From NCBI GenBank assembly GCA_037042185.1, contig JAXQJY010000031.1:1488001-1552000 (forward strand): a stretch of DNA of 64,000 nt, read 5' to 3'. The notes under the pieces are model-generated. The model ran no database searches and was not told where the DNA came from. It worked only from the letters and a program-made list of their open reading frames with translations. The position numbers and the translations under genes were made by a program. Numbering within the stretch: position 1 is the stretch's first letter; each line of letters opens with the position of its first letter. Of this stretch, positions 1-64,000 are shown one piece after another. This DNA comes from Sordariomycetes sp. S80-01Y. Its lineage: Eukaryota > Ascomycota > Sordariomycetes.

Positions 1-696
1 AGTGTGGTTGTTTGAGTTTGCTTTGTTGGCTGGCAAGATGATGTTCAACGGATATATCTGTCTGAGACCATCTGGGGATGTCGAGCGCCTTATATAGACA
101 TCTTGCCGGCCCCTGGTCTAGTGATGTGAACGAAATGAAGCATGGCAACGCGATGATCTTTAGGCGAGATGAGGCCAGCCATGAGGGCGCAGCCACGCAG
201 TTACGACAACATGTCTATGGAAGCAACAGTGTTCATCATCACAAGAAATACCAAGACTGCCAATCAGACAAGCTTTTCGCCACTGCAGATGACGTTCGCC
301 TCGAGGCGCTGGGGCGTCTGAGGTGTGGTGGTTAATATACCCTCATTTACCCAGCGGTTCAGCACACAGACATGACCAATAGCAGGTTCAGATGCTAGAC
401 CCTGCACCCGCCACTGACCTAAGGGGTCCAAACAGATATGGCACATTTCTTTGCTCATGTTTGCGATGCTGTAATATGACATGAACACTCGCTGTTCTTG
501 TTGATGATCTACCTCGCTTATGGTGGAGTGTCCGTCAGTTGTGCAGACTGCCCTGTCGACTGACGCAGAGCTCGAGAGCATACCAAAACGACATTGGTTA
601 AGCTCTCGTGGTTTGACGAGATGGTTCAAGGCGCTTAATAAGACAGAGACCAAGAGGCAATCGCAAAGAGTTTGCGTGGCTTTCCATTTGACGAGC
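1..696. other. Left edge, no gene recognised
   Basis: Only short overlapping open frames on both strands, none with a recognisable domain or a splice pattern that would extend it. It presumably holds the 3' flank of the gene that ends at 697. A gene lying mostly outside the window to the left cannot be excluded. Confidence 0.5.
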
Positions 697-1340
697 TCAC
701 TGCCCCTCGACCGGCTCCCAGTTCTCCTTGACGACATCGACAATAACCCCGTGATCCTCGTCCTGCTTCAAGCCGCTTACGACCACCACCGCAACCACAC
801 CCTCAACCCCTTTCACCTTGATCGGCACGCCACCGCCGTGAATGGCAAACTGGCCAGCCTGTTCCGTGGAGAAGCCAAACTTGCTCGCGAACGCCCCCTC
901 GTCGCCGCCGAACTTGCAGTGCCACAGCCAGGAGCTCACGCCCCAGCGCGTGACCGTCGCCCTCTTGCGCGCAACCCAGCGCTCGTTATCGGGAGTGACG
1001 CCCGAGCCTGTCGTGCTCTGGTAGAGGGTGAGGCCGTTGGCCAGGCTGATGTTGATGAGCGTGGGGCGCGGATCCGGCGTGAGCTTTGCGTGGAGGAGGT
1101 GACCGAGCTCCCAGGCGTCTGAGTGGGTGAAGGCGTCGAACGTGAAGCTTTCGCCCTCGGCGACAAGAGTGTTGAACTGATCCCGTCAGACACTTGTTGC
1201 TCGTCAGTGACTCAAAGGGCACTTACATCGTTTGAGGGCTTTGAGATCTCAACGTGAGCGGGGTCCCTTCGGACGGCAGCGAGGTCCGCTTCCAAACCTG
1301 CTCCGACGGGGCTGCGACGGCGGAGAACTTGCTTGGACAT
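697..1340 (-). CDS. UPF0303 / HbpS-like (heme-degrading-domain) protein
   Basis: Two exons (1227-1340 and 697-1176) joined across a 50-nt GT-AG intron give 197 aa. The first exon (38 codons) carries a run of basic residues and ends in SKPSND. The second holds the conserved core of the UPF0303/DUF336 family (yeast YBR137W, bacterial HbpS), with the family-typical stretch FGFSTEQAGQFAIHGGGVPI and, after it, a Val-rich strand and the segment EDHGVIVD. Family members are small cytosolic alpha/beta proteins. HbpS binds heme, while the yeast member has been linked to tail-anchored-protein factors, so the biochemical role here is open. The start was chosen because it is the only in-frame ATG just upstream of the conserved region, and donor and acceptor preserve the frame (phase 0). 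Confident on family, not on function. Confidence 0.88.
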
Positions 1341-2747
1341 TTTGACCTGAGCGATGAAGCGTCGTCGATAGGTAGTGAAAGACGGAAAGCTGATCACAGC
1401 AAAATGTCTCATGAAAGGGGCGCCGGGTCCGGTCCACCGATTCAATGCGGGGCTCCGGAAGTACCTCCGGGGAGACGCCGATTCTAAGCCGGTTGTATAG
1501 TGACCGTTGCCCGGCTCTCGATGATACGTTGTTCTGCACAGAATCATGAGCCTGTGACTCTGGAATCGCTGTCAAATTGATAAGAGTCTGGGGAAGCGTG
1601 CCTGAACACGCCATGTGGACGAGGCCTCCTCCTCTCCTTGAATATTTCACCATCGACAGCGCCATATGATTTCTCAGTGTGGCTTCCTCTCCAGGCACAT
1701 TCGAGATGTACGTGCTAGCTCAACATCAAATACTGAGTAGGCGTGTTAAAAGGTATGGGTGGTTTCCGTGTTGTGTACTGGCTGTGACCCAGGAGATGCG
1801 GGCATGTGTGGTCCTTGGCGCCTCGTCAGTACAGATACCCCGAGCTCGAGATCAGCTCAAGTGGTTTGATAATTCGCGATAGTATGCTGAAGTTTTAGGC
1901 ACCAAATCTGTAGCATCTATATCTGGCACATTATTGTCTTTGATGTAAAGCATTGATTGATTCTACCTCGCAAAGTCTGTTGGTCGATGTCCGGAAGCTG
2001 CCGGAGTAAAGCATCTCAGGCCGCCCGATTAGGAAATCAATCACGGAGTTGCGGGTCAGTGCTGCGTTAGTGTAAGGGAAGCTTCACGTGTCACTGCTGT
2101 CAGGCTGCCTGTAAGAAGGAGCAACGAGATAGGGGATAATCAAGAGGTTCAGTCTTGGAAAGCTTGAACAGAAAGGCAAGTCTCTGCATCAAAGTTCGCC
2201 GTATCATCTAGGCTGCAACTCCCTGCAGTTCCGTCAGCTTGACTCGTGAGGCCTCCTATCCACGAGCCGCCGGCCGAAGCATAATCCCATTTCAAGTAAA
2301 TCCCGTCGCCTGACGCGCTGCATCTGGTCTTCCGATAATGAAAGCCCCCAAAATCTCGGGGCCTTTCCATGGGAGGCCACATGACGAGGCCGCACGGGCG
2401 GGCGCAGATCCAGGGTCCCGCTTATGGCTCGCTAACGGCCGAATGCCGAGTTCTTGGTTCCCCGGACTACACGCTACGGCTGTTTCGGTACGTCGGATCT
2501 GTTAGTGTGAGGATAGGAGGATGACGCCTGCTGGCGGGAAGTGGCAGTGCTGATTACCGCGGGAGGGCTTTGGGATTTAAGCTACTAGCACAATCAAAAT
2601 CCGCTCAGGAGGGAGCCTGCCTCGGCAATTAAAAAGCACGCCGCATGGTACATCCGGAGACATCTGCTTCTATCCAGACTACTTACGCGTCCAGCTGAAC
2701 GTCGCGCTGTGCTGCCGTGCCGTGTCAAGCGAAGCAGTATCTCGACC
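1341..2747. other. Intergenic, divergent promoter region
   Basis: About 1.4 kb between the UPF0303 gene (leftward) and the Trk gene (rightward), so it should carry both promoters. Small open frames occur but none resembles a known family. No repeat or RNA gene was recognised. Confidence 0.5.
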
Positions 2748-5262
2748 ATGTGGCGGCCTCCCATAACCTTCATCACGCTTCACTGTAAGTCGGCGCATCA
2801 CCCATGTCCACCGGTGACATCGCCTGGATGCGTCGGGGCGAACCGCTGATAACCCTTGATAGATGCTTATATCATCCTGATTGGGCTCTTGGCATTCCCT
2901 ATTCTATATCCCGAGGGGAACCTCAGCGCTGTCGACACTTACCACTTTGGGGTGAGCGCGTCTACGGAGTCTGGACTCAATACGTAAGTCATGGTCCTGT
3001 CGCCGTCTTCTTGGTATGCGAGTCACGACTGACGGTTTCAGCGTCGACGTCAAGGAGTTAAGGACGTACCAGCAGCTGTATCTCTACTTCGTGCCTGTGG
3101 TGACTAACATCGGGTTCATCAACATCCTCGTCGTGGTTGTTCGACTGTGGTGGTACAGAAAGCACCTGAAGAAGCTCGGTGAGTGAGTCTGTTTACTTTT
3201 GTGGCGGCTTCAGAATGTAACGTTTTCTCAGCACCTGCCTTGTTCGAAGCCAAGAACCGACAGTCATCTCATGATGGTGTCGACCAAGACTTCGAGTCCG
3301 GCCTGACGGCCGCAGCTCCGGATCGCGACTTCCGCAACGAGTCAGAAAACGCTTATTCTCCCAAGAGAGATGGACCCTCTGTCCCTCCCATTCAAGGAGT
3401 TGAATCGGCGGCCGTTGGTGACGTTCGCCCGGATGTTGAACCTAGGAGACACAGCAACCCCGAAGACAAGACCGACGAAGATGCCTTTGTCAAGCACCCC
3501 CCACCCAGAACCATCACATTTGACACGGCCATCAAGATGGAACCAAAGGATGATGGCGCTTTATACATACCCGGACCGCGCGATCGCGACAGAGGACATC
3601 CCCTGGTCGAGCTGAACAGCAAGCTCTCGGACAGCCACGAAGGTAGGTGATCCGTCTTCCCGGACTTCGACATACCATACTAACACTCCCAGACCTGGAA
3701 AGGGAACGAAGTCGAGGTCAATCTGCCCGTCCTGGCATGCGTCGTCGCCGCACAGACGGGTCCCGTCTGGTCGAAGCAAAATCCTTCGACCGCGTCGCCA
3801 CCGTCGCCTCGTCCGTGTTCGTCATAGGAAGCGAGATGAACCGTCGCGAGCCGCGCGCTTCAATGTCCTCGGAACGCCCTCCAGCCCTGAACGGCAAGCC
3901 CCTCCTGTCCAGGCAGGCCACCGTCGGGCGCAACTCACAGTTCAAGAACCTGACGTCGGAGGATCGCGATGCGCTTGGTGGCATCGAGTACAGGAGCTTG
4001 AAGCTGCTGCTCAAGATCATCATCTGTAAGGCTGAGACTCTGAAAGACTGTAGACAGGTCATCTTTTCTAACAATTCAAGCGTACTTCGTGGGCTTACAT
4101 CTGCTCGGCGCCATCTGCCTCGTCCCCTGGATCAAGCGTGCCGATCCCAAGTACAGGGACTACCTGAAGGAATGCGGCCAGGGAGAAGTTTGGTGGTGAG
4201 TATTACCCAGTTCTGGCGAGATGAGGTACTTCCGACTAATATCACCAGGGCGTTCTACTCGGCTCAGACCATGGTCGATAACCTTGGCTTCACCCTGACC
4301 CCCGACTCAATGATTACCTTCCGCGACGCAGAATGGCCCATGTTCATCATGTCCTTCCTCGCCTTCGCCGGCAATACATTCTACCCCGTCTTTCTCCGCC
4401 TCCTCATCTGGCTAATGACAAAGATTCTGCCCAGGGGGTCACCCACCCAAGACCCCCTGAACTTCCTCCTCGACCACCCCCGTCGATGCTACACCTTGCT
4501 CTTCCCCAGCAAGCCGACGTGGGTTCTCTTCGCCATCCTCTTCGCCCTCAACTTCGTCGACACCCTGCTCATCATCGTCCTCGACCTGCACAACCCCGCG
4601 GTCGCCGTCCTGCCCATCGGCAAACGGATCCTCGCGGCCATCTTCCAGGCAGCGTCCGCGCGCCACACGGGCACCTCGACCTTCGTCCTCTCCGACGTGA
4701 GCCCCGCGGTGCAGTTCAGCCTGCTGGTCATGATGTACATCTCCGTCTTCCCCATCGCCATCAGCATCCGCGCGTCCAACACGTACGAGGAACGCTCTCT
4801 GGGGATATACGAGAAGGAGGAGAGAGAGGTTGACGAGCAGAGGAGCGGCGCGGCCTATCTGCTGCAGCACATGCAGAATCAGCTGAGTTTTGACTTGTGG
4901 TACATTTTCTTGGGTATTTTCTGCATTTCGATCGCCGAGGCGTCAAAGATCATGGATCTTGCCGATCCCGCCTTCAACATGTTTGCCATTTTCTTCGAGG
5001 TGACCTCGGCCTAGTGAGTACACCGATATGTCTTATTTGGCGAAATGTACTGACTTTTCCCAGTGGTAACGTCGGCTTGAGCCTCGGCCACCCTACCGTG
5101 GCCATCTCGCTGTGCGGCAAGTTCACCACGTTCAGTAAAATCGTCATCTGTATCATGATGATCCGCGGGAGGCATCGAGGCCTGCCGTACCAGCTTGATC
5201 GCGCTATAATGCTCCCAGATGAACACCTCGTTGAGTCATCAATGGATGCTCGCGATGAGTGA
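2748..5262 (+). CDS. Trk1/Trk2-family potassium transporter
   Basis: Plasma-membrane high-affinity K+ uptake protein. Eight exons (2748-2784, 2863-2983, 3042-3178, 3232-3642, 3693-4025, 4081-4195, 4249-5013, 5064-5262) keep one frame throughout and give 705 aa. All four pore loops of the TrkH/HKT fold are visible with their selectivity-filter glycine: P1 near residue 48 (SGLNTVD), P2 near 390 (DNLGFTLTPDS), P3 near 523 (RHTGTSTF) and P4 near 635 (SAYGNVGLSLGHP). It ends with the fungal Trk signature GRHRGLPYQLDRA. A hydrophilic, charged loop of about 240 residues separates the first and second pore units, as in other fungal Trks, although the protein is shorter than yeast Trk1 or Neurospora TRK-1. 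The ATG at 2748 is the first in frame; the short first exon codes for the membrane-entry segment FITLHYAY. A longer N-terminus through an unseen upstream exon is possible. Confidence 0.93.
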
Positions 5263-6035
5263 TCTTTTGGTACTGGGTCTGTAGGGAGCCGAGCCGTCAC
5301 GTAGACACACAGGACTTCATTAAGAGTAGACTTTATGATTGATTTGGAAACCAGCATTTACTTCCGTGTTTTCATTGGTCTTTTTCACGGCTATAAAGGA
5401 CATATTTCGTGTCCAGGTCTCCTTCAATGTTCCGTATGACACACTCAACACCGTGGTGCAAGGCTCACAAAGGGAGCCTCAGAACCTGTGTGCCTTCACT
5501 TCACCATGCGTCACTGATCTGCCATAGAATAGCGTCTCTCCGTGATGCGCAAGATAGAGCTGTCAAAAGTTGATATTGCTACTAGATAGCAATCAAAGAG
5601 TACATCGTGAAGATGGAAAGTCAACGCTGCTCACTGACTTGAGGCCTCGAGGAGGTAATGCAGACATCAGAATTGCAAATACGACGAGTGACCTCAGTCC
5701 TGGCATCAATCGAGACATCACTTCCTCTTCAATAAGTGATATTGGTATCTTGTGATACATATTGTTACAGTGGGGGTATCTGTATATCCATCGAATGTTA
5801 AAAGAGTCTCCAAGACAACTCAACTTCCCCCAGGTAGCGGTGCTCAGGCTCTGAAGCCACGGACCCATTTTCTAATCGACAGCGACCGTTCATTCGTGAG
5901 TTTCAAGGCATTGTGCCAGCAGTGCCTCTTAACGCCATTCTATTCCTTTGCGCAACGTTCTAGGTCGGTAATGTACAATCGAGCGGCGAGTCATTCGGTC
6001 CTATACACGGTGCGGATGTATGTAAGGCGAGGTGA
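5263..6035. other. Convergent 3' intergenic region
   Basis: 773 bp between the 3' ends of the Trk gene (+) and the sterol acyltransferase gene (-). AT-richer than the flanking genes, as expected for 3' UTRs. No gene or repeat recognised. Confidence 0.5.
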
Positions 6036-7874
6036 TTATACAAGCACGTATAGCGCGCAAATCTGTGTTCGTCAGCTAAAGTTCCCTTTCTACCCGTAGT
6101 AGCAACGGGTGCGGAGGAGAGGAAAGGGGCAACTCACCAGGCTCAACCCCAGAATCATACTCGCCCAAAAGAACACATTGTTCAGCGTCTGTCTTCCCCT
6201 GACCCACCGCGTCCTCTGCATCACGAAGATAGGCAACTGCATCATCTGACACACGAAGCCGTACCCGCGGATCTTCTTGGTGATGCACGCCATGACGATC
6301 TCGTGGCCCACCGCGCTGACCAGAAAGGTGATGAGCGTAGCGTAGCTCTTACCGATGTGCGGCCGAGAAGCAGAGTAGACATGCCTGCGCAAGAAACTGT
6401 AGACAGGGACGTTCCATTCGCGGGAGAACTCCATCCAATCTGTCGAGTTCCACCAGTCCGAGTAGAAGTGGCGGTCGGCGAAGCGGGTGATCTCTGCGAA
6501 GGCGCCGAGGATGTATTCGAAAATGACGAGGAAGACGAGGAGGAAGGTGAGCATGAATGGGAAGAGGAGCCAGCTGATCGTCTCAGCCAAAATCAACAGC
6601 GCTTCCGAAGGAGGCGGCTGGGGCGCCGCAACGGGATGAAGCCGATGGTTGGCATCCGTCAGAACGGGGAGGATGAACTCTTCAGACACAACGGTCAAGA
6701 GGAAGATACATCCAAAGGTAGCCACGATCTTGGAAATCAGAGAAATCCAGTTCCTGCCTTGGAGCCGAGGGTATTCGAGCTCATAGCAAAGTGTTGGGCA
6801 GAGGAGGTAATCGAAGTAGTTCCAAAACGTCAAGTTGCGAGGGTAAGTGACGTTGCCCATGGGAGATATGAGTTCGCGAGCGAGATCCTCCCTGAGAGTT
6901 TCGAGCTCGTCCGCGCTCGCATCGTCTTCCTCCTCCGCTTGAGCATCCTCAGTCAGCTTCTTCGCAGCCGACATGCGGTACTCCGCAGAAGGGTACTGAT
7001 ACGCCGGTTGCCGATCGGTGTTGGTCGGCGAATCAAGATTCCTCAGACGCTTCTCCGTCTCGCTCAAGTGCCCGTTATAGAAGGCGTACGAGTGCATCTT
7101 CATCAGCAAAACCATTGTGTGCAGCAGAAGGAAGACCTGCGAGGTCCACGTCCACTCCAACAAGAACGGCGCGGCAACGAAGACCGTAAACCAGATGATT
7201 TGCCAAATGCTTTGTATTGCCATACCACCCCTCTTCCACGTCCAGAAGCCCCCAGCCGGCGCCTTGCGACTCATGTAGTGGATGAGGATAGAGACACTCG
7301 TAGTGCCCACCATCAGGGCGTCTGCGATGGCCAAATGCCACAGCTTCACTGTGAACAGGCTCCAGATCTGGAAGCGGAGGGGTAGGCCAGTATCCTTCAT
7401 ATTCCTAAGCATGGTCGTGATCCCCATGATTGCGAGGCCGATCCAGAAGAGGTTGAAGAAGCCGTGGAAGTCCCGGTAGTCGGACTCGGGGTCAAAATGC
7501 GAGACGCGCGATGTGAAGTCGATGGTGGGGAAGATGCGGCGTTTCTGTTCGGCGCGGGCTTGCTTGCGCGCCGAGGAGAGGGACTTGACCGATGGGGGTG
7601 CATTTTCAGGAACAGGAGTCGAGCGTCCACTGGAATAAGGTGTCAGCTAACGTCTCGTCGTGTGAGACTGTCGGTGATGGTGCCAGCCGTACCTCGTCAT
7701 GCCACTCGGCGGGCCGTTCTCGCCAGGAGTCAATTTGCCCTCGTCCATCTCTCCGCTGGACATCCTCGAGAGCGCCTTGACCTGGGAATGCTGTGGTTTT
7801 CTCGGCCTCGGCCTCAGAACGTGGTCGTGCGCATCGTGTGCGTGCCCATTGGCGACATCGGCGGAGGAGCTCAT
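6036..7874 (-). CDS. Sterol O-acyltransferase (ACAT/ARE family, MBOAT)
   Basis: Endoplasmic-reticulum enzyme that esterifies sterols (ergosterol and precursors) with fatty acyl-CoA for storage in lipid droplets. Three exons (7693-7874, 6138-7629, 6036-6062) give 566 aa. The last exon is only 27 nt and supplies the C-terminus ICALYVLV; its splice from SL to ICALYVLV matches the hydrophobic end of the family. The family motif FYSDWWN is near residue 449, and the catalytic MBOAT histidine lies in SAVGHE near residue 503. Multiple membrane spans run through the large exon. A disordered, charged N-terminal tail of about 100 residues precedes the conserved SHFDPESDYRDFHGFF segment, as in yeast Are1/Are2. 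The start is the ATG at 7874 in the first exon; later ATGs in the same exon are alternatives. Confidence 0.95.
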
Positions 7875-9073
7875 GGTTGCGATCGAAGCTCACCAAGCAT
7901 CCGTTCTGCTGCTCAAAGTCTGAATCATACAATAGTAAAGAATCGCTCGAGGGAACTCGGAAGCACGGAGGGCCTAAGTAGGGGAATCAATAGCTTGCAG
8001 GCCCGGAATGGACGGGACTTTTCTTCCTCAGAGGCCGAGGAGGAGACGGTGTCGTCGAGAAATCCGAGGCGCGGCGCGCTGCCTTGTTACGTCACCGACC
8101 CCGGCACATCAGCGGCGTGGACGCCACGTGATGCCGCCCGGCACCCTGGCGGAGCGCGGGATGCTGTGAAAGAAAGCAAGGCCGAGTCGCTTTGCCTCCC
8201 GATCTGGATCGAAGTCGCCGGTTTCTCTCACTGATACATTACGGTTGTAGCTCGTTTCTTGGTTCTTTGATGTGCTGTCTTGCAGCTGCGCCACACAATG
8301 GTGATCTGTGGCGAAGGTGGCTTGAGCCTTGTTTCGGTCAGGCACACACGCCCAGCTCCCAACGAGAGACGTCTCCGAATTCATTGCTATGTCGGAACTC
8401 TGGAAATAGGCAAAGCACATAGGTCACTTGATGTCGCACTGGCAAAAACAGCATGTACGGGCTAACGAACGTTTCAAAGAACAGTTGGAAGGCAAGCAAA
8501 GTGTCTGTACAAAATATATTCACATCATCTCATCGTTAGTTGATAAGGACTCATATCCAGAGTAGATAGTTAGCAAAACAATGGCAAATTCGGTATCCCA
8601 ATGCCTCTATCCTTTCTTCAGCCCGCAGGACAGAAAGAATGTGTGCAATCCCGACGTGAACTCCGCCCCGAACGCCAGAATGAAAGAAAAGGCACCCTCT
8701 TGTAGGCTATGCAACGCTTGCCCAACTCCTACACCCAGCATGAATGCGCAAATAGGGCAAATTCAAAGACCGGGACATCCACAGGGACAGACTGGCTCTG
8801 CGCTTGCCCGGTGAAATTTGATGATAACAACGCGGGCCGTATGTGTTGCCCCCTGGCCGCAAGTAAAACAAAAGCAGCAAGCAGCAATGAGCTACATCAA
8901 TAACGCAATATCGTTAAGGTATAGTTATTTCGCAGAACTGCTGAAAAATAGACAGCCCAGAAGATTCAGAAGCGATGGTTCTGGAAGCGTCCTAGTTCGC
9001 GCTCGAGAATAGAGCTCGTCAGATCGCGGAATGTATCTTCTGGGCAAGAGTCTGACAACCATGTAGTAGCACT
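7875..9073. other. Intergenic between two leftward genes
   Basis: 1.2 kb holding the acyltransferase promoter and the 3' flank of the J-protein gene. No supported gene, repeat or RNA. Confidence 0.5.
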
Positions 9074-10780
9074 CTATGCATGACTGTACACGGGACGACC
9101 CTCGGCGTAGTGAGCAGAAACCGGCTCGCCGTACGAGCTGTAGTTGACGTCCGCAGCGCCGTATGCGGGACCCTGCTTGACCTTGAGTCCAGCGTAGCTG
9201 GGACCACGCGTGTACTCCGGCCTCGATGTGTGCGCAGACCTGGCTGGCTCGTAGTCATAGTCGTACTGGGCATACGTTGTCTGTTCCCGGGGAAGGGCGC
9301 GGGTGTAGGAAGACGAGCTGAGCTTGGTGCGGTTGTTGTCTCCCACATGGTAGCGGATCTCCTGGCCCCTGTCATCCTTGCGACTGCGGTGCTTCGGTCG
9401 ACGAGGAGGTTCGTAGTCGTCCTCGTCGTCAGAGAGAACCTCGGCTTGCGGGTGCATCTTGGAGCGTCCACGCCCGCGGTTTCCGGCGATTTCAGGACCT
9501 TCAGTGTAGGTGTGGGATCTCCTTGGAGGCATGGCACGCGAGGGCTTCTCCGTGGGCATGGTGTTGGTTCGAGACGGCCGTGGAGGCGACTCGCTCATTT
9601 GGGCTGCGTACTGCGGCGCCCTCTTGGAGGCTGGAGATGCGTCGACAATGACAGGGTCCTCCTGCACTGGCTCCCTCGAGGTTCTATGAATGTTGCGTTC
9701 CCGAGACATGGGAGGCACATCAGAGGATCCCCGGCGAGGCCGAGCAGAGGACCGACGAACCTCGTCTTCCTCGGGGGCGACAAATGCGCCGCTTGGGGCG
9801 GGCGGGGGTGTAGGTGCCGCTGGAGGCTGGGTGGGCCCAGTTGTTTGAGCGCGGCGGATATACTCTCGCGCGTTGAAGATCTTGGAGGAAGCAGCGTCCA
9901 TGCGAGGATCGTCCGTGTACATGCGACGCACTCCCGGGGGCGGATGCGGCTCATCGCGGCCAGAGGAGCGCTCGCGAGCGTCGTACGCTCTGGCACGGCC
10001 AGGGTTGTAGGTGATCTCATCTTCCGAAGGCTCAATGTAGGGGTCACGGTCGCGGCGCTTATCCTCCTTCTCGCGCTTCTTCTCCTTTGACTCCTGCTTC
10101 TCGCGAGTTCGCTTCGCCTCCTTCCTGGCGGCCCGTTGCATCCGCTCCTCTTCTTCCCTCTGCATCTCCTTTTCAATCTTCTTCTTCTCCTTCTCGCGCT
10201 TCCTTTCCTTCTCTTCTCGCTTCTCGCGCTCTTTCCTGGTCTCCCGCTCGCTCTCCCGTTTCGAAGGCTTCTCGGAATAGCTCTCACCACGCCGGGGAAG
10301 TCGCACATCCTCGTAGTAGCGGGGGCCGCGGTCCTCCTCGCGAGCTGACTCACGAGCAGATCCGCTCCTGTACGAAAAGATCTTGACGTTGGGCATGTCG
10401 CGAGCTTCCCGGCGTGGCTCCTCTCGATATGACTTTGAGCGTGGTGGCGGGGCGGCGGTGCGAACATCGAATTCTCGGTACACCTTGGGCGAAGACCGGG
10501 GCGCAGACGAGTTGGCCTTGTTCTGGGCCATGTCGGCGCGGAGCTTGTGCAGTCTGAGCAGGTCGTCGCATCTCATGCGTTCTGTCTCGTCGCTGAGAAT
10601 TTCGTAGGCCTGCTGCACCCTTTGGAACTCATCCTGCTTCTGTGCCTTGAGTGCAGGATCAGCGACCTTATCTGGGTGGCACTTGAGCACAAGCTTGCGA
10701 TGTGCGGTGCGAATGTCCGGTAGCTGAGCATCCATCGGGATGCCCAGCACCTTGTACGGATCCATCGGGGGCGTACTCAT
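9074..10780 (-). CDS. J-domain (DnaJ/Hsp40) protein with long charged disordered tail
   Basis: Single-exon gene, 568 aa. The N-terminal J domain occupies residues 7-75, with the Hsp70-activating tripeptide HPD at 35-37 and a normal helix II/III pattern, so it should stimulate an Hsp70 ATPase. There is no G/F zinc-finger or DnaJ C-terminal client domain. Instead there is a Lys/Glu/Arg-rich stretch at about 165-245 likely to form a long single helix or coiled coil, then about 300 residues rich in Arg, Ser, Pro and Tyr. This makes it a class C J-protein. Such tails often direct the chaperone to a specific partner or to RNA, but the partner here cannot be inferred. Start: the first ATG of the frame, immediately before the J domain. 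A long open frame on the opposite strand is a composition shadow. Confidence 0.9.
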   Translation of the reverse strand: MSTPPMDPYKVLGIPMDAQLPDIRTAHRKLVLKCHPDKVADPALKAQKQDEFQRVQQAYEILSDETERMRCDDLLRLHKLRADMAQNKANSSAPRSSPKVYREFDVRTAAPPPRSKSYREEPRREARDMPNVKIFSYRSGSARESAREEDRGPRYYEDVRLPRRGESYSEKPSKRESERETRKEREKREEKERKREKEKKKIEKEMQREEEERMQRAARKEAKRTREKQESKEKKREKEDKRRDRDPYIEPSEDEITYNPGRARAYDARERSSGRDEPHPPPGVRRMYTDDPRMDAASSKIFNAREYIRRAQTTGPTQPPAAPTPPPAPSGAFVAPEEDEVRRSSARPRRGSSDVPPMSRERNIHRTSREPVQEDPVIVDASPASKRAPQYAAQMSESPPRPSRTNTMPTEKPSRAMPPRRSHTYTEGPEIAGNRGRGRSKMHPQAEVLSDDEDDYEPPRRPKHRSRKDDRGQEIRYHVGDNNRTKLSSSSYTRALPREQTTYAQYDYDYEPARSAHTSRPEYTRGPSYAGLKVKQGPAYGAADVNYSSYGEPVSAHYAEGRPVYSHA

Positions 10781-13700
10781 GATGGCGACTCGTCCGGTAT
10801 GACTGGGGTAAAATCGCTAAATGTGGAGGTAATGTAGAGTCCAGGATTCCTCGGTTGCATGAAGAATGCAGAGCGAGCTTCGTAACGGGGAAATCTCGAC
10901 GGTTCGTCAAGGAGTTGCGTCTGACTCGAGCTGGCGCGGCGTGCAACAGTGGCGCGTTGGAGCTGTCAGCGGCGTAAACGTTGGTGCCTGGACGAAGGTT
11001 ATGGTGGTTTGGGGACGTTGGGTAGAAAAGTTGGGGTGGCGCCAGGAACGGGAGTTGGTGTCGAGATTCGTTGACCGTAATTAAAGGGACGAAGGCCTCG
11101 GGCAGTGACTGGGACTGGGATGATCAAGAGCCGTTATGCGAGTCTGATCGGGTACTGGCCCCAGAACACTGCGGCAACGAATGGCGGGTTGTGAGGAGGC
11201 GAAGAGATGTGTAAAGTACAGGATGCTGGTGTTGTTGTTGGTGGTGAGTGCGTTGGACGAACGAAGAAGTACAAGACGAGTCGGTCGATGGTGAGGTCAC
11301 GCACAGGCCTTCTTGTTCCCTGGGCCTGATTCCTCTGAAGACGGGGGCGGGCGATCAGACGCCAGAAAAGAGGGGGGGCGACGCTGGTGGTTGGGTTTGG
11401 GGCCTCAGGTGTGGCACTACAGTGGGCACTGGCTCTGCAGTCTGCAGCGCTGCTTCTGGTGTGGAATAGTGACGCTTGGCTGGCCGCTACTGGCTGTCGC
11501 CGGTCGCTTTATGTCGCTTTATGTGAGTGGGAATTGACGCACTCGGGAGGTCGTGAGTTGCGAGCCCTGAGTCGTAAGAGCGACGATGCTGCGCTGACAA
11601 TTATGACGGTTGCTGATGTGATGAAGGATGCTGCTTTGTCGAGCCTCGGAGTAGGCGACTGCGACGCAATTGTCAGTCAATGGGATGACTGACTGTGACG
11701 TCGGGGACGATAAGACAAGCAACGATCCGAATCCCCTTGTAATAACTCCGTCTACGGGCAGCAACAGAAGCCGTCGGAGAAGGTCGAAGAAGCCAAAAAA
11801 AGCCTTCCGTCGTCCCAGACGCTTGTACCTCCGTGTGGCGTGGGCGATGATCGGGTACCCGGCGCTACCGAGGTCCGCTGCGGATTGTGGCAGCGCTCGA
11901 GGTACAGCTGAGGTCACCCGACCGACACTGGTCGTCAAATGCCGAGTGGGTGACGGTCTGGACTGTCGCTCCAGACGGGCCCGCGGGTTACGGCGGGTGC
12001 AGTGGCCGGTACAGGTTGGGATGACCAAGGGAGCCGAATGTTGAGCGAGGCGGCGTTGAGGCGTTGAACAGCCTCAAAGGATAGGATCTTTCTAGTGGTC
12101 CAGCCAGTCCTCTCGAGCGCAGGAGGAGGCGAATGTGAATGTCGAGTCAGGCGAATGCGAATTGGCACAAGCGAGAGGCGACAAGGTGACGGTCGCGTCG
12201 GTTCCTGGTGGCGGGAATGACCGCTCTACCGTCCACTGGAAAGCGGGAGGCCGGAAGCGCGTGGAGCCAGGCCGTTATGTTCCTGAATATGATAATGGGT
12301 GGCAAAAGAGCCAACGTGACGGGAATCACACTGTCAGGTGGTGGTGTGAAGAGACGAGGAGTGTATTCGCAGGCTGATGTTGACTGAGGCTCAACGATCA
12401 ATGTCAATAAACCAGACGGACTGACTGTCAATTGCCCAGACGACGACTCCTCCTGTGCAGGGCGACGCGCAGCAACGGCGGCTTGGACAGGCGGTGAAGG
12501 CTTCAAGAGCTCCCGTTGGCGCAGGGTCGGTCTCAAGTGGAATTCCCCAGCTCCCCACACAGAGACGAGAATAAGACAGGCTGAGGCAGATCAGGTGATG
12601 GAGAAGCTGTTTCTGTTTCTGTACCGCCAATGGAGGTTGCGGCATACAAGTGCAGAAAGCGGGCGCCAGACGGTGAGGAGCTGAGCTCTGCCAGCGTGAG
12701 CTGGTGCGGGGCGTCAACTAACACCGGCTCCAGCTGTGAGCTATCAGCGGATACGGTCTGACAGCGAGCAAGCTCTGGGTCGCCAATTGAGTTCGAGCAC
12801 CTTGGGTGATCTCGCAAAGATGAGCTTGGAGCTTGGGTTGTGGCAAGGACAAGACCCGTTGTCGTCATGGCTGGAGCTGTGTCTTTCACGCGAGCCAGAC
12901 TACCTACCTGGCAGTGAGTACCAACATATCTAAGGTGGGCATGCACATAAGCCAGGGAGGTCAAGTTTAGCCAGTCCCTTGCCAAACGCCATGCCAAATG
13001 CAAGGGAAGAAGCACAAGTGCCCGTACGGCGTTGCGGCTGCGTGATGGGAGGCGATCTGACCCGTCGAGTCGCACCAGCACTTTGATCATGAGGGGGAGT
13101 GTGATCCAGCCCAGGTTCCCTTTCCTCTCCCAGCCTCAGGCATCATCACCCCGATCCCAGCGATCAAGATGCATCGCCCTGCGTCCCTGGCAGCAGCTGT
13201 GCGTGGGCTTGAACAAGTCAACGACCGCCAACAACATAAAGCCCGTCACGCGAGACCCATCCTCCCGTCTTCTCGTCCTCCATCCGGAATAGACTCGATT
13301 CGGAGCCCCGTCATCTGCGACCTTGGCTGCCACCCGGCTGTTTCTCGACCTGCAATCAACCCACCAGCAGGTCTCAGAATGGCCTGCCGACACGGTAACG
13401 GGAAGTCGTTGCATAGGCCTCATCACATCGCACAGGCCACCTGCATAGGCTTCCTAGGTCACCACCCCCGGCCCTACGGTCTATCTAGGCCTCACCATGA
13501 GGCCTGGTCGCCTTCGCTGCCCTTCCAGTTGAACATGCTGCAATGAGTGGCCCTCAAGCCGCTGCTGAAAGTTGTGCAACCGCACACTCTCGTCATTGAA
13601 GCCTCATCTGAGCCTCATTTACCTTTAGGGAGCTCTTCTGTAATCACTGCGTGCAGGCAGCCGGGTTGTCCGGGGGCCATCTACATCGGCTATCCGCGCT

Positions 13701-16312
13701 GGCCCATTGTGCCCCCCGCGTCGTTGCTACATGCCTGGCCCTTGCTCGCTATCACGATCTCCTCGGGATGCGACTAGGCCCCCCTCGTTGACTGGCCACC
13801 ATTGTCGAGGCCGCGAGGGGATGCGAGATCACACTGGCCGGCAGAAGGTCCCCTGTGCAGCGCAGCCGCGACGAGCGCCAGTGGGATCGAAACCGGCGCG
13901 CAGAGGGCAGCCTGGACGCTTAGATGCCAAGCACCAAAGAACCTATCGCCGACTGCGACTTGGCCGCGCCTCTGTGGGTTACGCCTCTTCCACGATGGAC
14001 CTGCAGCAACGCATGGCTGACGTTGCCCAGCCAGTCGCGAGCGTGAGGCCTGGCATGCATGACACCTTTCGGGGTCGGCCAGCCCCACGGCCTGGTTTGT
14101 TGTCGGAAGAGGAGGGGTCATATGTGTTTGAGCTGTCGATAATGGCCGCCTTCGCGAAAGCGAACCGCCGGCCTCATCACAGTTCCAGCCCGCGGATCAG
14201 AGTCAGCAGGTTGTTAAAGATGTAGGGCTCAGGGTTGAATCGACTCGTGGTGGCTGCTCAAAACCCGGAGTCGCTCGTCCTCTATTGGGCGACGAGTGAG
14301 ACGGTGTCCAGGGTTGTGTGGTGGGTGTTGAAGAGCTTCCAACCGCTTCCACCCATCAGCGACGAATCAGCACGTTGTGACGACTTCAGCCAGTGAAATC
14401 CAGTGCAAGTCGAGCCACGCAGCTGTGGTTGGCTGACCCTGACCACTTGTCCACATTACAAGTCAAGCATTTTCCACGTTTGGGGGTCAGAGAGTGAGCA
14501 GCTGATGGTCTCTATGGTCTCTCCCTCACAAGATAGTGGGGGAGAAACGAGATCCTCCCAAGGGACTACAAGGCATGCATCGGCGGCATCTGCCCAAATG
14601 GCCGTCGTGTTGAGCCACAATGCTGAGCCATATTGTCGTGTCCATCCGTTGGGCCTTCGACTGGCGGTCAGAAGGCAGGCTTTCGGACACCGCCATGTCG
14701 ACTCTTCCGCATTGAGATGCCGGCGGGTTCGTGTTCATCCGGGCCCGCAAGGCTCAGCCATGTGGTTTGAAGCATTAAAGATCCAAGATCGAAATGCTAA
14801 GGGTTATTCAGCAGCCGGCGACGGTGAGCACAGGCCAGTCCGGGGGGTCCCGGCTTACGCTACGGGCAATTTCTTCACCAAACTTGGCTGTCCAACAGCG
14901 GGCACCAACTACGGCACGGCCGTTGCCGCCGACGCCGCTCGGAGGTTCCAGTACAGCGACAGCCCGTAACTGCACACGGCACTGCCCTCTGCATACAAGG
15001 AGTACTGTACTGACCAAACATCTCCTGACTGATCAGAGACAGTCATCGGGATTCCAAAAACGACCCGTGCCCACCCGCACGTGCTGGCGGACGAGAGGTG
15101 GTGTACTACTAAGTCGATTCGGCATGGCGTGGGCGGCTAGGTCGTGAAACTGTACTCCGTACCGAGTATGCACCTGTCTGTGGGAGGTGGATGACCAAGA
15201 GAACCCCATTTGCTCAAAGCTCGAGTGTTGCTTGCATGCTTGCAGGTCCTTCCGAAAAGACGGACGAGATTCGGCACGCCCTTTCCACTCTCGTATTGAG
15301 GTATGGTGTCGACGTTGGAAAGCAATTGGGTTCGCTGAGAAGGTGACGAGCTTCACGGTGACTCCTGGATAGCTAGACAGTCTGGCACGTTCCGTTCAAA
15401 CTCACGGTACCCATCAACGCGGCCATGCACTATTTTGAGAACCGATGCTGGATTACTCCCATATTAAACAATCGACTCATAGCAGTGCGCCTGCGGTCAA
15501 ACCGAGCCTATCGTCTTACGCAGAACGAGGCGGCCGCACGTCGACGCTGTGTTGGAACTACAGGGTAAGCTTGCTGGCTAGTTGGCTTCGACCTGATGCA
15601 ACAATGTCGTGATGGCATTTGCAAGCTCTGTAAGGACGAGAAATGGGACTATTCAAGAAGTATCTTGAGTGCCGGTCTCAGATCAGATCAGAACTGGTCT
15701 ATGTCATTTGAAGCTGGCCTAGGCCAAACGCTGGAAAATACGTCTTCGCCGTATTCCTCCAGAGAAGCCCAGGCTATGCCGCGAGATGCTGTCGCAAACA
15801 AGACAGCAGAGACAAATCAACCCCTACACAATGCTATGTTGATCGAAGCGAGGCGATGGCGGTCATACCCAAAGATTGAGGCCGAATTCCCGTACCCACT
15901 CCGTTCATGCCCCAAGGCTGGACAAGGGCTCCGTGCTTCAGTCACTGGAAGAGAGGCATTTGAGGCAACGACAACCGCTGGGATAATCTAGGAATAGGAT
16001 CGCCATTTTGGAATTCAGGTTCGGCTCGGCTGACGATCGCTCAGGGTTTCTTGAGATCGCGGCCTGCCCGTCATCGCAGCCCAACGGCCTTCGCCAAGAC
16101 GGACGTGACGAAAGGGTAGACTATCAACAATAGTCCCGAAGCCCACACACCTTCCCTGAAAGACCTGCGAGACCATCAATCAACACCTCGAAATCCACAT
16201 CGATGTTCCGTGGGCGGTTCAGCGCCACGAAGACGTAGCCACACCCTCCCCTTGACCGTCCTTTCATCAGGCACCAACGACGACCCTCCACCATTCCCCC
16301 TCTCGACCATCA
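10781..16312. other. 5.5-kb gene-poor stretch
   Basis: The longest stretch without a recognisable gene. Many open frames of 60-190 codons occur on both strands, but none shows a known domain, and I could not link them by splice sites into a conserved product. It must contain the J-protein promoter (right of 10780). GCCTCA and its complement recur between about 13410 and 14180, with a perfect 8-bp inverted repeat at 13487-13505. I see no terminal repeats, target-site duplications, tRNA-like folds or strongly AT-biased RIP-like tracts. Confidence 0.5.
13487..13505. repeat. Perfect 8-bp inverted repeat with 3-nt loop
   Basis: AGGCCTCA, a 3-nt spacer, then TGAGGCCT. Further copies of the arm or its core lie nearby (13415-13422 and others). 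It could form a small hairpin or be a binding-site pair; no function is known. Confidence 0.5.
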
Positions 16313-17538
16313 TCAATCCTCTCTTACTGGCAAATCCAAATCCACCACGATGGGCTTCCCGACGACCTTTCCACCTGTATGCGGGTAATTCGTCCTCACA
16401 ATCGCCGCATTGACCACAGCTGTCTCCCTCCTCCCCATCCGTCCCCTCATTGCTTCGACGTCGCAGCGCGATGAGGTAACCGGGTCACCGCCTAGACCAA
16501 CGGTGCTACTGCATGCCTTGGCTTCTGCGTCTTCTCCCGAAGGCTTTTGAGGCGTCGAATCGACATTGCCGTCCAAGCTCATGGTCTGTCGAGATGGCGT
16601 GACCGGATGTCGCCGGTGCGAGCCATCGTTATCGAGAGCTGTGGCCCCTTTCTTACCGGTCAGGTCGAGCAAAGAAAGCTTGTTGTTGCCGGTGGCTGGA
16701 TCCTCCCAACGCAAAGCCTTTGCTTCCGAGTAGGCGACGTTTCTCGAGTTCAGATCCCACGTTATCCTCTCCGCTCCTCTGGCGGCATGGACGTGTCCAC
16801 ACACGGCCAAGCGTGGCCGAACCCTCCACAACATCCTCCTCAAAGCCTCGCAGCCCTCAGCCCGTCGCTTGCTACCCTCATCGCAGTGCAGCCTGGGAGG
16901 CGTATGCGTGATCACGACATCTGAGTCCAGAGGTACGTCTTCCCAGAGGTTGGTTAATTCTGAATAGACGGAGGGCGAGGCGGGGGCGTCGTATTGAAAA
17001 GCCCAGAGACCGCACCTCGGGGAGTAAGGTGATCCAAAGACCTTGAGAGAGAGATGAGGCGAAGAAAGGGATATTGTGGTTGAGGTATGATGAAGGTACG
17101 TTATGCTGGGCGAGGATTTTAAGAGAGAGAGACAAGCTTGGGAGTCTTGGGGGGAGCTGTTGTGGAAAGAAGAGTGGTGGGCGCTGTAGAAGGGTTCGTC
17201 GAGGGTTATGTCGTGATTTCCTGGGGACAGCTGTTAGCATCTGAGTTCTCTCGTGCTGGTTCGGTGACAACATGCCTGCAACGACAATTTTGGCCTCAAA
17301 TGGTGCTGCTTCTAGCCACCTGACAGTGCGCTCTAGCTGTTAAAGTCCGAGGTCAGTATCTGATCTTGCTCTGCTATGACAGTGAAAGAGGATGGAGCAA
17401 GTGTACCTCCGAGAAACTGCCCTGATTCGTGAGGTCTCCAGCGTGGATGAGGATGTCTCCTGGCGGAAGCTTGACGGTCGAGTTGTGCGTGTCCGAGACG
17501 CATACGATGCGCACTTTGCGCGTCTTGAAGGACGCCAT
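16313..17538 (-). CDS. Calcineurin-like metallophosphoesterase
   Basis: Three exons (17407-17538, 17276-17336, 16313-17220) give 366 aa. The metal-binding motifs of the metallophosphoesterase fold are in order: VSDTH (about 14-18), HAGDLT (32-37), GNH (65-67) and, in the C-terminal half, THTPP and GHVH. These supply the Asp, Asn and His ligands for a two-metal centre, so the enzyme should hydrolyse phosphoesters; the substrate is unknown. The length and GHVHAARGAERITWD segment fit fungal proteins related to the UPF0046/MPPED group. The second intron (17221-17275) starts with GC rather than GT, a GC-AG intron (CAG|GCATGT). This reading is forced because only it gives the Gly of the GNH motif. 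The first intron is ordinary GT-AG. The C-terminal 100 residues are low-complexity except for a conserved-looking end. Confidence 0.9.
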
Positions 17539-19177
17539 GTTGGAGGGAAGATGGAAAGTGTCTCTCTACTGGTGCGACGAAGTGTATTGATGCCCATGAG
17601 GCCGAGTGGCTGGCGCTCACATCGTGAGCTGAGTGAAGTTCGTCGTGGTCGTCCGTTTAGGTGGTGTTTACAGAGGCGAGTACATGATCATGGAAGTCTC
17701 GGATATCAGCCCGAACGCGTGTCCGTCTCGTGCGTCCGGTGAGGAGGAGAGCCCTTTCGTATCAAGATCGGAGTCTGCGCGTGATGTTCTGAGGATTCGG
17801 GATGACGATGACGGATTGGATTCATTTGACGATGTCTTAGGCCGGTGGTGAAAGTGCCGTTAAACCGGTGGGGCGTCTCTGCGCTAACGGTGTCTAGCCT
17901 GGCGCCTGTCACTCGGGCCGCAGCCATGGGGTCTTGGACCTGTTCTCTCCGCCGCTACCAAACTCTCGATTATTTCCCTGCTTCTCGGAAGAAAAGGAAA
18001 AGCGTCACGAGGAAGCAGACGAAAAGAGATACGAGGTCATGCTGCACCAGACGCAACGTCGTGGCCGTTGAAGGACGCCCGTTAAGATATGTTAACGACA
18101 TGGTGTTAGTGCATTCACCCGGGGTCAGTGTTGACTCCAACAGGCTGGGTAATTTCGGCAGGGGCCGGGGCAATTCCAGGCTGGAAGGATCCCTGCTGGT
18201 CTGTTTCCTCGCCTGTTCAGCGATTACGCTTGTGGTCTCGACCTGGATTGTATTTCCAAGGTGTTCTGACAACGTTGCCTCCAGCAGTTGAGGGATTCAC
18301 GAACTGCTAAGCCAGCAGCAAGAAAAATGAGGGTCAATGCTGCCAGTGGTTTCTGCAGAGCATGATGCGTCCCCCGCCTTTGGGCTGACCAGTCATAGCG
18401 AGATTTAGCAAACAAGTCGTCTCCTACGCTGCTGGGTTGGCCTTGCTATTGGGTCGTTGTGAGGAGATGCAGACACTGTGCGTGCTCATGCATGGGCTCC
18501 AGGATGCCCTCTCCTGACAGCCCCTTTTATCAGAGCTGTAATGTTAATACACTCAAGCAATCAACTTCTGACGAGAAGAAAGGTTGAGCAAAGGACTACA
18601 GATAGACGAAACCCTCAATTAGGACAACAAGAGCGTGAAGTCATCGTAAAAATTGTCAATGACCCCTGTCGTCAACTGAACCAGCCTCCCGTGCCCACTG
18701 CTCTTGGCTGCCAGAGCTGGGACTGGCAGTGGCAGCAGCGGCCACCACGGCACCTCCACCCCCAAAATCCAGTCGCCTCCAAGGATCCGTCACTGCTCCC
18801 ACGTCGAAACCATCTCTTCCTCTCGCCCATCTTCCCGCCTCCAGCTTCCCAATTGCCCGCCCGCGACGTCACGCATCCTCCTCTCCATCGTCAGAAGCAA
18901 TCGACGTTTCGCAGGCGAGCATCATTGTGCACCCGACGACTACCGCCAGCCCCAACGCGCTGAAGATCGCCCCTGACAACTGAACCCCCAGCATGCAATC
19001 TTGAGGACCGCGACGGGATTAGGCCGAAGCATTACGCGACGGCAACTGGCTGGCGCCGGGCATACGTTCACCACATTCCTTTCGATCTGATATCGTTTCC
19101 TTTGCAGAAGAAACAGGACTGTCAAACACGCTCGTTAGTTTGACCAGGGGCTGCGGGCAACCCAACGCGACGACACA
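17539..19177. other. Divergent promoter region
   Basis: 1.6 kb between the phosphoesterase (leftward) and the TeaR-like gene (rightward). An 84-codon Ala/Ser/Pro-rich open frame at 18729-18983 sits in the putative 5' leader of the TeaR-like gene and could be an upstream ORF, but nothing supports it as a protein gene. Confidence 0.45.
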
Positions 19178-20861
19178 ATGGCCGCCGTATCTTCAGCTCA
19201 AACGACGACGACGACGCTCACGCCTCCGAGCAGCAGTCATGGTCACCAAAACGCAACATCGTGGGGTCATGATGATCAACAAGAGGTAAGACAATGCGAG
19301 ACAAGCAGACCCCCAGTCCACATGGGACGGGCAAGACATGTGCCAACGCACAGCATTCCCCTTGTGTTTCCATGGCAAAGCCTCCGGCATTCAAAGCGAC
19401 GTGGGATCTCCTTGCTAACAGCGTCGTCTGCAGAACGGGTTCGACTTCCAGACCGGACAGCACGCCGATTACGACACGCGAAGCCCTACGAACGGATCGT
19501 TTACCTCTGGTGCTCAGATGGCGACTCGGAGGATGAAATCTGCGGACAACCTCTCTGGAGACCGTTGGAACGAGTCTGCCGACCACAGCACCCTTCTACC
19601 GCCGCACCAGCTGGAGACGCAGAATGAGGCGAACGGCACCTCTGGCTGGCGATCGCGCAGTCCGCACAAGGGTAAACTTGGCGAGTCCACCGATGTCCCT
19701 ACAGAAGAAGAGTCGAAATGGATCCACCGTGACAAGCTGGCACAGATCGAAAGCCGGGAGCTACAAGCAGCTGGCCTCTTCATACCGAGATCACGAGCCC
19801 CGAGCAAGCAGAGCAGACGGGATAGGAGCCGGAGCCAAATGCGACGGGGGACAGATTCGTCTGAGCCGAGCCGGTCTAGGAAGAACTCTACGACCGTAGA
19901 ACAGCGAGCATTGGAGGTTCAGGTACCTAGTTGGGATCTGAGAACGCCCGAGGAGATTGCCGAGGAGGAAGCCAACGCGTACTTTACATCGAACGGGCTC
20001 AAAGGAAGCTCTCGGATTCCGGTAGCGAAGACGAGCCCCGCACCCATACCTCTCGATTACTTGGAACGTGGTTCTCCTGCTACGGGCAGGCTGAGTGAAA
20101 GCCCCGAGGGCGAACCTTCAATGGCAAACAAGCGATCGAGGAGCGCTAGTGCCAGCGTACGCGCCAACGAGAACTTGACGGGATCCATGGCTGGAGGCAA
20201 ACGATCTAACACAGATATATCTCCAAAGAAGGGCCCCCCAAGCAGTCGGAAGATGTCCAGCGGGGCCAAGAGCGCCGTGAACCAGCGACCGAAGACACGC
20301 TCCGGCAGCAGCGGTGGCACGCGTCCATCTACTCGATCTGGCGAGTCTCCGCCCACGAAACAGCCCGAAGGTGATCCGCCATGGATGGTGAACTCGTACA
20401 AACCTGACCCTCGACTGCCCCCGGACCAACAACTGCTGCCAACCGTAGCACGACGACTGCAGCAGGAGCGCTGGGAGAAGGATGGCACGTACGGCGATGT
20501 CTACGACAAGGACTTCCGGCCACTCAACGACAAGGCTCTTCCGCAACAGCCCGAGAATGGGCAGAATGAAGAAGATGGCTCGAACGACCTGCTCTCGCCA
20601 AACGGGGAATGGCCCCTCCGCCCAGGGTCCGCCGGCGCCAACAAGAGTCCTACCATGCGGCAGGGCTCCTACTCGACCATGCCCAAGATCTCGGACAAGG
20701 CTGGTGCCAACAGCCCGATGGCCAGCCCCAGGCCGCAGAACACGCCGCAAATGTTCCAGCCGTCGATCGAGCCTCAATCCCCCGCGGCGCAGAGAGTGCC
20801 GGAGGAGAAGGAGGGCGAGAAGACGAAGAAGAGCGGCTGTGGATGCTGCATTGTCATGTGA
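19178..20861 (+). CDS. CaaX-prenylated polarity protein, TeaR/Mod5-like
   Basis: Two exons (19178-19285, 19434-20861) give 511 aa. The intron is 148 nt, long for this window. The protein is almost wholly disordered and Ser/Pro/Arg-rich, with one conserved block near residues 320-385 (starting DPPWMVNSYKPDPRLPPDQQ and continuing through a Trp-Glu-Lys and DVYDKDF segment). It ends GCGCCIVM: a CaaX box (CIVM) preceded by further cysteines that could be palmitoylated and by a lysine-rich patch, a standard double-lipid membrane anchor. This architecture matches Aspergillus TeaR and fission-yeast Mod5, which anchor the microtubule-delivered cell-end marker TeaA/Tea1 at the growing tip. The assignment rests on the conserved block, CaaX end and length, so the function is inferred. 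The start gives a Thr/Ser-rich N-terminus. Confidence 0.72.
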
Positions 20862-22115
20862 GCGCGCGCCACCCAGACGAGGCGACCTGGGAGCCTCGTG
20901 TGTTACGACGTTACGACCTGATTACTTCTGCTTCTGGCCTTGTGTTAGTCACATATACCATCACCAATCGTCACATTAGCGACCGTCGCTTGCTTTCTTT
21001 TGTTATCTAAGGCCCCCTCGACCTGTCCCCCAGGGCCAGCCACCGCAAATACCCGACCGGCTCAACACCTTACAAGACGTATGTCTTCTTAATCTGCACA
21101 AACACCTTTGACACTAGCGCAAAGATTCTTTTCACACCAATTTTCTACAAACCTGACTTGACTTGGTGGTTATTCGAACCGGCTACCGGAGGAGACGGGC
21201 AGCAGGCGCGGACGGAGCAGCGGATTGATGTTTCCTTTTCTTGCTTTGACTACTTTATCTGCTGTGCGACAGCTGCAGCGCACGCAAACACATAAACTTT
21301 GATTCAGACTTTGGACGTTTTGTTCATACGGCTTTCTGGCGCTTGTTCTTTTCTGCTTTACTGTTGCTGGAGAAGGGGATTCTACTTGGAAGAGGTTGGA
21401 GACGCATGGGGTCAGCTCACTCAGTGGTCTTTAAGGGCTTGATCTAAGGAGCGGCGATGTAGAGGGTGTCGTTTTCGGTAGATGAATACTACAGTACTAA
21501 GGAATCAGCCGTGCCTTGTTCCAAGCCGTTTGAAGAGGCCCCCGATGACGAAAGAGCGCCGCGGTGTGTCGTGGAAACCGGGTGCCTCAACACGCGGGCC
21601 GGCATCCGACCCGCCTTGGACATTGACATAAAACGCGACCTTGACAAACGACATGACTTGGCCGCGTCACGAAGTTCCAACAGAGACGCTTCGGAGCCTA
21701 TAGCAGCACCGGGTGGGTTGAGGCGCGTCACGGCGTGCCGGCGACCCGGACGGCGGACGTCTCGGGAGCAGCCGATCTGAGATGCACCGCACTGGCTCGC
21801 CGCATTCGGGGTTTACATCATCGGTACGACAGCCCACGCCAGTTCCACGCCCACGCTGTGCTGTGCTGTGCTGTGCTGTCCTATTCTGGGTCGGGAGGGC
21901 TCCAGTCTAGCTTTTCTGGATGGCGTGTTCATGATGACGGCTGGGAGGGGCTTTCTTGCGGGTGCGGCATACATATCTGGGGAGGTATGTCTGGGAGCTC
22001 TGACGTCTTCCCTCGAGATCTCCCCTTTACACGCCCGTTCATGGTAGGAAACTCACATCTGGCCTAACCTGGGAGCTTCAAGATAGCTGAGATTGAACCT
22101 GCAACAATTGTCGAG
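20862..22115. other. Intergenic between two rightward genes
   Basis: 1.25 kb with the 3' flank of the TeaR-like gene and the promoter of the PsiD-like gene. Contains a short pentanucleotide tandem repeat (annotated separately). No gene seen. Confidence 0.5.
21855..21879. repeat. GCTGT pentanucleotide microsatellite, 5 copies
   Basis: Five perfect tandem copies of GCTGT in intergenic DNA upstream of the PsiD-like gene. Confidence 0.85.
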
Positions 22116-23653
22116 ATGCCTCAACGACACGGCGTTCATCAACATGGTGACCGCCACCACATCCCGTCCCAGCACAAGTTCAACCGGTCAGTCTCTCACT
22201 CCCACAAGCAACCGGCATGTCCAAACATCCAACTAACAGCCCTCCAGTCCCGGCGCCTGGCTCCCGGCCGACCGGCGCATCCACGACGAGTATCTCCGCC
22301 GCACCCACGCCCATGTCACCTCGCAGCCGCCCCAGCCCCTGACGCCCGCCCTCGCCGACTTCAAGCGTCTCATCGAGACCAACTCGCGCATCTACATGTA
22401 CTTCACCTCCATGTTCGACGAGATCCCCCAGAAGCCGCCCTACGACAAGGACCCGACGGGCACCAGGCCCCAGATCAGGGACTACGAGACGCTGCTGCAG
22501 GTCCTGAACCACATCGTCACCAGGGCGCCCGAGTGGACGGATGCGGACTACGCCGTGGGCGTGGTGGGCGTGCCGATGTGTGCCGTCTTTGACTATCCGA
22601 TGGGCACCGCGAGGTGAGTTCCGCTGTGCTGAAACTGAGAAAGGGGGGGTGAGCAGTGCCTGACGGGTGCAGTGGTCACGCTGCCTTCTTGGATCCCGAC
22701 GTCAACAAGGCGCTGAAGAAGGTCCTCCAGGAATGGGGGAAGTACCTCTCGGTAAGTCGAGCCCTGCAGAATGAGCATTCATGGGATAGTTCCGCTCACA
22801 GCGTCAGTCACCCGACTCCGTCCACGCGCTCGGGGGCCACAACGAAGGCTGGTTCGGTCCCACGGGCAAGGCAGACCTCATGGCCGTCGCCAACGCGCCG
22901 CTGTCCACCGACTACAAGTTCGAGGACATGTACCTCTGCGACCCGACGGCCGAGCACTACGGCTTCAAGTCGTGGGACGACTTCTTCACTCGGCGGCTCC
23001 GCGACGGCGCGCGCGACGTGGCCTCGCCCGACGACGACGCCGTCGTCGCCAACAGCTGCGAGAGCAAGGTCTACAACATCTCGCGCGACGCCCAGCTGCG
23101 GGACACCTTCTGGGCCAAGGGCCAGCCCTACAGCCTGCTGGACATGCTGGCGCACGACAGCCACGCGAGCCAGTTCGCCGACGGCACCGTCTACCAGGCC
23201 TTCCTGTCGGCGCTGTCCTACCACCGCTGGCACTCGCCCGTGTCGGGCCGGATTAAGCGCGCCTTCGTCGCCGAGGGCACCTTCTTCTCGGAGCCGCTCT
23301 TCGAGGGCGTCGGCCAGCCGGGCAACCAGGAGATCGACGAGCGCGGCATCGGCCTCGCCCAGGGGTACCTGTCCTCGATGGCGACGCGGGCCGTCATCCT
23401 GATCGAGGCGGACAACAGGGACATTGGGCTGATGGCCTGCGTCTTCATCGGGATGGACGAGGTCAGCAGCTGCGACATCACGGTCAAGGAGGGCCACCAC
23501 GTGAAGAAGGGCGAGCAGCTGGGCATGTTCCACTTCGGAGGCAGCAGTCACTGCCTGGTCTTCAGGAAGGGGGTCAAGCTCGAAGGGTTCCCCGAGGTCG
23601 GGAGGGAGGAGAACGTGCCGGTCAGGGGCAAGTTGGCGGTGGTGAAGAAGTAG
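22116..23653 (+). CDS. Phosphatidylserine-decarboxylase-family protein, PsiD (tryptophan decarboxylase)-like
   Basis: Four exons (22116-22186, 22248-22613, 22673-22751, 22802-23653) give 455 aa. The N-terminal half matches the PSDC/PsiD-type domain that precedes the decarboxylase core in L-tryptophan decarboxylase PsiD and its relatives. The C-terminal half is the phosphatidylserine-decarboxylase fold, with FFTRRL, an HRWHSPVSG block and the self-cleavage region FHFGGSSHCLVF (GGSS at 418-421). In this family the chain is cut before a Ser, which becomes a pyruvoyl cofactor for decarboxylation. There is no membrane anchor or mitochondrial signal, so it should be soluble. The natural substrate (aromatic amino acid, phosphatidylserine or other) cannot be told from sequence, and no indole-alkaloid genes lie nearby. 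All exon joins preserve the frame. Confidence 0.9.
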
Positions 23654-24003
23654 GCTTCCACTGCGTCTCTGGACCCGACGGAGCTAGGACATTTGGGCTC
23701 ACATGGCAATCAGCATTAATGACGTCAAAAGATAATTCCAGCATCCTGCAAGATGCCTACCTAGGTAGTCTTTTCCATGCCTATGCACTGGACGAGGAGG
23801 CTCTAGGTGGAGGAGCAAAGCTGCGTTAGCGCTGACATGCATAACCCCTTCGGTCTATACCACGTGTCGCAGCCTTCATATTCAAACAACAAATAGTGCT
23901 CGCTTGCCATTTCAAACCCCGTCACTCGAGTTGCATTGAACTACGCAGATGCCAATTTAATGAGTAGAATACATTCGGGACGCGCGAGGCACCAGCCAGC
24001 CGC
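23654..24003. other. Convergent 3' spacer
   Basis: 350 bp between the stop codons of the PsiD-like gene (+) and the GST gene (-). 3' UTR sequence only. Confidence 0.5.
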
Positions 24004-25077
24004 TCACTTGGCCTCCTCCTTCATGGACTGGGCGATCCAAGCCCTGCTCTTGGCCGCGGCCTCCTCGAGCTCCTCCTTGGACTTGTTGGCCTGGTCCAGC
24101 GCGGTGTGCGGCGTGGGCACGTGGCGGCCAGCCTCGAAGCCGGGGCGCTCGAGGCAGTGGTAGATCCACTTCTTCAGGTGAGGGAACTCCTCGATGTCGA
24201 TGCCGCTCCAGACTGCGTGGCTCATGTCAGTTTTTCTCTGCGATGTGCGCGCGCCGCTGCTCCTGGCCCGGCGGAGGATGGGGGCGTGACTTACAGTAGG
24301 AGGCGACCCAGCCCCAGCAGGAGATGTCGGCGATGGTGGCCTTGTCGCCGACAAGGTAGCCAGACTTTGAGTTGGCGAGGTGCGTGTCCATGACGCGGTA
24401 GAGACGACGGGTCTCGTTGGTGTAGCGCTTCTTGCCGTAGGGAATATCCTCGGGGGCGTAGCCTGTCGTCATGGTCAGCCTCAGGGGAGTTTGATCCGTC
24501 CTTCGCGACGCCGCTCACGGTTGAAGTGGTTGGCCTGTCCCTGCATGGGGCCCAGGCCGCCCATCTGCCACATCAGCCAGCTCGTCGTCTCCCAGTGCTC
24601 CTTGCTGCCGTAGGGGTAGGAGACCTTGCCGTCCGGGTCGTAGCGCTGGATGAGGTACTGCAGGATGGCGCCCGACTCGAAGACGCGGATGGTCTCGCCG
24701 TCGGGGGTCTTGTCGGTGATGGCGGGGATGCGGCCGTTGGGGTTGATCTCGAGGAACCACGGCTCCTTCTGCTCGTTCTTGGTCATGGAGATGGGGTGCA
24801 CCTTGTAGGCGAGGTTGAGCTCCTCGAGCAGGATGGAGACCTTGATGCCATTGGGGGTGCCAACGGTGTAGAGGACGATGTCGGTGGGTGTTTTGGCCGC
24901 CATGGTGGTGATGGACGGTGATGTCGAGGTGCGAGCCGGGGTTGCGTTGAAGTGCCGGGGAGCTGAAGACGGGTTGAGTCGCGGGGTGATGTGCCTTGAG
25001 ATGTGACGGATGCGGTTCATGAAGCTCAGCTGGACAGAGCTAAAGTTTGCTTCAAGGTGTGGATGGGAAATGCGCAA
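24004..25077 (-). CDS. Glutathione S-transferase, Ure2/GTT-like, possible dual start
   Basis: Three exons (24519-25077, 24295-24462, 24004-24212) give 311 aa from the upstream ATG at 25077, or 253 aa from the ATG at 24903. The thioredoxin-fold N-terminal domain shows the Ure2-like YTVGTPNGIKVSILLEEL helix start, the cis-proline segment GRIPAI and the ESGAI motif that contacts the glutathione gamma-glutamyl group. The all-helical C-terminal domain follows with DKATIADIS. It should conjugate or reduce electrophiles and peroxides with glutathione. The 58 residues before the inner ATG are Arg/His/Ser-rich, almost free of acidic residues after about position 20 and lack similarity to the GST core, as in a mitochondrial presequence. 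The inner ATG matches the usual cytosolic start, so two isoforms are possible. Nothing suggests Ure2-type nitrogen regulation. Confidence 0.92.
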
Positions 25078-27382
25078 TGGTGACGAGGGTGGTGCTACGG
25101 GAGCTACTTAAGTAGGTGGGTAGCTGGGCTGCTGTCGTTCCGGGGAGGGGAGTTTCCACTGGCGTCATGCTGTCCCTTGTACTCGGGTGCTTTTCACAGG
25201 GCATGCAGATTGGTAATGGATTAATACTGGAGACCGGCTCGTCGTGCTCAACATCGCTTGGCTCGGTTCGGACGAATGTGCGCGACGCTTAGAAATCGGG
25301 CATCTCGGGGGGCCGCATCACGTCTCAGACGGCTCCAAAGAGGGGGGAGGGGCAGTCGGGAATGCTGCTGCTCACCTGCGCATCGTCCCCTGGGCGAGCT
25401 TGCCTTTTGCCTCTGATGGCCACATGCGAGCGATGCAATTGACTTTTCAGGCCGCAACGTATGTACATACATTGATTGATTGACTGAGTGCTGACCGCCC
25501 GCGAGCTCCCAGAGGGCCGGACGAGCACTTCGTTTGTCAGCTCGTCATTGAGCTGATTTCCTCTTTGGGCCTGGAGATGCGGAGACGCGACCGGAGCTCC
25601 GGTAGGCGGGATGACGCAAATACGGGGGGACGAGAACACTTTGTTCGACGGCAGACATCAACATGATATAATCGCGGACTTTCCAAGGCAAGACTCCCCT
25701 AATATACGCGGATTCATCGAGTCTATACTGTCCGATGTAGAACGTTTCAATTAGTGGAGCCTCCAACCTTGTCGTCTGTGGCTGGACGCGAGGTGCAGAA
25801 CAGTCTCAACACGCGCGCGGAGGCTTTCGTAGCTGTCCTCTTGTAAGCAACGGGCTCCGTCCCGCTCGGAGGGTATCTGATGGTCGAAGCCTTCCAGGAG
25901 AAGTCTCATAATGTGCTTGGACCCGTTGAAGGATTTTCGTTTCCCTATCTCTGTTGTGACTTACGCTGGGCAGGTTTGCAAGAACTTGCGGTCCAATGAT
26001 GGCTTGGCCTCTCGCAGCAAGCGTTTGCCGGGGACAGGAGGATAGGACGTAGCTGACTCGGAGCCGATGGATGGTCATTACTTGTAGAGAAACCTGGAGC
26101 AAGTCACGCCAACCTACTTCAACTATGTCTAGTGTCTATTTTGTGCTGTCCCAGTGCCCACTTCCCCGCCTGTGTCTTGCTCCTATCCCTACGGGCCTAC
26201 GCTTCCTCCAGCTCTTTCACCAACCACACATGAAAAACACGCAACGGCACTTGGGCGAGGGCTATTTTAGAAAATGAATGCGAACTTTGCATCAACTCTT
26301 TATTTATGCTCCTATACCTACTCGTTTCTTGAGCTTTTCGACAGGTCAATGGGTCAACTGCCGCCTCTTGATGTCAGTCGTAGCTCCACCCGCTCCAGGT
26401 CAGCCGATGCGATCGTGACACCTCTCACTGTATCTCGTCAAATGGCCGTAAATGACGCTCAATCTCGGGCCCTCTGAGGCGCACACATATCTACGGCAGC
26501 CTCTTCACGAGCGGAGCGAGAACGGATCACAGGGTTTGACAGCAGCATGTGAAGATGCTGTGTCGTGCAGCAAGCCCGGCGCACAGCCGACACCTCCAGC
26601 GATGTGAAACCAAACAACAGACTCAGAGGACCGCAACGATAAGACGAGTCTGGCGACAATTATGATAGAGTTGCCCAAACAGACGCACGCCTGGGCCGCT
26701 GTCACACGCTGGTCGGCTGCTTTATTGGAAACCCCAAGCTGCACCGCCACCACGGCTCACCAGGCTTCCCTCAACTCCCCCTGCACCTCGCATAATACCC
26801 TCAACCGACGAGGTAGGGCCACGCGCGGGGTGCGCCCGACTGCTGAGCGCTCTTTTTTTCCAGAAGGTCAGATCGGCCCCGGGATGGGGCTTTGACCCCA
26901 GACGCTCAGTCTGCGTTCTGGACCCAGCATTCCGCGCACAGGCGCCGCGTGATGGGCTCTAAGCGAACGATGATATCAAGCTCCTGCGGCACAGCACGAC
27001 CACCGTATGCGCCTCCCGCCTTTCCCCCACACAGCGCCCGGCCTGAGCACTGCCCATCTCCAGCGCCCTCGGCCTTATCCGATCTTGGCCATGGCGTCTA
27101 CTTGGTCAGGAGAATCAAGCCGACTGATACTTGGCCAAGGCTGATAGCGGCAGGTTCAAAGGGGGGGGAGGTCCTATGGGCTTATGGGCTTATGGGCATC
27201 AACTGCATGGCACAGCCGGGTTGTCGAGGTTCGGGACCGTTGAAGCATCACGAGGGATAAAGTGCTATAAACTCCTCGGGATCTCGCTGCGGTCTTGATG
27301 AGACCCATCGCGAAATCATCATCTTCTTCTTCTTGTTCTTATTCACCATCACGAAGAAGGACACCCTCACACAACCGCAGAC
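25078..27382. other. 2.3-kb intergenic region
   Basis: Between the GST promoter (leftward gene) and the Tubby-like gene (rightward). Only short unsupported frames. A short tandem repeat lies at 27174-27199. No RNA gene or transposon seen. Confidence 0.5.
27174..27199. repeat. Short tandem repeat, 8-nt unit x 3
   Basis: About three copies of TTATGGGC (first copy CTATGGGC) some 190 bp upstream of the Tubby-like gene. Confidence 0.7.
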
Positions 27383-28117
27383 ATGGCGTTTCCGGCAAAG
27401 GTCTTCAAAATCTCCAAGAAGCCCATGTCCGACTACATCATCACGCCCTCCTGTCCCGACGCCCAGCCCTACATTCTCGAAATCGAAACCCACCGCCCTG
27501 CCTTCGAGCCCTACCTGCTCATGCACGAGGGCACCAAGACCAAGGACGCAAAGACCCTCGTCGGCTCGGTCCGGAGGGTGCCCAGCGAGCGCGGCTTCGA
27601 GATTTCCACCGGCAACGGGCTGCAGGACGTCGACGACGCCGGCGACCTGAGCATGCTGAGGCGGAGCGGCGCCAAATCCGCAGAGCTGGAGTTCGGTACG
27701 TCGAGGGGGCAGCCTCGCGCGCTGGCGTGGAAGCACAAGCTGAGCACGCGCGCGAACCTCCTGCTCGATCCGGCTCGTCCAGAAACGCCCCTCGCGGAGT
27801 TCCAGGAGGACAAGCTGCTGGCCCGCGGTGGGACGCTGACGGTGAACGTCGACTGGGGCCTGGGCTTTGAGAGGATGGCCATTCTCAGCCTCATGACCCT
27901 GTTCGAGCAGACCTCGGCGTGGTCCAAGACATGGGCCTTCAAACATCAGCACATGTCCCTGAGCCATCACAGCAGGCATGATGGTTCGGGACACTATCCC
28001 CAAGGCTACTATGTCGGCGGCACGCACTGTCCAGGGGCTGGAGGGTTCTTCACAAGCTTCGACGTCGGCGGCGGCGGCGGCGGCGGCGACGGAGGTGGTG
28101 GTGGCGGCGGCTGTTGA
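27383..28117 (+). CDS. Conserved fungal protein, possible Tubby C-terminal-like fold, poly-Gly/Cys end
   Basis: Single exon, 244 aa. There is no signal peptide or membrane span. Residues about 20-180 alternate beta-strand-like segments and end in an amphipathic helix containing DWGLGFERMAILSLM, an arrangement seen in LURP-one/Tubby-C-like small fungal proteins. This assignment is by pattern only. The last 40 residues become His/Gly/Tyr-rich and finish with two glycine tracts split by one Asp and closed by a terminal Cys. The terminal Cys is not a CaaX, CC or CXC prenylation signal. The (GGC)n DNA encoding the tract (about 28064-28114) may be length-variable. Codon use and a clean initiation context (ACATGGCG) support a real gene. 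Confidence 0.6.
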   Translation: MAFPAKVFKISKKPMSDYIITPSCPDAQPYILEIETHRPAFEPYLLMHEGTKTKDAKTLVGSVRRVPSERGFEISTGNGLQDVDDAGDLSMLRRSGAKSAELEFGTSRGQPRALAWKHKLSTRANLLLDPARPETPLAEFQEDKLLARGGTLTVNVDWGLGFERMAILSLMTLFEQTSAWSKTWAFKHQHMSLSHHSRHDGSGHYPQGYYVGGTHCPGAGGFFTSFDVGGGGGGGDGGGGGGGC

Positions 28118-28676
28118 GATCTGTATGAGGTACCAGTGACGAATTCTTTTTGTTCGGTTAGCGATGTATTCTGTTAGATACCTGAATTGTATGTGTTAAC
28201 TTCATCTGTCTTCTTGTTATTGGGCCTGTCTCCGAGACAGTGTAGACTGTCTGTGGTTGCGCAGAAGCCTGACACATGACTGGTACCTAGGCTGACTACG
28301 AGGTATGTGCAAGCAACTCGTTGTGCCGTGATGGGTTTAACTAGTTCACCGCATCCAAAAGAATGACAATCCACATCGAGTCACGACAGCTTTATCTCAT
28401 GGAAACATGTCAATAATGTTCTATGCATCGATTCGTTCTACTTCATCTGCTCATAGACCTAAGCTAGCTAAAGTACACCCTCAACCGCGTTCAGTCTTGG
28501 GAATTATGGCCGGCATGCGAACCAGCATGCACGCAAATCATCACGCAGTGTAAATCAAAAGCCCGAAAACAACCGAAATCCGTGTGCTCGTTTAAGAAGC
28601 CAAGCCAGACCAGACCGTCAAACTCCGGCGTAACTTTTGTCTCATTACCCATATGCTGTTGCTAGCGAGGGGACAT
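28118..28676. other. Convergent 3' spacer
   Basis: 559 bp between the Tubby-like gene (+) and the Hsp90 gene (-). AT-richer 3' UTR-type DNA, no gene. Confidence 0.5.
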
Positions 28677-30840
28677 TTAGTCAACCTCCTCCATGGCGCT
28701 GTCGCCGGCGGCGGTGGCCGGGGCGTCGCTGGTGGGCACAGCTTCGGCGGGGTTGGTGTCGTCCTCCTCGACGTCGAGACCGATCTTGACGAGGTTGTGG
28801 ATGCGCTCGGCGAAGCCGCTGGGCTCGTCAATGGTGAAGCCAGAGACGAGGAGCGAGGTCTCGAAGAGGAGCTGGACGATGGACTTGACGGTACGGTCCT
28901 GCTCACCGTCGGCCTCGACCTTCTTCTTCAGCTCCTGGATGATGGGAGACTTGGGCGAGATCTCGAAGGTCTTCTTGGAAGACATGTAGCTGGACATGGA
29001 GGTGTCGCGGAGGGCCTGAGCCTTCATGATACGCTCCATGTTGGCAGACCAACCGAACTGGCCAGTACGGATGGCGCAAGGAGCGAGGCCGAGCTTGTGG
29101 GAAACGACGACCTTCTCAACCTTCTCGCCGAGGACGTTCTTGAGGGACTTAGCGAGGGACTCGTACTCCTTCTCCTGCTCCTCGCGGGCCTTCTTCTCCT
29201 CCTCGGTCTCCTCGAGCTCGAAGTCCTTGGTGATGTCGACGAGCTTCTTGCCCTCGAACTCCTTGAGCTGAGTCATGGCGTACTCGTCAATGGGGTCGAC
29301 GAGGTACAGAACCTCGAAGCCCTTCTCCTTGAGCGCGTCAAGGAAGGGAGACTTGGAGACAGCACCAAGAGACTCGCCAGTGATGTAGTACATGTTGTTC
29401 TGGTGCTCGGGCATGCGAGTGACGTAGTCCTGGAGCGAGGTGAGCTCGTCACCAGACTTGGTGGAGTTGAAGCGGAGGAGCTTGGCAAGGACCTGGCGGT
29501 TCTGGGTGTCCTCGTGGATACCGAGCTTGAGGTTCTTGGAGAAGGCGGAGTAGAACTTGTCGAACTGCTCCTTGTCCTCGGCGATCTCCTGGAAGAGCTC
29601 AAGAGACTTCTTGACGATGTTCTTCTTGATGACCTTCATGATGCGGTTCTGCTGGAGCATCTCACGGGACAGGTTGAGAGGAAGATCCTCAGAGTCGACA
29701 ACACCCTTAACGAAGGACAGCCACTCAGGGATGATCTCGGTGGCATCGTCGGTGATGAAGACACGGCGGACGTACAACTTGATGTTGTTCTTGGTCTTCT
29801 TGGTCTCAAAGAGGTCGAAGGGAGCACGCTTGGGCACGAAGAGGATGGCGCGGAACTCGAGCTGACCCTCGACAGAGAAGTGCTTGACAGCGAGGTGGTC
29901 CTCCCAGTCGTTGCTGAGGGACTTGTAGAAGGAGGCGTACTCCTCCTGGCTGATGTCAGAGGGGTTGCGAGTCCAGATGGGCTTCTGCTTGTTGAGCTCC
30001 TCCTCCTCGATCTTGCTCTCCTTGACCTTCTTGGTCTTGGGCTTCTTCTCCTTGTCCTCCTCCTCGTCGTCGACCTCCTCGACCTTGGGCTTCTTCTCGT
30101 CATCCTCCTCAACCTCCTCGACGTCAGCATCCTCATCGGGGACCTCCTTCTCGGTCTCCTTGAGGACGTGGAGGTAGATGGGGTAGGAGATGAACTCGGA
30201 GTGCTTCTTGACGACCTCCTTGATCTTGGCCTCCTTCAGGTACTCGGCCTGCTCATCCTTGAGGTAGAGGATCATGGACGTACCGCGGCCGAGCTGCTCG
30301 CCCTCGGTGTCCTCGGTGATGCTGAAGGTACCACCGGCGGAGGACTCCCAGATGTACTGGTCGTCGTCGTTGTGCTTGGAGATGACCTTGACGCGGTCGG
30401 CGACAAGGTAGGCGGAGTAGAAACCGACACCGAACTGACCGATCATGGAAACGTCAGCGCCAGCAGTCAGAGCCTCCATGAACTGCTTGGTGCCTGAGCG
30501 GGCAATGGTACCCAGGTTGTTCACGAGATCCTGAAACAGTTAGTCGTAGTTCTTTGTTGTATCAGAAATGGTATGTACATACAGCCTTGGTCATACCGAT
30601 ACCGGTATCGCGGATGGTGAGGGTCTTGTTGACCTCATCGGGGATGATGTCGATGCGCAAGTCCTTGCCAGAGTCGAGCTGGCTGGGGTCGGACAGGGCC
30701 TTGTAACGGATCTTGTCGAGCGCATCGGAAGCGTTGGAGATGAGCTCACGGAGGAAAATCTCCTTGTTGGAGTAGACGGTGTTGATGATGAGCGAGAGCA
30801 GCTGAGAGATCTCAGCCTGGAACTCGAAGGTCTCAGACAT
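28677..30840 (-). CDS. hsp90: Cytosolic heat-shock protein 90
   Basis: ATP-dependent chaperone for kinases and other clients. Two exons (30583-30840, 28677-30530) separated by a 52-nt intron give 703 aa, the normal length. The first exon starts [10 protein letters not shown] and carries the ATP-lid residues, including [11 protein letters not shown]. The GHKL nucleotide pocket continues with DTGIGMTKA and [15 protein letters not shown]. An acidic Lys/Glu linker at about 210-265 precedes the middle domain (catalytic Arg in the [14 protein letters not shown] segment). The protein ends MEEVD, the TPR co-chaperone docking peptide of cytosolic Hsp90. A spliced leader is likely (5'-UTR intron at 30875-30959) and heat-shock elements lie upstream. 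A 614-codon open frame on the opposite strand is a shadow of the biased codon use here. Confidence 0.99.
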
Positions 30841-30874
30841 GATGGCGGTATTGGGTATCAAAGGAAAAGGGAAT

Positions 30875-30959
30875 CTGACTTCCGAGTTAGTCACTGTCCT
30901 AGTTAAGACAATGCCGATGCCAGCGGTCAAGATGGCAACAGCAGGCAAGTGAGGCGTAC
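30875..30959 (-). other. Probable 5'-UTR intron of the Hsp90 gene
   Basis: On the minus strand the sequence reads CAAG|GTACGCC, then a branch-like GTGACTAAC, then GAAGTCAG|ATTCCC, ending 34 nt before the start codon. The signals match the coding introns of the window. Confidence 0.6.
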
Positions 30960-31182
30960 CTTGAACGGTCAATGGAAGAGGGCAAGAGGAACAAGCTTTA
31001 GAAGCAACTTGCTCTTGGATGGAGAGATAGTGGGAGGAGGGGAATATGAGGATGAGTTTGTATGATGGAAAGAGGAGAAGGGGAAGAAGATGAAGAAGAA
31101 GCGGTGGTGGTTGAAAAAATAGCTGCCGCTGGAGGGGCTCAGGCTGGGAGCTTGAGAGATTCCATCGGATTCCACGGCAGAA

Positions 31183-31195
31183 TTCTCGAGATTTC
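31183..31195. promoter_or_regulatory. Heat-shock-element-like triplet
   Basis: TTCtcGAGatTTC: three alternating 5-bp units (TTC/GAA type) with one mismatch (GAG for GAA), 343 bp upstream of the Hsp90 start codon. A likely Hsf1 site. Confidence 0.5.
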
Positions 31196-31223
31196 GCCTG
31201 CCAGCCCCTCCAAGTCTCCAACC

Positions 31224-31231
31224 TTCCAGAA
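31224..31231. promoter_or_regulatory. Two-unit heat-shock element
   Basis: TTCcaGAA, a perfect inverted pair of HSE units, 28 bp from the triplet at 31183-31195 and upstream of Hsp90. Confidence 0.45.
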
Positions 31232-32260
31232 CCGCCCAGCATTCCCCAGCAACGGGTCCATTTCAGAGCCTTCTATTGGATGAGAGCTGCGTGGGGCGCC
31301 CTCACCGCCTACCGTTTCTGAAAGCGGTGGACTTGAATCGCAAGGTTCTGGATGCCCATTTACATCATTGTTGGCGAATGCGCAAAGAAGCGCCCACTAT
31401 CAATTGAGGTCGCAAAGTCTGTAGAGTGCTGATATCGGCCAGGGGCTTGTTCGATTCGATGCTGACAGGCCAGAAAACCAGCAGCTGCCTCTCGTTGCCT
31501 GGCGAGGCTGAGGTCGGTGAGGCGGTACTGTAGTAGGAGCGGGCAAGCTGCAGCATTGCCTGTTAGGGTAAGGTGGTTCTAGCTCATGCATCAAGGGTCC
31601 GTGCCTTGGGGTTTGTCTACACCTGTATAGACTGGCCTACCCTGCGTGGCCTGCCAGCTCTACAGTCAGTTACCCTTACTGTCCATCCGATGAAGCTTGT
31701 TGACCCATCTTCCTATCCTAAATCGCCTTGGAATCGCCTTCGGATCCCCCAATTTCACTAACAGGTATATACTGATGCATAGCTGGGGGGACAGCTACGG
31801 AAATACAAAACAGGGCACGCTGTCCTTCGCGAGAACACACCTCTGACGAGCAGTTCAATGTGTATTGGATTTCCATTCACTTCTATGAACAAATACTAGC
31901 AAAGGAGGCAACTTTGCGATATAAGAAAATCTTCACTTTTTTATATCCCAACCAATTACCATTCAGCTCGTCATTCTCGAAGCGGGGGAGAAAGGGGTAG
32001 CCTCGTGGCAAAGCGGATGCAAGTTCACCACACGTCGATGAAGCAGTCCTGGGAAGAGAACATAAGATGAAAAGCGAGCAATCTTGAACACTCGTAAATT
32101 CAGCTTCGTCTAAGTCTGGTATCTGACCCCCCTTGCTCGAAATCTGCATCTAGCGCTCGCTGATCTTGCACATCACCACAGTTGTCAAGTAAACGACCAC
32201 CGTGCAGTTCATGAATGTAAATGCTTCAATTCTTCGCTCTCTTCCCCCAAACCCACCCAA

Positions 32261-33734
32261 TTAATTGGCAAATATCCTCAGCTTCCAGTCAACACCCACT
32301 GTCGCAATCACGCACCGTATTTGCGCCTCAGTGGCTGGTGCCGCTGGTGTTTTGCTAGGCGTGCCGTTGGCATCCCCGTTCTCCTTGATCTCCGTCGCCG
32401 CCGGGGCTTTTGATGGCGCCCACCGCACCGACGCAATAAAGTGTTCGTGCGAGTCGCTCAGAACCTTGACGCATTTTCCTTCTTGGCTCAGATCCCAGGC
32501 CCTCAAAGACTTGTCGTCTGACACCGAGATTAGGTATTTGCCACCTGGATGGAAGACAATGGCCCGGATCCAGTTGTCATGGCCTACCAACGTCTTGAGA
32601 CATTGACCTCTTGAATCCCATAGCTTAATGGTCTTGTCTCGGGACCCGGTAGCCATGAACTCGGCGGCGCTCGTTGCTGGCGGTGGCTTTTTCAGCCCTG
32701 CCAGTGGCGCGAGGTATTGGTACGATGCTGGCGGCGCAATGGCGCAGCATTCGTTGAAATGCTCGTGGCCGATCATGGTCATCTTTGTTTCGGCTGTCTG
32801 TGTCGAGATATCCCACAGCCGTCCCGTTTGGTCATCGCCCGTAGAAAACAAAAAGCGCCCATCGAAAGAGGGGGCAACGTCTCGCACCCACCCCGCATGC
32901 CCCTCCAGTGTCCGCACACAGAACCCAGTCGTGGTATCCCAGATTTTGATCGTCTTGTCCCTACTCGCGCTGACCAGCAAGTTACCTGAGGAGGGTATGA
33001 ACCGCACAGCGCTCACACTGTGGTCATGTCCAGGCAACGTCCGGATGTTGTTGTAATCATTTGACGGATCCCATAGCTTGATCTTCAGATCGGAACTGCA
33101 AGATGCTAACAGGGTCCCTCCTCTTGGCCCACCAAAGTCAACATCTAGCACAGCTCGTGTGTGGCCCTTTATCGTCCGCTCCAGTTCGCCCTCTTCCCAA
33201 TCCCAGATCTTGATGGTATAGTCATCGGAGCCTGTGGCTACTGAGGAGAAGATTGGATGAAATGCAACGCAATTGATAACGTTTCGATGCGATTCGAGGG
33301 TGTGTCTTGGGGGATGTCGAGGAAGCCACGAGGCAGGGTCTTTACTTCGCTTCGAAAGGGCAGAGGGTGTCAGGTTGTCGAGCTCTGATTGTAGCGCGCC
33401 GTTTCGGGACTCCAGGTCCATGATCTGCGTATGTTAGCCGACGTTGCGCAACTCACTTCAGGATTACAGATCGTACCTTCTTCTGCAGACGCACCACACT
33501 CGTCCATTTCTTCTCCAGTAGCGTCTCATATTTCTTCGCCGTCGCAGGGTCGAAAGCCTCCTCGGTCAGGTTGAGTTCATTTCGTAGCGCCGTAGCTGCT
33601 TCTGGGAGATTGTTGGCTGAAAGATACGCAATGATTGACTTGTGCCTGGAATGCTGTAAGCTTGAGCGCGCCTAGCCTTAGGGTCGAAGAACGTACAGCT
33701 CCTCAGCTTGACGGCTTGTCAACGCTGAAGCCAT
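32261..33734 (-). CDS. nudF: LIS1 / PAC1 / nuclear distribution protein nudF
   Basis: Dynein regulator required for nuclear migration and hyphal growth. Three exons (33697-33734, 33477-33645, 32261-33424) give 456 aa. A LisH dimerisation motif covers residues about 9-41 ([20 protein letters not shown]), followed by a coiled coil at about 60-85 that includes the exon 2-3 join. Seven WD40 repeats fill the rest, with the expected GH...WD pattern in each blade (for example [25 protein letters not shown]). An extra Ala/Pro/Thr-rich insert lies between the last two blades, as in fungal PAC1. The protein ends DWKLRIFAN. The C-terminal propeller binds the dynein motor ring. All junctions keep frame, and the start is fixed by the 12-codon first exon. 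Confidence 0.98.
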
Positions 33735-34687
33735 ATTGAGAGCCTGGTCCTCTGTCGCATGTACGTCTGAAGTCGGCTGGCAGCCACCGTGTTGCGCTAT
33801 ACGAAGCTGAGATGAATGCGCAAGCTGTTTTGTCGTGTCCTTGAGCAGGCGGCGTCGTGCGAACGAGGGGTTGCTGAAGAATATCGGTGAACTATCAACA
33901 GAGCGCCGATTCCAGTCTGAGGGGCAATGCAGCGAGGGGGACTTTGTGAAAAATGACAGCCAATCCGTAGCAAAATGGTGCAGAAGTAACGCTCGTCGCA
34001 AAAGCTCTAACAGGGATCCTGGAAACTCTCTGAAGCTGGGAGCCTGGACAAGGAAATTGTTGTCGGGCTCAAAACAACCAACGTCAGTCTGTCCCGCCAA
34101 CGCTGGCCGAGGGGGACTTAGTCAGCAGCTAGCCCACTTCGGCTGAGGGACCTCTCTTCTATCGCGTCAAGTCTCATGTGAACGCTAGAAACCCATGTCA
34201 ATCGACAAGGCCTATCATGGAGCTGCCCAATGTTTCCGCACAAACGCTTTTTGCTCCCGCATGACACGGCTTCGACATTCTCGATGCCACTTCCTTCTTT
34301 ATTGGTCAAATTCTGTGGGTTTCACGCTTCTTGCAAGCATTGGAAACGTTCACGTGTTGCTGTTGGAGGCTCTGCTGCCGTCTGCGTCAACACTTACCTT
34401 GATCTGGGGGGTAAGTATCATCTCGCCAGGACACGTCACTGCACTTGGACATAGGGCTAGTCAAGTAGACTCCTGGGATGAAGGAATTGCAGTAGACCAA
34501 CAATGCTGTCATAGATCCATAAGCCAAACGCTATGCAATGTCTAGATAATGTACATCCGAATCCCCCTCTGCATCGGCCTTCTCCCAAGATATTGCTGCT
34601 GGCCATTCCCATCGAAATGTCATCTTCTTAATTGACGACCCAGGCGTTCATCTCATGATTCATAATCTCTGCCTCCCGATCACCCAA
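33735..34687. other. LIS1 promoter and 3' flank of the flavin reductase gene
   Basis: 953 bp. No gene recognised; an open frame continuing upstream of the LIS1 start lacks conservation and is probably leader. Confidence 0.5.
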
Positions 34688-35751
34688 TTACTTCTTCATC
34701 CACCCCTCACTGATCATCTTTGCCCTCTCGTCGGCCCTGATCTTCGCCTCTAGCTCCCCATCCATGATCCGCCTGTCCTGTGAGGCATCATCGCTGAAGT
34801 CCAGACCCGGTTCGCGGTACCAGCCGTCCCGGAAGGTGAGGAAGCCACCGGTTGATTCGATGCTAGCGGGGATCTCGTCTCTGGGTGTGATTTCGAGCAC
34901 TTCAGCCACAACTAGAGTGTGATCTGCCACGTCCCTTGCGAACGCTAAGCGGCAATTGAAAACCCAGGGAATCTCCGGTCCTTGCAATAGGGGTGGTGCA
35001 TTTTCCCCGCCTGTCCACTTGAGATGTTCCCAAATGTCCTTCTTAGAACAGACCTTGGATCTTCCGACAAATTTCTCCGCAACTTCTATCCCAGCTTCCG
35101 TGCTATCCAGCATATGTAAGTTGAACGTCACCCCTGAGTTTATCGCAGCCATTGTGATACCATCTTTGGTGATGTTGAATGAGAAGTACGGCTTTGGCTT
35201 GAGGGCGACTGAGGCGAAGGATGAGACGGTGGCGCCAACAGGCTCTCCGGCTGCCGTACGAGCTGTGATGACAGTGACGCCACTTGTTTGTCGACGGAGC
35301 ACTTTTCGAAACTGATCAGATATCCAGGGCAATCCGGGACGACTCGAGCCAGACTCTCCGCCTTGTTTTGTGGAAACACCCGGAGCTTTCCAAAGTGGCC
35401 ATGACTCCTTGCTTTCCTCCACGGGATTCCGTCCTCCCCTATTAGATCCTGTCCACCGGTCCTCAGACTTCGGCAGCTGGTCCCCCTTTGCTGCTGCTAG
35501 GCCACCAGGTTGCTCCTGGGGGATGTTGTGGGGATGCGAGGTGTCGTCGGCAACATCTTTTCGGTAGTTATTGGACCGAGAGAGCCTCTGATCCGCCTCT
35601 ATTGTCTGGTGTCTCTGGGTTGCTTGAGTCTTTGTATCGTCGCTGGCAGAACGGCTCGTGGAATATGGTCGGCGCGAACCTAGAACGGCATTAGCTAGAG
35701 ATCAAGACGATGGCATCTCCGCGGCTTACATGAATGAAGCGTGTGAGTCAT
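34688..35751 (-). CDS. Flavin-reductase-like domain protein, probably mitochondrial
   Basis: Two exons (35730-35751, 34688-35679) give 337 aa. Residues about 125-290 form a flavin reductase/FMN-binding split-barrel domain (SGVTVITARTAAGEPVGATV, then the SSFASVALKP and YFSFNITK segments), which binds FMN and may reduce it with NAD(P)H or serve a partner enzyme. The N-terminus is Arg/Ser-rich with RRPYSTS, resembling a mitochondrial processing site. About 90 disordered residues precede the domain. The start at 35751 is the nearest ATG that splices in frame. The same frame stays open upstream to 36045 with other ATGs (for example at about 35865), so the presequence could be longer. The gene is divergent with a mitochondrial ribosomal protein gene. 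Confidence 0.87.
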
Positions 35752-36209
35752 TGAGACAGCAAATTGTCCATTTTGCAAGCACTTCAGCTTCGACTGACAA
35801 TGTATCGCATCGCGAAGTGTTCCGGGTGTCGCTGAGCGGACGTGCTTCGCGAGGTGGGATCGCATGCTTGACTGCCGCAGTCCTGCTCGGAGGAGAACAT
35901 GGACGTGGGATCGCAGAGGACAGCGCCGATTCGAATGGAAATGCAAAGAGAGATATTCGCTAGAGATTGGTGATCGCGGAAACCGAGCGTCGTCGCCATC
36001 GAAGACCGAGGGAAAAAGTGTCTTATCGATAAGCCACGCGATCAACGTCGCGACACCTCCAATTTTCCCAATGCGAGCCCGAGCGTTTGGTTTCGAGCTC
36101 CGTCAACGACGCCAAACCAAGCAACCGACCGAAGACAGCCGACACACCCTAGGACCGCCCCCGAGACTTCGAACGATTGAAAGGTTCTTTCATACAAACA
36201 ATTGTGACC
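35752..36209. promoter_or_regulatory. Bidirectional promoter, flavin reductase / bL31m
   Basis: 458 bp separate two divergent genes with predicted mitochondrial products. It holds CCAAT boxes at 36059-36063 and 36068-36072, a reverse one at 35966-35970, and a 12-bp palindrome CTTATCGATAAG at 36022-36033 that contains two opposed GATA-factor cores. Confidence 0.55.
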
Positions 36210-36722
36210 ATGGGGCGAGTCTCCGCACTCGGCGCGCCAACCCGCGCAACCCTCACCTCCCTATCCTCGAAGACGACGACGACGACACATTGCTACGCCC
36301 CATCATACGCCCCCTCATCACTGCGGCATGCAACCTTCGTCCGCCGGCCCCGTCGACCCTACACATTCACGCAGCTGATCCAGCTCTCCGACGGCTCCTC
36401 CTACACAGTCCGCACAACCTCGCCCCAGGCGCTCTACAAATCCGCCAAGGACACACGCAACACCCTCCTGTGGAACCCGAGCGAGAGGTCCCTCAAGAAT
36501 GTCGAGCTAGACGAGGCAGGAAAGCTGGCTGCCTTCCGAGACCGCTTCGGAAGGGCCTTCGACAGCAAGCAGACGGTCGAGGAGGGCAAGGAGGGCAAGG
36601 TGGAGGAGGAGGGCGGGAGCGACGAGGGTTACGGCGATCTGATTGCCAGCTACGCGGCGGACCAGGCAGGGGAGATGAAGGAGGCTGCCCCGCCGGCGCC
36701 GGTTGGGAAGAAGAAGAAGTGA
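36210..36722 (+). CDS. Mitochondrial large-subunit ribosomal protein bL31m
   Basis: Single exon, 170 aa. A Thr/Ser/Arg-rich mitochondrial targeting region (about 1-45) is followed by the L31-type core beginning RRPYTFTQLIQLSDGSSYTV and continuing with TRNTLLWNPSERSL and FRDRFGRAF, characteristic of fungal mitochondrial L31 (yeast MRPL36). The C-terminal 50 residues are a charged Glu/Gly/Lys extension ending in a lysine run. It acts in the mitochondrial ribosome. The ATG at 36210 (ACCATGGGG) has a strong context; the frame is open a little upstream without another ATG. Confidence 0.9.
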   Translation: MGRVSALGAPTRATLTSLSSKTTTTTHCYAPSYAPSSLRHATFVRRPRRPYTFTQLIQLSDGSSYTVRTTSPQALYKSAKDTRNTLLWNPSERSLKNVELDEAGKLAAFRDRFGRAFDSKQTVEEGKEGKVEEEGGSDEGYGDLIASYAADQAGEMKEAAPPAPVGKKKK

Positions 36723-36915
36723 GGGACGCACATGAAGGGCTGAAAGGAGTGAAGTGTACGCATATCAGAGCGATCAAGGTGTTTGTATGGACGGGGTTGG
36801 GTAGAGATGGATTGTCTCGCTATGTACAACAACAGCACAAGACAGCCAAGCTTGTATGTAAGACTAGAATACCGCATTCGGAAGCCACAGCTGCTACGCT
36901 CTACATTTCTCCGCA

Positions 36916-38714
36916 CTAGTCTGAATCCTCGTGAAGGCGGGCGCGCGCCCTGTCAACAGCCGTGTCGCCAGGGACCTTGGTCGCGTCGGGCTGGTAGACG
37001 GGTGGCTTGTAGAAGGCAGACTCGTCATCTTCCGCATCGAGCTGCATGAGGAATGTCTCCCACTTCTCGATAAGCTGCTCACGTTAGCACCGCTCGTAGC
37101 ATTGGATATAAGGGAGTTCCTTACCTCCTTTTGTGCCTCGACCGCACTCTCAAGGAACGTCTCAACTCCGCTCTTGAACTCCTCGACCTTCTCCTTCTCG
37201 AACCGGTCAAGCTCGTTCCTCATGCTTCTGCCCATCTCGTCAAACAAGAGCCTGGCCTGATGGACTTTCTTTTCCGCCTCGCTAACTTCGGCATTCAGCT
37301 GCGTCAACCTATCCCGCTGACTCTTTCCCTGCCTCAACAGTTTCTCCTGTGTGGTCTTCTTCTTCTGCAACTCACTCTCTGCCGCGTGCCAGGCGTGGAA
37401 GCCTTTCTGGCGCTGAGAGAAGGCTTGCTTCACTGAGCCAATGAGACGAATGTGTTCTTCAATGATGATGCCAAAGGTCAGAACATCCTGCTGAGCTTGC
37501 CGGTCGTAGACGTCGCGGATTGTGAGTTGCAGGTCCGATAGAGCGTCAAGCGGGCCGGAGAGGGAAGGCGAGAGTTCGACCGTGGAGAGCGCGTGGAGGG
37601 ACGCGGAGAAATCGCCTGCTGCTTCGGCCATGGCCTTGCGTTGCCCAACCATTGTGTCCATTGCCTTGAGCAGGCCTTTCAGCTGATTCTCCAGAGCGTC
37701 AAGGTAAACCTTGCGATCATGAAACCAGTCATCCTGCTCCACGAACTTATTCCCTCCGCCAACATTGATCCCCAAAGAGCCCAGCACTCCCTTGCTTTCG
37801 ACAGGCAACGGGTCCCTCCTCTCCTTGTGCTTGATATCAACATTGAACGCCTCGCTTTCCAAGAAGAGCTTCAAATCCGCATCGTGCTGCAACGTTGGGT
37901 GCGCCGCCGTCTTGTTCAACATCTTTTCCAGCGCAGCTCGTCGGCTTTCCACAAAGTTACTATCAAAGCGGCCGACGGCCTGCTTGTCCGGGGGCGGTGG
38001 CACCACGAAACCGGGGTTATTCGCATGCAGCGTGTTGTACAGCCATAAGAAGTCGCGGTACCGACGTTTTACTTCGAATTCGGACTGCTTGTACGCCTTC
38101 GACGTGGTCTGACCCATTAAGCCTAGTCCTTGTGAATCGGACGGGACACTTACCCTTGTTCGTACGGAGTAGACGATGTGAGAGCTTGTGAGATCGCCTA
38201 TTTTTACGGGGTCTCCGACTGTGATGTTGAAGCTGGGCTTGGCGGCTTGCTCTACGCTGACGCTAGGTTGGTTGCCGCTGCGAACACCGCTGGGTCGTGC
38301 TGCTTCGACGGGTGGCGGCGCTCGTGGACCTCTTGAAGGGTCACCTTCCTCATCGTCATCCAGATCGTGCGGGTCGAGAGGCTTCCGTTGCTGCTGCTGG
38401 CCAGGGGACATAGTCGTCCTTATCACCATCTGCTCCTTTTGCGGCGGCACCGGAGGCTTGCCCCCGTCATCGTCGGGGGATGCGCCATCTCCGGCGAGAG
38501 GCGCGGCACCTAGAGGACCGAGGGGATCGTCGACGGCTTCGAGGCGGGTGGGCTGAGCTACGAGACGACGAGGGCCGCGCGACGGTCGGGAAGCAGATGA
38601 GGTGCTGGTCTGGGAGGTTGTCGGAGCTGCGGCATCGGTTGACTGCGAGGTTGGAGTCTCTTCTTGGGAGGCCGTCGGCTTCGAAGAGTCAGCCCAGGGA
38701 TCTTCGACGTCCAT
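36916..38714 (-). CDS. vps5: Retromer sorting nexin VPS5 (SNX1/2-type)
   Basis: Endosome-to-Golgi retrieval protein. Exons 38154-38714, 37125-38108 and 36916-37074 give 567 aa. A Pro/Ser-rich tail (about 1-160) precedes a PX domain (about 165-290) with the PI3P-binding RRYRDF and the PPPPDK loop, then a Vps5-type BAR domain of long helices to residue about 540. The last exon supplies LIEKWETFLMQLDAEDDESA and the C-terminus. The first intron (38109-38153) is only 45 nt, a multiple of three, and stop-free. If retained it adds 15 residues between YSVRTR and TTSKAYKQ inside the PX domain; removal gives the family's continuous SVRTxTTSKAYKQ. The start ATG at 38714 opens MDVEDPWADS. Confidence 0.95.
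38109..38153 (-). other. 45-nt, frame-preserving, stop-free intron in VPS5
   Basis: Minus-strand donor AGG|GTAAGT and acceptor GGGTCAG|ACC. Length 45 nt with no in-frame stop, so a retained transcript still encodes a full protein with 15 extra residues in the PX domain. Confidence 0.75.
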
Positions 38715-39226
38715 AGTCAATAGACACTGCTCTCACAGAACAGTTTGACGTCTGCAAGGAGGGATTGGGTGGGTTGTAAGAACGAGGGAGCTGGTGATGC
38801 TGTGCTGGGGTGCGGCATGTGTTCCCGCCTGAGAGCTAACGTCAGTGGAGGTCTGCGCGGCCAATTGCGTGGCTGCCTGGACCCACTTCTATCAGGCTGA
38901 GGTGCGCACTGGCGGTAGCGACGGACAGACAGAACGCGAAAGGAGGTTGACACTCAAAGTAGGAGCGGTGACAGATAATAGCTTTCTTGTTATGCTGATA
39001 CCAGCTCAATTTCGGTTCCAAACGCCTGACTATACAATGGGCAGGATGTAGCCATCACAGTTCCTTGGCGATCTTCTTCGCATGTCGAGTTACAATGGAC
39101 TACCAATGACTATGATCCGCCCCTTTCTTCAACCGTCTCTTGAACCCGCGAAGGCGCAAACAGGCTATCCAAGCCCTTCATAAACGATATTGGTCCGGCT
39201 GCTGGCCCGGCTATCGACCCCGGCCC
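38715..39226. other. VPS5 promoter and TAF5 3' flank
   Basis: 512 bp between two leftward genes. No gene or repeat seen. Confidence 0.5.
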
Positions 39227-41968
39227 CTAGCGCTCAGGATCGTAACAACCGCCAACGACCACCAAGTTCATCCTCGTGAACTTAACTTTCATCACCGGCG
39301 TCTTCTTCGTTGGGAAAGCGCTGATCTGATCAGGTGTGACCATTACCTCTTTGCCCTTCTTCTTAGGGCCACCCGTGGCTCCAGGCGCAGGTGGTTGCCC
39401 GGCTGAGCTCCCAGGCAGTCGGGCCGGGTCGCCAGGCAAAGCATTGGGGTCTGCTCCTGGAAGCGCTCCGTCAACGCCTGCTTGTTGGGCAGCTTTCTGG
39501 GGATCGGCCGGTGTTTCGACATCCCACAGTCTCACTGTTCCATCTTGGCCTCCCGAAGCTAGCACATTCGACTCCATGCTGAAGCTCAGTGACCACACAC
39601 CGCCCTTGCCATGGCCCCTGGAGCGCTTGATCATGCTGCCGTTATCCAGGTCCCAGAAGATGACATTGCCGGCCGTATCAGCACTGGCGAGAATTTTACC
39701 ATTGGGCGCACACTCCAGGGCGGTGATGTACTCTGTATGGCCGGTAAAGACACGTACACAGCCGCCGGTGCTGACGGACCACATGCGGATCGACTTGTCA
39801 GTCTCATCCGAGGCCGAGAACACATACAGACCATTGACGTGCCACGCGATCGAGGAGATGGCAGTGTCGTGGCCGACAAGTAACCTCTGGGGAGAGGCGT
39901 GATCCTGCATCCACACACGTACAGCCTTGTCGTACCCGCCGCTCAGGAAGTAGTGCCCATGAGGTCCCCACAGTGTCCGGAATACTGGACCATCATGCGA
40001 CTTGTACAGGCACAGGCACGTCCATGACTCCAAAGACCACAGGCGAATTTGCCCGTCGGCTGAGCAGGAGAGGAGAAGCTTCGCACGCGTCTCGAGCGCG
40101 GGGTTGTTGCGCCCCTCGTCGCCGAATAGCTTGGTCGCAGGTCCTGATGCAGAGTCGGAAAAGTGGACGTCGTAGACTGGCGCAGAATGACCTATCAGTT
40201 TGCGGCTGTTGTACTTTTGATCTTTGTCGTAAGCATTGGATGAGGGCAGAGCTTTGCCGTCAAGCGACCAGACACGGATGTACGACTCAGTCGTCCCGGC
40301 AGCAGCCATCGTACCGTCTTCAGAGAAATCCATGCTTGCGACGGCTCCGAGTGTGTTGTGGAAGGTGAACATGCATGCGCTGACTGGTATGCCGGCGCCT
40401 CCAGTCCGACCTTCGATCTTGAAGCGATCGCGGTTCTCTCGAAGCTTCGACATCTCGAGCAGGATGTCCCGAGGCCGGCTTGGGGGCAATGGCAAATCCG
40501 CTCGCTGCGGAGCATCGGGGCTGTCTTCTCTCTTGATCTTTTGATCGAGCTCTTCGAGCATACTCGGCCTTCCATCCTGGGGCGGATTGCGGGCCTCTTC
40601 CTCCTCCACCTCAGCACGGACATCTTCCTTTAAGTCTGCGTCCATGGGCAGCGGACCGAGAAGAAGCGGCGCCGCTGGGTCGAGAAGGTCTCTGTTAGAT
40701 AGACCGATGTTCACTCCAGGGATGCCTTCGCTCGTATCCACCTCATCTAGGTCGATGTTTTTCGACTTACGGTACACGGATTCGAAGCTGAAGGGGGTTA
40801 CAGGGCCGCGTGAAGTCGAATCGATCTGACAGTAAGAGACCAGGATTTGACGAATGACTGCGCCGCCCTGCTCTGACTCGCGCTCAAGAAAGTTGAAAAG
40901 ATCGGCAGTGGCATGTTGATTAAGGGGAATGCGGTACTTGTTCTCTTTGTACAGCTTGGCCGTTGGGTTGGCATTGACATGCTGTGGGAGCGCCAATGTC
41001 GAGAAGTTCTTGATGTCGTCTGAGTGGCTTGGCTCAAAGTACCGACCAAGTTCCTTGAGGAATGTTTTTGCATCTTCCCCGTAGCCGTTGGTAACGAGTT
41101 CTATGAACGAGTACACAAACGTTGGCCACAGAAGTTTCGACAGCTCGAACTGCACATGTCAGAGGAGTCTGGCAATGGTAGGCAAGGACATACCTTGTAG
41201 ATCTCTAGGTTGTTTTCGACCCATTCTTTAAGCAAGTTGAAAGCCTTGGCGTACTTCTTGGGACCCAGGTTGTTTAGTTGCTGGAGAGGCTTTCCGTCTG
41301 GTCCAAGGTGCTTTGACTCCTGCCGGAATATTTCTTCTGTCCGATTGAAACCCCTTTTCAGGAGGTAGTCCGTAACCTGATCAAAGATGCGGTCAGCATT
41401 ATCCATTATCGGAATACGTTCTCGTGGCACGGGTTGTGTCTCGCCAGCGTGCTGAAGACTTGACGTGTCCAGACTGAACCTTCGAGTAGTACTGATCCAT
41501 AAGCTGGAAGATGAGTATTTGCACGATCAGCGAGCCTCACTGGATGCAACCGAGAGAGGGGGCTTGGGCTCTTAGTTGGAGGCACGGACCAAGATTCTCC
41601 TTTGTCGCTAAGATGGGGCCGAGAACGTCTCATCTGGATCTGATGACATCGTTACAGTCTCCGATAACTCGAGTCCGTGCTGAGAAGCTTCTTTGCTACA
41701 TTGTGTACCAAAGCGCGGTTTGTTTTATTCTCGGGTGCCCCTCGGACCAGGTTTTGCAGACGGAAAGCTCGTGACTCGAATAAAAGACTGACACATGATA
41801 GAAATCAGGACTTACAATCTGATTCAGGTTCTGGTTGGACATTGAAGAGCCGCCTGACTGTTGCCCCGAATTCCCGGCATTCTGGGCAGGGGCTGGGGAG
41901 GTAACGGGGGGTTGTGTCGCAAAGTTATTTGCCGGGGTCGTCCCAGGCGTTTGGCCTGAGCCCGACAT
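39227..41968 (-). CDS. taf5: Transcription initiation factor TFIID/SAGA subunit TAF5
   Basis: Scaffold subunit shared by TFIID and SAGA. Best model: exons 41816-41968, 41194-41376 and 39227-41149, 752 aa. The Gln/Pro/Ser-rich N-terminus runs into a LisH motif split by the first intron ([22 protein letters not shown]). Next is the TAF5 N-terminal domain ([19 protein letters not shown] and following helices). After an acidic linker come six WD40 repeats with the usual signatures ([33 protein letters not shown]). A Pro/Gly-rich insert lies just before the C-terminus, which ends GGCYDPER. The first intron would be 439 nt, far longer than its neighbours, and contains a possible in-frame small exon near 41470-41510 (CAG|CTTATGGATCAG), so this end is less certain. 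Confidence 0.94.
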
Positions 41969-42505
41969 GATAAAGAGATAGCCGCCGCGCCAGCCGGGAA
42001 TTCAACGATTTGTATGGCCTGGGTTCCTATTTGTATTGCCTCAGTGCGGTGGTTGGGGTTGAGAAGCGCGTCGTTGTCGGTGGAGGGAGGCTTGTGCGAT
42101 GGCTGGGTGCAGCTTCGAATCCCGCAGGTGAGTGTGCGGGAAAAATATGACAGGTGAGACTGTATGGAGCGATAGAGTTGGTTCGGAATCTTGTCCGTTC
42201 AATGTGAATTGGCGATGATGAATGTAGAGGCGCGGTTGATGAGTGTGGAAAGTGAAGCTTGAGGTTGAGACTTGGCGTCTGGAGAGGACTAGCCGGAGAT
42301 TATCCTCCTACGCCCAGTATTCCTGGTGGCCTTAGCTAGGTAGCACAGAGCACGGGCCAATGTTGGTCGACCCACCTCACTCACCACAGTCACGGTCAAC
42401 TTCAACTCAGCCGTGTCGCGACTTGCTCAAGCAACCTTACAAGGCTTACCTCGTGCCTCGATCTCGGCTTCGGTAACCGCCCGATCTGACGCTGAAGGCA
42501 ACACC
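41969..42505. promoter_or_regulatory. Bidirectional promoter, TAF5 / MED11
   Basis: 537 bp separating the divergent start codons of two RNA polymerase II machinery genes. A CCAAT box lies at 42357-42361, 145 bp upstream of the MED11 ATG. Confidence 0.55.
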
Positions 42506-43024
42506 ATGGCTTCTCCAGACGATATCCCCATGACAGAGGGTGAAATGAACATTCACCAACCCTTCACTGTCCACGAGAACATCCAACAACTCAACCAGCT
42601 CGACAAATCTATAGTTCAACTTATGAATCACGTCGCCACATCTCTTAATGCCGTCAGCGTTCCCTCCGACGGCGACGAGAGTCGAAAGACCGAAATCGAT
42701 CCCACCAAGCAGAAGGAAGCCCTTCACCAGTCTGCCGACGACTTCCTTGACACGCTCCACAGCGTCGATGTGAGGATGAAGCGCCAGATCATGGCTTTAG
42801 AGGAGGCGGGCATCGTTGATCTTAGTGGGCCACCGAAGCAAGGTGAGGCGAGTGCCGTTGGAAAAGCCAAATTAAAACCGAACGGCATGGGGAATGTGGG
42901 TAGCCTGGACGTCGGGTGGTTAAACAGTCGGGGGTCCAAGGTTGAGAGGGATATGGAAGCTGAGCTCTGGGGCAAGGCCAAAGACTTCCTGGAGAAGGAG
43001 GGCGACAAGTTCAAGACGAATTGA
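42506..43024 (+). CDS. med11: Mediator complex subunit 11
   Basis: Single exon, 172 aa. The N-terminal half contains the Med11 helical core: HENIQQLNQLDKSIVQLMNH followed by a second amphipathic helix (ADDFLDTLHSVDVRMKRQIM). In Mediator this forms a four-helix bundle with Med22 in the head module, which contacts TFIIH and Pol II. The C-terminal half is fungus-type, with GNVGSLDVGWLNSR and a charged helix. The ATG at 42506 (ACCATGGCT) has a strong context; the open frame extends to 42413 without another ATG. Identification rests on the helix signature and length. Confidence 0.87.
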   Translation: MASPDDIPMTEGEMNIHQPFTVHENIQQLNQLDKSIVQLMNHVATSLNAVSVPSDGDESRKTEIDPTKQKEALHQSADDFLDTLHSVDVRMKRQIMALEEAGIVDLSGPPKQGEASAVGKAKLKPNGMGNVGSLDVGWLNSRGSKVERDMEAELWGKAKDFLEKEGDKFKTN

Positions 43025-43257
43025 GAAGCACAGCTGTCCTGGCATGCTGCATGGATCACATCGTTGTAAGCACCGCAAGTGGGAACCCAGTCAACTTGAT
43101 GCTTACTTGGTGCACAGAAATGATTCATGTGCGACCTAAGCCACCGCCCACAGCGCGACTCTGTCAAGTTGACCTAGGCAACGGGGTGGCCATCACCGTA
43201 CAGCTCATCCCTTGGATGCCCCGGATTCCTGGAAGCCATTCCATCCCGCCTTGTCTC

Positions 43258-43698
43258 TTATTCCGTCGACTCGTTTCGGTTGCGGTGTTGCCTCTCCCTT
43301 TGTGGTACTTCTTCGCCGGAGTCATCCTCGACATTTAAAGAGCTCTCGTCTCGGCGCGACCGGCTTGGTTGCTCCCTCCGAGAGCTCGCTTGGCGGCGAC
43401 GTCTTTCAGCAGTAGACTTGCGATGAGGTCTACTTCGTTCGCGGTTGGGGTGGTACCGGTCAGCTCTGTCGGATTCCCATTCTCCCAGCTCTCTTGCCCC
43501 GGAGCGGCCATGTCCGTCTCTACCAACCCTCCTGTTTCTACCGTCAAGATCGACCGAGGATTCGCCTCGTGCGAGCTGCGCCTGAAGGCTCCGATATCGC
43601 CTGAAGTAAATCCAGGCGCAAGTTGTGGCCCCGGCAAAGAGTATCATGTTTGCCCCTGCGGCTACAGAGGCGCCGATGAGCAGCATTGTGAGTTCCAT
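43258..43698 (-). CDS. Small single-pass membrane protein with Arg/Ser-rich tail, function unknown
   Basis: Single exon, 146 aa. Residues 4-32 form one hydrophobic helix (MLLIGASVAAGANMILFAGA and on), followed directly by FRRYRSL and a 110-residue tail very rich in Arg, Ser, Glu and Asp with many RS/RR pairs. The basic flank predicts that the tail is cytosolic, with the N-terminus outside or in a lumen (signal-anchor type). I recognise no family. The ATG is in a good context and the 233-bp gap to the MED11 stop suits a convergent gene pair. A splice extension at either end cannot be excluded. Confidence 0.5.
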   Translation of the reverse strand: MELTMLLIGASVAAGANMILFAGATTCAWIYFRRYRSLQAQLARGESSVDLDGRNRRVGRDGHGRSGARELGEWESDRADRYHPNRERSRPHRKSTAERRRRQASSRREQPSRSRRDESSLNVEDDSGEEVPQRERQHRNRNESTE

Positions 43699-44812
43699 CG
43701 CACGGTCTTACCGTGCCTGGGACTCTTGGAGAAGAGACAGTCGGGTTCGGTCCCAAGAAATGGGTCTGAAAAGCCTCGAGATATCCACTTGTCTCGAAGG
43801 GAGCATTATATCAAGCACACTTTTCACCGTCTGTCCGTGATCGCGAGCTGGTATTACATAGGACTGACAATCATGAGACATGGTCAAATTTGTGTCCGAC
43901 AATTGCACTGGCCTACCGTTCTGGATCGAGGATGTATTTGTATTAGATACCGAACTAAGTGCCCTGCACCGACTTGGCAATCCTGGTGTGCTATGAGATG
44001 GGTACAACACTTTGCTGTACCTCCTGACAATCCCAACACACTATGAGTCTGGATTTGGAAAACAGTAATACTCCGCGAGGATCGGCGTGAGTCGCTCGAG
44101 GAGACACAACGTTAGCATTGAAAAGAGGACTGCAAATATCTCCTGGTCCAGGGCTTTGCGAAGCTTGCGAAGCAAATTGAGCGCTCTAAGATTTTTCTGA
44201 GGGAGCCCAGTACGTGTAACTATGGTCGGAGTCGGGATCAGAAGCTTGGAAATTTAGTATGCGCTATTGTACCCTCAGGGTGCCGTTGATACAGGATCCA
44301 GTATATCCCATATCGAGCTTGGGACTGGGTGACCTGGTGGACTGGCTCTAAAAACTTGTGCGCAGCTGTCCTGTGCGCTGAATTAAGCTACCTAACTGCT
44401 GTGATACTTTTCCTTCTCTCAGGAATATGAAAAGTACCAAACCTTTCACAATTGTAACTTTTATTTGAATTGTCGTAGGCGTCCAGATGAAGCCAAGACC
44501 TTGAGCGGATATTGACCAATCACAGTGGCGGTATTGGATCGCGACCCTCGAAATGCAACGCGGCCCCGAACAAGCCGATTCCCTGTCCTCCCTTTCCCAT
44601 CCTTGACTCCCCTCCGACTATATTCTTCGCATCATCTTCTCTTCTACGCTCATTCCTCGCCTCTTTAACACGCTGTACCGGCGATCACCCGCGAATTTCG
44701 CCTCTCGACGGCATCCCTCTTCAACTTGTCGAAGCGAGCGAACCTTCGACTCTAACCACCTGGTGTCAAATCAGGGGGTCTTCCGGACCATCGGCGCACC
44801 AAGCCCCCGACG
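43699..44812. other. Divergent promoter region
   Basis: 1.1 kb between the small membrane protein (leftward) and YTP1 (rightward). Part of it (about 44050-44500) is AT-richer. No gene supported; the frame open upstream of the YTP1 ATG is probably leader. Confidence 0.5.
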
Positions 44813-46405
44813 ATGGCTTCAAGTCGAGTGACGACGGCGGCTTTGCCGACGACCTTCTTGCTATCAATCGCAGCGTTCGCGACACGCGCAGCCGCTCACG
44901 ACCACCATGGCGAAAGCGAGATACCCGAAGGCGAGACCGTCACTCTCGAGCCCCTCGTACGGCACCTTCCGTAGCGAACCCCCGTATAACGACTGACAGG
45001 ATAGGATACGGTGATGTGGATTCACATCTTTATTCAAATGCTCGCTTACGGTGTTATTTTCCCTGTTGGCATGATTTTCGGCGTGGGTAGCCCTAACCCA
45101 AGTACGTGAAACGTTTCTAAACTCCGTCTAGATGACCAAGTCTCGCTGGCACGTCCCGACCCAGATCTTTGGCACTATCCTTGCTATCCTCGGATTCTTC
45201 CTTGGCCATGCCCACGGGGGTCGCCAATTTGTCGAATCCAATATTCACGCCACCTTTGCCTGGATTCTTCAAATCCTGCTGGGCGCGCAAGTGGTCCTGG
45301 GTCTGTACCTCAAGGGCCACTGGGAACGCGGCATCAACGGCTTCATCCGCAAGCTCATCCGACCGTGCCATTCGATTCTCGGAAAAGCCATGACGGTATT
45401 GAGCTGGACGCAGATGATCTTTGGTGGCATCACAGCCCTCGGGTTCTGCCAAGGCGAACACGTCGGCCAATGCGCTGCCCACTTCATCATGGGCTCCGCC
45501 TTCATCGGCTATGGCATCATATTGACCATTATTCTTGTGACGGGCCAGGTTTGGATCCGCAACACCGGCCGCTCTCAGGAATTCTACGACTCAGCCGTGA
45601 TCGCAGCATGGGGATGCGTCAACACCTTCACCGAACACCGCTGGGGGACTGATTGGGTGCGCAACGACTGGCAGCATACGACAATGGGCATTATCTGGTG
45701 GTGCGCCGGCTTGGCGGGAATCTGGCTGAGCAGGGATAGAGACGGCCAGCCGAAGAGGAATTTCGTCCCTGGATTCGTTATTTTCATCACGGGATGGGCG
45801 ATGAGCGCGCATCCCCAGGAGTTGATGGTTAGCGAAGCGACGCATAGCATGTTTGGATATACGCTCATGGCTGCTGGTGTGACGCGAATCATTGAGGTTG
45901 CCTTCATTTTGAGGGATGGGCAGTCGATTGACGAGGATGGGCGGAGCTGGAACAGCTTCCAGTTCATCCCTATCTACGTAAGTTCTTTATTTCTTCTTAG
46001 AGGTTAGCACGGAGCGAGGACTAACAAAACTAGCTTCTCTATGCCGCCGGCTTCCTCTTCATGGGCGCTACAGAGGAACAGATGATCCTCGTTGCCGGCT
46101 CAGACATGGACCACGTCGCCTACATTCTCATCCTCTTCTCTCTCGCATTCCTCGTCTTCCTCTTCGCCAACATGCTGGTCAGCCTATACGATCGTCTGGC
46201 AAACCCAGCCGCCGAAGGCAAGGGCTTTGCCAATGGCAACGCCGGGTACTCCAGCGTCAATGGCCGCCCTATGGAGGAAGGCCGAGTGAGGGATGCTGAG
46301 GAGTTCGAGTTGGAGGGGTTGACCAGCGATGACGAGGACGAGGACAGGCCATTGAGGAGGGATGGCGAGAGGAGGGGCCAGGAGACCGGCGTGACAAATG
46401 CGTGA
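44813..46405 (+). CDS. YTP1-like multi-pass membrane protein (DUF2427 + Ytp1)
   Basis: Four exons (44813-44956, 45005-45082, 45132-45977, 46034-46405) give 479 aa. The first exon codes for a signal peptide (about 1-28, ending ATRAAA) and a His/Glu-rich segment (HDHHGES). The DUF2427 part starts at WIHIFIQMLAYGVIFPVGMI and continues with SRWHVP and the HxHGGR-type turn. The Ytp1 part has repeated hydrophobic spans, ending with an acidic Glu/Asp-rich cytosolic tail. About ten membrane spans are visible, with conserved histidines reminiscent of cytochrome-b561-like proteins. Yeast Ytp1 resembles mitochondrial electron-transport proteins, but no activity is proven. The first intron uses the second of two nearby AGs (45003-45004). 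The second has a GTGGGT donor, weaker than usual; both choices are set by frame and by the DTVMWIHIF join. Confidence 0.92.
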
Positions 46406-47031
46406 AAGGGGGTTGTAAGATAACTTGGGAGAGGTATAGACAATGTGGGCAGGAAAGTATTTTTCAAGGTGCATAGGCGTTTTTATTCGGGTTAAACGAG
46501 CATTGAACATGGGCCAGACCATTACCCAAGAATTTGCGTTTTGGCCCTCCTGGGTCGACCTTAAATAACAGTGCTTGTCTAATACAATATGTAAGGTTCT
46601 TTTAACGAATATTCACTGACTCCGGGAACACTGGGCCTTCCAACCACGACTGAACGTCAGTATTTTCTAGCCCAGATGCCCAAAGCCGAGCCCGCACGTT
46701 GTTACCTCTGTCAACTGCGCGCAACCGAGTGTGAGCACCACAAGCTCGCCATCGTGGGAATTGCCCGGCGGACAGAACCTCGCAACTACTGGACAGAAGA
46801 AAGGGACAAGGGTTGAAAGAGTTCAATTCCGCACCCGAAACGCCGCGCCATGCTAGGTTGATATCTATCCCCAACTTGCCTTCGAAGAAAGTGAACGGTC
46901 CCGTGTCGTCAGTGTCCTTGTTATATCCCAGTCTTCCTTCCTAAATGTAGTGAGCGCCATGTCCCTTCAGGTAGATTGCCTCAGGTAGCAAATGTGTCGA
47001 AAAGTCCGCGCTTAAGTTGGCTTGCTGTCCT
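46406..47031. other. Convergent 3' spacer
   Basis: 626 bp between the stops of YTP1 (+) and ALB1 (-). No gene recognised. Confidence 0.5.
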
Positions 47032-47412
47032 TTACTGAATGTCCATGTCTACTTCAGCCGCCTCCTCGACTGGCTCATCGCCCTCAGCAACATCTGCTCA
47101 AGTCAGAATCTCGTCATCTTTTCTGCTGATGGACGATCACATACCCTTCATTTCAACAATTCCTTCCCCTTCTTGCTGCCTCCTCATCGCATGCGCCATC
47201 TTCTTCTCCAGCTTCCTCTGCTTCTTGGCGCTCAGCTTACGGCCGGGGCCGCTGTTAGGTAGCAGGCCCGGTCTAGCGCCGTGGGCGGCATCGTTCTTGG
47301 TGATCTTGGTTTGGCCGGCGCGCACACGCTGCTGTTGGTTCTTCTTTGCCTTGGAGGCGCGAGCCGCCATGCGGTTCTTCGAGGGACCGTTGGGGTTCTT
47401 GACGGACGGCAT
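47032..47412 (-). CDS. alb1: Ribosome biogenesis protein ALB1
   Basis: Pre-60S shuttling factor that works with Arx1. Two exons (47145-47412, 47032-47093) give 109 aa. It opens MPSVKNPNGPSKNRMAARAS, the Alb1 family start, and continues with a strongly basic region including GPGRKLSAKKQRKLEKKM, suited to rRNA or nuclear import. The second exon, joined through MKG|D, adds the acidic end EGDEPVEEAAEVDMDIQ that is typical of the family. The intron (47094-47144, 51 nt) has GT-AG ends. Without the splice the frame stops within one codon, so the intron is well supported. A cluster of three GATA cores lies upstream. Confidence 0.9.
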
Positions 47413-48643
47413 CGTGAAATTGACTGGTAAGGATTGAACAATTTGGAACACTGTTAGGCTGACGCTGATTGTGCAAGTCGAAAAGAGAGCAGTGCAGAAA
47501 AGGTAGCCGCGTTCAATTGTAAGGTTCTGAAGATCATCGACAGCGTCTAGAAATTTTGCCCCGCGATCAATTTTCTTATCTTATCGGGCTTATCGTGTCC
47601 AGACCCATATTATGGATTGCAGTGCTATGCCATTTTGAGCGCTTCGCTATATCAGTTAGTACCCGGGACCGCGCCAGGAGTCTATGTCGACTGTGAGTAG
47701 CTCGCTGGGCAGGAGGATGCCCTCGAGGCGCAATTCATGATCTGATGTGACCTCTCAAAAGCCATTGAACCCTTGTAGCAAGTTCCAATTCCTAGGTTTC
47801 CCCATTGGGAGGTACGAATTGATAGACACTCCGTACACTTGACGTAGCTTCAGTTGTTCCATGAGCTAATGGCAAAATACAATCCTTCTCCGAATTCGTA
47901 GAAAGAATCTGAGACTTGGGAAACGCAAACACTCATGGCCCTGTTCCAGTCTTGAGATATCTTTCCACGATTGCGAGGTTCAAAAATACACAGTGGTACA
48001 CCATACTTGAAACAAGCTGTTAATTCCACCGCAATTATGGTGAAATTTTAGAGCTGTTCACTGACAACCAGCCTACCCCTCCTCGATTCTCCTGCTCCTG
48101 AACCTGACCTTTACTCATCTCTAGCTTGTGATCCTCTTTCCGGCAGACCAGCGACTCCTGACGTTCGCCAGAAACATGCTACAGAACCTTTATCACCAAG
48201 ATTATAGTATAGGTGAATTTTAATCACACAGCTATGAAGTGACACAGAAGTGGAATTATTGGACGCATGCACTTGCATGGCTCTAGCGACCACTGCTACT
48301 GTCGGGCTTGTCTTGACTGCCAACTGCTGTTTCAAACCTGGCAACTAGCGACCGGGGCCAGCTCGTGGTGTGTTGTCGCCAGGGATATTACTCTCGAATG
48401 AATGATCAACGAAAGATATGAATAAATTGTGTGCGTTTGGGAATAATTGCAATTACAGTCCCCAGGAAGCAGATCTCAAACAACCCCTCAGTAGCGGACG
48501 ACGGGAAAACATAGACCCCAGCCGCTAGAATACATGATGTTACTAACAGACAAAGCGCCAGAGAACCTCATATGGCCTGACTATCTCCTTATATGTCACG
48601 AGGCGCCGACACGAGGTGAAATACAGGCCTATGAAAGCCGAAT
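47413..48643. other. Intergenic, AT-richer
   Basis: 1.2 kb between two leftward genes. It holds the ALB1 promoter (GATA cluster at 47576-47594) and the 3' flank of the collagen-like gene. No coding region, RNA or transposon recognised. Confidence 0.5.
47576..47594 (-). promoter_or_regulatory. Cluster of three GATA-factor cores upstream of ALB1
   Basis: Three copies of GATAA on the minus strand (47576-47580, 47581-47585, 47590-47594) within 19 bp, about 165 bp upstream of the ALB1 ATG. Could bind a GATA-type regulator; inference only. Confidence 0.4.
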
Positions 48644-49615
48644 TCAGTGGTGACACCGCTGACGGTTACAAGCGTTGCCACAACCATTGCAATGGTTGTG
48701 GACTTGGACTGCAACGCATCCATGGCCGCGGCAGTTCCCACAAGCGGGCTGACAGCCTGTGCCTCCTCCCTCACATGGACGGGCACATCTGCAGGGAGGG
48801 ACTTCGGGCCCCTGTGTGCCTTGGGGACCCTGAGGACCCTGAGGACCCTGAGGACCTGCTGGGCCACGCTCGCCTAACAAACCTTGAGGACCGGGTCTAC
48901 CTTCGGGACCATGGGGCCCAACGGCTCCGGGTTGACCTGGTATCCCTTGTCTGCCGTCTCTCCCATCCCTGCCGTCCCTTCCAGGGTCTCCTCTTGGGCC
49001 AGGTGCACCAGCCTCCCCATCTCTGCCATCTCTACCGTCTTTGCCGTCCCTCCCATCCCTACCGTCCCTACCGTCCCTTCCATCCCTTCCTGGTTGCCCA
49101 TCTCTGCCATCTCTGCCATCTCTGCCATCCCTCCCAGGTGGCCCAACGGGACCCTGAGGGCCCGGACCTCCGGTATGGCCCCTCGGTCCACGCGTACCTC
49201 TTGGCCCCGGGGGACAGCAAAACCATACCACGCCAGCCTCACTCCGCTTTCTGTCTTTTCTTGATGTTTTCCGGCGGGAGCAATAACACCAGCAGACAAA
49301 AACAGTAAGCACGGCAAAGATACCCAGAAAGACTCCTAGAAGGATGAGTGCTGTATTATCCGAAGTGGCATCACCCGATGACTTGTGTGGATGTGTGGAA
49401 GGGACTGGGGCTGGCTCAGAGGGTTCGCCAGTGTCATAGGCGACATCAGTTGGCGCGGCACCGAGAGTAAATACACCGGCAATTGTTGAACCCGGCCGAG
49501 TAAGAGTAATTGTTCTAAGATGCTGTGTTCGAGGAAGAATGGTAGGGACCCCCGTGACTTCCTCTGAGTGGTCAAAGGATGCGGGCCATGGTAAAGACTG
49601 AGATGGAATGATCAT
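48644..49615 (-). CDS. Transmembrane collagen-like protein with Cys-rich C-terminus
   Basis: Single exon, 323 aa. Residues 1-87 are Pro/Thr/Ser-rich without an obvious signal peptide. Residues 88-112 form one hydrophobic helix ([20 protein letters not shown]) ending in closely spaced cysteines (CWCYC) and a basic flank ([12 protein letters not shown]). Residues 137-271 are 45 unbroken Gly-X-Y triplets: 14 are GRD, one GKD, and a block of four GPQ lies near the end, so a collagen triple helix is expected. The last 52 residues contain 11 Cys and four His, including [11 protein letters not shown]. Fungal collagen-like proteins are known (for example the Metarhizium coat protein MCL1), but there the collagen lies outside the cell. 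The basic flank here predicts a cytosolic collagen domain, unless the protein is inserted the other way. Neighbours give no clue. The start is the first ATG. Confidence 0.72.
48803..49207 (-). repeat. Collagen-type coding repeat (Gly-X-Y x 45)
   Basis: A 405-nt tract of 9-nt-periodic coding DNA within the collagen-like gene. Sub-blocks of near-identical GRD codons and four 9-nt GPQ units (about 48830-48870) suggest growth by tandem duplication. Confidence 0.85.
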
Positions 49616-51145
49616 AATCGCTCAAAGCAAGGCCGTCCTCAGCGGATGGCCCTTGAGTCAGATACAGAAGCCTCGAAGCAAGGGGACACCAGACTAAAGG
49701 TCTCATTACTGAACAGCTGCCAGATCCTTCAGATTTGAACCTGAACACATATCCATCAGAAACGAGCTGTTCGCCTCACAGCAGTTGTCTGGCTGCCAAT
49801 TCATCATCCGGTTCTCCGTCAGTGTCACCTGCCACAGATAAAAGTGCAGTTCGTCAGCGAGCTGAACAAGGATTTATCGCAGACCTCATGCGGCCGGTGT
49901 GCGCGGCCATACATGATGTTGGAAATTCATGGTACATATTGTGTGGACGAACTGGCAAATCGCGAACGGACGTCGTGTGTTGTTGGTTCTGTCAACGCGG
50001 AGATCGGCCAATCGTTGCAGGGTCGTGCAGGTCGGCAGATGCAAGATTGAAAAGACGGGCCGTGGTGACGGTCCGAGATGCGTGCTTAAGGCGGGAATGG
50101 CGGGAGATCACCAATGGACGTTAGGCAATGAGATAAGAGCTGGCGCATATCACCAGGCGTCCCGAGGCAGAGGGCACCCACACTCTCCGCGTGCCAGCCC
50201 CTACTCCGTGAGTGTAGAAATATTGGATTTCCCCTCCTTTCGTTGAGTTGGAGGGCCGGGTCGGGCGTTGAAGGCATCCACGTTCGTAAAACAGGGCTGG
50301 CCATATCTGCAATGGGATGGTCCGTTGTAGCTCGGCGTAAGCCACGAGGAATGCTTCTCCTGTCTACGTCTTCAGTCAGCCCTAAGAGCGAGCATGGCAC
50401 TTTGGCCCTTCCTCATAGGGACCTGGTTGATGACAGGTCAGTCGAAGCTGTTTTAATCCTTGTTCCAGCGTTTTCCGGGAACTTGTTACAAGGGAAATCG
50501 AGAACTGTAGAAACAGCAGAAGCAGCAACGATACGCCCTTGGAGGAACCGTAACAGCTAACATGACAGACCCCAAAGGTTCGCTCAGTTGAGAGCCCTGA
50601 TATAGGTGCCCTTAAACCCACCCCTTATCAGGTGCACCGAAGTTGTCTTCAGCAATACTACTTCGGAGGCCACCATTCCGTGCCTCCAATGAGCATCTGC
50701 TAGCCCGTGCAGTACCGTTGGTCATTGACTAGCCTTCTCGGCGGAGGGTGTGCGTAGTAAGCTCAGCGTTGGGACCATAAATGAAAAGTGCAAGCATCAA
50801 GCCATCGAAGATCTCGCCATGCAGATGAACGTGACTTTGTCTAAAGAGGGCTGCATGTGCGTGGCCAAGCTTTTGAGATCCCTGAACCCAACCAGTCCAA
50901 GCCACGAGTTCGTGCACAAGTCATGAGAGCAAGTGGTCTAACAGCCTGCTTCAGGTAGCTGAGTGGAGCTCGAGTGCTCCTACATGCACGACTGGGACGA
51001 TTGGGAATCCCTCGCGTCTCACTGATTATGTACCCGGAGCGGAGTATTGGTGAGAGAATGTTTGACGCGCGCTGAGCTAGCTACTGGCAGGACCGCCTCA
51101 TCGTTAACCTTCCCTCCCAGAGACTCAATCTGATTCAATTAGCGC
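49616..51145. other. Intergenic, no gene recognised
   Basis: 1.5 kb with the promoter of the collagen-like gene on its left. Only short unsupported frames on both strands. Confidence 0.45.
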
Positions 51146-51424
51146 TCAATGATTTCTTCTTGAGTCCGACTGAGATTGCTGCACCGCAGGCGACGGGGCA
51201 TTGGAGCCGGAGCTCGCCACAGAGGCCAGGGCAGGAGTCGAAGGAGGCGCAGTCAGAGTCGAAGAAGAGGAGCCATTGGCCGAGTCTACCGCTGTGGAAG
51301 AGCTGACAGCTGACTGGGGACTGTCAGAAGGAACGGTGGCGGAGGTGCTTGGATCGGATGAGGTATTGTTCGTGGAGGATCTAGACCTGCCGAGACAGGA
51401 ACTGCAACTTCTGCTGGATGACAT
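51146..51424 (-). CDS. Small Ser-rich ORF with N-terminal cysteines, doubtful
   Basis: Single frame, 92 aa. It begins MSSSRSCSSCLGRSRSS; the two early cysteines could be acylated. The rest is Ser/Thr/Ala/Pro-rich and disordered, ending SRRNH. The ATG context (CACAATGTC) is good. There is no family match and the composition is simple, so it may be a chance frame; an opposite-strand frame of similar length also exists. Listed because it lies near another small Ser/Cys-rich ORF. Confidence 0.25.
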   Translation of the reverse strand: MSSSRSCSSCLGRSRSSTNNTSSDPSTSATVPSDSPQSAVSSSTAVDSANGSSSSTLTAPPSTPALASVASSGSNAPSPAVQQSQSDSRRNH

Positions 51425-52591
51425 TGTGACAGACTGAGATCAATGATGGGGCATCCGAAGTATTCATGTATGTTCAATGCTGTAATGATTTGAATCTTTT
51501 ATGATAGCGGCTCTCGAGTTTTGCAATCCAATGTCTTTGTCAAGCCCAGTGGCCCTCGCCCCTTCTATATGAGGACGTGTCACAAGGATCAATATGTAGT
51601 CTCCCTAAGCGGCATCCCATCGATGCCAGCCTTCAATGACTCCTCTTGCTTTTCGTACAGTGCCATTATCATCCGGGCCGGAGCTGAACCGCGAGGGCTG
51701 ACTTGCTCGAGTTGCACTCAGGGGTGTTGGCGATTGATGTTGGGTGTTGACGTTTGACCTCGAGGATGCGGCAGTCACCGTGATCCGAGGAATATCGGGC
51801 TTTGACCTTCTGCCACAGCAGAAGAACTGAATGTCTTTGAAAAGCCTTCTTGTCATCGCTCCAGCTTAATTGTTTGTAGAGTAGCTTCGACGTGCTCAAG
51901 ATAACCACGGCGCGGATCTTCGGTCTCAGGTTTTAGCCTCGATCTGGGATGTGGATCGGTCACATATGACTAGCATTCAATGCAGTGTGATTCATCGGTC
52001 ACCAACTAAATCCACCGTGCATTGGATTACTTGCAGCACTATCAAGGTCTGGGACGGTGGTGCAAGGACCTGGCAACCCCAGATTGAGGATGTAGCTCGC
52101 TGGGCCTTTCTCTTTGATTCACTACCAGAAAGGGAGTCATAAAACGAGAGCCGCAAAATTGACTGATCCAGGATAACTGACCTTTTCAAGGGAAATTGGT
52201 CAGGTTTGTCATGGCGCATGATAGAAAAAGATGGGCATAGATAGACATGCAACACTATGCCGCGGGGATAGAGGAGATCCATCCCTTTAGAAGCACGAAA
52301 CGCCATGACCACTTCAGTATGGATCACGAGCGGTGAATCCCGTACTAGCGGAAGCGATATTCTGCAAAGCACAGGTGACCGAAGCCAAGACCGTAGAGAG
52401 GGTAACACTCGCAAACCACCGTGTCTGCAAGTCCTCACATATAATCAGATCGTTCTCCGAGTCTCTGAATCATCAAACCCCCGAATCTGTGAAAAGATAA
52501 AGAGCTCCCTACTTTCTGTCCGTCTTCGGTCTCAAACTTGAGCCTAACCTTCAACCAACGTCGCACTTCACCTCCACTGTTCACATTCAAG
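51425..52591. other. Intergenic, no gene recognised
   Basis: 1.2 kb between the two small Ser-rich ORFs. Nothing recognisable on either strand. Confidence 0.45.
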
Positions 52592-52825
52592 ATGCCCAAG
52601 AGCGAAGCTTCCGCCAGCGTGGCAAGTAGCGACACGAAGGTAGCTAGTTCCGAAGGATCTGGTGCTTCGCCTTCTGATTCAGGTACAGAAGCCGATGAAG
52701 ATGCACCATCAAGTGGAGGCTCGAGCTCGGCTTCCGTAGCGCCATCATGCTCCTGCTGTAGCAGTGACTGTTCCTCGGCGGAATTTGAGGTCACTTTCTC
52801 TGTCAAATGCTGCGTTGTCATGTAG
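52592..52825 (+). CDS. Small Ser-rich protein ending in a CaaX box
   Basis: Single frame, 77 aa, from an ATG in good context (AAGATGCCC). The first 50 residues are Ser/Ala/Glu/Asp-rich and disordered. The C-terminal part has a cysteine cluster (SCSCCSSDC), then a beta-like hydrophobic stretch and the end SVKCCVVM. CVVM fits a CaaX prenylation signal, and the Cys before it and the upstream cluster could be palmitoylated, so the product would be a small lipid-anchored membrane protein. I recognise no family. A 145-codon frame overlaps on the other strand; the CaaX end favours this one. Whether it is expressed is unknown. Confidence 0.42.
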   Translation: MPKSEASASVASSDTKVASSEGSGASPSDSGTEADEDAPSSGGSSSASVAPSCSCCSSDCSSAEFEVTFSVKCCVVM

Positions 52826-53221
52826 TAGAGTCCGCTATTGTGGACCTTCGAGTTGCTAGAGTGAAATAACACGCAGCAACTGGGAAGCTGGGAAAGGAGG
52901 ACCAGGATTCGGGGAGCGAATGTCGACGAATCTCGAAGGGCTAGTCTAGCCCCTGAATGGATCTCAAAACCTACCTTTCACTACTTCACTTATTGGGGCG
53001 GAAGATATGGTCAAAAGAAGTGTATTGTAAATGCTATGAGGCCAGTGATTGGCATGGCAGGCCACTAATGACCAGATGTTAGGACCAACTTGATATTGTT
53101 GTTTGCGTGCAGTGAATGGCGGGGGCGCTTCTCATATGACTCACGTGTACGTCAAATGCTTCGTGATGCTTTGTAGTAGCGAGTGTCCAAGTTCCTCCTC
53201 ATGTATCCCTCCCACTCCACC
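52826..53221. other. Spacer before the EGT1 3' end
   Basis: 396 bp, no feature recognised. Confidence 0.45.
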
Positions 53222-56200
53222 CTACTCAACGTCCCTAACAACCCTGGCTCCAACCCAGGCGTACGGGTACTTCCGCTGGTACCAATTCACGAAGCTCTTC
53301 CTCCCCGCGATCCTCGGGTGCGTGGCCCAACTGCCACCAAGAACCACGTTGTGCTTTCCGTCGAAGAAGTCAGCCGTGTAGCCCGGGTACAGCTCCATCG
53401 GCTGGAACCCCTCGTGCTGGGTGAGGTTGGAGGAGGTCCACTCCCAGACGCCGCCCATGTCACCTTGGCCGGCAAGCTGGTTGCCGAGGTGGGTGACGGG
53501 CATGGGGTGCCAGTTGTTGAAAGACGTGTTTGTGTGAGACAGATCGACGAACAGTGAGGACTGTTCGTCGGTCTGAGTGTTTGAAGGTCGTGATGGTGGC
53601 GTCTCCTCTACACCATCGTTCACAAGATGACTGGGAAGGTAAGCTTCACGTAGCAAAAACAACGATTTCGAAGGACTCACCCGTTCACCGCGGGAATGTT
53701 TGCAGCGAGCTTGCTTCGGAGCAGGTCTTTCTTTTTCTGTGTCTCGACGAACGAGTAGATGCTCTTCGCTTCCTCAAAGGTTGGGATGCGTCCCCCCATC
53801 CAGGCTGCGCAGCCGGCGAGCTCGTCGTAGGACGCAAAGACTGGCCAGTCGAGGGCGTCTTTGAGCGGAACCAGTCCATAGACTGTGCGAACGGAGGTGT
53901 CCCAAAACGTCGCGTTACCATTGGTGTGTCCATTGGCCTCACCCTCTCGCTTCATCCAGGAGGCCGGGATCGCGCTACCACCCGTGGCCTTTAGATATTC
54001 GGCGTACTATGCAGTCAGTCTAAGTCCCCTCATAAATGGTTGTCTGGACCTACATCCTCGTTCGTGATAGGTCGACCCTTGGCTTGGAAGGCGTGTATTT
54101 TCTCCGATCGGGCTGGTTTCTCGTTGTCCCTACATTGTAAGCACTATCCGAATGTCTTCCATGAGGGCCTACTTACCAACCGAAGTGGCCTCCTTGGGTG
54201 GCATCTTCTGGATCGTCCATGCCGATAGTAACAGTCTGCTCCGGAACATCAAACCACTCGTTGGGCACTCTCTTCTTCAGTGCCTCCTGAGCCATCTTCC
54301 CAAAGTCGGGCCTAGCCCTATGAGGGGGTGGGAGAGTCTTTGGACTCTGCAACATCATGTAGAGAAGCGTCTCAAGATGCATGATCTCGTGCTCAAAGCC
54401 AAGCCAAATCGCCCTTCCCACATTGCGAGGAATGTTGGACTGGCCGATTCCGTACAAGCTCAGAAGCCTGGCTCTGACGCGGTCTTGGTAGGCAAGGATA
54501 TCGCCGACAGCGGGCCATGCATCTGGCACTTCAGAGTGATCGTGACATTTGGCAGGATCATCAACGTCAGGGTCGACGCCCCGTTCAAAGATGTTCCAGT
54601 AGTTTGCTGGATGAGTTGCCGGCTCTCCGGTGGTCTTGGTCAGTTGGATATCCAAAAATGTCGGGATATGGCCCAAGTAGAAGATGCACGCATTGCGAAG
54701 CTTGATGGGTTTCTCATTGAGCTCTTGATCAGGGAGCATCTGGCGGGTGACGATGTCCCAAGTTCCCCAAAGCGACCGCCAATCCTGTACAGAGGGGAGT
54801 GGGCTGGCGGCGTAGAGCTCGGGGACCAAGGGGAAGGACAGCTTCGGCTGAAGCTGATGAATGCCTGATGCATGTCAGTTCAACTTCCTTGACCGGTCTG
54901 GAATTCGTGGGGGTGATTTGTGGCAAGGTGTGCCACATGGCCCATTGCGTGATTAACACCCAATAGACATGGATGCGACAGCGTCCACAAGCACTCCGGT
55001 CGAACCAGTCAAGAGGGAATTAACTCACCATATTCATCATGTTTGCTCCAAGTTCGCACTTTCTGCAGCCCCGCGCTATGCCATAGCTTCTGCAGCCCGG
55101 ATACTGAATACTTGAGGCTTTCCTCAATCTTGATGCGCTCAAATGCTTTGATGTGCTGGTCGAGGATGGTGACGTCGCGAATTGGGGTCACGAAGGCTTG
55201 GTGGCGGCCGCCATCTTCGTCGTAGACATACTCTCCGATGACCTTCCAGTCGTTAATGTCGAAGATCTCACGACCAAAGATCTCATTAGCGTGGGCGAGG
55301 CCATTCAAGATGAACCTAGCGCCTTTGTGTTAGCTCAAGTGCAAGTGAAATACGGGGGGATACAAACTCATGTGTGACGCCTTTGGTGTCTGTGGGGATC
55401 TAAAAGTTAGTCTCTCTTCATGCAACCGGAGGACAAGCCTGACCATTGTAGGCGTGGCTGTGACATGTTAGCACATCTCCGATCAAATGTGGATTGGAGA
55501 CTTACTAGACCTTGTCAGGCTTCATGCAAGAGTCAACGCCGAGAAACATGGTATCCTGCGCCTTCATGATACTAGCAAAGCCAGAAAGGAAATCTGCCGC
55601 TTCATCGCGTTGAAAGTTGCCTGCGGCTGTCAGTTTGCGTACATAATGGCGACGTGAGAGTAATTGCTCACCAATGCTCGACCCCAAGTGCAAGATGGCC
55701 TTTGGTTTGCTGTCGATGTTCTGAAGCCATTTCATGCCATCGTCGTAGGTTCCCCAGAGTCCATGGCAGGCGACATGTTTGAAGTCTGGGACTTCGGCAA
55801 GAGTGCGCTCCAGCTCACGAAGGGACAGATCGAGAGCGTAGTAATCCACATCCTTGCCAGCGTCTTCGAAGGCTTGAAGAAGGATCTGGACCTTGCGGAG
55901 GTTCCTGCGCGCGTCAGCTTTGGCGCGGCGCGATGCAGTGCTAGACTCACCCGCTGCCAAGCTCGACTACCATAGATCCAGCAGGAACCTGGGTCGCCAT
56001 GTTTTTGGCTGAAGCTTGGAGAACCTCAATCTCGTGGTTCGTGAGGTAATACTCCTCGAGATAGGTGATCTGTTTTTCAGTCAGCCCGGAAACTCTCAAA
56101 GCTCACTCACAGGCATCTCACATCTTCAAAGAGCTGGAGTCCTCTCTCGTCGTACAACAGCAGCGTCGGGAGCTTTTTGATCCCATTCTCAGGGTTGAGC

Positions 56201-56304
56201 AGCTTGGTCACCTCATTCTTCAAATCAATCTCCTCGGTGTCGCCACGGATGTCAATAATATCCGCCTCCTTCCTCCGCTCATCAAAATGCTTAACAGCAG
56301 GCAT
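53222..56304 (-). CDS. egt1: Ergothioneine biosynthesis protein EGT1 (EgtD-EgtB fusion)
   Basis: Makes hercynine from histidine by SAM-dependent trimethylation, then adds cysteine at the imidazole ring with an iron-dependent sulfoxide synthase, giving hercynylcysteine sulfoxide. Eleven exons give 823 aa: 56122-56304, 55951-56069, 55672-55904, 55506-55620, 55444-55457, 55368-55389, 55029-55315, 54177-54864, 54054-54129, 53681-54006, 53222-53630. The EgtD-type methyltransferase (about 1-325) has the SAM motif VELGSG and continues with ALDLSLRELERTL. The DinB-like part carries the iron motif HEIMHLE, and the C-terminal FGE-sulfatase-like domain has GGVWEWTSSN and GGSW. Exons 5 and 6 are microexons of 14 and 22 nt, required to read YHAYNDTKGVTHEFILNGLA. 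EGT2, the partner lyase, is not in the window. Confidence 0.96.
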
Positions 56305-58458
56305 CTTGACGCGTGTTCAGACTGGCAACGGGAACTGCAAATTGGGAGGTGATGATGGAAAAGCCTATAAGTTCGGGTCGTGTATCGTGTATTTAAAGTT
56401 CTGCTCAACAGGGAGATGTAAGAACCGAGATGGGAACGCGAGAAATCAGAATGACAGCAGCAAACACATGTTCCTGAAGCTACGGAGTACGCCCCAAGTA
56501 CCGAACTTGATCTGATTAGCAATAAAAAGTATCTTTCCGGCGTTTCCTGCAGATGAGAAGGTGGGAGGTACGCGGTCCAGATGCAAGTCATCAGTGCGTC
56601 ACCGGGGCGCGGTGGAGATGTCGAGGGGTTACCAGAGCTTGCAGAGCTGATTCCAAACAAGGGCGCGAGACAGCGACACGAACCCCACCCAAGCTCTGCC
56701 GTGAGCCGCGGTGTACCTTTGGCGTAGTGGCCGCATTAGAGAGATACTTCGGGTTGGCACTGATGGTGCTGGTATAATATGCAGGCGGACGAATCACCTC
56801 GCAGCGCGCCGTCAGCACGGGATCCGGGCCTGGGGGATGGAGATTAAACGCAGAACCATCGGCTTGTCGGGAGGGAACATTGCCATCATGGATGGCTCAT
56901 CATGGATGGCTCATCATGGATGGGCCGGTACTGCAAGTATTGGTTGGCAGTGAGGGTCTTTACGGACCTTTTCGCGACGAGGTGGAGGAGCGGCATGCGG
57001 AGTCCAAGTCAATGACGAGTTCATGCTCGAGCTACAGTGAGGAGACGGCCTGTTGGGTGAGATCGGTTCCTGGCTCGACGTGGATTTAGGACTGAAATGT
57101 CCGATCCGACGACAGAAGAGAGCGACGGTCCGGGGAACCCGGCAGCGGACAAAGGGGGGACGAGCCCATCTGGCGACCGACCTTGTGTTGGATTATAAAT
57201 GCGTGCCGGCGGGATGGTGCAGGCTCCCAGGTTGGACCGCTTGGGAGCCTTACAACAAGCTGCTAGAGCACGTGAAAGGACGAGACTTGGCCTCAGCGCG
57301 GGCGCGAGTGCGTTGGCAGCATGAGATGAGAAATATCGTACCACGCTGTGCCATTATTCTCGCGCAAGGCTTGAGGTCGCTGTCAATTCCAAATGGCCAG
57401 GAATACATAGCTCAGGTACACAGGATGACGGGAGCTCGGTCCACGGGAACGGTGGGGTCAGCTTTGGCTGTCGATGCACGTGCGGAAGTCTGACGGTGAC
57501 AGAGATTCACTACGAACTGGAGGGGTTGGGCTGGTCCAGAGAAACACCGGAAAGCTCCTTTGCCCTTCTCACCAACACGACAAAGCACGCACAGCACGGA
57601 GAGGGAGTAATGCCGGCCGCATCTACGTCTCTGGACCCCACCCGGCCGCCGTCCCGGGGTCACCTCCGTTCCGACCGGTGGCATCGGGTCGCCCTCTGCC
57701 TCCGTCCCAACAATTGCTGTGGCTGAGTCTCTGGTGTGTGGCTGAGGCTACGAACTGCGCTCTCGAAATTTCTTGCTACCCTCGGGGAGGTGAATCTCAC
57801 ATGTGCTGCAGTCTTGGCTTCTCCCAACGAAATCAGGGAAAGGTGCAAGACATTGAGGTCATGACGTGGCGAGAAACGTTGAGTTCCAAAGCTCTGGCGG
57901 GGCACTGGAGAAAGATGTGGCCCCGGCTAGAGCTGCACAGCCTGGCGACATGACGAAAGCGTGTCTTGGGGTCAGCAGCAAATGCCCCAAGGCTTCGGTA
58001 GAAGCTCCCTTGGGAAGGCCTGGGAAGGCCTGGAGCATGGCTCAGCCACAAGCTGGGGCTTGAGTTCCAGAGGAAATTCTAAAGGCTGCGTCTTCCAGCT
58101 GCGACGCAAGAGGCCTCGCCAATTGTTTCATCTGCCGCAGCTCGTCACAAGCTCTAAGCGCCGCGCATCAGTGACCACCCTGAGCCCACCAACCAGGAGG
58201 GATCGTCGCCACCCCTAACCACCTTAATTAACCTTGCTTGCGTTCAGCGACCTTGGATCCAAATAACTCTTCGTCGCAGTGCAACCTTTATCTCAGCTCT
58301 TTCTACATCCTGAGCCCCCCAAACACAACATCCACGGGTAATCGAATCGCAACAGACTTGGTATACCCTACGCTCGAGTGCTTATACAAAGCGCACGCGA
58401 CATCTCTCCTCCTCTCGACCCCTCCCCCGCCATCGTACCACCATCTGCAACCGATATC
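56305..58458. other. 2.15-kb divergent promoter region
   Basis: Between EGT1 (leftward) and the spartin-like gene (rightward). Contains a 14-bp tandem repeat (annotated separately) and a duplicated GGGAAGGCCT (58012-58033). Frames up to about 160 codons occur but none has recognisable content. Confidence 0.5.
56884..56924. repeat. 14-bp tandem repeat, about 2.9 copies
   Basis: Near-perfect copies of CATCATGGATGGCT in the EGT1 upstream region. Confidence 0.85.
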
Positions 58459-60135
58459 ATGGCTTCGGGACACAGCGTACGCCCACAATCCGACCCGGCG
58501 ATCTAAGATGCTAACATACTCCAAAGGATCCTAAGCTGCTCTACGCCATAGATGGCGTCAACGCCTATCAACTCGGCAACGGCCGCGAAGAGTCCCTGAC
58601 GCCTTCCGGTCCTCAAACCCTCTCCCTCCTGATGGTCCCGACCTCGTCAGGCTTTGCAGACCCCAACACGGTCAACACAGAGGAAGACTTCTACCTACAC
58701 CTGCACCTCCCGCCCGAGCTTGATCTCCCCATGCCCGCGACGACGCAGATCTACCACCAGCCGCCGACCAGCTACCTCATTCCACGATGGGATCTCGGAC
58801 CGGACAGCGGCGCCTTCACGCGCATCGAGTTCCCGCCTGTGGGAAGCAGAAGTGGCGTGCAGGAGGATGTCGATACGTTTGAGACGATCTTGGCGCAGTG
58901 TACGGCCTTTTTGGAAAGGGCACAGGCACCCCTGCAGAAGAAGCAGGAGAGTGAAGCTGCACGGGCGAAGGCCAGAGAGGCTGCGGGCGAGGAGCTTCCG
59001 CCGTACAATCCTGCCGACTATGAACCTGGGCAAGCATACGCTACGGGTAGCAAGAGCTCGCAAGCTGCACCGGGTGGGCGGATTGTGTTGATAGACGAGG
59101 AGGACGGTAGCGTCATTGGAGAGCTCGGTGAGGGTTTCCAGGTTGTCGAGGATGGCGCCGTTCAGCCTGGTTCAAAGGGTAAGTCGGGCGTGGCATGGTA
59201 TCGTTGTTGTACGCACTAACAGACTTGCAGAGCCCGTCATGGTCGCATTGCCTCAGGACGGCAGCCAAAACATTGGCATCGGCCCAGCTCCCCACGAATA
59301 CGTCGGCAAGGACATGCACCCGTCCTATAAGAAGTCGACCATTGTGTCCAGAGCCACACAAGCATCTCAGCTGCTCGTCACGACGTCCAACTTCGTCACG
59401 AACTCATTGGCGTCCGGCGCAGACAGCTTTACCAAGAAAACACAACCCGTCAAGCCCATGACGTTCCAGCCTTCGACCCACGAGCACATCCGTCGCATTA
59501 ACACCTTCAGCACCAAGGCTGCTGGTCTCTCCGCGGCGACGGTTGGCTCCATCACGAAGTACGCTCAGAACTTCGGTGCGAACATCTCGAAGCGCAAGAA
59601 CGGCAACGCTCGGGGCTTCGACAAGGACGGAAACCCAATTGAGACCTACAAGCCGGGTGTCTTGAACAAGAGTCTGATGGCCTTCAACACCGTCGTGGAT
59701 GGCGCTGAGCAGGCAGGCCGCAATCTCCTCACCGGCACCTCTGACAGCATGACCACGGTGGTCGGCCATAGATGGGGTGATGAGGCGGGTCAGGTCGCAG
59801 GTCACCTTGGCGGCGGCTTCAAGAACGTTGGCCTCGTCTACATCGATGTCACTGGTGTGTCACGTCGTGCCATCCTCAAGAGTGTCGCCAAAGGCATGGT
59901 CGTGGGTAATGTCAAGGGCGGCGGCCAGGTCGTCGTGGGCGGGCAGCAAGGCGAGGGTCAAGCTGGCCTCGAAGGACCTGCGGCTGCTGGTGCACTTGCT
60001 GATGGCAAGGCGACGCCACCGCAGAGCGTGTACGACGACGGTGCCAGCATGGCCAGTGGACGGCCCCTGCTGAACAGGAACGCTTCGTCGCAGTTGTCGG
60101 ATGCCTCGAAGGGCAAGTACAAGCAGTACCAGTAA
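58459..60135 (+). CDS. Spartin/senescence-domain protein
   Basis: Three exons (58459-58476, 58527-59178, 59231-60135) give 524 aa. The first exon is only 18 nt (MASGHS) and splices in frame to DPKLLYAIDG. The N-terminal half is a beta-rich region of about 210 residues with a Glu/Lys/Ala-rich insert. The C-terminal half is the plant-senescence/spartin domain: Ser/Thr-rich helices at about 255-430 with STHEHIRRINTFSTKAAGL and GHLGGGFKNVGLVYIDVTG. Spartin-type proteins associate with lipid droplets and endosomes; human spartin binds lipid-droplet surfaces. A disordered tail ends KYKQYQ. Location and function here are by analogy. Confidence 0.86.
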
Positions 60136-60777
60136 ATCACGGATAATTCAGCAAGAATACGGTCATTGAAGGAGTACTTGCGCAATGGTCCTCCCCTTGT
60201 CCCTAGAATTGGGATCAGGTTGAGGCGGACTTGTAGAAACGGGACGGCGACGCTGGATGATTGATGAGTGACGACGGATTGTTTTTGAGCATGGTTTTCC
60301 ATAGTGGTATATAGTATCATTACACTTCTGGTTTGAGTGAACGCAAACAGACACAGGACTTTGCGGCGCTGAGTCTTGATCTGTGATGTTGCAACAGTAT
60401 AGCCGCCAGGTTTCGGTCGGCAGTTGCGCCCCGCCTCAAACGCGTCGCGCCTTAAACCACCTACCTTACACCCCACGTTGATCTTCAATCACGGTCACGA
60501 GCTCTCGACCTCGACCTCATCTCCAACGCTTTACATGTTCTTCCTTTCAATTGACGACAAAGCCCGAAAATGACAAACGAACTCTGAGCGCGAGCTGCTC
60601 GACCCCAGAAAGCGACCGTCGCGACCACGTCTAAATCCACCCAGCCCGACAACCCCAACCACGACGACTGTTCATGTGCCGCTTCGAGCTGCTCGGCGCC
60701 ATCATCCTTATCTTCCACGACATCCACGATTCCCTTCGCGCCCGCCTCACAACGGATCGCCGCCTCGAGCCCCCAAC
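60136..60777. other. Spacer with GCP4 promoter
   Basis: 642 bp between two rightward genes. The frame upstream of the GCP4 ATG is open without another good start. No further feature. Confidence 0.5.
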
Positions 60778-63063
60778 ATGCTCCACGAGATCCTCCTCTC
60801 CCTCTCCGGCCATCCTTCCCCTCTTCTCCGCGCCGACGCACCCGCCACCGCCTCCTTCGCAGGCCTAACACCTCCCGAACGCCAGCTACTCTCCCAAGCA
60901 GCCCATCTCTCCGATACGCACATCAAGGTCATAGCTTCAACAGCGCAGATTGTCGCCGAACACCCGAGCGCGATATGTAGAGCGGTGGCCGCCAGTGTTG
61001 AGAGCGTACAGCTAGCGGAATGGCAGAGGAAGGTGCTAGAGGTCGAGGAGGGGATATTGAGGGAGGATGCCGAGTTTGTTGGCGCATACAACATCGTTCC
61101 CTTGACGAGGGTCATGGGAGAGTTCGGGACATGGAGGAGACGGATGGATTGGCTGTGGGAGTTGGTGCAGTTCATGACGAGAAAGGACAAAGATGGCGGG
61201 ACATGCTATGCAGCCAAGCTCATGAACATGCTGAGAAGGGAGGTTCAGAGCGGTTACAGGGATATTGAAGAGACGGCCCTCAGCTTGGTGGCTGTCGCTG
61301 AACAGGCATGGTTAAAGCAAGTTTCTGCTTGGATTTTGTATGGACGGTTGCCGAGCTTTGGAGCGGATGACTTCTTCGTACAGAAGAGGGAAACCATGGA
61401 TGGCGAGGAGACGTTCATCTGCGAATCAAGTATGCTACCGGGATTTGTGACGGCAAAGACGGCAAAGTCGATGTTGTTTATTGGCAAGTCGCTGAATCAC
61501 GTCAGGGTCAAAGGCACGATAGACTCCGGATTCCGGGGCCTGGACCATCTTTCCCCCAAGTTGCTTGAGCTTTCGAGTCTAGCCTTTCCACTCGACTCAG
61601 CAAGCTTCTCCCGCACCATCACATCGATACGACTGTCTCTGTCAGAGAACACATTACAGAAGATCTTGCCCCTGCACAAGATTGTTGAGATGTTGCAATT
61701 ACTGCGGGAGTTCTTCCTACTCAGGCGCGGAGAATTTGCCATGGCGTTGACGCAGGAGGCGGATGAGAGGATACGCAACAGATGGCGACGAGCCGACAAC
61801 CTCGCTTACGAAAAAGGGGATGGGCTGAAGAATGTGACAGTCAAAGACGGCGAGGTGGCTGCAGTGCTGGCACGGACATGGGCTGTCCTCACATCTATGC
61901 AGGGGCAGCATGCCGAGGAAGACGACGAACTGGAGCTGGCTCGAGAGCTGTTGCGACTTCACCTGGTCAAGCAAGCTCCTTCAAGGCCAGGCACCCCGGG
62001 CGCTGGGTTGAGCTCAGATACCGCGCAGATGCTGGCGTCTTCGCCCTTCCGTGATCTTCTATTCTCAGTCCCCACGGTACTTTCGATCCAAATACCGCCT
62101 CCACTAGACATGGTGTTGTCGCCCTCCGACCTCAACCTCTACTCATACATCAACTCATATCTCATGGCGATGCGGCGTGCCCATATCCGACTCACAGATC
62201 TATGGAAGATCACATCTTTGCGGAGACATCATCCTGCGCCCCGGGGTGCTGAAGACCATGCTGTTGAGCTGCGACAGCGATGGGGCGCGAGGATGACTAC
62301 GATGCGCAGCTCGTGGACGACCGCCAGCGCTGCGATTTTCTTCCTTGCAGAGACTGAGGCATATCTCCAGACTGAGATTGTTGAGGGTCTATGGGAAGGC
62401 TTCCACGCTTGGCTCACCTCCAGTTCTCGGTCCAAGCAAGACGAAGCCAAGGACCCGTCAAATCAAACTTCAGCTCCAAAACCTGCGGCAGTTGAGGGTG
62501 CCGACGATGACGACGACATCTGGCTAAGGCCCCGTCAAGACCAACCGGAGGCTTCAAACCAGTCGCATACCTCGTCAACCCGACCACCACACGATCCGCA
62601 GACCCTCTCCACAGCCCACTCGCTCTACCTCCGCACCCTCGTCTACAAACTTCTCCTGACCCAATCGACCTACATAAATCCGCTCTATGCGCTTCTCGTT
62701 CATATCGACCACCTCATAGCCCACACGCATCGTCTCCACTCGATCTTCACCTCGCTTGACCTCGAAGCCGACGCTGGTGTTGTCGATGCCTTTGTCGATC
62801 TACATGCCGAGGAGGCAGAGGTCACAGCCTCGTTGCGGGGAGTCGAGAGAAAGGTCAAGCATGGAATTGGGGAGGTTATTGCCAGTTTACGAGCGTTGGA
62901 GAGCGATCCTGATTTTGCAGCGGAGTGGGAAGGGGAACAAGGAACAGAGGATGGAGAGCTGGGGGAGGACGTCGGGTATATACCTGCGAGAGTGGGGGGC
63001 ATCAACCGACTGTTGATGAAGTTGGACTTTGGCGGATGGTTTGGACGGACAGGCTTATACTGA
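60778..63063 (+). CDS. Gamma-tubulin complex component 4 (Spc97/Spc98 family)
   Basis: Subunit of the gamma-tubulin ring complex that nucleates microtubules at spindle pole bodies and septa. Single exon, 761 aa. It starts MLHEILLSLSGHP, the GCP4-type N-terminus, and follows the family's two helical domains. GRIP1 (about 1-330) includes the conserved AWILYGRLPSFGADDFFVQK and KAKSMLFIGKSLN-like segments. GRIP2 (about 340-750), which binds gamma-tubulin, includes SLYLRTLVYKLLLTQSTYIN and ends FGGWFGRTGLY. A disordered Asp/Pro/Ser-rich insert sits at about 550-615. Length and lack of the long N-terminal extension of GCP2/3/5/6 point to GCP4. The start is an ATG at the family's usual N-terminus. 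Confidence 0.93.
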   Translation: MLHEILLSLSGHPSPLLRADAPATASFAGLTPPERQLLSQAAHLSDTHIKVIASTAQIVAEHPSAICRAVAASVESVQLAEWQRKVLEVEEGILREDAEFVGAYNIVPLTRVMGEFGTWRRRMDWLWELVQFMTRKDKDGGTCYAAKLMNMLRREVQSGYRDIEETALSLVAVAEQAWLKQVSAWILYGRLPSFGADDFFVQKRETMDGEETFICESSMLPGFVTAKTAKSMLFIGKSLNHVRVKGTIDSGFRGLDHLSPKLLELSSLAFPLDSASFSRTITSIRLSLSENTLQKILPLHKIVEMLQLLREFFLLRRGEFAMALTQEADERIRNRWRRADNLAYEKGDGLKNVTVKDGEVAAVLARTWAVLTSMQGQHAEEDDELELARELLRLHLVKQAPSRPGTPGAGLSSDTAQMLASSPFRDLLFSVPTVLSIQIPPPLDMVLSPSDLNLYSYINSYLMAMRRAHIRLTDLWKITSLRRHHPAPRGAEDHAVELRQRWGARMTTMRSSWTTASAAIFFLAETEAYLQTEIVEGLWEGFHAWLTSSSRSKQDEAKDPSNQTSAPKPAAVEGADDDDDIWLRPRQDQPEASNQSHTSSTRPPHDPQTLSTAHSLYLRTLVYKLLLTQSTYINPLYALLVHIDHLIAHTHRLHSIFTSLDLEADAGVVDAFVDLHAEEAEVTASLRGVERKVKHGIGEVIASLRALESDPDFAAEWEGEQGTEDGELGEDVGYIPARVGGINRLLMKLDFGGWFGRTGLY

Positions 63064-63321
63064 TACCCCTTGAATTCGAATATATGGAATACTTCAACTG
63101 TGCACCAGTTTCTGCAACCTGGTTGATATGGTCACATGCCTGTAGTGACCTGTACCTTGTGAAAAAGGGGTGTGGGAGGCTGACAAAATCCGTTTCTGTC
63201 GACAGGCTGCCCCGCGGTCGAAGGAACCTCCAATCGTCGACCCCACGTCGAACTTTTGAGTCATCGCGACAGCTTCAACTCCTCCCTCCAACAACCATCC
63301 ACGACCTCCCAACCCTTAACC

Positions 63322-64000
63322 ATGGCCGCCGAAGCCGCGCAAGCGCCCGCGCGGCAAGCATCATCGACTTCCGACTCGTTTGACATTGTCACGACCTACC
63401 ACACGCTCCTCCACTCCAACCCTGAACTCACCAAGCCCGTCATCGCGATCAAAGCCCTGACGTCCCTCCTCGACGCCACCACCGCGACGACGGCGCACGA
63501 AATCATCATAATCCTGAACGAAGCATCCAATAAGCTGCGCAACTCGGTCCGCAACCCGCTGCCGCTGCTCGCCGGGACGCACCTGTTCCTCTGGTTCGTG
63601 AGGCACAAGCTGAGGGACGAGGGCGGCAACTTTGACGCCGTGCGGCAGCACCTTGTGCAGAATGGACGCGTCTTCGCGCAGAGGGCCGTGGCGGCCAGAC
63701 GGGAGATTGGCGAGTGGGGCTTCAGGTACATCAAGAAGGGGGACGTGGTCATGACGCACGGCGCGAGCAGGGCCGTCATCGAGCTGCTGGAGCGAGCGCA
63801 GAAGGACATACCGGGGAGGTTCCAGGTCGTTTACGTCGAGGATTCGCAAGATCTCAAGCGAAGCAAGGAGACCGCCGACCGGCTTCGCGCTTCGGGCATC
63901 CCCGTCGCCGCCATCGCCGAGAGCAACGTGCTCGCAGCCATCAACTCCGTGCCCCGCGGCGTGACGAGCCTGTTCTTGGGAGGCGAGGTCATTACAAAGG
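63322..64000 (+). CDS. Translation initiation factor eIF2B subunit alpha, partial
   Basis: Regulatory subunit of the guanine-nucleotide exchange factor for eIF2 (yeast Gcn3), which senses phosphorylated eIF2-alpha. The window ends inside the gene: 226 codons are visible from the ATG at 63322 (ACCATGGCC) and the frame is still open. The N-terminal helical domain includes DIVTTYHTLLHSNPELTKPV and the long helices after it. The start of the Rossmann-like domain follows, with VVMTHGASRAVIELLERAQK and GIPVAAIAESNV. No intron is seen in the visible part. Confidence 0.96.
   Translation, partial: MAAEAAQAPARQASSTSDSFDIVTTYHTLLHSNPELTKPVIAIKALTSLLDATTATTAHEIIIILNEASNKLRNSVRNPLPLLAGTHLFLWFVRHKLRDEGGNFDAVRQHLVQNGRVFAQRAVAARREIGEWGFRYIKKGDVVMTHGASRAVIELLERAQKDIPGRFQVVYVEDSQDLKRSKETADRLRASGIPVAAIAESNVLAAINSVPRGVTSLFLGGEVITK

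Follow-up and report, generated by a model that had tools for sequence, protein, structure and literature searches.

Described collagens normally lie outside the cell, and the collagen helix is regarded as an extracellular structure; a cytosolic one would depart from that. The MACITs, transmembrane collagens of animals, are type II proteins with a collagenous ectodomain (PMC4678570). In fungi, Mcl1 of Metarhizium is described in immune evasion, and its collagen domain was called 'so far unique to Metarhizium' (PMC7776561); Entomophthora muscae shows an enrichment of the collagen family PF01391 (PMC11105155). Membrane segments are predicted in 10 of 13 Burkholderia collagen-like proteins (PMC4565658). 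The words GRD and cytoplasm are absent from the accessible portion of a review of prokaryotic collagen-like proteins (PMC8968730). None of the passages cited here describes a collagen facing the cytosol. No such protein appeared among the matches listed from open-access literature either, and a search worded for it gave no papers.

Here we analysed a window of 64,000 nucleotides (C14:1488001-1552000) from the genome of Sordariomycetes sp. S80-01Y (30.9 Mb, 16 contigs), in which a single frame joins a membrane span to a collagen repeat. The check for a described family covered Pfam, the sequences in PDB, collections of viruses and prokaryotes, and open-access literature. Our leading reading, put forward tentatively, is a reverse signal anchor inserted N-out/C-in, whose collagen tract would trimerise into a cytosolic rod with a Cys-rich cap. 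We infer the topology, the trimer and the function of the protein from the features set out below.

A membrane span and a collagen repeat in one minus-strand frame

The preliminary description reported a 323-residue frame at 48644..49615 and gave no strand. ORF reading recovered this frame on the minus strand, from 49615 to 48644 and from ATG to TGA; the plus-strand frame at 48644-49615 is interrupted by stops. The encoded protein is divided as follows.

49355..49615, minus: N-terminal tail, residues 1-87, Pro/Thr/Ser-rich (34/87)
49280..49354, minus: membrane span, residues 88-112, its C-terminal end carrying Cys 108, 110 and 112
49208..49279, minus: basic linker, residues 113-136, net charge +6, with Cys 133 and Cys 134
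48803..49207, minus: 45 uninterrupted Gly-X-Y triplets, residues 137-271, 14 of them GRD
48647..48802, minus: tail, residues 272-323, 52 residues with 11 Cys

This order of parts agrees with what had been noticed at first inspection. Pro, Thr and Ser make up 34 of the 87 N-terminal residues, the best 19-residue hydropathy window (2.95) begins at residue 90 within the single span proposed at 88-112, the Gly-X-Y tract holds exactly 45 triplets without interruption (137-271), and the tail is indeed Cys-rich (11 in 52 residues). The whole protein has 16 cysteines, the first at residue 108: three at the span end, two in the linker and 11 in the tail. Residues 1-87 contain no Cys, no N-glycosylation sequon and no visible signal peptide.

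The 323-residue protein matched the Pfam family Collagen (PF01391) with an E-value of 5e-21 and a score of 74.7 bits (cut-off 27.2), and no other family was found in the Pfam scan at E <= 1. When compared with PDB sequences, the tract was most similar to two collagen I chains, followed by chain X of 8zxl, a 780-residue 'spindlefibril/axialfibril' protein. The Cys tail gave no PDB match at E <= 10 and no paralogue elsewhere in the genome; the tail and the N-terminal half were not found in IMG/VR by pattern scans, whose reach is close relatives. A single-sequence AlphaFold model had a mean pLDDT of 48.8 and was confident solely in a membrane helix at 85-116; such a single-chain model cannot reveal a trimer or a triple helix.

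Two neighbours were scanned against Pfam. One (45132-46007) encodes a Ytp1/DUF2427 protein and the other (54173-54829, minus strand) carries a DinB_2 domain; we take the latter frame to resemble the start of an ergothioneine-synthesis protein. A TAF5-like neighbour frame scored 927 bits against PDB 9ynu, the TAF5 chain ranked next giving 326. The window's ORF list also holds frames that, by eye, we take to be Hsp90- and LIS1-like. Such neighbours point to a filamentous fungus; a 5.8S rRNA search gave no match among the 39 of 980 candidates that were scored. On the plus strand, a 614-residue open frame (28653-30497) lies antisense to the 615-residue Hsp90-like frame, itself named by eye, and is probably a shadow of that frame's codon bias.

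Predicted orientation of the collagen part and a second gene

The net charge over 15 residues is -1 before the span and +6 after it. By the positive-inside rule these flanks predict an N-out/C-in protein, in which the collagen tract would be cytosolic. Such an inward-facing collagen would be unusual because collagen rods normally lie outside cells. The same orientation had been proposed earlier on the basic stretch after the span, and as a prediction it holds: the measured asymmetry bears it out and, as described next, a second gene repeats it. We regard the inward topology as a reasonable prediction that the second gene strengthens.

A profile search of the genome gave seven PF01391 matches at E <= 1, lying in five places, with all nine of nine candidates scored. 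One other frame is credible as a collagen by this search.

C10:56276 (G000:C10:54776-57952, frame 1288-1956), plus: second span-plus-collagen frame (L006), 223 residues from the first ATG

L006 begins with a 29-residue N-terminal tail; its span (30-52) is followed by a basic stretch and then by Gly-X-Y, and its flank charges are -1 and +7. Its repeat stays in register; of its first 26 triplets, 21 have Gly and five have lost it. L006 lacks the Cys-rich tail, and its GC3 is 0.375. Against PF01391, L006 scored 34 bits in the genome search, where its neighbours were counted in, and 26.9 in the Pfam scan, below the cut-off of 27.2. Three other places were rejected once their frames had been read. 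The match at C14:817k lies opposite an 810-codon frame, and that at C3:327k is a short low-complexity frame of 77 codons with HWG/GTW repeats. The third, a Gly-rich match on the minus strand at C13:618.6k (L004; G000:C13:617109-620255), has a 649-codon P/T/E-rich frame on the other strand, a case indicating that the antisense strand of Pro/Thr-rich genes can mimic collagen.

The N-terminal half alone had five weak matches in its own genome. Three of the five (L010, L011 and L012; E 0.004-0.03) are like the 323-residue protein in having an S/T-rich N-terminal part and a span with a basic stretch behind it; none of these three had a Pfam family above its cut-off. They differ in that no collagen repeat follows C-terminally, and the similarity is weak. 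The 323-residue frame thus resembles a protein of such a kind in which the collagen repeat would be the cytosolic part.

A rough, uncalibrated contrast was drawn with prokaryotic relatives, of which the best 80 of at least 164 were kept, making up 79 loci; at each of the 79 the listed match range overlaps the Gly-X-Y repeat. One locus had no ten-triplet run. A hydrophobic segment preceded the repeat in 13 loci and was absent there in 65. Several of the 13 segments resemble signal peptides, and the first Met was taken as the presumed start of each protein. Subtracting the charge before the segment from that after it gave a positive value in just one of the 13, with a median of -2. Only two of the 13 are found 40 residues or fewer from the repeat, and the difference is negative for both.

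The main rival reverses the orientation. The protein would then be a type II surface collagen, with the N-terminal tail in the cytosol and the collagen tract and Cys tail outside, forming a disulphide-linked rod of the wall or coat. MACITs have this layout, with a collagenous ectodomain (PMC4678570, in part), a fungal collagen, Mcl1, is described in immune evasion (PMC7776561, in part), and the 11-Cys tail would suit an oxidising compartment. However, in both genes the flank charges (-1/+6 and -1/+7) are opposite to what this orientation would call for, and the P/T/S-rich, Cys-free half would have to be the cytosolic one. We consider this arrangement somewhat unlikely.

The reverse-anchor reading has a difficulty of its own at the N-terminus. 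A tail of 87 residues is long for translocation without a signal peptide. Splice models that could place a signal peptide on an exon further upstream numbered zero under strict and 123 under loose settings, and none among those listed (10 and 6) was judged to be a signal peptide. The most hydrophobic candidate upstream N-terminus, CTFISIMII, requires a poor donor site.

Coding status of the Gly-X-Y tract

Across the 45 triplets, positions one and two of the Gly codon are always G (90 of 90). The third base is mixed (T 15, C 13, G 10, A 7) and differs from its commonest base in 30 of the 45 codons (Fisher p = 4e-19). The 14 GRD triplets are encoded by ten different 9-mers, and 23 triplet types occur in the tract. 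Retention of all 45 glycines while the third bases are scrambled suggests that the tract is under selection at the protein level. A neutral DNA repeat would not hold Gly with varying third bases, and the pattern therefore counts in favour of a gene. TRF detected 9-, 27- and 45-base tandem arrays within the tract; a tandem-repeat artefact as the sole cause was rejected, since Gly is constant while the third bases vary.

Codon usage failed as proof of coding, as 84% of 1000 base-composition nulls scored as high. Measured against a training set of 12 ORFs hand-picked from the window, the frame has a GC3 of 0.45 versus 0.59-0.98, and its codon-usage score of -0.213 falls below all 12 (0.09-0.73) and below four of the five other frames. 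Atypical usage of this sort would be expected of a gene that is young, acquired or expressed at a low level, and likewise of a non-functional frame.

This bears on a second alternative, that of a young, decaying or unexpressed frame in which the repeat is real and the gene is largely or wholly without function. The atypical codon usage and low GC3, to which the GC3 of L006 may be added, are in keeping with it, as are the tandem arrays, the absence of a tail paralogue in the genome and the eroded repeat of L006. Against it, none of the 45 glycines has been lost despite the scrambled third bases, the 23 triplet types do not make a single simple repeat, and all 323 codons are intact. We judge such a frame improbable.

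Helix stability and the putative cytosolic rod

The tract is poor in the proline triplets typical of stable helices, as had been remarked for this locus: GPP occurs once in 45 triplets, and Pro occupies Y in eight of 45. GRD is the dominant triplet (14/45). The charged pairs between Y and the next X are 12 DGR and one each of DGK, EGR, DGE and RGD. Older host-guest work reportedly found a basic X with Asp in Y to be a stable exception to additivity. In the available text of PMC7824840, the stabilising arrangement is Lys-Gly-Glu or Lys-Gly-Asp, with a basic Y and an acidic next X, and charged residues otherwise generally reduce helix stability, Arg in Y excepted. The charge pairs of the tract are mostly in the reverse order of this documented motif. 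The preliminary suggestion that GRD stabilises the helix by salt bridges is thus doubtful, KGE/KGD being the documented form and the tract having 12 DGR, one DGK and one RGD (PMC7824840, in part). The same excerpt reports that hydroxyproline-free recombinant bacterial collagens melt at 23.5-35.6 degrees; bacterial collagens being stable without hydroxyproline, its absence alone does not exclude a helix (PMC7824840). A cytosolic triple helix is possible on this sequence.

The weakest alternative keeps the C-terminal half inside and makes the tract a disordered charged tail with no triple helix, for which the scarcity of stable Pro triplets (GPP 1/45), DGR in place of KGE/KGD (PMC7824840, in part) and the low model confidence in the tract would speak, though a single-chain model cannot show a trimer; it is hard to credit beside a perfect Gly periodicity that is apparently under selection and the stability of hydroxyproline-free bacterial collagens at 23.5-35.6 degrees.

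We return to the reverse signal anchor. Its own span would insert this single-pass protein N-out/C-in, placing the Pro/Thr/Ser-rich tail in the secretory lumen or wall space, where it would probably be O-mannosylated. The C-terminal half would lie in the cytosol, and the Gly-X-Y tract would trimerise the protein into a stiff rod. Each triplet of a collagen helix rises by ~0.86 nm, so that 45 triplets would give a rod of ~39 nm. The Cys-rich tail could cap the rod through metal binding, S-acylation or reversible disulphides, the cysteines adjoining the span may be S-acylated, and the role of the protein would be that of a trimerising spacer or tether beneath the membrane.

The reverse-anchor reading draws on the 45 perfect triplets, the PF01391 match (E = 5e-21) and the constancy of Gly with varying third bases. 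It draws also on the flank charges of -1/+6, the same order with -1/+7 in L006, the similar build of three of the five N-half matches, the lack of any Cys before residue 108, and the finding of a positive charge difference in only one of 13 prokaryotic segments (best 80 of at least 164 relatives). We counted against it the atypical codon usage and low GC3, the 87-residue N-terminal tail without signal peptide, the normally extracellular place of collagens, the reversed charge pairs, the model pLDDT of 48.8 and the loss of Gly in five of 26 triplets of L006. A wider reading, in which the lineage has a class of reverse-anchored proteins with a hydroxyproline-free, trimeric cytosolic collagen rod of ~39 nm, represented by one intact gene with a Cys-rich knob and one eroded gene, appears rather doubtful. 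If the reverse-anchor reading is true, a triple helix would serve inside the cell as a rod that forms in the absence of prolyl hydroxylation, and the protein would offer a simple model of Gly-X-Y trimerisation beside a membrane.

Among known systems, the Aspergillus acl genes are likewise fungal and collagen-like, known here from a cited title. Metarhizium Mcl1, likened by description in the excerpt available, shares with the 323-residue protein a fungal origin and a collagen domain, and differs in being described as acting in immune evasion (PMC7776561). The MACITs (XIII, XXIII and XXV) also have one span with the collagenous part after it (PMC4678570, in part). In the MACITs, however, a short N-terminal part is cytosolic and the collagen lies outside in type II orientation, whereas in the 323-residue protein the N-terminal part is 87 residues long and the flank charges of -1/+6 predict the opposite orientation.
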